Origin: a virus
Direction: 5' to 3' (one strand)
Length of the DNA: 28,115 nt
Virus record (IMG/VR): IMGVR_UViG_3300028383_000089
Coordinates: 1 to 28,115 of that record
Made by a program: the position numbers and the translations under genes. How positions within the stretch are numbered: the first letter of the stretch is position 1; every line of letters begins with the position of its first letter. Under the pieces are notes generated by a model that ran no database searches, was not told where the DNA came from, and was given only the letters and a program-made list of their open reading frames with translations. Positions 1 through 28,115 of this stretch are shown here, piece after piece.

Positions 1-263
1 TCCTCAAGTTTCATGACACGGTGGCGCAAATCCATGACCGATCGCTCCAGCTTTTTGTCAAAGTACTCTTTGCTCGGCGGTTCGTTAGGGCATTCCTCCA
101 CGTAGAACATCTGGTCGATGAAATCAGTGACGTTCTCATGTTCTCTACTCGGGAATCGCTCTGCGACACGATTGATCCATTTCTCGGTATTTCGTCGCTG
201 ATCCTTGGTCTTGCAGGAGAGCCAGACCTTCATCATATACTTTTCACGGTCAGTACCATTCAA
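1..263 (-). CDS. Hypothetical phage protein, 3' end cut by window edge
   Basis: The reading frame stays open to the window edge, so only the first 87 or so residues are visible. I chose a TTG start because AAGGAG lies 7 bases upstream of it. The first ATG in frame is nine codons later and has no good ribosome binding site. The TTG overlaps the stop codon of the gene before it, as elsewhere in this genome. The protein is highly charged and rich in Lys, Arg and Glu, with no membrane segment. A Trp/Cys-containing stretch (KVWLSCKTK) sits near the start. I do not recognise a family. Confidence 0.55.
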   Translation of the reverse strand, partial: MNGTDREKYMMKVWLSCKTKDQRRNTEKWINRVAERFPSREHENVTDFIDQMFYVEECPNEPPSKEYFDKKLERSVMDLRHRVMKLE

Positions 264-466
264 TCCTGCTCTCCTTCAACATAATACGTATGGACACTGA
301 GAACACGATCCGACCGGTAAGCAGCCAGTGTACCAAATGCACCGTCCGGTACACGCACATGAATGACAACAAAGTCATTTTTAAAGTCTACGTCTGACAC
401 ACCTTCGACAGTATCCTTGTATGGGTTGCCGAAAGTGTCAAGCAAATTAACGTCTGCTATTTTCAT
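260..466 (-). CDS. Hypothetical small phage protein
   Basis: A 68-residue soluble protein with a strong AAGGAG ribosome binding site before its ATG. The predicted pattern is mostly beta strand (for example DFVVIHVRVPDG), with no Cys motif, no membrane segment and no signal peptide. It sits between two equally small genes and its stop overlaps the TTG start of the next one, so the genes are probably co-transcribed. No family is recognised. Confidence 0.6.
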   Translation of the reverse strand: MKIADVNLLDTFGNPYKDTVEGVSDVDFKNDFVVIHVRVPDGAFGTLAAYRSDRVLSVHTYYVEGEQD

Positions 467-467
467 C

Positions 468-560
468 TCACCCTCTCCTTAGTGCCTTGTTTGCCTTGTC
501 TAGGTTATCTTGGATTATGTATTTGTCCGGATTCTGAATTCGGTCTATCTGCTCAATCAT
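468..560 (-). CDS. Possible 30-residue small protein
   Basis: This short frame begins with an ATG that overlaps the stop of the preceding gene (ATGA), and it ends just before the next gene, whose ribosome binding site lies inside its last codons. It fills an otherwise empty gap in a region where genes abut. The peptide is charged and probably helical (MIEQIDRIQNP... ending in ALRRG). Its support is position and coupling only; it may be spurious. Confidence 0.4.
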   Translation of the reverse strand: MIEQIDRIQNPDKYIIQDNLDKANKALRRG

Positions 561-844
561 CCCTGCTCTACTTTGGCTTTGGCAATATATTCCATAGCCT
601 TATCGTGTATCAATTTCAGGCAGGACGTTGTGTCAGGTTCAGGGTTTTGCGCCCACACCGATATGATTTTGAGTGCCTGCATCAGATCAGGCGCGGCGGC
701 AATCAATCGTGCATCGGCCTCGGGACTGTACTTGTTCGGATCGGCGTCGGTCGCAACGACGCACCAGCCTGCAGTCATTTCACAGACGACATATCCGTCG
801 GTCTTTTCGACCATCCACGGTCCGGGTGTGTGTTGCTTACTCAT
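557..844 (-). CDS. Conserved phage protein of the HTPGPW type
   Basis: This 95-residue protein starts with the motif QHTPGPW and carries the later motif DARLIAAAPDLMQAL. Both are typical of a small protein found in many tailed phages and prophages, whose function is unknown. The middle part has several Cys, Trp and Val residues (CEMTAGWCVVATD), consistent with a small beta-rich fold followed by a helix. The assignment to the family is confident from the two motifs. It overlaps its upstream neighbour by a few bases. Confidence 0.8.
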   Translation of the reverse strand: MSKQHTPGPWMVEKTDGYVVCEMTAGWCVVATDADPNKYSPEADARLIAAAPDLMQALKIISVWAQNPEPDTTSCLKLIHDKAMEYIAKAKVEQG

Positions 845-1070
845 CCCTGTTCTCCTCGCGCATTGCTACCAGTTTCCAGTTCTCAAACTCTAAGTCACCG
901 ACGCGATAGCGATTTTCGTTCCACATCGGACCGAAACGGCCTTCTGCTCGAAACTCGTAGTCGCACTCGTTCATGATGTTGCGAAGATTTGCGTCAGTGA
1001 GTTCTTGGTCGCTTTCGATATCAACAAGGATTGTGGTTGCCACGGTGTAGATGTGCTTACTCATTATCAT
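837..1070 (-). CDS. Hypothetical phage protein
   Basis: About 77 residues; the start could be the first ATG or the one two codons later (MSKHIYT). It overlaps both neighbours by a few bases, as expected for coupled phage genes. The N-terminal part looks like a beta-alpha unit (TVATTILVDIES) and the C-terminal half is rich in aromatic and charged residues (GPMWNENRYRVGDLEFENW). No family recognised. Confidence 0.6.
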   Translation of the reverse strand: MIMSKHIYTVATTILVDIESDQELTDANLRNIMNECDYEFRAEGRFGPMWNENRYRVGDLEFENWKLVAMREENRDE

Positions 1071-1509
1071 TCACCTCGGTTTCATTATGTAGTACCATTA
1101 TACCATCCCTGACGAAGTATGTAAACACATCACAGTTGTTGGTCCGCACGTATGCACGACCACCGTCGATCATATTGCCGTTGCCGAGAATCACGCAGTC
1201 GTGTCGATAACGCGAGTAGTGAAGGTCACCCTCCGAGTCCTGTACACACGCAAAGGTAAGGTTCTCGACTGAGTCCGCGTTAGTGATCATGACATTTGGG
1301 AGCATACACCGATACAGACCAAAGTATCGATTGCCAAACTGAGGGTGCGGAGTCTCCCGGTAGAACACATCGACCGGAATGTTCTGCGCCTCATCAAGTT
1401 CGGTGGTGCAGACATAGGTAACCGGAACACCATCCTTTTCGGAGTAGTGGTCGATTACCTTGCCCGTATCGAACACCGGATCGTGTTTGATCATTTTCAC
1501 CATCTCCAT
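1057..1509 (-). CDS. Hypothetical phage protein
   Basis: A soluble protein of about 150 residues, probably mostly beta strand. It has scattered Cys residues (VCTTE, YRCML, FACVQD, HDCVILG, NNCDVF) that do not form a clear zinc pattern. Two nearby ATG codons could serve as the start; an AAAGG lies about 11 bases before the first. The stop overlaps the next start. I do not recognise the family and assign no function. Confidence 0.6.
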   Translation of the reverse strand: MEMVKMIKHDPVFDTGKVIDHYSEKDGVPVTYVCTTELDEAQNIPVDVFYRETPHPQFGNRYFGLYRCMLPNVMITNADSVENLTFACVQDSEGDLHYSRYRHDCVILGNGNMIDGGRAYVRTNNCDVFTYFVRDGIMVLHNETEVNDNE

Positions 1510-1527
1510 AATGTAAAAACCTTTATC

Positions 1528-1968
1528 TTATTCGGTTATCAGTCCGGGGAAGGCATCTGATGCCAGCTTCTTGGTCAGACCCTTGTACTTACCACCCAGA
1601 TCCTTGTCCTTCATCCAGATCAGGATCTGTGCCTCTCGTGGGTGGAGGCCCTCAAGCATCTGGATAAAGATACTCTCGATTTTGGGGGTTGCCTTTGGGC
1701 GGGATGGCGTTGCCGCAAAGTAGTGGAACTTCTTGCACTGTTTCCGAAGTGTCGAACCCGGATTCTCGTACGAACCCTCGGAGTACGGCGGCTCACCGGG
1801 CGGGAGGTTAAACTTGACCGAGTCGTCAAAAGAACCCTTCAGGACATCACGAAGTGCTCGGGTATTGTGACTCCGAAGGATCTCGATCTTTTCCTTCCGG
1901 GTCTTGGCTTCACCCACTCGATCGAAAATCTCATGGATATACATGTTCTTGATCTTGTTCACGGGCAT
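1528..1968 (-). CDS. DUF6433 family protein of T4-like phages
   Basis: The sequence MYIHEIFDRVGEAKTRKEKI, then ALRDVLKGSFDDSVKFNLPPG, and the C-terminal AFPGLI match the small protein family that I know from cyanophages and other marine T4-like phages as DUF6433. Its function is unknown. Family members usually start at the MYIHEIF methionine, eight codons inside this frame; the upstream ATG has GAGG about 11 bases before it. The C-terminal half holds a helical motif (IQMLEGLHPREAQILIWMKDK). This is one of the markers that the genome is T4-like. Confidence 0.75.
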   Translation of the reverse strand: MPVNKIKNMYIHEIFDRVGEAKTRKEKIEILRSHNTRALRDVLKGSFDDSVKFNLPPGEPPYSEGSYENPGSTLRKQCKKFHYFAATPSRPKATPKIESIFIQMLEGLHPREAQILIWMKDKDLGGKYKGLTKKLASDAFPGLITE

Positions 1969-2023
1969 GATCTATTCATCCTCTATGTTGCTGGAATTAT
2001 TACTGGTATGGTACTCGTACTTA

Positions 2024-2503
2024 TCACTCTGAGTCAAGGGGCCTTTCTGTTTGATAATCCTCCTTCAGAAGTTTGATGTGCGGGCCTCGCACCCGACATG
2101 AGATCCAGTTGTTGTAGTAGTCATCCCGGAGTAGAACGTCCCGGACAAACTGCTCACGGGCCTCAAGGTACGTTGCCTCGCCTTTTGAGCGGCACAGGTA
2201 CAGGATCGTTCGCCTGAATGCATCGGGGCCATACACCTCAAGGTCACGGTGCAGATCATCAGACGATCCGTAGTACTCCTTCCAGTCAGAGGGTACCTTG
2301 TACCGCCGTTTCTTCTTGTTGACCTGCCGGGTCTTCGAGAACGTGAAACCCTTCTTCCCGATGTACTTCTTCCCGTTCTGGAGGTTCTCGATCAGGTACA
2401 CGAACCCGTGCAGCTTACTCATGTCATGGGCCGATGGGTCAAACGCCTCGCCCCGGTACAGCCATCCGCTGTTCTCACAGGTCATCGGCATCGTCGGACT
2501 CAT
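2024..2503 (-). CDS. GIY-YIG nuclease-like phage protein
   Basis: The core GFVYLIENLQNGKKYIGKK is a GIY-YIG signature (the VYL and KYIGK elements separated by about ten residues). It is followed by conserved stretches of a family common in T4-like phages: DWKEYYGSS, then EAREQFVRDVLL and YYNNWISCRV. Relatives are often annotated as putative endonucleases, sometimes as homing enzymes. The GIY-YIG fold cuts DNA with a metal ion, with a Glu in the C-terminal half as metal ligand; EAREQF may supply it. Activity is not proven by sequence. Three in-frame ATG codons lie within 16 bases, so the start is uncertain. The gene overlaps the zinc-ribbon gene before it by 29 bases. Confidence 0.7.
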   Translation of the reverse strand: MSPTMPMTCENSGWLYRGEAFDPSAHDMSKLHGFVYLIENLQNGKKYIGKKGFTFSKTRQVNKKKRRYKVPSDWKEYYGSSDDLHRDLEVYGPDAFRRTILYLCRSKGEATYLEAREQFVRDVLLRDDYYNNWISCRVRGPHIKLLKEDYQTERPLDSE

Positions 2504-2675
2504 ACAGGATCGATGAGTCGATGTCCTCGTAGTTCTCGATCAGTTCGATGTCATCGACCGTCTCCTGACCACAGTGGGGGCAGAATCGGGTCTCGGCATC
2601 AGAGTCATCAAACAGGACGGTAAACGACATCCCACATGCATAGCACGTTCGGGGGTCGGTTTCGGTCGTCGACAT
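2475..2675 (-). CDS. Small zinc-ribbon protein
   Basis: A 66-residue protein with two CxxC knuckles (Cys11/Cys14 and Cys32/Cys35) about 18 residues apart, the usual geometry for one zinc ion. The tail is very acidic (rich in Asp and Glu). The start has AGGAG eight bases upstream. It is the first gene after a terminator and a late-promoter core, so it probably begins a late transcript. Small zinc ribbons of this kind in phages often bind nucleic acids or polymerase, but nothing here proves it. Confidence 0.7.
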   Translation of the reverse strand: MSTTETDPRTCYACGMSFTVLFDDSDAETRFCPHCGQETVDDIELIENYEDIDSSILYESDDADDL

Positions 2676-2721
2676 ACCTTATCACTCCTATGGTTTCTTG
2701 TGTCATCATCGTCGTCGACCG

Positions 2722-2728
2722 TATTTAG
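2722..2728 (-). promoter_or_regulatory. Putative late promoter core CTAAATA
   Basis: On the minus strand CTAAATA lies about 47 bases before the ATG of the zinc-ribbon gene and directly after a rho-independent terminator. It resembles the T4 late promoter TATAAATA, read by a gp55-type sigma factor. The same heptamer sits 44 to 51 bases before two other genes (at 12806 and 19696), which supports it as a real signal. Confidence 0.5.
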
Positions 2729-2733
2729 AGTAT

Positions 2734-2760
2734 AAAAAAAGCCCGGAGCGAATCCGGGCT
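2734..2760 (-). terminator. Rho-independent terminator
   Basis: On the minus strand an 8-bp perfect stem (AGCCCGGA / TCCGGGCT) with a 5-base loop (TTCGC) is followed at once by seven T residues. It lies 86 bases after the stop codon of the last early gene and would end transcripts from the three early promoters upstream. Confidence 0.92.
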
Positions 2761-2846
2761 AAGGTGGGGGGAGGGAGAATGACCCTTCGTGTCACTTTTA
2801 CTGCATCACAGGGTCATAACATCAACGCTGGTGCGGGTCACTCTGT

Positions 2847-3074
2847 TTACTTGGCAACCACCCCTCGTGCAAAGTCGAGACCGTCTTCTGAACGGAAGAT
2901 GAATTCGTCGGTACCGACAACCTCTTCGACACTGGCCCGTCGACCCTTGGCGAACTGGCGAAGACTCAGCTTCTTGGCGTACCGCAGGTAGTTGATGTAC
3001 TTGGACGAGCACTCGTCAGGAATAATGGCAAGGCGGTCATCAACAAAGGAAACGGACTTGGTACTCATACCCAT
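2847..3074 (-). CDS. Hypothetical early protein
   Basis: A small basic protein of 75 residues (73 if the second ATG is used). The first ATG has AGAGG nine bases upstream, better than the second. A central stretch rich in Arg, Lys and Leu (YLRYAKKLSLRQFAKGRR) is probably helical and positively charged, as in many small early phage proteins that bind host targets or nucleic acid. No family is recognised. It has its own strong sigma70-type promoter and is followed by a strong terminator, so it can be expressed as a single-gene unit early in infection. Confidence 0.65.
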   Translation of the reverse strand: MGMSTKSVSFVDDRLAIIPDECSSKYINYLRYAKKLSLRQFAKGRRASVEEVVGTDEFIFRSEDGLDFARGVVAK

Positions 3075-3120
3075 GGCTCTTTACCTCTCTCTGTATGTCT
3101 CTCAATCAACCAACACATGT

Positions 3121-3149
3121 AGTGTATCAAATATGGGCGGGGGAGTCAA
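3121..3149 (-). promoter_or_regulatory. Early sigma70-type promoter, copy 1
   Basis: TTGACT, 17 bases, TACACT on the minus strand. The -10 box is followed by four variable bases and then GTGTTGGTTGATTGAGAGA, the start shared with four other promoters in this window. It lies in the short gap before the hypothetical early gene that starts at 3074. The match to the host consensus predicts expression immediately after infection. Confidence 0.85.
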
Positions 3150-3167
3150 GTCCCTCGTCCCGTGTTG

Positions 3168-3353
3168 TTACCCGAGCAGGGCAGAAATTTCGCTCATCAC
3201 GACATGGTACGCAACAACAACTTCTCGGTCATCACGGACATCATCAAAGTTGTCCTGAATGGCTTCGATGGCCTCGGGGAGAGCATTGCTCTCGACACCG
3301 AGTTCATTGGCGGCGTAGTTACGGATCACGTTAGCAGCATCATTAAAATTCAT
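3168..3353 (-). CDS. Hypothetical small early protein
   Basis: 61 residues from the ATG reading MNFNDAANVIRNYAANELGV. The frame is open further upstream, but that extension would run through the promoter, so I rejected it. The protein is acidic and almost entirely helical in pattern (ALPEAIEAIQDNFDDVRDD). No family recognised. The purine-rich leader (GAGAGAG) before the start is shared with the other early genes. Confidence 0.65.
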   Translation of the reverse strand: MNFNDAANVIRNYAANELGVESNALPEAIEAIQDNFDDVRDDREVVVAYHVVMSEISALLG

Positions 3354-3393
3354 AATCAAGTCTCTCTCTTTTCTCTTCCCAACCAACACGTAC

Positions 3394-3422
3394 AGTGTAC
3401 TAAAACTACCGCACCGTGTCAA
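3394..3422 (-). promoter_or_regulatory. Early sigma70-type promoter, copy 2
   Basis: TTGACA, 17 bases, TACACT on the minus strand, followed after four bases by GTGTTGGTTGGGAAGAGA. The -35 box overlaps the last codons of the gene that ends at 3406. It drives the 61-residue protein starting at 3353. Confidence 0.9.
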
Positions 3423-3672
3423 GGCCCAGATCCCACACGATCCGACGAAGTGCCGTATCGATATGGTCATCGTTCGCATAACTGTAAAGGTTGTCGCAGA
3501 TCCAGCGGGAACCAACGGCACTCGACATTAGGTCCCAGCGAAAACGCTTGAGCGGGTCCTTGACTCGCGGGTCCTCGCGCAGGGACTCCAGATAACTGGG
3601 CATATTGATCGACTCGGATATCTTGGCAATCGCATCGATCATGATGATGTAGTGTTCACTCTTGATCTTCAT
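3406..3672 (-). CDS. Conserved phage protein (MKIKSEHY / DHIDTALR type)
   Basis: 88 residues. The opening MKIKSEHY and the closing motifs RFRWDLM, ICDNLYSYANDDHIDTALRRI match a small protein that recurs in many tailed phages and whose function is unknown. The pattern is all helical, with conserved Trp and Cys residues. A GGAG motif precedes the ATG. It lies downstream of early promoter copy 3, in the same orientation as the 66-residue gene before it, and is probably transcribed with it. Confidence 0.75.
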   Translation of the reverse strand: MKIKSEHYIIMIDAIAKISESINMPSYLESLREDPRVKDPLKRFRWDLMSSAVGSRWICDNLYSYANDDHIDTALRRIVWDLGLDTVR

Positions 3673-3704
3673 GATATAAATCTCCAGTTTTTTCTGACGG
3701 GGGT

Positions 3705-3905
3705 TTAATACTTGCGGTCAAGGGAGAAGTACCAAGTACCAAGGTTCTCAGAGTAACCGACCGTACCGTTTTTCTGATACCCCGCAAGCAGCCGAAGGAC
3801 ACCAAGCTCAGAACCGAAAGCATAGATGACACCGCTGAGTACCTCGGCGCTTTCAATCTCATCACCGGCAATGCGCTTGAAGTTATTAAGGGCAATGTTG
3901 TTCAT
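3705..3905 (-). CDS. Hypothetical small early protein
   Basis: 66 residues from the ATG reading MNNIALNNFKRIAGDEI. A longer frame exists upstream but would cross the early promoter, so this start is preferred. Features are a helical first half and a beta-like tail with aromatic residues (GYQKNGTVGYSENLGTWYFSL). Similar short proteins occur in other phages, with no known role. The gene has its own promoter copy about 50 bases upstream. Confidence 0.65.
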   Translation of the reverse strand: MNNIALNNFKRIAGDEIESAEVLSGVIYAFGSELGVLRLLAGYQKNGTVGYSENLGTWYFSLDRKY

Positions 3906-3956
3906 GTCAAGGTCTCTCTGTTTCTCTGTCTGTGTCTCTTCCCAACCAACACATAC

Positions 3957-3985
3957 AGTATACTGAACAGAGGTTATGGTGTCAA
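3957..3985 (-). promoter_or_regulatory. Early sigma70-type promoter, copy 3
   Basis: TTGACA, 17 bases, TATACT on the minus strand, followed after four bases by GTGTTGGTTGGGAAGAGA. It has one of the two best -10 boxes of the family. The -35 box overlaps the stop region of the small membrane protein gene ending at 3982, a placement also seen for copies 2 and 4. Confidence 0.92.
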
Positions 3986-4173
3986 GTGCCCAGCCCGAGC
4001 AGACCGAGTATCCCGTGATTGGCAATCGCGTTGGTAATGATGGCCAGACACGTCAGGATATGGAGGATAATCCAGAAGGTCCGAATGACCGCCACGACAT
4101 CGGACTTCCGGTTATCCTCTTCAAACGCCTTGTCTCCAATGGCTCGACACCAGATTTTCCAGATCGTACTCAT
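3982..4173 (-). CDS. Small single-span membrane protein
   Basis: 63 residues: a short amphipathic start (MSTIWKIWCRAIGDKA), a charged stretch, then one hydrophobic segment of about 20 to 25 residues (TFWIILHILTCLAIITNAIA). This layout matches a small conserved phage membrane protein that I recall from other T4-like genomes; its role is unknown. The ATG overlaps the stop of the phosphoesterase gene (ATGA), so it is translationally coupled to the metabolic operon and ends it. Confidence 0.65.
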   Translation of the reverse strand: MSTIWKIWCRAIGDKAFEEDNRKSDVVAVIRTFWIILHILTCLAIITNAIANHGILGLLGLGT

Positions 4174-4949
4174 GTGTCAACAAAAAAGTCGCCATCGCGA
4201 GATCGGATCATCACGAACTCACCCTCGTGTGTTTCGGCGATTGCCGTACATGAATCACAAAAGTCGCCACTGTTCATGTATTCGACACCATCAAGAATTC
4301 GTATTTCCGGGGCATGAATATGGCCACAAAGGATTCCGTCGTATCCCTTTTTGTGGCAGTAGTGGATAAGATGCTCTTCATACCGCTGGATGAATTTGAC
4401 GGCTTGTTTTGTTCGATATTTCAGATATCCAGACAAACTCCAGTAGTTCATCCCCAACGCCCCGCGAACACGATTGAGTTGGATGTTTGCCCATACTACC
4501 AAATCATACAAAACATCACCAAGACGCATGATCCACTTTTTGTCAACCATCAGAGAGTCAAATTGATCACCATGAACTATGTAATACAATTTTCCATTCG
4601 CGCCCGTGTGGACGTGCTCATCGATCAGATGAATGTTTCCAAGTTGCAGATCCTCATCGATGTATTTGCGAAGGATCTCATCGTGATTGCCAATCAGGTA
4701 TCTGACCGTCGTCCCTCGCTTAGATGCAGTGAGAATACGCCGGATGACATTGATATGATCTTGTGGGAAATACCACCGATTTTTGAGCCGCCACCCATCG
4801 ATTATATCACCGACCAGAAAGAGTTCATCACATGTATGTGTTTTGAGAAATTTGCATATCTCTTCGGCCCGCGATGCCTTTGATCCCAGATGAAGGTCCG
4901 AAATAAAAATCGCCCGGTAATGACCTCGGCTGGTTTTTCTTTCCCTCAT
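4170..4949 (-). CDS. LpxH-like metallophosphoesterase (UDP-2,3-diacylglucosamine diphosphatase family)
   Basis: 259 residues with the calcineurin-type metal site complete: ISDLHLG (Asp18, His20), VGDIIDGW (Asp48), IGNHD (Asn88, His89), VHGDQFD (His126) and CGHIHAPE (His210, His212). The family (COG2908) includes LpxH, which cleaves UDP-2,3-diacylglucosamine to lipid X in lipid A synthesis at the inner face of the inner membrane. The closest pattern that I recognise is the proteobacterial group with YWSLS and a C-terminal NSGD(W/F)xxSCTA motif, whose members are often called LpxH but are not all proven. The ATG follows the cydA stop with no gap. It takes the place that cydB has in bacterial operons. 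The substrate in this phage is an inference. Confidence 0.8.
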   Translation of the reverse strand: MRERKTSRGHYRAIFISDLHLGSKASRAEEICKFLKTHTCDELFLVGDIIDGWRLKNRWYFPQDHINVIRRILTASKRGTTVRYLIGNHDEILRKYIDEDLQLGNIHLIDEHVHTGANGKLYYIVHGDQFDSLMVDKKWIMRLGDVLYDLVVWANIQLNRVRGALGMNYWSLSGYLKYRTKQAVKFIQRYEEHLIHYCHKKGYDGILCGHIHAPEIRILDGVEYMNSGDFCDSCTAIAETHEGEFVMIRSRDGDFFVDT

Positions 4950-6266
4950 TTACCCAGTCCCCTTTTTGATGGTCTTGATAATATAACCAATCCCTGCCGT
5001 ATAGACGATCGCATACACGGCCATATACCCGATTAGGGAGGTGAGGGCCATCGGACCGGTCAGGGACGGTGTCAGGGCTTCTGAGTACTTCATATGCCCG
5101 TACACAAGCCATGGCGACCGACCAATCTCAGTGACAAACCACCCGGCAATCACAGCAACGAACGGGGCCGGGATCATCCATACTAGCAGATGATGAAAAG
5201 GATCCGGTGTGTTGAGTGTCCCGCGAACCCGCTTGATCAGGCCGACCAGACCGACAAGTACCATCAGCATCCCGATACCCACCATCACGCGGAAAGACCA
5301 GAACACAGGTGCGACCCACGGCCTTTCGGTGTCCGGGACATCGGTCACACCGGGGACAACACCGGAGGGGTCGTGCTTTAGGATAATCGACGCAAGATTC
5401 GGGATACCGATTTCAAGGTGATTGGTTTCCTCCTCCTGATCGGGCAGAGCAAATAACAGGAGTGGTACATTGCTAGATGTCACCCAGTTCCCCTCCATGG
5501 CAGCAACCTTGGTTGGCTGATACTCCAGTGTGTTCAGGCCATGGAGATCGCCCATATAAACCTGTGCCGGGGCAGCGAACAGGATAAGCCACAGGCACAT
5601 CGACAGGGCCTTACGGTGAGCAAGGGTATCGATCCCCCGGAGCATGAACCATGCCGATACACCCGCGACGACAAACGCACCGGTCAGGAACGACGCGATA
5701 CCCATATGAGCAAACCGGTATGGGAATGACGGATTGAAGATCGCCGCAAACCAGTCGGTTACATGGAACGCACCATTGATCAACTCAACACCCGCCGGTG
5801 TCTGCATCCACGAGTTAGCAGCCAGTATCCAGAACGATGAGATGAACGTCCCGACTGCGACCATACACGCGGCAAAAAGATGAACACCGGGAGGTACTCG
5901 GTCCCTCCCAAACAAAAGCACGCCAAGGAATGCGGCCTCAAGGAAGAATGCCGTGATGACCTCGTACGACAGAACCGGTCCAAGGAAGTTGGCAGTCGCC
6001 TGTGCAAAGTTAGACCAGTTGGTGCCAAATTGGAATGACATCACGATCCCGGACACGACACCCATGCCAAATGCAATGGCAAAGACCTTGGTCCAGAACG
6101 CCGAGAGTCGTGCGTACGCGTCATCTCCACTCTTGTAATAGAGGGCCTCTAGCAGTGCGATAAACGAAGCGATCCCGATCGAGAAGACCGGGAACACCGC
6201 ATGAAAAGACACGACAAATGCGAATTGTATTCGCGATAAGATCTGCGGATCAAGTATTTGTTCCAT
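4950..6266 (-). CDS. cydA: Cytochrome bd-type quinol oxidase subunit I
   Basis: 438 residues with the nine hydrophobic segments of CydA. Residues matching the E. coli functional sites are present: His22 (His19), Glu102 and Glu110 (Glu99 and Glu107), His187 (His186) and Met328 (Met393) for haem b558, Lys253 and Glu258 in the quinol loop (motif KVAAMEGNW), and Glu380 (Glu445) in GWFVTEIGRSPW. The loop between helices 6 and 7 is short, as in the cyanide-insensitive CioA group, and the total length fits that group. The enzyme oxidises quinol and reduces oxygen to water in the inner membrane, normally as a CydA-CydB dimer with a small extra subunit. No CydB, CydX or CydDC gene is in the window. 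It overlaps glyA by 17 bases and has AGAGG six bases before its ATG. The frame is intact. Confidence 0.95.
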   Translation of the reverse strand: MEQILDPQILSRIQFAFVVSFHAVFPVFSIGIASFIALLEALYYKSGDDAYARLSAFWTKVFAIAFGMGVVSGIVMSFQFGTNWSNFAQATANFLGPVLSYEVITAFFLEAAFLGVLLFGRDRVPPGVHLFAACMVAVGTFISSFWILAANSWMQTPAGVELINGAFHVTDWFAAIFNPSFPYRFAHMGIASFLTGAFVVAGVSAWFMLRGIDTLAHRKALSMCLWLILFAAPAQVYMGDLHGLNTLEYQPTKVAAMEGNWVTSSNVPLLLFALPDQEEETNHLEIGIPNLASIILKHDPSGVVPGVTDVPDTERPWVAPVFWSFRVMVGIGMLMVLVGLVGLIKRVRGTLNTPDPFHHLLVWMIPAPFVAVIAGWFVTEIGRSPWLVYGHMKYSEALTPSLTGPMALTSLIGYMAVYAIVYTAGIGYIIKTIKKGTG

Positions 6267-7410
6267 TGATTACCTCTGCTATATTTTGTGCGATTTCTCT
6301 GAATTTATCATCGGCCCTATTACCCAACCGTGTTGTTTCGGCTGCTGTTCCGATACGAATCCCCGAGGTTTCTGTGAATGGTCGTGGGTCATTAGGCACA
6401 CCGTTCTTGTTGACGGTAATCTCATTCTCCTCAAGCCAATCCGCGACATATTTTCCTGAGACGCCGTGCTCTCGAAGATCAACAAGAACGATATGAGAAT
6501 CAGTGCCCATCGTAACCGTTGGGACCCCCAACCTATGAAGTTCATAACTCAGTGCCTTTGCGTGACGAATCACGGCATCTGCATATTCCCCAAAACTTGG
6601 GGCGAGTGCTTCGGTATAACATTGGGCTTTGGCTGCGATAATATTCATGAGTGGGCCACCCTGAGTACCCGGAAAAACAGCAGAGTTAATCCGCTTGGTA
6701 TATGCAGGATCATTCCAGAGAATCATTCCTCCGCGTGGACCGCGAAGGGTTTTGTGTGTCGTCGAGGTGACTACATCGGCATAAGGTATTGGCGAGTCAT
6801 ACGACCCGCCAGCAATCAGCCCCGAGTAATGGGCCATGTCCACGAGCAGATATGCATCAACCTCATCGGCGATAGAACGAAACGCTGCCCAATCGACCTG
6901 TCGTGGGTACGCAGACGCACCGGCAACGATCATTTTAGGGCGGTGAGCGAGAGCAAGTTCTCGGACCTGATTGTGGTTAAGGTACCCGTCTTTATCGACA
7001 CTGTATGCGACTGAGTTGTACACCTTACCGGACATGTTGACCTTGGCACCGTGCGAAAGATGCCCACCCGACGCAAGGTCCATACCTAAAATTGTGTCAC
7101 CCGGTTTGAGGAATGCCTGATATACCGCCGTGTTTGCATTTGCACCCGAGTGAGGCTGGACATTCGCGTACCCACATTCGTACAGTTTACACACCTGAGC
7201 GATCGCATACTCCTCGATCTGGTCCATGAACTCACAGCCGTTGTAGTACCGGCGTCCGGGGTATCCTTCGGCATACTTGTTCGTAAATACCGAACCACAC
7301 AACCCCATAACAGCATCCGATGCAAAATTCTCGGATGCAATGAGTTCAAATGTATTTTTCTGTCGGTCCTGTTCTTGGTCCAGAATACTTGCAATTACTG
7401 AATCAATCAT
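6250..7410 (-). CDS. glyA: Serine hydroxymethyltransferase
   Basis: Converts serine and tetrahydrofolate to glycine and 5,10-methylene-tetrahydrofolate, the one-carbon donor for dTMP synthesis. The sequence has ELIASENF, NKYAEGYPGRRYY, NVQPHSGANAN, the PLP-contacting VDMAH (Asp191), the Schiff-base lysine in TTHKTLRGPRGG (Lys220) and the late motif TSGIRIGT. At 386 residues it is shorter than the usual 415 to 420: about ten residues are missing at the N-terminus and about 25 at the C-terminus, outside the active site, so it is probably active and compact. It sits between glutaredoxin and cydA in the nucleotide operon. No thymidylate synthase is in the window. Confidence 0.95.
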   Translation of the reverse strand: MIDSVIASILDQEQDRQKNTFELIASENFASDAVMGLCGSVFTNKYAEGYPGRRYYNGCEFMDQIEEYAIAQVCKLYECGYANVQPHSGANANTAVYQAFLKPGDTILGMDLASGGHLSHGAKVNMSGKVYNSVAYSVDKDGYLNHNQVRELALAHRPKMIVAGASAYPRQVDWAAFRSIADEVDAYLLVDMAHYSGLIAGGSYDSPIPYADVVTSTTHKTLRGPRGGMILWNDPAYTKRINSAVFPGTQGGPLMNIIAAKAQCYTEALAPSFGEYADAVIRHAKALSYELHRLGVPTVTMGTDSHIVLVDLREHGVSGKYVADWLEENEITVNKNGVPNDPRPFTETSGIRIGTAAETTRLGNRADDKFREIAQNIAEVINGTNT

Positions 7411-7422
7411 AATACCACACCA

Positions 7423-7695
7423 CTAAAAAATATCGTTCTCGGTGGGGGTGGCAAACATCTCAAGAAGATCTTCGTACCCCCCGACATGAATCATCTGCTT
7501 ATTGTCACGGGGATCCGGGTAGTAAAATATCTGTGGTACGGTCTTAGCGCCGAGTGAGCGAATGTACTCACCCGACGCCACATCCTCGTCAATATCGATG
7601 TACACGTACTCTTCACCACTGTTCAGATCCAGTGCATCGAGTGCCATGGCACAGTACGGGCAGTTTTCTTTTCCATAAACTTCAAACATTATCAT
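7423..7695 (-). CDS. Glutaredoxin
   Basis: 90 residues with the dithiol active site CPYC (Cys12, Cys15), the cis-proline motif TVPQIF and the glutathione-site GGYEDL. It is the likely electron donor that re-reduces the ribonucleotide reductase encoded just upstream, as NrdC does in T4. The ATG overlaps the nrdA stop (TGATG), with GAGG four bases upstream; a second ATG two codons later is also possible. The short length is typical of phage glutaredoxins. Confidence 0.92.
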   Translation of the reverse strand: MIMFEVYGKENCPYCAMALDALDLNSGEEYVYIDIDEDVASGEYIRSLGAKTVPQIFYYPDPRDNKQMIHVGGYEDLLEMFATPTENDIF

Positions 7696-9374
7696 CAAGC
7701 CTCACAAGATACACAGTTGTTCATCTGCTGGTACGTCTGCTGGGCTGCATTGACCGAATGCTGGTAGTACAGTGTACACACTTCCTTTTCCCATGCATGG
7801 ATCATCAACTGATTCAGTTCCTTGGGCGACATCTTCGAGTCGACCATCAGATTCAGTGACTGGGTCTGGTCAAGAAACTCCTGCCGGTCTGCGGCCTGAT
7901 CGATGATCACATACGGGTCAATCTCACGGAAGGTCTTGAACACGGCCTTCTCTTCATCAGACAAAGGCAGATGGGCAACAGACCCATCATTCTTGGAAAT
8001 CGACTCCCATACCTCTGTTGTGTTCAGACCCTTTTGGTCCAGAAGGTCTTCGAGGTACCGATTCCGAATCTCGACCTTCATCTTCGCCAGATTCTTGATA
8101 AAGTTGTTGGACATCCACGGCTCGATAGACTGGCTGACCTGCCCAAGAATCGTTGCCGATGAGGTAGTCGGTGCAATAGCCATGGTAGTGGTGTTGCGCC
8201 GACCGTATCCCTCCAGTACTTCCGGCTCGCCAAACATGTCGGCCAGCTTGACAGAGGCGGCGTACGAAGAGTCGGCAATGTCCTTGTGGATAACACGGTT
8301 CATCTCAAATGCCTTCTCGGACTCAAACGGAATCATGTTCCGCTGAAGGTACGAATGCCATCCCAGAACACCGAGGCCAAGCGCACGGTGACGACGCACA
8401 AAATCATATGCCCGCTTCAGGAAATAAAACCCCATCTCCCGTTCTTCGTCACCCGAGTCGCGCATCTTCTCCATCTTCTCGATGGCCTCACCGGCAACGG
8501 TATCAAGGAAAAATGTCATCACCTCAACAAGATCAGTGTCCTTCCACTCATCGTACTTCTCGACATTGACAGAGGAGAGGACACACACAAATGTTTCTTC
8601 ATTAGTTGTGGGCAATGAAATTTCACTACAGAGGTTACTAGACTGAATCTCCATACCCTTGTGCTTATACACCTCGGGCTTGTTCCGATTCATTGCATCC
8701 TTGAATGCGATGTACGGGACACCAATTTCTTTCCGACGCCGAAGCACCTTGGCCCAGATGCGACGCTTTTCCTTATCACCGTCGATCATCTCGCTCATCC
8801 AGTCATCCGGGATAACAACACCTGTTGTCATCGACTGAATAGGATGCCCCTCTGTCATAATATCAAGAAACTCGTCGATATCACCATGATCGATGTTCAG
8901 GTACGGTGCCATCCTACCCCGCCGGACACCACCCTGCGAGATTACGTCGGTGGCCTCCTGAAACAACTGCATGAAATGAACGGCACCACCCGTCTTGCCA
9001 TTACCAGAAATCTCAGAGCCGCGAGGGCGGATGTTCCCAAAGTAACCGGACGTACCACCGCCCATCTTACTGAGCATACCGGTCTCGGACTGAAAGTACA
9101 GGATAGACGGGACATTGTCGTCGCACGTCCCGTTAAAGCAACTGACAGGGAGGCCGCGCTCTTCGCGACCATAGTTTGACCACACGGGACTTGACAGACT
9201 GATCCACCCATTCCCCATGTACTCGTACATCTTGTCCCCAAAACCGGGGATGCCGAGTTTCTCCTCGGCGGCATCACAGATATCCCGGATTCTTTGAAGG
9301 GGTTCTTCTCCTTCCATGAGATACCCACTCTCAAGAAAGCGACGGGATGTGTCGTTTAGCCATTCAAAACTCAT
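7695..9374 (-). CDS. nrdA: Ribonucleotide reductase class I, large (alpha) subunit
   Basis: Catalytic subunit that reduces ribonucleotides to deoxyribonucleotides. Key residues are visible: Cys79 (LPVSCFNG) and Cys264 (VCVLSS) as the redox pair, Asn247-Cys249-Glu251 (NLCSEIS) of the active site, the Tyr536-Tyr537 radical relay (TLYYQHS) and the C-terminal CVSC pair that passes electrons from glutaredoxin. At 559 residues it is about 200 shorter than E. coli or T4 NrdA. The missing part includes the N-terminal ATP-cone, which is found on the beta subunit instead. The start has AAGGAG seven bases upstream. It follows nrdB by 21 bases. Confidence 0.95.
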   Translation of the reverse strand: MSFEWLNDTSRRFLESGYLMEGEEPLQRIRDICDAAEEKLGIPGFGDKMYEYMGNGWISLSSPVWSNYGREERGLPVSCFNGTCDDNVPSILYFQSETGMLSKMGGGTSGYFGNIRPRGSEISGNGKTGGAVHFMQLFQEATDVISQGGVRRGRMAPYLNIDHGDIDEFLDIMTEGHPIQSMTTGVVIPDDWMSEMIDGDKEKRRIWAKVLRRRKEIGVPYIAFKDAMNRNKPEVYKHKGMEIQSSNLCSEISLPTTNEETFVCVLSSVNVEKYDEWKDTDLVEVMTFFLDTVAGEAIEKMEKMRDSGDEEREMGFYFLKRAYDFVRRHRALGLGVLGWHSYLQRNMIPFESEKAFEMNRVIHKDIADSSYAASVKLADMFGEPEVLEGYGRRNTTTMAIAPTTSSATILGQVSQSIEPWMSNNFIKNLAKMKVEIRNRYLEDLLDQKGLNTTEVWESISKNDGSVAHLPLSDEEKAVFKTFREIDPYVIIDQAADRQEFLDQTQSLNLMVDSKMSPKELNQLMIHAWEKEVCTLYYQHSVNAAQQTYQQMNNCVSCEA

Positions 9375-9395
9375 GCAGTGTTCTCCTTGTTGTTT

Positions 9396-10637
9396 TTAGA
9401 ACAGTTCGTCTTCGTCGAATGACGAATCAAATTTCGTGTAATTGATGCTTCGCTGGGCAAAGAAGTCGGTGTGTGAAGTGGCCATATTCTGAACATCAAA
9501 CCACTTGACACGGGTCAGCAGACCCTCATCGACGTCAAAGTAGCGGGGGAAACCCGCATCCTCAAGCCCCATATTGTATCGGTTCTTGATGTACTCGACA
9601 ACCTCGCCGCGGGTCAGGTACCCAAGATCACCGTCCTTGAAAATCCAGTCGATGATTGCCTTCTCGGCCTCGTACGACTCGTCGACCAGCTTGTACAGAT
9701 TCTCGGCCAGTTCGTCGGTGAACCAATCGGGGTTTTCCTCGCGCATGATGTTAACAAGCTCGGCCCCAAACTTGGCGTGCATCTGCTCCTCCAGTGAGGT
9801 AGCACCGACGACATTGCTCATTCCAGAGAGCCGCCCGGTTTCTTTGTTGATCTGTGAGATCACCAGAAACTGACTGAAAAGAGAGACGTTTTCGATAAAC
9901 AGGCTGAACAGGAGAACCGACTCCATAAAGTCTTTCTGAGAATCGGTCTTGGCATTGGCGATCGCCTTGTTGGCCACATTGACACGCTTTCTGATCGCCG
10001 GTATTTCCATCACGTCATCAAACTCGTTGTTCAGTCCAAGCAATTCGAGCAGCTTGGCATACGCTTTGGAGTGGCGGAGTTCCGATTCCCCAAAAGCCGT
10101 GCCCACCTCTTCAAACTCTGGCTTTGGGAGACGATCCCCGATACGCGACCAGAACTTCTTGACCGACACCTCGACCTGACTGATCGCAAGCATCGAGCGC
10201 CGCACGGCCTGCTGTTCATGGTACGGCATCTCGGCCATAAACTCCTGAATGTCACCCTGAAAGTTGAACTCCGTGACAATCCAGTATGACTGCTGCATCG
10301 CATCCACATACTTCTCGACCGACGGATACTCAAATGGCTTGTACGCAATGCGGGGGCGGAACACATTTGGCTTATTGTTATTTCGGTACGTGACATACTC
10401 ACGCGCCGTATCGAATGCCTTCGAGTCCATCAGGGCATTCTCTACCAGCTTGTGAATCTCATCGACGTTCACGCTATCTGACTGGATGTTGTTGGTCACA
10501 TACCGAACAACGTCGTCGTAGATCGAGGAAATCTCTTCAGTGGTTCTTGACATCGCCTTTTCGACGGCACTACGAATCTTATCGGCATCAAACCGAACAA
10601 CATCATTGTTTCTCTTGATGACACTTACTACTGACAT
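9396..10637 (-). CDS. nrdB: Ribonucleotide reductase class I, small (beta) subunit with N-terminal ATP-cone
   Basis: The C-terminal 320 residues are a ferritin-like radical subunit: Glu186, His189 and Tyr193 in ELRHSKAY correspond to Glu115, His118 and the radical Tyr122 of E. coli; Glu249 and Glu284/His287 (EEQMH) match the other metal ligands. The tail FDEDELF is the usual peptide that docks on NrdA. Residues 1 to about 90 form an extra ATP-cone (IKRNNDVVRFDADKI, then EIHKLVENALM and AREYVTYR), a regulatory domain normally on NrdA. Beta-located ATP-cones are known from a few bacterial class I enzymes, where dATP makes the beta subunits form inactive oligomers. First gene of the metabolic operon; AGGAG lies five bases before the ATG. 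Confidence 0.95.
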   Translation of the reverse strand: MSVVSVIKRNNDVVRFDADKIRSAVEKAMSRTTEEISSIYDDVVRYVTNNIQSDSVNVDEIHKLVENALMDSKAFDTAREYVTYRNNNKPNVFRPRIAYKPFEYPSVEKYVDAMQQSYWIVTEFNFQGDIQEFMAEMPYHEQQAVRRSMLAISQVEVSVKKFWSRIGDRLPKPEFEEVGTAFGESELRHSKAYAKLLELLGLNNEFDDVMEIPAIRKRVNVANKAIANAKTDSQKDFMESVLLFSLFIENVSLFSQFLVISQINKETGRLSGMSNVVGATSLEEQMHAKFGAELVNIMREENPDWFTDELAENLYKLVDESYEAEKAIIDWIFKDGDLGYLTRGEVVEYIKNRYNMGLEDAGFPRYFDVDEGLLTRVKWFDVQNMATSHTDFFAQRSINYTKFDSSFDEDELF

Positions 10638-10678
10638 GTCAACTCCTGTTTGTGGGGGATTATCTTTGGTCAGGGACT

Positions 10679-10707
10679 ACTGTACCATGTACAGGAAATC
10701 CTGTAAA
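10679..10707 (-). promoter_or_regulatory. Putative promoter of the nrdB-nrdA-grx-glyA-cydA operon
   Basis: TTTACA, 17 bases, TACAGT on the minus strand, ending about 40 bases before the nrdB start. Spacing is identical to that of the five early promoters, but both boxes depart from consensus and the GTGTTGGTT start region is absent. The two boxes lie inside the two palindromes described in the next entry, so activity could be controlled by a bound repressor or activator. Confidence 0.5.
10680..10705. repeat. Two overlapping palindromes over the nrdB promoter
   Basis: CTGTAC-CAT-GTACAG (10680-10694) and TACAGGA-AA-TCCTGTA (10690-10705) are both perfect and share five bases. The first covers the -10 box and the second the -35 box of the putative promoter. 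They do not resemble the NrdR box. Such symmetry is typical of operator sites for dimeric regulators, but no regulator is identified. Confidence 0.55.
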
Positions 10708-10740
10708 TAAAATTTAGGCTATAGAGAGTAACCCAGCCTA
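10704..10740 (-). terminator. Weak terminator-like hairpin after the o-spanin gene
   Basis: On the minus strand TAGGCT pairs with AGCCTA (6 bp, 14-base loop) and is followed by AAATTTTATTT. The stem begins at the TAG stop codon of the o-spanin gene. It would end the late transcript just before the promoter of the metabolic operon. The stem is short, so confidence is moderate. Confidence 0.4.
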
Positions 10741-11154
10741 CTCGGGCGAGTCGCTGGATTCGTAGTATTCCTGATACCGGATCAGGATAGCGCGTTGGTT
10801 ATTTATATACTTGCGGATCTCAGAAAAGTCCAGAGAGAGCCGACGGTACTGGGAAGGTGTGATTGCAATCAGGACTTGCTCGCGCCCCGATTCCTCCAGT
10901 TCCCCCATGATCTGTGAGAAGTTCTCGGGGGTGACAACCACCCAATTCGGCGATTCCAAATCTACCGGTGGAGGGAGTGGGATGTCAAGCGGGACGGTCG
11001 GCTCAGGGTCCCTTGACGTGTCGATCTCTTCGACCGATGGACCCGACAGTATTGAGCATCCAGTGAGTAACAGAGTGACACTAACCGTCAGGAGTGTACT
11101 TCGGATTTGCAAGAGACGGGCAAAGCGAGTTGACTTCCGACGGTTTGGTTGCAT
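10738..11154 (-). CDS. Outer-membrane spanin lipoprotein (Rz1-like, o-spanin)
   Basis: 138 residues from MQPNRRKSTRFARLL. A basic start, a hydrophobic segment and the lipobox LLTGC (Cys33) mark a lipoprotein; Ser at +2 favours outer-membrane sorting. A proline-rich stretch follows (PTVPLDIPLPPP), as in Rz1 proteins. The rest (WVVVTPENFSQIM, then SLDFSEIRKYINNQ) resembles the C-terminal domain of larger phage o-spanins. It starts 74 bases inside the preceding gene in another frame, the overlapping layout typical of Rz/Rz1 pairs. With its partner it would fuse the inner and outer membranes at lysis. A longer frame upstream is ignored because it would put 51 residues before the signal peptide. 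Confidence 0.75.
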   Translation of the reverse strand: MQPNRRKSTRFARLLQIRSTLLTVSVTLLLTGCSILSGPSVEEIDTSRDPEPTVPLDIPLPPPVDLESPNWVVVTPENFSQIMGELEESGREQVLIAITPSQYRRLSLDFSEIRKYINNQRAILIRYQEYYESSDSPE

Positions 11155-11578
11155 TGTTCTCTTCCTCTGTTCTCTGTGCTCCGGACGCCAGTTCGATGCA
11201 CCGGATCGCTTCGCTAGACCCATTGTTGATTGCGTTTTCGACCAGTCCGGGTTTCTGTGCCGCCAGTCGAGCAAAGTCCCGGTCTTCCCCACTCGATGAT
11301 GTATCAAACCGCGATCTCAGGTCATTGATCTCCCGAGACTGACGGTTATCTATATCCCGCAACTCCTCGCTCAATTCCCGGATCTGGCTCTGTTCCTCTC
11401 GCATCCGGTCGATAACGTCCTGTTGCTCCTGAACCGCACTACTCAGGTCTTTGGTGTTCTGTACCGACTGTTCAAGATCGGCCCGAAGCCCAGAGACATA
11501 GTAGAAAAAAGCAATCCCCGAGATCAGTGCCCCAGAGACAGCAACAACTTTGACGATTGAACCGATAGACGATATCAT
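11081..11578 (-). CDS. Inner-membrane spanin (Rz-like, i-spanin)
   Basis: 165 residues: one N-terminal membrane segment (residues 8-28, VVAVSGALISGIAFFYYVSG), then a coiled coil rich in Glu, Gln and Arg to about residue 95, then FARLAAQKPGLVENAINNG, a motif common in phage i-spanin-like proteins. The topology (N-in, long periplasmic coil) and the overlapping lipoprotein gene define the pair. The ATG overlaps the stop of the 62-residue gene before it. No endolysin or obvious canonical holin is beside it. Confidence 0.75.
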   Translation of the reverse strand: MISSIGSIVKVVAVSGALISGIAFFYYVSGLRADLEQSVQNTKDLSSAVQEQQDVIDRMREEQSQIRELSEELRDIDNRQSREINDLRSRFDTSSSGEDRDFARLAAQKPGLVENAINNGSSEAIRCIELASGAQRTEEENNATKPSEVNSLCPSLANPKYTPDG

Positions 11579-11763
11579 TTTTTGTACTGTGTGCCAAGTG
11601 CCCGCTTGTACATCTTTTCGACATCAAAGCGGGATCTCCGGTCCACTTTCCGGATCACGGACTTGCCAGTCGGAGCCATATCAACCCCACCGCCCGCAAC
11701 CGCATTGGTCGGGGCTTCTTCTTCGATCTCTTCGAGATACTCTTTGAATGACTTGAGACGCAT
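11575..11763 (-). CDS. Small protein with capsid-targeting-like N-terminus
   Basis: 62 residues beginning MRLKSFKEYLEE, then an acidic stretch, a Gly-rich linker (VAGGGVDMAPTG) and a basic C-terminus (KSVIRKVDRRSRFDVEKMYKR). The first twelve residues resemble the T4 internal-protein targeting peptide (MKTYQEFIAE), which the gp21 protease cuts after (L/I)xE. Cleavage here after LEE would leave a small, largely basic protein, as expected for a DNA-associated head protein. Function is inferred from this similarity and from the late-operon position. Confidence 0.6.
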   Translation of the reverse strand: MRLKSFKEYLEEIEEEAPTNAVAGGGVDMAPTGKSVIRKVDRRSRFDVEKMYKRALGTQYKK

Positions 11764-11774
11764 ACGGTGTACAC

Positions 11775-12386
11775 CTACCTTTGAATATCGTGTTCGGACA
11801 CATACACGGGCTGGCGCGTCATTGTATGAGTGACCTCATAGATCCGGACACCGAACATCTGACCGCACGGGCGCGTGCCTTCATCGACCCGGACCTTACT
11901 GCCCTCTGTGGCCATGTACTCCCCAGTCGAGGGGATCGGCGTGTCGACCTTGAGGGTGTACACACCGGGAGAGAGTGAGTGACCGTCAGACGGATGGACG
12001 AACCACTCGGCACCCTCCGAGAGAATCGGGTTGACCAGATCTTCCTCGACATCGATATCCATCTGGTCGAGTACCCATGCGATCTGTTCCTCAGACATCC
12101 CGGCCTCTTCGCGAAGGAGGAAAAGCGCGGCAGCATACGATGCAATCCGCTTGCGCCCAAGGGGCAGTTTTTCGAGAAGACGCTTGATGTTAAACACCAG
12201 ACGATGAAACAGTGTGTATGCCTTCCGCTCATCCGGAGTGCGTAGCTGGTTCGACTTTTTGAGGACGTTTCCTTCGTCGTCAATGATGCCAAGGTCGTAC
12301 GCATCCATTTCTTCCCACGGTGTCGTGAGAATCTTGAGGAATCGGTACGTATAGTACGTATCGGCAGCTTTGGAAATAATGCTCAT
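11775..12386 (-). CDS. Conserved T4-like phage protein (YYTYRFLKILTTPW type)
   Basis: 203 residues. The start ADTYYTYRFLKILTTPWEEMDAYDLGIID and the following FHRLVFNIKRLLEKLP and SYAAALFLLREEAGMSE match a protein conserved in cyanophages and other marine T4-like phages, located among late genes; its function is not established. The N-terminal 130 residues are helical; residues from 140 on form a separate, beta-rich part (SPGVYTLKVDTPI) with a Cys (RPCGQMFG). It sits in the late operon four bases after the neighbouring conserved gene. Probably virion- or assembly-related. Confidence 0.7.
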   Translation of the reverse strand: MSIISKAADTYYTYRFLKILTTPWEEMDAYDLGIIDDEGNVLKKSNQLRTPDERKAYTLFHRLVFNIKRLLEKLPLGRKRIASYAAALFLLREEAGMSEEQIAWVLDQMDIDVEEDLVNPILSEGAEWFVHPSDGHSLSPGVYTLKVDTPIPSTGEYMATEGSKVRVDEGTRPCGQMFGVRIYEVTHTMTRQPVYVSEHDIQR

Positions 12387-12390
12387 CGGG

Positions 12391-12762
12391 TTACAGGTTC
12401 CTTAGCACATCAACGACATACGGATCAAGAGGGATCTCGACGTACGCCTGTTCTGGCAGATAATTCAGGTACACGAGGAACGTCTTGACAACAGGAAGAT
12501 ACTCCTCCTCCATACGGAAAAACATCATCCTGTTTGCCGGTTCAACACCAAACACATTGTACAGTACGACCAGATGGTTGAGGATCAACCGCTCCTGTAG
12601 ATCGTCATTCTGGGTGTACCGCCGGAACAATCGTTTCAGGTACTTGAACCGCTGCACATCATTGTAAAATTCCTCGACACTCAGGCATTGCGGATTATCG
12701 TAATGTCGAGATGCAAACAGGATAAAGTTGTCGTCATTCAGTTCGTCAAATAGCCCAGTCAT
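12391..12762 (-). CDS. Conserved T4-like phage protein (DUF7207-like)
   Basis: 123 residues with the pattern ILFASRHYDNPQCLSVEEF, FKYLKRLFRRY, ERLILNHLVVLYNVFG and VVKTFLVYLNYLP, which I recognise as a small all-helical protein conserved in T4-like phages and, I believe, called DUF7207. Its role is unknown. A CTAAATA late-promoter core and a 5' stem-loop lie directly upstream, so it probably starts its own late transcript together with the next genes. Confidence 0.7.
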   Translation of the reverse strand: MTGLFDELNDDNFILFASRHYDNPQCLSVEEFYNDVQRFKYLKRLFRRYTQNDDLQERLILNHLVVLYNVFGVEPANRMMFFRMEEEYLPVVKTFLVYLNYLPEQAYVEIPLDPYVVDVLRNL

Positions 12763-12778
12763 GATCCTCTCGATACGC

Positions 12779-12805
12779 TCGGTGAATTGTATTGTCTTTC
12801 ACCGA
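12779..12805 (-). other. Stem-loop at the 5' end of a late transcript
   Basis: Perfect 8-bp inverted repeat TCGGTGAA / TTCACCGA with an 11-base loop. It begins immediately downstream of the CTAAATA core, so transcripts starting there would carry it at or near their 5' end, about 17 bases before the start codon. It could protect the RNA or influence initiation of translation. Confidence 0.5.
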
Positions 12806-12812
12806 TATTTAG
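12806..12812 (-). promoter_or_regulatory. Putative late promoter core CTAAATA
   Basis: Minus-strand CTAAATA 44 bases before the ATG of the DUF7207-like gene, overlapping the stop codon (TAA) of the previous gene. Same heptamer and similar distance as the copies at 2722 and 19696. Confidence 0.45.
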
Positions 12813-13204
12813 CGCCCCGAAAGCATTCTCCGAACAGACTCAAACGACGGGGATACCTCTGGCTTCGGTGCATTGGTCGGTGCCTCGGGGGCCTGTGCCT
12901 GACTTACAGTCTGAGTAACGTCATACCCATCCTTGCCCGGACGATCAAACGTCTCGGTGTCATGGCGGTCGGCCCAGTGCTTCTCGGCCTCGGCACGCGG
13001 CTCAAGTTTCTCCTGATCCTCTTCGCGGGGCTTGCGCTGTGCCCGACCCGAGTACCGGTAATCAGATGACCCGGTCGCCTCGTAGTACTCCTTGACAAAA
13101 CTTTTGAACTCGCGCTCACTCATGTTATCGATCAGGTCAGAAACCTCTGACTTTGACGCTTCCATGATCGCGTCCCAGTTCCAGTATGTGTTGCTGCTGC
13201 TCAT
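12809..13204 (-). CDS. Hypothetical protein with disordered C-terminal half
   Basis: 131 residues. The first 60 are helical (AIMEASKSEVSDLIDNMSER, then FVKEYYEATG). The rest is rich in charged residues, Pro, Gln and Ala (QAQAPEAPTNAPKPEVSP) and is probably disordered. The ATG overlaps the stop of the EF-hand-like membrane protein gene (ATGA). No family recognised. A late-operon position suggests a structural or assembly role. Confidence 0.6.
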   Translation of the reverse strand: MSSSNTYWNWDAIMEASKSEVSDLIDNMSEREFKSFVKEYYEATGSSDYRYSGRAQRKPREEDQEKLEPRAEAEKHWADRHDTETFDRPGKDGYDVTQTVSQAQAPEAPTNAPKPEVSPSFESVRRMLSGR

Positions 13205-13512
13205 GCTAATCGTCCTCTTGGTTTGTTACTCGTCGGTTTTCTTGATCGGTTGACAATGGCCTCTGATCCCATATACGCGGACACGACGCCCGCCTGTGCC
13301 AGATAAAACAGATCGGCGATCCCCCTGAATGCGTCAATCCGCTCAGGTGGAATGATCGGGAGGAAAATCAGTCCCGTAAACAGGAGCATCGACCCGAGTG
13401 CAATCCACGCCATCTTACGTTGATTGTCCTGCCGTCGATCAATCCGCTCCTGTTCGATAAACTCGACTTCCTGCTCAGACAGTTCACCGTCACTGTTCAT
13501 ATCATATTCCAT
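13201..13512 (-). CDS. Small membrane protein with an EF-hand-like loop
   Basis: 103 residues if started at MEYDMNSDG. Residues 4-15 (DMNSDGELSEQE) fit the EF-hand calcium loop exactly: acidic or Asn at 1, 3 and 5, Gly at 6, Leu at 8, Glu at 12. A charged helix (FIEQERIDRRQDNQRKM) and a hydrophobic segment (AWIALGSMLLFTGLIFLPII) follow, then a second weaker one. Similar small proteins (an acidic DxDGxL start, then a charged helix and a membrane span) occur in other T4-like phages. An in-frame ATG four codons later would remove the first loop residue. It may be a holin-like or regulatory membrane protein; unproven. Confidence 0.6.
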   Translation of the reverse strand: MEYDMNSDGELSEQEVEFIEQERIDRRQDNQRKMAWIALGSMLLFTGLIFLPIIPPERIDAFRGIADLFYLAQAGVVSAYMGSEAIVNRSRKPTSNKPRGRLA

Positions 13513-13891
13513 AGTTCGAGATGACAATCGCCACAACTACAGTGGTAACTGCCGATACGGCTGTCCAGAAAATCATCCCCAGATTCTTGAGAGACGACTT
13601 GGTTTTTTCGTTGTCGATCTCAAGCTGATGAATTCGCTGAATGTTGTTGGACAGTGCCTCTTTGATTTCGCGGGTGTCTTCGATCAAGACGGTGATCTTC
13701 TCCTCGGCCCTAGCAATCGAAACAACAGCATCGGTCAGTTGGTTCAACTTCTTCTCGATACGATCCATCCGTTCGGCATAATGCTCGTCGAACTTGCGAT
13801 GCAGATCGTCAAGATCGCGCTGACTGGCCGTCATATCTGATCTGGAATTGTTACTGTTATTGTTATTGTGGTCGCTGTTGTAATCAGCCAT
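13502..13891 (-). CDS. Coiled-coil protein with C-terminal membrane anchor (XhlA-like topology)
   Basis: 129 residues from MADYNSDHNNNN. An Asn-rich head is followed by about 75 residues of coiled coil (DDLHRKFDEHY, then RIEKKLNQLTDAV and IQRIHQLEIDN) and one C-terminal membrane segment (IFWTAVSAVTTVVVAIVIS). This coil-then-anchor topology is shared with XhlA-type proteins of phage lysis regions, but no family motif proves it. It overlaps the next membrane protein gene by 11 bases. The pair could be lysis accessories along with the spanins 2 kb downstream. Confidence 0.55.
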   Translation of the reverse strand: MADYNSDHNNNNSNNSRSDMTASQRDLDDLHRKFDEHYAERMDRIEKKLNQLTDAVVSIARAEEKITVLIEDTREIKEALSNNIQRIHQLEIDNEKTKSSLKNLGMIFWTAVSAVTTVVVAIVISNYGI

Positions 13892-13916
13892 TCCGATCCT
13901 TTTCCTTTTGCTGTAC

Positions 13917-14369
13917 CTAGACCTTGACTGTCGGACTTGTGGATTTGAAGTTTTTCTTCCGCATGATTGTCTTGGCAATCACATCAAACTCATCATTCCG
14001 CTCATCATACTCAATCGCAAAAGGGATATTCAGGTTGTTTTTTACGTCCTTGAGGACAATTTCCATGTCCGGCCAGCGCGAGAAGATTTTGCGTCCCTGC
14101 TTTCGACTCATGTAGATGCGGTTAAACAGGGCCTTCAGTTCTTCGGCGCTGATGCTCGGCTTGTTTCTTGGATGGGATGCCCGATCCGAGAAGTGGCGAG
14201 TAAACCGAAAGTCGATGTCAAACGGATCAAACCGCTTGGAGAACTCGCGTTCCAGTTCCTTCACATCGTCGAACGTGATCCCACGATCCGATGCGGCTGA
14301 TCCTTCTGGTCCCCTACTCGGACGGTATACTCGCCTCCGCTCTTCGAGGTACTCCTTGAACGTGATCAC
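13917..14369 (-). CDS. Phage protein with capsid-targeting-like N-terminus and conserved DUF domain
   Basis: 150 residues from a GTG start that overlaps the previous stop (GTGA). It begins MITFKEYLEE, like the T4 internal-protein targeting peptide. Residues 55 to 145 (RFTRHFSDRASHPRNKPSI, SAEELKALFNRIY, VLKDVKNNLNIPFAIEYD, VIAKTIMRKKNFK) match a domain that I recall from several marine T4-like phages, with the typical RHFxDR opening and a closing AKTIMRKxNFK. Its function is unknown. Basic overall, located among late genes, so a packaged head protein is a reasonable guess. Confidence 0.65.
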   Translation of the reverse strand: MITFKEYLEERRRVYRPSRGPEGSAASDRGITFDDVKELEREFSKRFDPFDIDFRFTRHFSDRASHPRNKPSISAEELKALFNRIYMSRKQGRKIFSRWPDMEIVLKDVKNNLNIPFAIEYDERNDEFDVIAKTIMRKKNFKSTSPTVKV

Positions 14370-14785
14370 TTTTCACTGTTCCTTTCCTGCCAGTCATAGG
14401 ACATATCATCTTCTTCGATGGGACCGCCCTTGGCCCATGTCCGGCAGGTCCGGGCCGAATGACACTTAAAGTGGTGCATCCAACAGTACCCGAGAACACC
14501 GTCGTCGTCAGAAGTCTCACCCGGCATACACTCCATCATCCTTGGCGAGATATCGAATGCAACACAGTTGCCACACACCGATGATTTTGCCGCCTCAAGG
14601 CTCGTATCCCAATGCTCTGCGATGTCTTCCCAGAAGTCACCGGGCTGATCAACATTAAGGGGGCCGTACTGGATATGCTCGGCCTGAATTGCCGAATCAC
14701 GGTTTTCGGTGTTGACCTCCAGATCCTGTGTCGGGACCGGGCAAACCATATCCTGTTCTTTCAGATACCGGGCAAAACTCTTCAT
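14366..14785 (-). CDS. Cys-rich, probably metal-binding phage protein with capsid-targeting-like N-terminus
   Basis: 139 residues starting MKSFARYLKE. The C-terminal half has six Cys and two His in an ordered pattern: CGNC (71, 74), Cys86, CWMHHFKC (101, 108) and Cys114, followed by RTWAKGGPI. Related phage proteins have the same CGNCxAF ... GYCxMHxFKC ... RTCxxW layout, reminiscent of high-potential iron-sulfur proteins; a zinc site is equally possible. A metal cluster in a protein tagged for the capsid would be unusual. It overlaps the next gene by GTGA. Confidence 0.6.
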   Translation of the reverse strand: MKSFARYLKEQDMVCPVPTQDLEVNTENRDSAIQAEHIQYGPLNVDQPGDFWEDIAEHWDTSLEAAKSSVCGNCVAFDISPRMMECMPGETSDDDGVLGYCWMHHFKCHSARTCRTWAKGGPIEEDDMSYDWQERNSEK

Positions 14786-14790
14786 TCTGA

Positions 14791-16173
14791 TTAGTCGTCC
14801 TTCTGCTGTGGTGTCTTGTACCCAGCCTCACGGCGAGCATCATAGTATGCAGCAATGGCCATGTCCTTGCGCTCTTCGGCGGACTTGCCTTTGAACTGTT
14901 CGGCATCCGAGTCCTTGAAGTCTTTGATCCAATCCGAGATATCGTCGGTGGCCGACAGCTTCTCGGAGATCTGCTTGGACTCGAACATACGCATCTGATA
15001 ACCAAAACCAGACTCGATTTTCTTTCGAGCCTTTTCAGCTTCTTTCTTATCTTTTACTGTAAAGATAGTTTTGAATTGACGACCACGACTGCTGCCTTTG
15101 GGACGAATCTGAATAGCAAAGCCGTCAGATGCCTTTAATCCCTTGGTATCAAGTTCTTCCTCACCGCCACGGTCTTTTAGATCAATAACACGCACTTCTT
15201 GAGGCTTTTTCTTCATATCAAGTCGTTTGATATCTTTTGACGGATTATCCATCATGTCTTTGAACATTTGATATAAATCACCAGTTTGTTCATACATGCC
15301 CATATCCATCATGTCCTCATCGTCGTCCATGTCCATATCCATATCGGCATCTGTATCCATGTCCATGTCCATGTCCATGTCATAATCATAATCGTCCATC
15401 CCCATGGTTTCGGGGCCACACATCTCGCGCTTCCGACGCTTGCCTTCCATGTACGAGTGAATGCCTTCCATATCGCCTTCGACCTTGGCGATCTTGTTCT
15501 GGTACCACTCAGGCATCTCGGTACCAGCCTTGAGGCACTCGATCACTTCCTCGGCAGCATACTGGATAAAATGAAGCTGAGTCATCGCCATCTCGACAGC
15601 ACCGGTCGGGCCATAGTCCGGGTAGTCGTACGCTTCACCAAGAAGCTTAGACACCTCTTCCTTCATGTAATTCTTGGCCTCTTCCATCGGCACACACTTC
15701 GGGACTTCCTTCCCGTTCTTCATCTTGGTGCCGACCTGAACGTACCCATCCCAGCAAGGATCATCCTCGTCCTTCTCCAATTCATCCATCATCAGATTCA
15801 TAATTTCAACGTCTTTGACATCATAAAGGTTAGTCCCCTCTTTCGTGCGGACTTTAACTAGGTTTCTGCCTTCCATGCCATAGAACATACCCATTTTGCC
15901 GTTTACCATGACATCATCGCCCAAATCAAGCTTCTTGAGTTCTTTGGCAGTGGCCTCTGAAACGCGCTTTTTACTACATGAGCCTTCGTCCATCGCCTTG
16001 TCGATTTTCTTCCTCCGCTTATGGAGATACTCATCCGACGAATCCACATCACCGTCGTTGTCGATGTCCTTGTCTTTCCGGTTCTTGAACTTCTTATCCA
16101 GCGCCTTGTCTTTGACCGGATCAAGTTCCTTTTTCTCATTGAGTCTGTTATAAAAGCTAAAAAAGTCTGCCAT
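14791..16173 (-). CDS. Large acidic prohead/virion-associated protein, mosaic of phage structural motifs
   Basis: 460 residues. In order: a start with FYNRLNE (possible targeting and cleavage site); an EF-hand-like loop at 36-47 (DIDNDGDVDSSD) followed by EYLHKRRKKIDK, common in T4-like prohead proteins; a CWDGYVQVGTK...VPKCVP motif (140-162) seen in many marine phage structural proteins; a helical domain with PEWYQNKIAKVEGDM (221-235); a Met-Asp low-complexity tract (257-293); a basic region (RVIDLKDRG, IQIRPKGSSRGRQF) and a C-terminal SDWIKDFKDSDAEQFKGKS motif, also typical of phage head proteins. Each module is known from other phages, but the whole is of unknown function; scaffold, core or internal protein are all possible. 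Confidence 0.65.
   Translation of the reverse strand: MADFFSFYNRLNEKKELDPVKDKALDKKFKNRKDKDIDNDGDVDSSDEYLHKRRKKIDKAMDEGSCSKKRVSEATAKELKKLDLGDDVMVNGKMGMFYGMEGRNLVKVRTKEGTNLYDVKDVEIMNLMMDELEKDEDDPCWDGYVQVGTKMKNGKEVPKCVPMEEAKNYMKEEVSKLLGEAYDYPDYGPTGAVEMAMTQLHFIQYAAEEVIECLKAGTEMPEWYQNKIAKVEGDMEGIHSYMEGKRRKREMCGPETMGMDDYDYDMDMDMDMDTDADMDMDMDDDEDMMDMGMYEQTGDLYQMFKDMMDNPSKDIKRLDMKKKPQEVRVIDLKDRGGEEELDTKGLKASDGFAIQIRPKGSSRGRQFKTIFTVKDKKEAEKARKKIESGFGYQMRMFESKQISEKLSATDDISDWIKDFKDSDAEQFKGKSAEERKDMAIAAYYDARREAGYKTPQQKDD
15295..15405 (-). repeat. Low-complexity Met-Asp tract inside the structural gene
   Basis: About 37 codons of alternating Met/Tyr and Asp (DYDYDMDMDMDMDTD and following), built from the tandem hexamer GACATG. 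It lies between two structured parts of the protein and probably forms a flexible, strongly acidic linker. The repeat is prone to length change by slippage. Confidence 0.8.
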
Positions 16174-16212
16174 GGTTACGTACCTATTACTGTTAGTGTT
16201 CCTCTGTTGGTA

Positions 16213-17568
16213 TTACCGTTTGATACTTGATCGAAAATTCTTGAATGATTCGGTCCTGCGACGACGGCTTGGAAGATCTTCTTCGTCGTCCTCGTCTTCT
16301 TCGCGACGGCGTTCCTGCTCATCCTCGATTTCGTCTCGCCGCCGAGCATCCTCCAGCTTGTCCTGATACTCGCGTTCCAGATCCATCTCGGCCTGACGCT
16401 TTTCGCGCTCGACCCGATCAACCTCAGATTCTTCCTCGGCAATGATCAGGGTCTCGACCTGTTCGGCGATCGATGTGTCTGTATTTAGGAGTGTGAACTC
16501 GTCGATCAGATCCTTACGTGTCGCCATGGACTTCGGGAGAATACCCTTGTTGATCATGTCATGGAGAGTTTTCTCTAAATTCCGAAAGTCGAGATCCGTG
16601 ATTCGCGCAGTCTTGACCAGATCCTGCCGTGTCCCACTTCTCCCGTGCCTCTGGATATAGTACTTGATTCCCTTCCGATACTTTTTCTTGTGAACTAACC
16701 GGTCAAGGAAACGATCGAGTTTTGGGTCCAAAACAGATAACTCCGATTCGTCGATTTTCTCTACGGACTCAAGCCACTTACGCATCTTTCGACCATCGGC
16801 AGTCTCGACAAGCACGTAGTTGGACCCCAGCATTACTACCCGGCCAACCTCATCGGACTCCTTGATAACCACGTCGTCGCCTTCCTCAAACAGAGTTCCG
16901 GCGACATACTCCTCCCTCCGTTCAGAAACCGGAGAGAGTTGGATGTGTGAGCGAAAGTCATGGGTCTCGGCCAGACCCACGCCCTGACGAACATCATTGA
17001 ACAGATTTTTGGACTCCGAGAAATCGGAGGGGATATTCTTGAGGAACGAGCGATAATCATTATGACTCGCGGCCTCGATCAGCCTCTCGGGCGTCGGGGC
17101 AGCAGACCCCGATGAAATAACATTCACTCCCTCGCGGAAGTGATAGAATCCATGACGACCGGGGACACCGTTCTTGCGATCGACCATGACCTCGGTCTCG
17201 ATACGATGATCTTCGGGGACAACGAGATTGATCTGATTGTACCCCTCGTCGTACGCGATCGTAAGGAAGTCATGGACACTGTTTGCAGACTCATCAAGGA
17301 CAAGTGATCGCGCATACCGGGGAAACATCTTGCGCGTGTACTTGACACTTGCGCGACGGTCAAGCGGCGAACTCGCCTCATCGATCGTCGGGTAGATTCG
17401 ATACACGCCCCGCTTGCCTGCCACCTTGGCCGTCGCCTCGAACAGACGCTCATGTGCCGATGAAGGGACATGAACCCGTGGGGCGATACAAATCGTAATC
17501 TCTTTTTTCGATTCGTTTAGATACTCACTAAACGACTTGATCTTTGGCTTTTTTACTTGGTATTCCAT
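16213..17568 (-). CDS. Late phage protein with degenerate nucleotidyltransferase-like domain and charged tail
   Basis: 451 residues. After a start containing KSFSEYLNE (targeting-like) comes a domain of about 190 residues with the outline of phage HxGH-type nucleotidyltransferases: ITICIAPRVHVPSSAHERL, YRIYPT, SPLDRRASVKYTRKMFPRY and NLVVPEDHR. The catalytic TTGH-like motif has become SSAH and the late SGxxxR motif is also altered, so catalysis is doubtful. Next is a small KOW-like module (EGDDVVIKESDEVGRVVML), then KKYRKGIKYYIQRHG and a long C-terminal Arg/Glu-rich helix. First gene after the tandem late promoters, with AAGGCGG before its ATG. Confidence 0.65.
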   Translation of the reverse strand: MEYQVKKPKIKSFSEYLNESKKEITICIAPRVHVPSSAHERLFEATAKVAGKRGVYRIYPTIDEASSPLDRRASVKYTRKMFPRYARSLVLDESANSVHDFLTIAYDEGYNQINLVVPEDHRIETEVMVDRKNGVPGRHGFYHFREGVNVISSGSAAPTPERLIEAASHNDYRSFLKNIPSDFSESKNLFNDVRQGVGLAETHDFRSHIQLSPVSERREEYVAGTLFEEGDDVVIKESDEVGRVVMLGSNYVLVETADGRKMRKWLESVEKIDESELSVLDPKLDRFLDRLVHKKKYRKGIKYYIQRHGRSGTRQDLVKTARITDLDFRNLEKTLHDMINKGILPKSMATRKDLIDEFTLLNTDTSIAEQVETLIIAEEESEVDRVEREKRQAEMDLEREYQDKLEDARRRDEIEDEQERRREEDEDDEEDLPSRRRRTESFKNFRSSIKR

Positions 17569-17635
17569 CGTCCGCCTTTTCCATCAGGGAAGGTATTGTT
17601 ATTAGTACCCTTGCCTATTATATACAGTAACGCTC

Positions 17636-17655
17636 AATTTATACCCTTATTTATA
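17636..17655 (-). promoter_or_regulatory. Tandem T4-type late promoters
   Basis: TATAAATA (17648-17655) is a perfect T4 late promoter core on the minus strand, 80 bases before the first gene of the late region. TATAAATT (17636-17643) follows 12 bases downstream, each preceded by G. T4-type late promoters are read by a gp55-like sigma and need no -35 box. Confidence 0.75.
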
Positions 17656-17685
17656 CTTTTCGGAATATGCAGTGTACACACACGC

Positions 17686-17717
17686 AAAACGACGAGACCT
17701 GCAAACAACAGGCCCCG
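17686..17717 (-). terminator. Terminator-like hairpin after the phosphoesterase gene
   Basis: On the minus strand CGGGGCCTG pairs with CAGGTCTCG (9 bp, two G-U pairs, 7-base loop), followed by TCGTTTTG. Because the wobble pairs work only in the minus-strand RNA, the hairpin is likely an RNA element of that strand. It lies 38 bases after the stop codon and just before the late promoters. The T-run is short. Confidence 0.45.
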
Positions 17718-17754
17718 CCGCGCATGTGATCCACCAACCTTCCGGGTATTCCGG

Positions 17755-18957
17755 TTAGTTCTTTGAGGTCTTGTACCCGAGCATCTCGGGGGTAATCGAC
17801 TTGGTGCCGACGTACCCAAACTCCTTGGAGTATGTAATCGCGAGTGCCTCACGGTCAGACATATACCCACCACGCGATGCATACGAATCTTTCGCCGCAA
17901 GCGTACGATGCTGGTTCACCTTCATCAGATTAGTCTCTTTCATCTCGGCATGATGGAGGTGACCGACATGGCCGTACGAATACTTGGTCCGACCAAACAC
18001 ATCCCGGAACTTGGAGGCAAAAACGTCATGCACGTTGGTAACCTTCTTGCGATGACCATGATGGAAAAACAGCGATGTCTTACCCCACTCATAGCAGTAG
18101 TAGATATCCCCAGACGTATCGACCGTGATCCTTGGATCATCCTCCAGAAACGCTTCAAAGCACTCTGACAGGACGATTGAAGAGGACTCATCATGGTTAC
18201 CCTCGGCACAGATCAAGTGAACATGATTGTGCTTCTGGAGCAGGAGGGCGATTATCCGACGAAGCACACGAATCGCAACCCGTACGATCAGTCGGTACCG
18301 AGTATCGGCGTCGACAACATGCCGGGAGGCCGGAGTCAGGGGGAGTAGGCCATCCCAGTGAAGGAAGTCGCCAAGCTGACCAATCACTCCAACTTCGGCG
18401 TTGGGGGTTTGCTCGACCGCTTCTTTGAACCATGCATACAGCATGTCTTCGGCGATATGAGTGTCCCAGTTTTCGCCCGTCTCTTCCCACCATGAGTTCA
18501 GCCCGATATGGTAGTCGGTAATCACATACAGGTTAAGCTTATCCGGGTCCATGGCCGCAAGCTGCGACTTACTCGGCGGGGGAGAAATCTTGTCTTTTGG
18601 GATCGACTCGACAAATGCCTCCCGAGCCGCCTCGGCCATCTGCCGCTGCTTCTCGGGATCGACCTTCGAGCGAACCCACTGCTGGTTGACGTTCTGCTCT
18701 GAGTCATAGTTTGTCGTCACACGGTCGATAACAAACATCTCGGGGACAGTGTTCACCATGTCATGCTCAGGGGCAAAGCCTCGCTTGGATGCCCGGTTCT
18801 TTACCCGCTTGATTGCCTCACGAAGGGTCTTGGAATCCCTGCCCAAACTCTTGGATGCCCCGGTGATCGAGTCCTTTTTTACGACTTCATCGATATACTC
18901 TTTCTCAGTATCAGTCGCAAAGGGCAGATACTGTTCCAGATCGTTATAACTAGGCAT
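17755..18957 (-). CDS. Phage metallophosphoesterase with N-terminal helix-turn-helix
   Basis: 400 residues. The N-terminal 60 contain a helix-turn-helix-like region (VVKKDSITGASKSLGRDSK, then LREAIKRVKNRA). The catalytic part has ITDYHIG (Asp148, His150), GQLGDFLHWDG (Asp197), EGNHDE (Asn254, His255), FFHHGH and GHLHHAE, a full calcineurin-like set. Proteins of this design occur in many tailed phages, often filed as putative oxidoreductase or phosphoesterase; substrate unknown, with a nucleic acid being plausible given the DNA-binding-like head. It ends shortly before a hairpin and the late promoters. Confidence 0.8.
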   Translation of the reverse strand: MPSYNDLEQYLPFATDTEKEYIDEVVKKDSITGASKSLGRDSKTLREAIKRVKNRASKRGFAPEHDMVNTVPEMFVIDRVTTNYDSEQNVNQQWVRSKVDPEKQRQMAEAAREAFVESIPKDKISPPPSKSQLAAMDPDKLNLYVITDYHIGLNSWWEETGENWDTHIAEDMLYAWFKEAVEQTPNAEVGVIGQLGDFLHWDGLLPLTPASRHVVDADTRYRLIVRVAIRVLRRIIALLLQKHNHVHLICAEGNHDESSSIVLSECFEAFLEDDPRITVDTSGDIYYCYEWGKTSLFFHHGHRKKVTNVHDVFASKFRDVFGRTKYSYGHVGHLHHAEMKETNLMKVNQHRTLAAKDSYASRGGYMSDREALAITYSKEFGYVGTKSITPEMLGYKTSKN

Positions 18958-18964
18958 TATAAAA

Positions 18965-19417
18965 TCATCTCCTACTATATTGTTGATACAGAGTTTCTTC
19001 GAGTTCGTATGCCTCGATCTCCCATGGCTGGTCAGAGTACCGAACTTCCGAGTAATCCTCGCCAGTCCAGTAGATCCTAAGACCCGATTCCTTGGAGTGC
19101 TTTTGCTTTAGCTGGCCGTACACATACTGGCGCACATGCACCATCTCATGGATTATCGTACGAACAATCGATTCGACAGACTGGTTGGATGCAATTTCAA
19201 AAAGGAACTGTCGGCTATCCTCACGGGTACAGAACCCGCATTCGTACACTTCATCGCCCTCGAACTCATACATTTCGATCGCGATATCAAGATTACGGAT
19301 GCGGGGGAGAATCGAGGTGATCGCAAACTGTACGGCCTCTTCGACCACGGGCCGAAGAGACTCATCGTCAATACACTCGATTGTATAGAGGGCGGTGGGA
19401 TCAACCATCATCATCAT
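18965..19417 (-). CDS. HExxH metallopeptidase-like protein
   Basis: 150 residues with the zinc-protease signature HEMVH (His90, Glu91, His94) in a helix after TII, followed by RQYVYGQL, and a candidate third ligand in PWEIEAYELE (Glu134 or Glu136). The order (small beta domain, HExxH helix, downstream Glu) resembles the SprT-like and minimal gluzincin-type proteins found in phages. No signal peptide. It could cleave a host or virion protein; the target is unknown. The start is uncertain because four ATG codons are in tandem and no ribosome binding site stands out. Confidence 0.7.
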   Translation of the reverse strand: MMMMVDPTALYTIECIDDESLRPVVEEAVQFAITSILPRIRNLDIAIEMYEFEGDEVYECGFCTREDSRQFLFEIASNQSVESIVRTIIHEMVHVRQYVYGQLKQKHSKESGLRIYWTGEDYSEVRYSDQPWEIEAYELEETLYQQYSRR

Positions 19418-19441
19418 AACAAATATATTGTACCCGATCAG

Positions 19442-19645
19442 TTAGTCGGGATCAATATCGTTTTCCTGATTCTGATTCGACAGTCCGATGATATCGCCTG
19501 CCTCGGTGACCTTGATGTACCCGTTCTGTTCAAGCACGGCAATGGTATTGGTGCAACCAGATGTAAACGAACGGTGGCCATGTGCCACCATCGATACGAT
19601 CCAAAACAGACCGAGTGCTCCAATCATCCACCATTCAAAGTGCAT
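19442..19645 (-). CDS. Small N-terminally anchored membrane protein
   Basis: 67 residues: a membrane segment at once (WWMIGALGLFWIVSMVA), then a soluble part with TNTIAVLEQNGYIKVTEAGDIIG, which reads like a short winged-helix-like unit, and an acidic end. AGGAG lies five bases before the ATG. It is the first gene after the hairpin and late-promoter core at 19.7 kb. No family recognised. Confidence 0.6.
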   Translation of the reverse strand: MHFEWWMIGALGLFWIVSMVAHGHRSFTSGCTNTIAVLEQNGYIKVTEAGDIIGLSNQNQENDIDPD

Positions 19646-19682
19646 AGTAACTCCTACTGTGTGTGTTGCCTTTCGTGTGGAA

Positions 19683-19721
19683 CAAGCGGCACTGCTATTT
19701 AGTGTGAGCGAGTGCCGCTTG
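19683..19721 (-). repeat. 11-bp perfect hairpin enclosing a late-promoter core
   Basis: CAAGCGGCACT and AGTGCCGCTTG form an 11-bp perfect stem with a 17-base loop that contains CTAAATA on the minus strand. It lies 16 bases after the stop of the last early gene of this cluster. There is no T-run, so it may slow or process the early transcript rather than terminate it by the intrinsic route. Confidence 0.7.
19696..19702 (-). promoter_or_regulatory. Putative late promoter core CTAAATA in a hairpin loop
   Basis: Minus-strand CTAAATA 51 bases before the small membrane protein gene. Transcripts that begin here would lack the upstream arm of the hairpin and could not fold it, whereas read-through early transcripts could. 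Confidence 0.5.
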
Positions 19722-19737
19722 CCTGATCGCTGCCTAG

Positions 19738-20031
19738 TTACCCGACCTGATTGTCGATGACCCGGACCAGTTCGGGGGCACAGACACCCTCGACTTTCTT
19801 GTCGACGATGACCTCCATTTTCCGAACCCGCATGAACTTGATGTCATACATGTCCGAACCGTAGTTGTACTCAATGTCGACAAGACCCTTCCAGCGTACC
19901 ATACCCGAGGACTTGAACTGAAAGGTCTTGTCGGTGTAGTTTTTGTTCTTGGCACCCCATGCCGCAAAGGCGGTCGGATCGATTGCATTGATCTGGGAAA
20001 CGATCGTGCGGGCTACTGTGGAATCGGACAT
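19738..20031 (-). CDS. Conserved phage protein (AFAAWGAKN type), early
   Basis: 97 residues from MSDSTVARTIVSQINAIDP. The motif INAIDPTAFAAWGA followed by FQFKSSGM and a beta-rich second half (VDIEYNYGSDMYDIKFMRVRK) matches a small protein found in many phages, function unknown. AGAGAGGT lies about seven bases upstream, in a leader shared with the other early genes. It has its own early promoter. Confidence 0.72.
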   Translation of the reverse strand: MSDSTVARTIVSQINAIDPTAFAAWGAKNKNYTDKTFQFKSSGMVRWKGLVDIEYNYGSDMYDIKFMRVRKMEVIVDKKVEGVCAPELVRVIDNQVG

Positions 20032-20075
20032 CTGGGTTACCTCTCTGTGAATCTTTTCTCTCAACCAACACAGAT

Positions 20076-20104
20076 AGTGTACCTAAAGCGGGTCAGCATG
20101 TCAA
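20076..20104 (-). promoter_or_regulatory. Early sigma70-type promoter, copy 4
   Basis: TTGACA, 17 bases, TACACT on the minus strand, followed after four bases by GTGTTGGTTGAGAGA. The -35 box overlaps the stop codon of the gene ending at 20101. Confidence 0.9.
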
Positions 20105-20535
20105 ACGATGGTTTGTAGTCCCTTCCCAAACGGCACGCCCGACAAGATAATCGACTCGGCGCTTGCGAGTGGCGCATCAGTTCGGATCATGCGGAAGTCG
20201 CCCGACACGTACGGGTTGTATGTAATCGGTTCGTACTCTTGAGTTATGTCCGGCACTTCGTGTGGATCATCGTACAGTAGATACTGGGCGCGAGCCTTAC
20301 CTACCTCGGTGATTTTGCCGGTCAGACCGACGAGCGTTCCGACAATGCCAGCATGGACATTCTTGCAGCCCTCGCGAATGACCCTCTGCCTTCCGGCCTC
20401 TGACACCTTGAATGTACAGTCGGCCAGTTCGACATTCGAGGCATGGGCCAGAACATACCCGTTCTCCAGACCGTCCATCCCACGCAGGCTCCATACCTTC
20501 TTGTGGAGGTTAAAATACGCAAATACTTTCATCAT
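20101..20535 (-). CDS. Conserved phage protein (MKVFAYFNLHKK type)
   Basis: 143 or 144 residues, starting at one of two adjacent ATG codons that overlap the preceding stop. The pattern KVFAYFNLHKKVWSLRGMDG, VLAHASNVELADCTFKVS and REGCKNVHAGIVGTL is that of a small protein shared by many tailed phages of Gram-negative hosts; function unknown. The C-terminal part has YNPYVSGDFRM, also typical. The mainly beta-rich N-terminal part has scattered Cys residues without a metal pattern. It is cotranscribed with the 75-residue gene before it from promoter copy 5. Confidence 0.78.
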   Translation of the reverse strand: MMKVFAYFNLHKKVWSLRGMDGLENGYVLAHASNVELADCTFKVSEAGRQRVIREGCKNVHAGIVGTLVGLTGKITEVGKARAQYLLYDDPHEVPDITQEYEPITYNPYVSGDFRMIRTDAPLASAESIILSGVPFGKGLQTIV

Positions 20536-20759
20536 GACGTACCAAGTGCCACATCTCGTGCAACCGCAGCGATGTACTCGGACAACTCTCGGTTCGTGGA
20601 CAGTGCCCACAGGACCTCGGACTCTGACATACCCATCTTTTCAGCCGTCTTGTCGACAAGCGTCGGAAGAATTGCCGCTTCTCGGGCAAACAGGGCATTC
20701 TGCATGGCAATGTCAAGGAGAACCGACTCGCGGTAAGTAAGATCAGCGTTACTGAGCAT
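20532..20759 (-). CDS. Hypothetical small early protein
   Basis: 75 residues from MLSNADLTYRESVLLD. A GTG three codons upstream is possible, but it overlaps the AGAGG ribosome binding site, which stands eight bases before the ATG. The protein is entirely helical in pattern (IAMQNALFAREAAILPTLVD, KMGMSESEVLWALSTN) with no membrane segment. Its start context matches that of the 97-residue early gene at 20031. No family recognised. Confidence 0.65.
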   Translation of the reverse strand: MLSNADLTYRESVLLDIAMQNALFAREAAILPTLVDKTAEKMGMSESEVLWALSTNRELSEYIAAVARDVALGTS

Positions 20760-20804
20760 CTGGGACACCTCTTTTCATCTCTCTCTCTCTTAACCAACAG
20801 GGAC

Positions 20805-20833
20805 AGTATACTGCCCACATGGCCAGATGTCAA
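20805..20833 (-). promoter_or_regulatory. Early sigma70-type promoter, copy 5
   Basis: TTGACA, 17 bases, TATACT on the minus strand, followed after four bases by CTGTTGGTTAAGAGAGAG, one base different from the shared GTGTTGGTT. It lies directly after the stop of the glycosyltransferase gene ending at 20837. Confidence 0.9.
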
Positions 20834-20836
20834 CTC

Positions 20837-21529
20837 TTAGTAATAGTAATCCTTGATCCACCGGTTATTGCGCTGGACATTCTTGTCCCATGGATCGTAG
20901 TGGCCATGAAAGAACACGATCCGGGCATCGTCTGGGAGAGGTTCTTTCCCCGACCCCATATGGTTTCGGAATGAATACACCCCATCTTTGGTACACCACT
21001 TCGATTCGTTTGGCCCCAGCACGTACGAGATCCATGCCTGATCAGATCCGACCATACCCTTCGAGCGCGTGATATCAGGGGCCTTTTCGTTAAAGTCCTC
21101 GTACACGCGGGGGCGTGCGCCTGCGTCCATGAGCCAGAACCCACCGTTGTAGGCGGTGTTCTTGGCCGTATCACCCCAGATTTTGAAATCGTCGGGGATG
21201 TCGATCAGCGAAGTGATATCACCGGTAATCACCGTATCAAGGTCGATCGACAGAATTCTCTCCCCGAGCCATTCCGCCGCATCAGGGGCAAATGCTCGAA
21301 GCCTCCGGTAGCAGTTGGGCTTTCCCTTCGGAAGTACGACATCCGGCCAGTCCCACAGTGGGATCGTCTCGATGTCATCCATACCCGTCGCATCGTCGGT
21401 GACGCACACAAAATGGTGATCCAGTTGCAGGTTTCGGGCAACCATGCTCTTGAGTGTCCGCACGTGCTGATGTGTGAACCGGGACCGATACTTTTTCTGC
21501 TGCCACTTCCAACACACGACCGTAATCAT
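20837..21529 (-). CDS. Phage glycosyltransferase (DxD type)
   Basis: 230 residues from MITVVCWKW, whose ATG overlaps the preceding stop. Motifs: FTHQHVRTLKSMV, HHFVCVTDD, the metal/sugar-nucleotide motif LSIDLDTVI (Asp96, Asp98), KIWGD, YNGGFWLMDAG, GSDQAWISYVLGP and IVFFHGHYDPWD. This set belongs to a soluble glycosyltransferase family common in phages and related to GT8-like enzymes. Donor and acceptor are unknown: virion protein, phage DNA or host surface sugar are all possible. It ends a three-gene sugar cassette. Confidence 0.8.
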   Translation of the reverse strand: MITVVCWKWQQKKYRSRFTHQHVRTLKSMVARNLQLDHHFVCVTDDATGMDDIETIPLWDWPDVVLPKGKPNCYRRLRAFAPDAAEWLGERILSIDLDTVITGDITSLIDIPDDFKIWGDTAKNTAYNGGFWLMDAGARPRVYEDFNEKAPDITRSKGMVGSDQAWISYVLGPNESKWCTKDGVYSFRNHMGSGKEPLPDDARIVFFHGHYDPWDKNVQRNNRWIKDYYY

Positions 21530-22245
21530 AGCAACCGCTCCCACTCAAAGTTGAGGGGCTTGATCGGTCCGGGCATTTGTTTTCTCCGTTCCATCAATTC
21601 AGGGTTATTGAGGATATGGTACTGCGAGTTCTTCCGCCCATAGTTGGTCGTCGATGCATCGGGCACTTCGTCCCTCGAATATAGGGTAAGGGCGATCCCA
21701 AGCATCTGACGCTCCGAGATCTCACCTAACTGGCGCTTGAACACCGAGTCAGATCCATAGTATCCACGAAACGATTCGTCATACCCACCGGCGAGCCAGT
21801 ACAGATCCGAGGTCAGGAAGTATGTGTTTGGGTGATGATGATACTTTGACCCGTCTGGTTTTTCTCGCTTTGGGACATAGTGAACAGCCCGATCATAACT
21901 CAGGGACACAAGCTTCCGCGCATTCTTGACATTGAGCAGATGATCCATATCACTGATCAGGCACCACCCCTCGGCATGAGTCATCCCAAGGTTCCGCGCA
22001 CCGTCCTGATTCCAAGGGATATCTTCCTTGATCCGGTACAGTTCGATCGGGAACCCGACATCAGCACCGTCGAGGTGGTGTATCGCCGGGTCTCTCGAAG
22101 ATCCGTCATCAACGATAATTGCCTTGAACTTCTCTTTGAGCCGGTACTCTTCCCACTCCTGAAGATGACGGTCAAGCATCCCTCCATTCTCATAGTACGG
22201 ATACACGAGCGTGACAGTATCAGGCTCGGATGTATATGGAATCAT
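21526..22245 (-). CDS. GT2-like glycosyltransferase
   Basis: 239 residues with a GT-A start: TVTLVYPYYENGGMLDRHL, the nucleotide motif IIVDDGSSRD (Asp46-Asp47), NLGMTHAEGWCLISDMDHLL with the DxD (Asp99, Asp101), then AGGYDESFRGYYGSDSVF. These are the landmarks of family 2 transferases. The rest (TTNYGRKNSQYHI, NFEWERLL) resembles phage-encoded members. It overlaps the methyltransferase gene by 26 bases and the other transferase by four, so the three proteins are made together. Substrate unknown. Confidence 0.82.
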   Translation of the reverse strand: MIPYTSEPDTVTLVYPYYENGGMLDRHLQEWEEYRLKEKFKAIIVDDGSSRDPAIHHLDGADVGFPIELYRIKEDIPWNQDGARNLGMTHAEGWCLISDMDHLLNVKNARKLVSLSYDRAVHYVPKREKPDGSKYHHHPNTYFLTSDLYWLAGGYDESFRGYYGSDSVFKRQLGEISERQMLGIALTLYSRDEVPDASTTNYGRKNSQYHILNNPELMERRKQMPGPIKPLNFEWERLL

Positions 22246-22867
22246 GTGCCCTCTCTCCTACTTTGACGTACTTTTTGTACTGAAGATACTGCTCCATATC
22301 TTCCATCCGGTATCCACCCTTCTGGGTGTGGTCCTTGGCTTCGAGCATCAGGAGGGGCGAGAACCGATCGATCGTGTCTTCGGCCCCCTTTAGTGTTTCG
22401 AGTTCATGCCCCTCGACATCAAGAAAAATGGCAGTGCAGTCAGATAACCCGAGCGAGTCGATCGTCATGAGCGTGACATTCAGTTTCTCTTTATCAGTAT
22501 CGTTTTCTGTCACGCCGATATGGTGGCCACCCGTGTTGATCTGCGAGTACACCAGTTCGAGCCATCCGCTCTGGGAAGACAGACCCGAGTTGAATGCATC
22601 TACTTTTCCACTGTCGATGTTGTGCCTGTTGTTATGAAGAAGGCACTGGTAGTTGTCTGGCTCTGGTTCAAAGGTGTATACCTTGCGGAACCAGTGAGAC
22701 AGGACCGATGGCCACAGCCCCACATGACCACCTGCCTGAACGACCGCCCCCCGATCATCGTCTTCCAGATACCTGAAGACAGAGAGGGCATCCTCCATGT
22801 GCCGGAGAAAATAATCGTACTTGCTCCCGATCGTATCGGGAAACCAGAACCCAGAGTGACTAATCAT
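22220..22867 (-). CDS. FkbM-family methyltransferase
   Basis: 215 residues with the SAM-binding elements of the FkbM group: VVQAGGHVGLWPSVLS (motif I), VYTFEPEPDNYQCL, and TAIFLDVEGHELETLKGAE. These enzymes usually O-methylate sugars or polyketides. The first Gly-rich motif has AGG where GAN or GCN is more common, still compatible with binding. The ATG overlaps the previous stop (TAATG). Together with the two transferases it suggests synthesis of a methylated glycan. Confidence 0.85.
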   Translation of the reverse strand: MISHSGFWFPDTIGSKYDYFLRHMEDALSVFRYLEDDDRGAVVQAGGHVGLWPSVLSHWFRKVYTFEPEPDNYQCLLHNNRHNIDSGKVDAFNSGLSSQSGWLELVYSQINTGGHHIGVTENDTDKEKLNVTLMTIDSLGLSDCTAIFLDVEGHELETLKGAEDTIDRFSPLLMLEAKDHTQKGGYRMEDMEQYLQYKKYVKVGERAHDSIYIRA

Positions 22868-23061
22868 TACCGTTGCTCCGCCATTTGTTTCTGGATGGCC
22901 CGCATCCTCAATTCAATCATCTCGCACTCCTCGTCGTCATGATTGCACCATGCCTTCCGGTACTGTTCCCTCAGATCGTGAAGGGTACTCTGAAGAGTTT
23001 CGTTATTCTTGGCCCGGACGACCGTCTTGGCCGTGTCGTCTGACATGTAGTTGATCATCAT
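22867..23061 (-). CDS. Hypothetical small charged helical protein
   Basis: 64 residues (59 if the later ATG, MSDDTAK, is used). Nearly all charged helix (TLQSTLHDLREQYRKAWCNH, EMIELRMRAIQKQMAEQ), which could form a coiled coil. AGGAG lies about 12 bases before the first ATG. It lies 15 bases after the helicase gene and is coupled to the methyltransferase gene. No family recognised. Confidence 0.6.
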   Translation of the reverse strand: MMINYMSDDTAKTVVRAKNNETLQSTLHDLREQYRKAWCNHDDEECEMIELRMRAIQKQMAEQR

Positions 23062-23076
23062 CGTCGTTGTGATCTC

Positions 23077-24483
23077 CTATACCTTTACGTCCGAAAAGTC
23101 ATGGCCCTTGAGTTTCGAGGCAATGTCCGTCGAGTCAAACACCGGAGTATCAGGTGCCGAACCGTCTGGATTCGATAACGTCTGGGCCGAATCCTCGACA
23201 TCATACAACCGCATCCTCTCTGGATCAATACCAAGCACAAACTTTTTGTACTTGCCCGGATCGGAGTACCGGTTTTTTAGCTGCTTGACCATCACCTGTC
23301 CGAGTTCTTCGAGTTCCTCGGTTTTGATCAGGGCAAACATCAGGTCGGCTGTCTGTGGCACGCCCCATGACTCAGAGGTATTGGTCAGATCAACGTCCGA
23401 CGAACCAAAGCCCTCGCGGTTAAGCTGCGTTGCCGTCACGACCGGGAGATTCTGCTCGACGGCCAGACCCCGCAATTCTTCGGCAATCGCCTTAACATAT
23501 GTATACGAGTTGACCGACCCGCCCATTTTGATCCTCGACGACGCGCAGTTGTTCATATAGTCGACAAAGATAATGTCAGGTGCAAAGTTCCGCTTGAGGG
23601 ACAGTTCATTCAGCAGACCCCTAAAATGTCCTGCATGGGCCGATCCGGTCGGGTACTCCTTGATGATCAGTTTCCCGGTACCCCGATTCCGAATCCGATC
23701 GATACGCCGACTGTATTCCGAGTAGTCCATCCCCTCCAGTGCATCGAGCGGGACGTTCATCAAGTTCGCGTCGATGCGCTCGGCGATTCGCTCCTCTGCC
23801 ATCTCTAGTGTCAGGTACAGGACATTCTTCCCCATCATCAGGGTCGATGCTGCCTGATGACACATATACAGGGATTTGCCGACACCAGTACCGGCGAGTA
23901 CGACGGTGAACGACTTGCGCGGGACCCCGTTCTTGGTGATCTTGTTCAGGTACTCCAGATCAAATGGGATTCGCTCTTCCTGCCGATGATAGAACTCAAA
24001 CCTAGCATCTGCGTCTTCGATGTAATCATGCCCGACATGTGAGTCAAATGTCACCGACAGGGCATCCGACAGAAGATCGGGTAGCGCGTTCTTTGACAGG
24101 CTCTGATGCTTCCCGTCGATGATGTTGATTGACTCCATGATCGCCAGATATATCGCACGATCCTGACACCACTTTTCGGTCTGGTCGACCAACCAGTCCT
24201 CATTGACCTGAGCCTCCCTGTCGAGAATGGGAAGGATAGACGCCGCTTGTGCAGCGTCATCCGGGTCAACAAAACCGTCGTCGTTCTCAGACATCTCGAT
24301 CGACAGGGCCTCGGTCGTCGGCATCTTGTTGTACTTGGCAACAAACCGGGCGACTGTCGAGAATACTAGGCGGTGACCTCCTTCAAAATACTCGGGTTTG
24401 AGGAACGGAATAACCTTCCGTGTGTAGTTCTCATTCTTGAGGAGATTCCTCAGAATCACGGTCTGAATCTGTAGTTCGTCCAA
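23077..24483 (-). CDS. 41: Replicative DNA helicase, T4 gp41-like
   Basis: 468 residues from a TTG start, chosen because GGGGAG stands seven bases upstream and no ATG exists nearby that fits; a further upstream ATG would add 23 residues unlike the family. The length matches T4 gp41 (475). The N-terminal helical domain is followed by a RecA-type motor with Walker A AGTGVGKSLYM (198-204), Walker B DIIFVDYMN (303-308) and TATQLNREG. The hexameric helicase unwinds DNA at the phage fork. The start overlaps the linker gene by 53 bases, and UvsX is one gene upstream, the T4-like order. Confidence 0.92.
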   Translation of the reverse strand: MDELQIQTVILRNLLKNENYTRKVIPFLKPEYFEGGHRLVFSTVARFVAKYNKMPTTEALSIEMSENDDGFVDPDDAAQAASILPILDREAQVNEDWLVDQTEKWCQDRAIYLAIMESINIIDGKHQSLSKNALPDLLSDALSVTFDSHVGHDYIEDADARFEFYHRQEERIPFDLEYLNKITKNGVPRKSFTVVLAGTGVGKSLYMCHQAASTLMMGKNVLYLTLEMAEERIAERIDANLMNVPLDALEGMDYSEYSRRIDRIRNRGTGKLIIKEYPTGSAHAGHFRGLLNELSLKRNFAPDIIFVDYMNNCASSRIKMGGSVNSYTYVKAIAEELRGLAVEQNLPVVTATQLNREGFGSSDVDLTNTSESWGVPQTADLMFALIKTEELEELGQVMVKQLKNRYSDPGKYKKFVLGIDPERMRLYDVEDSAQTLSNPDGSAPDTPVFDSTDIASKLKGHDFSDVKV

Positions 24484-24859
24484 TCTTGTACTCCCCTGTC
24501 TGGAATGAGCGTAGGATGATGTAATGTAGAACCCGACCGATAAACTCATCAAACTGATCGGTCAGTTCAACGTCATCAGTATCATCATCGGTCCGTACGA
24601 TCTCATAATCAAAGTTCATGGTTGCCTCGTCGGACCCCTCGTCGGCGGGTGGAGCGAGAGATACTCGACCATACCGAATAACAATACCAGAGTACGGTTC
24701 GCGCTTCAACCGAATCTTGACGGTCGTGTCCATCGTAGAGTCGACGGCATCTGGATCATCGGCCCCTTCGACATCACGGTCAAGGTACTGAAAATCGGAA
24801 TCGGAGATTCCAATCTCCCTGATAATCTCATCAAACTCACCATCGTTACCTACTGTCAT
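24431..24859 (-). CDS. Hypothetical acidic protein between uvsX and the helicase
   Basis: 142 residues, strongly acidic, with a central beta-rich part (VKIRLKREPYSGIVIRYGRVSL, MNFDYEIVR) and a helical end (FDEFIGRVLHYIILRSFQ). Comparable unknown proteins sit between uvsX and gene 41 in other marine T4-like phages. It overlaps UvsX by ATGA and the helicase gene by 53 bases, so the three are made in concert. A role as a recombination or helicase-loading partner is conceivable from position only. Confidence 0.65.
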   Translation of the reverse strand: MTVGNDGEFDEIIREIGISDSDFQYLDRDVEGADDPDAVDSTMDTTVKIRLKREPYSGIVIRYGRVSLAPPADEGSDEATMNFDYEIVRTDDDTDDVELTDQFDEFIGRVLHYIILRSFQTGEYKIGRTTDSDRDSEESPQE

Positions 24860-25935
24860 TCCTCAGCGCCTCCTTCATTTTCGGCCCTCAGTTCTTCGGG
24901 AAGATCTTCTGGATCGATCATCGATCGGTACCCGACCATATAGTGGTTCTGGACAAACTCATTGAAGTTGGGGTCCGAGAGAATAGGCTTCCAAAACTCC
25001 TTGTTCAAGGTGTCCTTGGCCCGTACCTTCGGGTAAATCTCTTCTCCTGTCTCGGTATCGACGCGGCAGTACCATCCCTGTGACGGCTTGGTCACATGGC
25101 CAGACAGGAGAGCAATATCCAGCAGACCCGAGAATCGCTCGATACCCCCGTCCCATGAGACAGACACCGGGACCTTGGACTTCTCCTTCACGAACCGAGA
25201 CTTCTCGACATTGATAATAAAGTGGTAGCCCTTGACCTCGGCACCGTCCTTGTCTTGCTGACGACCAATAATCCATACGTTGTCTGCCGAGTACATGATT
25301 CCTGTACCACCAGAGACCACGGCCTTTGAGTACATCTCCATGGTATTGTACGTATGGTTCACCGCCAAGAGTGGGATGTTCTTCATCGTCAGGTGTGGAG
25401 TCACCATCCGAAACAACCCTTTGAGGGCTTTGGCCCGTGACATATCGGCAACCGACTTTTCGTTCATCGCATCCTCGACCTCTTTCTTCGAGGCAAGGTT
25501 ACCGACCGAATCAATCACCACGACGACATGGTCATCTCGCTCGATATTGTCTAGCTGGTTCATCATATCGAACTTGAGTTGCTCTACGTCCGTGATCGGA
25601 GTGTGGAGGACGCGATTCGGGTCAATACCAAACGATTCAAAGTACCCCTGCGGGGAGCCAAACTCCGAATCATAGAACAGGAGGACGGCATCGTCGTACT
25701 TATTCAGGTATGCAGAAGCCATTAGCAGGGCAAACGAAGTCTTGAAGTGTTTTGACGGTCCAGCCAAAACGGTAAGACCTGACGAAATGCCACCATCGAT
25801 ACGTCCTGACAGGGCAACATTCACCATCGGAACGTCGGTCGGGATCTGATCATTCTGTGAAAAGAACTGCGAGTCTGCGAGCGTTGCAGTCTCGGACACC
25901 CGCGAATTCTTCTTTAGTTTATCCATTACACCCAT
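24856..25935 (-). CDS. uvsX: RecA-like recombinase UvsX
   Basis: 359 residues from the ATG reading MGVMDKLKK, which has AAGGAG ten bases upstream; a TTG two codons earlier is less likely. Walker A GPSKHFKTS (59-67) and the Walker B-like VVVVIDSVGNL are clear, with VNHTY and the SGGTGIMYSAD region near the DNA-binding loop 2 position, all as in T4 UvsX. The protein forms filaments on single-stranded DNA and drives strand exchange for recombination-dependent replication and repair. The C-terminus ends in an acidic tail (AENEGGAEE). Confidence 0.93.
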   Translation of the reverse strand: MGVMDKLKKNSRVSETATLADSQFFSQNDQIPTDVPMVNVALSGRIDGGISSGLTVLAGPSKHFKTSFALLMASAYLNKYDDAVLLFYDSEFGSPQGYFESFGIDPNRVLHTPITDVEQLKFDMMNQLDNIERDDHVVVVIDSVGNLASKKEVEDAMNEKSVADMSRAKALKGLFRMVTPHLTMKNIPLLAVNHTYNTMEMYSKAVVSGGTGIMYSADNVWIIGRQQDKDGAEVKGYHFIINVEKSRFVKEKSKVPVSVSWDGGIERFSGLLDIALLSGHVTKPSQGWYCRVDTETGEEIYPKVRAKDTLNKEFWKPILSDPNFNEFVQNHYMVGYRSMIDPEDLPEELRAENEGGAEE

Positions 25936-25937
25936 AT

Positions 25938-26567
25938 TCAATCTTCTCCTTCGGTCGTCAGTACGGGTTCAATCAATCCGAATTCTTCCATCTCCGTGAG
26001 TTTGACCCTCACTGCTTCGTTGATAAAATCGTTGATCTTCATGTCCTTGTAATGTGCTGCAAGGGCAATAGCTGCCAGTTCATCGTTACTCATATCGAGT
26101 GTGATTGACTCACCTTCTTCGTCGTCGTCATCGCCATCATCGTCCCCCCCTTTGTACCGGACACTATGGGCGTTACCCGCGTCTCGGAATATCCCTTCGA
26201 GTTCTGCCCACACCTCATCGATATCAACGGCATTCGAGAACTGAGTACCAGTATCTGGGTCGGCGACATTAGGCTCGACCTGACGCTCAAAGCACTCGGA
26301 ATAGTATGCCGAAAAATACTCGGGATTGATCCACCGAGTATACTCTTTACACCATTCGTCGTGTACCGACGCTTCGTATATTTCACCGGTTACGGGGTTG
26401 AACACCACATCAAACGCGACATCCTTGGTTTTCTCGGGTGTGACGGTCAGGCAGTATGCGTTGGGGTAGCAGTTCCACATGTACTTAGAGTAGTAGTCTA
26501 CCTCGGTCTTTACACCTTCCCAATCCAGCTTGCGAAGGATTCCATACATCGTTGCGATATTTTCCAT
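25938..26567 (-). CDS. Phage protein with acidic linker and ribbon-helix-helix-like C-terminus
   Basis: 209 residues. The first 135 form a Tyr/Trp/Cys-rich domain (YYSKYMWNCYPNAYCLTV, VVFNPVTGEIYEASVHDEW) that I do not recognise. A very acidic linker follows at 141-153 (nearly all Asp, Glu and Gly). The C-terminal 45 residues (MSNDELAAIALAAHYKDMKI, then NDFINEAVRVKL) have the spacing of a ribbon-helix-helix DNA-binding or dimerisation unit; similar tails occur in other phage proteins. Its stop lies three bases before the UvsX start. Confidence 0.6.
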   Translation of the reverse strand: MENIATMYGILRKLDWEGVKTEVDYYSKYMWNCYPNAYCLTVTPEKTKDVAFDVVFNPVTGEIYEASVHDEWCKEYTRWINPEYFSAYYSECFERQVEPNVADPDTGTQFSNAVDIDEVWAELEGIFRDAGNAHSVRYKGGDDDGDDDDEEGESITLDMSNDELAAIALAAHYKDMKINDFINEAVRVKLTEMEEFGLIEPVLTTEGED

Positions 26568-26584
26568 CGTATCATTACCTCTTT

Positions 26585-27556
26585 CTACATGTTCCGGTAA
26601 GCAAACTCAATCGCCCGATCGGCTTCTACATCGAGTCTCCGTTTATGGTACCGGTTTGATGTCTCAGAGTCAAGTTCACGGATCAGGGAGACAATCTCAT
26701 TCACCGTGATCGGGTACCCGGCTCGAACTGCCGATACGGCGATCGACACCATGATTCGGTAGATAAACGCGTACCGACCAGTTCCGTCGATGTTGGCAAT
26801 CGACTTATACTCCGAGACCATCGACTGGTTTACAAACGGACAGTCCTGATACCCTGACCAGCGAACATTACTACCGACAGTTTTGTTGTTCATCTTCCGG
26901 TACGCAAGGATCTGTTCCTGCATCCCTTTGGGGAGCCGATCGATAAACGACCCGCCGCTCTTGGAGGACCCCAGCTTAGACGGGTCGACCGGATGCTTCA
27001 GTGTAAGATCAGTAGGGTCAATATCCCTCCCATCCCGATTAGAGAAGATAAAATTATAAGCCCCAGAATATGCCGCAGGTATGTAATACATTCGAGAGAG
27101 ATCTTTAGTTTGTGGGTCTCCAATATCTCCAAGTTCTGCATTGAGTGCATACCAGAAGTGTCGGATGTCCTCAGATCGTACCGCTCGCGTAAGAGGAAAT
27201 ACCAGTCGAAACTTAGGTGCCGTGCCGAGAGAGCCAGCAGTAGAATAGCAAACAAAACGGAAATCGCCATAGCTTCGGAGTAGGTCATCTTTCAGGTCCT
27301 CGCAATCAAAGTTGTGATTGTCAATATCCATTGCCGCCCATCGCGACCAGTGGGTGACGTTTTCATTGCACCGTCGGTTGGTCCCCTCGGCATAACACGC
27401 CGGGGATATCAGGTACGAGTCCTTCTTGCCGTTTCGCTCGACGGTACTCAACTGGTACAGCAGATCTTCCAGATCATCGAACGAATCGAGGTTCATGACC
27501 TTGTCGGTCTTGTTGTCGTACAGATTCTTGAAGATCGTAAGGGAGATGTGTGACAT
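26585..27556 (-). CDS. Primase-polymerase (AEP)-like replication protein
   Basis: 323 residues from the ATG that overlaps the previous stop (TGATG). The central motif RWAAMDIDNHNFD (a DxD), followed by FVCYSTAGSLGTAPKFRLVF and then DLSRMYYIPA, follows the layout of the archaeo-eukaryotic primase-like domain found at the front of many plasmid and phage replication proteins. The C-terminal helical region (YAFIYRIMVSIAVSAVRAG) may be an accessory domain. No TOPRIM primase like T4 gp61 is in the window, so this could be the primase partner of the helicase, but catalytic identity is not certain. Confidence 0.55.
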   Translation of the reverse strand: MSHISLTIFKNLYDNKTDKVMNLDSFDDLEDLLYQLSTVERNGKKDSYLISPACYAEGTNRRCNENVTHWSRWAAMDIDNHNFDCEDLKDDLLRSYGDFRFVCYSTAGSLGTAPKFRLVFPLTRAVRSEDIRHFWYALNAELGDIGDPQTKDLSRMYYIPAAYSGAYNFIFSNRDGRDIDPTDLTLKHPVDPSKLGSSKSGGSFIDRLPKGMQEQILAYRKMNNKTVGSNVRWSGYQDCPFVNQSMVSEYKSIANIDGTGRYAFIYRIMVSIAVSAVRAGYPITVNEIVSLIRELDSETSNRYHKRRLDVEADRAIEFAYRNM

Positions 27557-27861
27557 CACCGGGGCCTCCGAGTCCCGTAGTCTCGGGTCGGGCAGTCACC
27601 ACAACTCACGCCACGAACTCCGATTCCGTTCCGATCGCAAAAGCATTCTTCCTCTTCCTGCTCCTGCATGTCCTGTCCATCTATTACATCAGCGATCTCG
27701 AACCAGTCACAGATTTCGTTCAATACCCCCTCGATAACTGCATCCTTGATCTGGGCCTCGGTCGGCTCGTCAGCATGTTTGTACGCCCGATGGTACCCGT
27801 ACGCCACACCGACTTCGACAGCTTGAACCAAAATTGGGTATGTCTTGGGTTTCAGGGTCAT
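27556..27861 (-). CDS. Conserved small phage protein with Cys-rich tail
   Basis: 101 residues. The start [22 protein letters not shown], with [20 protein letters not shown], matches a small helical protein that I know from several T4-like phages, function unknown. The C-terminus has CFC, then CGDC, a possible metal or disulfide site not seen in all relatives. It overlaps both neighbours by ATGA or TGATG. Confidence 0.65.
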
Positions 27862-28115
27862 GTGAAAAAATCCTCTAGTGTATTGCCGGGGTCAGCATCC
27901 TTAATCCGTGATTCTGCAATAGAGAAGTATTCCGCGTCAAGTTCGATGCCGATAAAGTTACGGTTTGTGTTGATTGCGGCAACGCCAGTCGTACCGCTGC
28001 CCATAGTGAAGTCAAGAACAGTCTCACCTTCGTTGGTGTAGGTCTTGATTAGGTATTCCATCAGGGCTACTGGTTTTTGGGTGGGGTGTCCAACCCTCTT
28101 ATCCATACCAAAAGT
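27858..28115 (-). CDS. DNA methyltransferase (N6-adenine/N4-cytosine type), C-terminal fragment
   Basis: The frame enters from the window edge, so only the last 85 residues are seen. [14 protein letters not shown] and [15 protein letters not shown] (SAM-binding motif I), followed by [18 protein letters not shown], are diagnostic of beta-class methyltransferases, where the catalytic (D/N/S)PP(Y/W) motif comes earlier and lies outside the window. It would modify phage or host DNA, for protection against restriction or for timing. The visible ATG is internal. Confidence 0.9.

Follow-up and report, generated by a model that had tools for sequence, protein, structure and literature searches.

Four proteins encoded by neighbouring genes in the analysed window (the whole 28,115-nucleotide stretch of viral DNA, from a T4-like phage) carry an N-terminal peptide similar to the capsid-targeting sequence of phage T4. 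Very probably they are cargo that is packed into the head, cut by a gp21-type protease and then probably ejected. This reading is based on the tag itself, with its register and statistical significance, on its occurrence in front of many unrelated bodies, and on the presence of tagged relatives in virions analysed by other groups. The tag would form an N-terminal helix, with aromatic residues three positions apart followed by L-x-E, that binds the scaffold core of the prohead. A protein bound to the core during head assembly would be carried inside, the protease would cleave it after (L/I)xE, and the body would stay in the head, probably to leave it with the DNA and act at the onset of infection. 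The candidate cargo comprises a cytidylyltransferase/NMNAT-like protein, a RegB/RelE-like putative RNase, a phage-only Cys-rich protein, and a 62-residue protein with what may be a second cleavage site.

The tag in the window

All proteins of the window were scanned for the motif [FYW]xx[FYW][LIVM]xE within residues 2-26. Matches were observed in four of the 44, the products of the genes starting at 11763, 14369, 14785 and 17568, and in no others; the bodies of these four proteins are mutually unrelated. The mean count was 0.17 after shuffling of each N-terminal 25-mer (P = 5e-5) and 0.58 in random internal 25-mers (P = 5e-4). An identical scan of a 45-kb part of T4 retrieved exactly IPII and IPIII, both at residue 4.

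All genes of the block are on the minus strand. The tags (M)ITFKEYLEE of the 14369 gene (14340-14369) and MKSFARYLKE of the 14785 gene (14756-14785) occupy residues 1-10 and have the exact T4 register: F4, Y7, L8, E10. The tag MRLKSFKEYLEE of the 11763 gene (11728-11763, residues 1-12) has its aromatics at residues 6 and 9, followed by L10 and E12, which is the T4 register shifted by +2. In the 17568 gene the tag KSFSEYLNE covers residues 11-19 (17512-17538), a shift of +9, and there is no alternative start directly upstream. According to the T4 genetics summarized in a review, targeting depends on residues 4 and 7, and processing on residues 8 and 10. The aromatic targeting residues are matched exactly in two of the four window tags (14369 and 14785), and the processing residues, aliphatic and Glu, in all four, as YLxE.

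A previous sequence-only reading had assigned a common tag to these four genes and a looser one, FYNRLNE, to the gene at 16173. The four sequences were confirmed, and the interpretation of the tag as similar to capsid-targeting signals gains support from the T4 register at the genetically important residues and from tagged homologues of the 17568 protein in purified virions. The fifth assignment did not hold: MADFFSFYNRLNE falls outside the motif, and the corresponding place is without a tag in the C48C1 and S-SM1 relatives of this protein. The 16173 gene is best left out of the tagged group. It encodes an acidic protein of 460 residues (14791-16173) with an EF-hand-like segment (DIDNDGDVDSSDEYL), partially homologous to S-SCSM1_92 (45% identity over 49 residues, E = 6e-5), which is labelled as a virion protein.

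The tagged proteins

The 17568 gene (16213-17568) encodes a cytidylyltransferase/NMNAT-like protein of 451 residues belonging to PHROG 395 (E = 7e-26). Its body is homologous to those of S-SM1 T4-GC190 (29% identity, E = 8e-28), S-CREM2 gp154 and S-SCSM1_91 (25-29% identity overall), which have the same type of tag, and the genome neighbourhood is conserved in S-SM1 and S-SCSM1. Unlike the proteins of S-SM1, S-SCSM1 and other phages, it lacks a module of approximately 45 residues behind the tag. The nucleotidyltransferase signature is degenerate, APRVHVPSSAH in place of GRFNPPTxGH, and catalysis has perhaps been lost. The cytidylyltransferases of S-CAM9 and S-8S55 have no tag.

The product of the 14369 gene (13917-14369, 150 residues, GTG start) has homologues at 40-50% identity, and its domain occurs either alone with the tag or fused behind a tagged cytidylyltransferase. 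No Pfam family was assigned to this domain, the only matches, RegB among them, being below the threshold. Its AF2 model (pLDDT 72) matches a predicted phage site-specific RNA endonuclease (Foldseek E = 5e-7, TM 0.50), with weak matches to RelE and HigB2 (the latter with probability 0.77, E = 0.04). The predicted fold appears to resemble that of RegB-type RNases, and the protein is a putative RNase.

The 14785 gene (14366-14785) encodes a tagged protein of 139 residues from a phage-only family. It had been described from the sequence as Cys-rich and metal-binding. The first point is borne out by seven cysteines (C15, C71, C74, C86, C101, C108 and C114) that are invariant in 33 homologues, whereas metal binding is putative. 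Members of the family occur in no fewer than 599 stretches of IMG/VR (67-80% identity in the 80 best matches), and in the GTDB genomes at five loci only, all in MAGs. The relatives in small phages are untagged. The depositors' label of HiPIP was not supported by Pfam, PDB sequences or hhalign (probability 0.4%): the window protein has no Pfam match up to E = 10, PF01355 included, and one distant relative matches PF01355 at E = 0.06, below the cut-off. The AF2 model (pLDDT 54) is too poor to be used on this question.

The 62-residue protein of the 11763 gene (11575-11763) consists of the tag, a segment similar to the maturation site of the major capsid protein (MCP), and a basic tail. The segment IEEE/APTNAVAGGGVDMAP (11671-11727) is a candidate second cleavage site; the MCP sites compared were FLTE/TGPTNSVAGGQV in C48C1 and FLSE/AAPTNSTGSAV in Melnitz. 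MCPs were identified by a search with PF07068. With a PSSM built solely from seven MCP maturation sites, this protein scores 17.2 bits, more than any other protein of the window (the next reaches 7.25), and its score was equalled in one of 300 shuffles. This candidate site copies both the MCP cut site and the mature N-terminal arm, and the cleaved protein would then probably dock on the shell as the MCP arm does. There are 54 related loci in IMG/VR, and a tblastn search of phage isolates produced only two matches, both at chance level. The gene follows that of a DUF7207 protein of PHROG 407 (12391-12762; PF23837, E = 2e-44; 46% identity to S-SCSM1_96), an untagged syntenic marker of the block. 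The same position after the DUF7207 gene is taken by S-SCSM1_97 and S-CREM2 gp160, both virion proteins. Like these two, the 62-residue protein has a stretch close to the mature MCP N-terminus. However, it adds the tag and a Glu-rich, possibly cuttable stretch, and the copied stretch comes from a different MCP subgroup.

Tagged relatives, virions and alternative explanations

Related contigs, with approximately 3000 ORFs, show a 7- to 22-fold enrichment of the motif at the N-terminus, although the contigs are non-independent samples and these factors are thus inflated by shared ancestry. The motif peaks at residue 4 or, in a second form, MKLLLENWRKYL.E, at residue 8. One related set contains 131 motifs, against 5.9 expected, with the peak at residue 8; two others have 34 against 5.1 and 67 against 4.5, with peaks at residue 4. 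The 159 tagged proteins fall into 63 clusters, that is, about 60 unrelated bodies, a few of which are expected by chance. They include ART-PolyVal, an ADP-ribosyltransferase domain scoring above the cut-off, and NUDIX domains. The gp21 protease family was found in 12 of 13 related records longer than 110 kb, and a gp21-type protease is annotated in C48C1, Melnitz, S-SM1, S-CREM2 and S-SCSM1. In the 28-kb window itself gp21, gp22 and gp23 are all absent.

We compared motif-bearing ORFs with the proteins detected by published mass spectrometry of S-CREM2 virions. Five of seven were detected (P = 0.009), namely the SAM hydrolase, the Cas9-like nuclease, the APH-like kinase, gp136 and the cytidylyltransferase, whereas two were not; of those in the exact register, all four were detected (P = 0.003). 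Thus in S-CREM2 the tag predicts detection in the virion. Purified S-SM1, S-CREM2 and S-SCSM1 virions were found to contain tagged homologues of the 17568 protein: T4-GC190, a published virion protein of S-SM1, begins with MKKFSAFLNE, and S-SCSM1_91, a virion cytidylyltransferase/NMNAT-like protein, has the tag MKSFLQFLKE. S-SCSM1_30 is labelled hypothetical rather than a virion protein despite its tag MKTFKQFMSE. Mature N-termini after LxE are not reported in these virion papers.

Proteomics shows association with the virion, not a place inside the head, and the genes of S-CREM2 gp136 and S-SCSM1_30 have neck, tail and terminase genes as neighbours. One possibility, which we consider unlikely, is that the tag helix docks on some other part of the virion (tail, neck, or the shell surface instead of the core) and that its carriers are not gp21-cut internal cargo. 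However, the exact T4 register extends to the processing residues, the ADP-ribosyltransferase and NUDIX bodies found with the tag have the appearance of injected cargo, and the 62-residue protein has an MCP-type protease site as well.

The authors of the S-CREM2 and S-SCSM1 studies noted that enzymes of this kind might have contaminated preparations made with CsCl. The tagged proteins might then be abundant products of late infection, and their N-terminus might do something else, for example act as a regulatory or translation-linked leader. We regard this as quite improbable: all non-lysis enzymes found in S-CREM2 virions carry the motif, which is unexpected under contamination; one protein recurs in virions from several laboratories; and the register of the peptide pattern is constant among relatives. 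Finally, arrays of consecutive genes do share MKLLLENWRKYL.E, but a functionless by-product of gene duplication or of 5'-end recombination in a hot spot is hardly credible, as unrelated bodies in distantly related phages retain the tag with varying letters and constant aromatic, aliphatic and Glu positions, and homologues in small non-T4-like phages lack it.

Implications and comparison with known systems

It seems reasonably likely that a large share of aquatic T4-like phages use modular delivery, in which a tag of 10-14 residues (aromatic at 4 or 8), sometimes with an MCP-site module, is attached to dozens of unrelated effectors, often in arrays. Their virions would carry exchangeable sets of pre-made proteins predictable by the tag from sequence alone. 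Effectors that can be named here are ADP-ribosyltransferases, Nudix hydrolases, RegB-like RNases, kinases, SAM hydrolases, Cas9-like nucleases and the Cys-rich phage-only protein. The tag may explain the kinase, SAM hydrolase, Cas9-like nuclease and NMNAT-like enzymes of cyanophage virions, which the authors of the respective studies could not separate from contamination, and as a sequence rule it would predict which effectors are injected by thousands of uncultured phages. The new elements are a conserved Cys-rich phage family with the head as its apparent destination, and a small protein copying the MCP maturation site. In the library searched, which covers papers outside subscription journals, capsid targeting and cyanophages are mentioned together only in a T4 review.

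According to a review, several head cargo proteins of the phiKZ/SPN3US type have propeptides that a relative of gp21 cuts after x-x-E, much as proposed here, but the review mentions no short tag like that of T4 in these proteins. The closest parallel is T4, where the gp21-processed targeting sequence (MKTYQEFIAE in the internal proteins) is carried by IPI, IPII, IPIII and Alt. The N-terminal place is the same, the aromatics at 4 and 7, the aliphatic residue at 8 and Glu at 10 coincide in two of the four window genes, and in both systems several unrelated bodies share the tag; the tagged ADP-ribosyltransferases among the relatives recall Alt. On the other hand, the window tags spell F-x-x-Y-L-x-E, in two genes they begin at residues 6 and 13, the bodies are unrelated to the T4 internal proteins, and the relatives of the window have the second widespread form of the tag.

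A conserved N-terminal tag in the window and in related loci

Four minus-strand genes of the window, identified by their start coordinates, encode proteins with a common candidate capsid-targeting tag, read from the translations: 11763 (MRLKSFKEYLEE), 14369 ((M)ITFKEYLEE, with a GTG start), 14785 (MKSFARYLKE) and 17568 (KSFSEYLNE, residues 11-19). The pattern [FYW]xx[FYW][LIVM]xE within residues 2-26 occurs in precisely these 4 of the 44 window proteins, against a mean of 0.17 for shuffled N-termini (P 5e-5) and 0.58 for random internal 25-mers (P 5e-4). The sequence-only reading had listed a fifth tagged gene, 16173; its sequence lies outside the motif and this candidate was rejected.

Motif enrichment around the loci of relatives, its factors being inflated by the kinship of the contigs, was observed in all three samples: 131 ORFs with the motif within residues 1-20 (internal positions predict 5.9) at 80 IMG/VR loci of the Cys-rich 14785 protein plus three loci of the 17568 protein, 34 ORFs (5.1 expected) at loci found with the 62-aa product of 11763, and 67 (4.5 expected) at loci found with the 14369 protein. 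In the first sample 77 of the 131 motifs are at residue 8, in the form MKLLLENWRKYL.E, frequently on consecutive genes; the other two samples have a T4-like peak at residue 4. In the IMG/VR loci L059, L064, L067 and L049, up to eight nearby unrelated genes begin with MKLLLENWRKYL.E or MKKLLTEWRKFL.E, one gene of these arrays encoding an ADP-ribosyltransferase. Of 13 related records above 110 kb in length, 12 contain a gp21-family protease.

The window, a virus fragment of 28,115 bases from IMG/VR, also contains the T4-type replication gene UvsX/RecA (24856-25941, minus strand) and, recognised by eye from translations on the same strand, a DnaB-type helicase, a primase and an NrdA-like pair. 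The neighbouring minus-strand ORFs 7695-9374 and 9396-10637 each read as ribonucleotide reductase large subunit-like, as if the gene were split across them. The genes of cytochrome bd oxidase subunit I (4950-6266, minus strand; PF01654, E 4e-160) and serine hydroxymethyltransferase (6250-7410, minus strand; PF00464, E 1e-142) overlap by 17 bases on one strand; no CydB was noticed nearby.

Proteins carrying the tag

Clustering by body sorts the 159 tagged proteins into 63 unrelated groups, a few of which are expected to be due to chance. Nudix hydrolase is a frequent body. In about two thirds of 42 members, the 14369 domain either bears a tag itself or follows a tagged cytidylyltransferase in a fusion protein, an arrangement suggesting that the tag specifies a common destination. 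The domain's FTRHF..R....RN and KTIMRKKNFK segments are strongly conserved. The best named match of its AF2 model, which is of moderate quality, is a phage site-specific RNA endonuclease of the RegB type (E 5e-7); HigB2 and RelE matches are weak.

The cytidylyltransferase-like 17568 protein (16213-17568, minus strand), a member of PHROG 395, has APRVHVPSSAH in place of the nucleotidyltransferase signature GRFNPPTxGH retained by related copies, and thus may be non-catalytic. The Cys-rich protein shows 67-80% identity at the 80 loci retained. Its matches in GTDB genomes are confined to five MAG contigs, and thus the family looks phage-only. The tag is absent from its relatives in small phages. 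In the unrelated phage DSL-LC01 (L310 5656-6390) the domain follows another one in a fusion protein, and the three genes immediately downstream carry the annotations capsid maturation protease and major capsid protein (MCP). No confirmation was found for its label "high potential iron-sulfur protein".

Downstream of its tag, the 62-aa protein contains IEEE/APTNAVAGGGVDMAP, resembling the MCP maturation sites FLTE/TGPTNSVAGGQV of C48C1, FLSE/AAPTNSTGSAV of Melnitz and FMSE/AAPTNSTGSGV of an IMG/VR relative, where the slash is the expected cut after Glu, predicted rather than measured. With a PSSM built from seven MCP sites only, this protein scores highest in the window (17.2 bits vs 7.25), a score equalled in 1 of 300 shuffled proteomes. 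In other phages E(E/D)xAPxNSVAGGGVDM(N/A)P is a portable stretch whose position varies from protein to protein between start, middle and end (L190 7548-8321; L150-L203), in one case behind the Cys-rich domain; as this stretch served as the query, its conservation partly reflects selection by the search. The virion proteins S-SCSM1 gp97 and S-CREM2 gp160 occupy the same genomic place as the 62-aa protein and have an MCP N-arm copy of their own kind (GATGFTGAAAPEGPVAGYDPLMG vs GADGFTGAAAPGGPNAGFDPVMIG in the S-CREM2 MCP).

Tagged relatives in virions

The cytidylyltransferase T4-GC190 was detected in S-SM1 virions (Sullivan et al. 2010, PMC3037559); this protein, SSM1_190, begins with MKKFSAFLNE and is 29% identical to the 17568 protein. 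The enzyme is also present in S-SCSM1 and S-SZBM1 virions (PMC9602691, PMC9146016). S-SCSM1_91 begins with MKSFLQFLKE, and genes 89-93, 95 and 97 of this block are labelled virion proteins. One of them, the small S-SCSM1_93 (L321 31627-31836), has a tag-like C-terminus, KKRTFKEFLEYIE. Two observations count against a capsid-targeting role: one tagged S-SCSM1 ORF lacks a virion label, and the cytidylyltransferases of S-CAM9 and S-8S55 lack the tag.

The strongest test came from S-CREM2: comparison of its published virion list (PMC10665884, Table 3) with a genome scan (first 25 residues, F also accepted at the aliphatic position) gave seven motif ORFs, five of them detected: SAM hydrolase gp6, Cas9-like gp12, APH-like kinase gp14, gp136 and cytidylyltransferase gp154. 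Given 52 detected proteins of about 219, P is 0.009, or 0.003 for the four exact-register proteins, both values being approximate since the motif was widened by one residue class in the course of the test. The authors left contamination as a possibility for these enzymes; all non-structural enzymes in their list bear the motif, except two endolysins. A second shared module of about 45 aa, LxLxxxGxGxWxDxxGxxxxxTxxGKL, comes after the tag in several cytidylyltransferases; visual inspection also places it in the APH-like kinase and the Cas9-like protein of S-CREM2 (module-bearing genes: L321 28820-30049; L093 48256-49419; L089 4831-6117; L322 7704-10313 and 10579-12846).

Comparison with the T4 capsid-targeting sequence

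T4-like targeting is the best-supported account of the tag. The tag would bind the scaffold core of the head, gp21 would cleave after its LxE, and the cleaved bodies would remain inside and probably exit together with the DNA. Observed are the tag itself, its register, how widely it occurs, and the presence of tagged relatives in virions; binding to the scaffold, cleavage, packaging in the window's phage and ejection are proposed steps. A control motif scan of 45 kb of T4 (first 20 residues) retrieved IPII and IPIII only. In the relative C48C1, genes of the syntenic block start with MLSFKQFVSE, IKNFSQYLLE, MITFKKYLEE and MKKFKQYIDE; in Melnitz, MQGFKTFLSE and NFSKYITE adjoin it. In T4 MKTYQEFIAE, genetic work maps targeting to residues 4 and 7 and processing to residues 8 and 10 (PMC9026906). 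The likeness to T4 internal proteins proposed from the sequence is borne out at all four positions by the window's MITFKEYLEE and MKSFARYLKE. One tagged body of the relatives passes the Pfam cut-off as an ADP-ribosyltransferase, which parallels T4 Alt.
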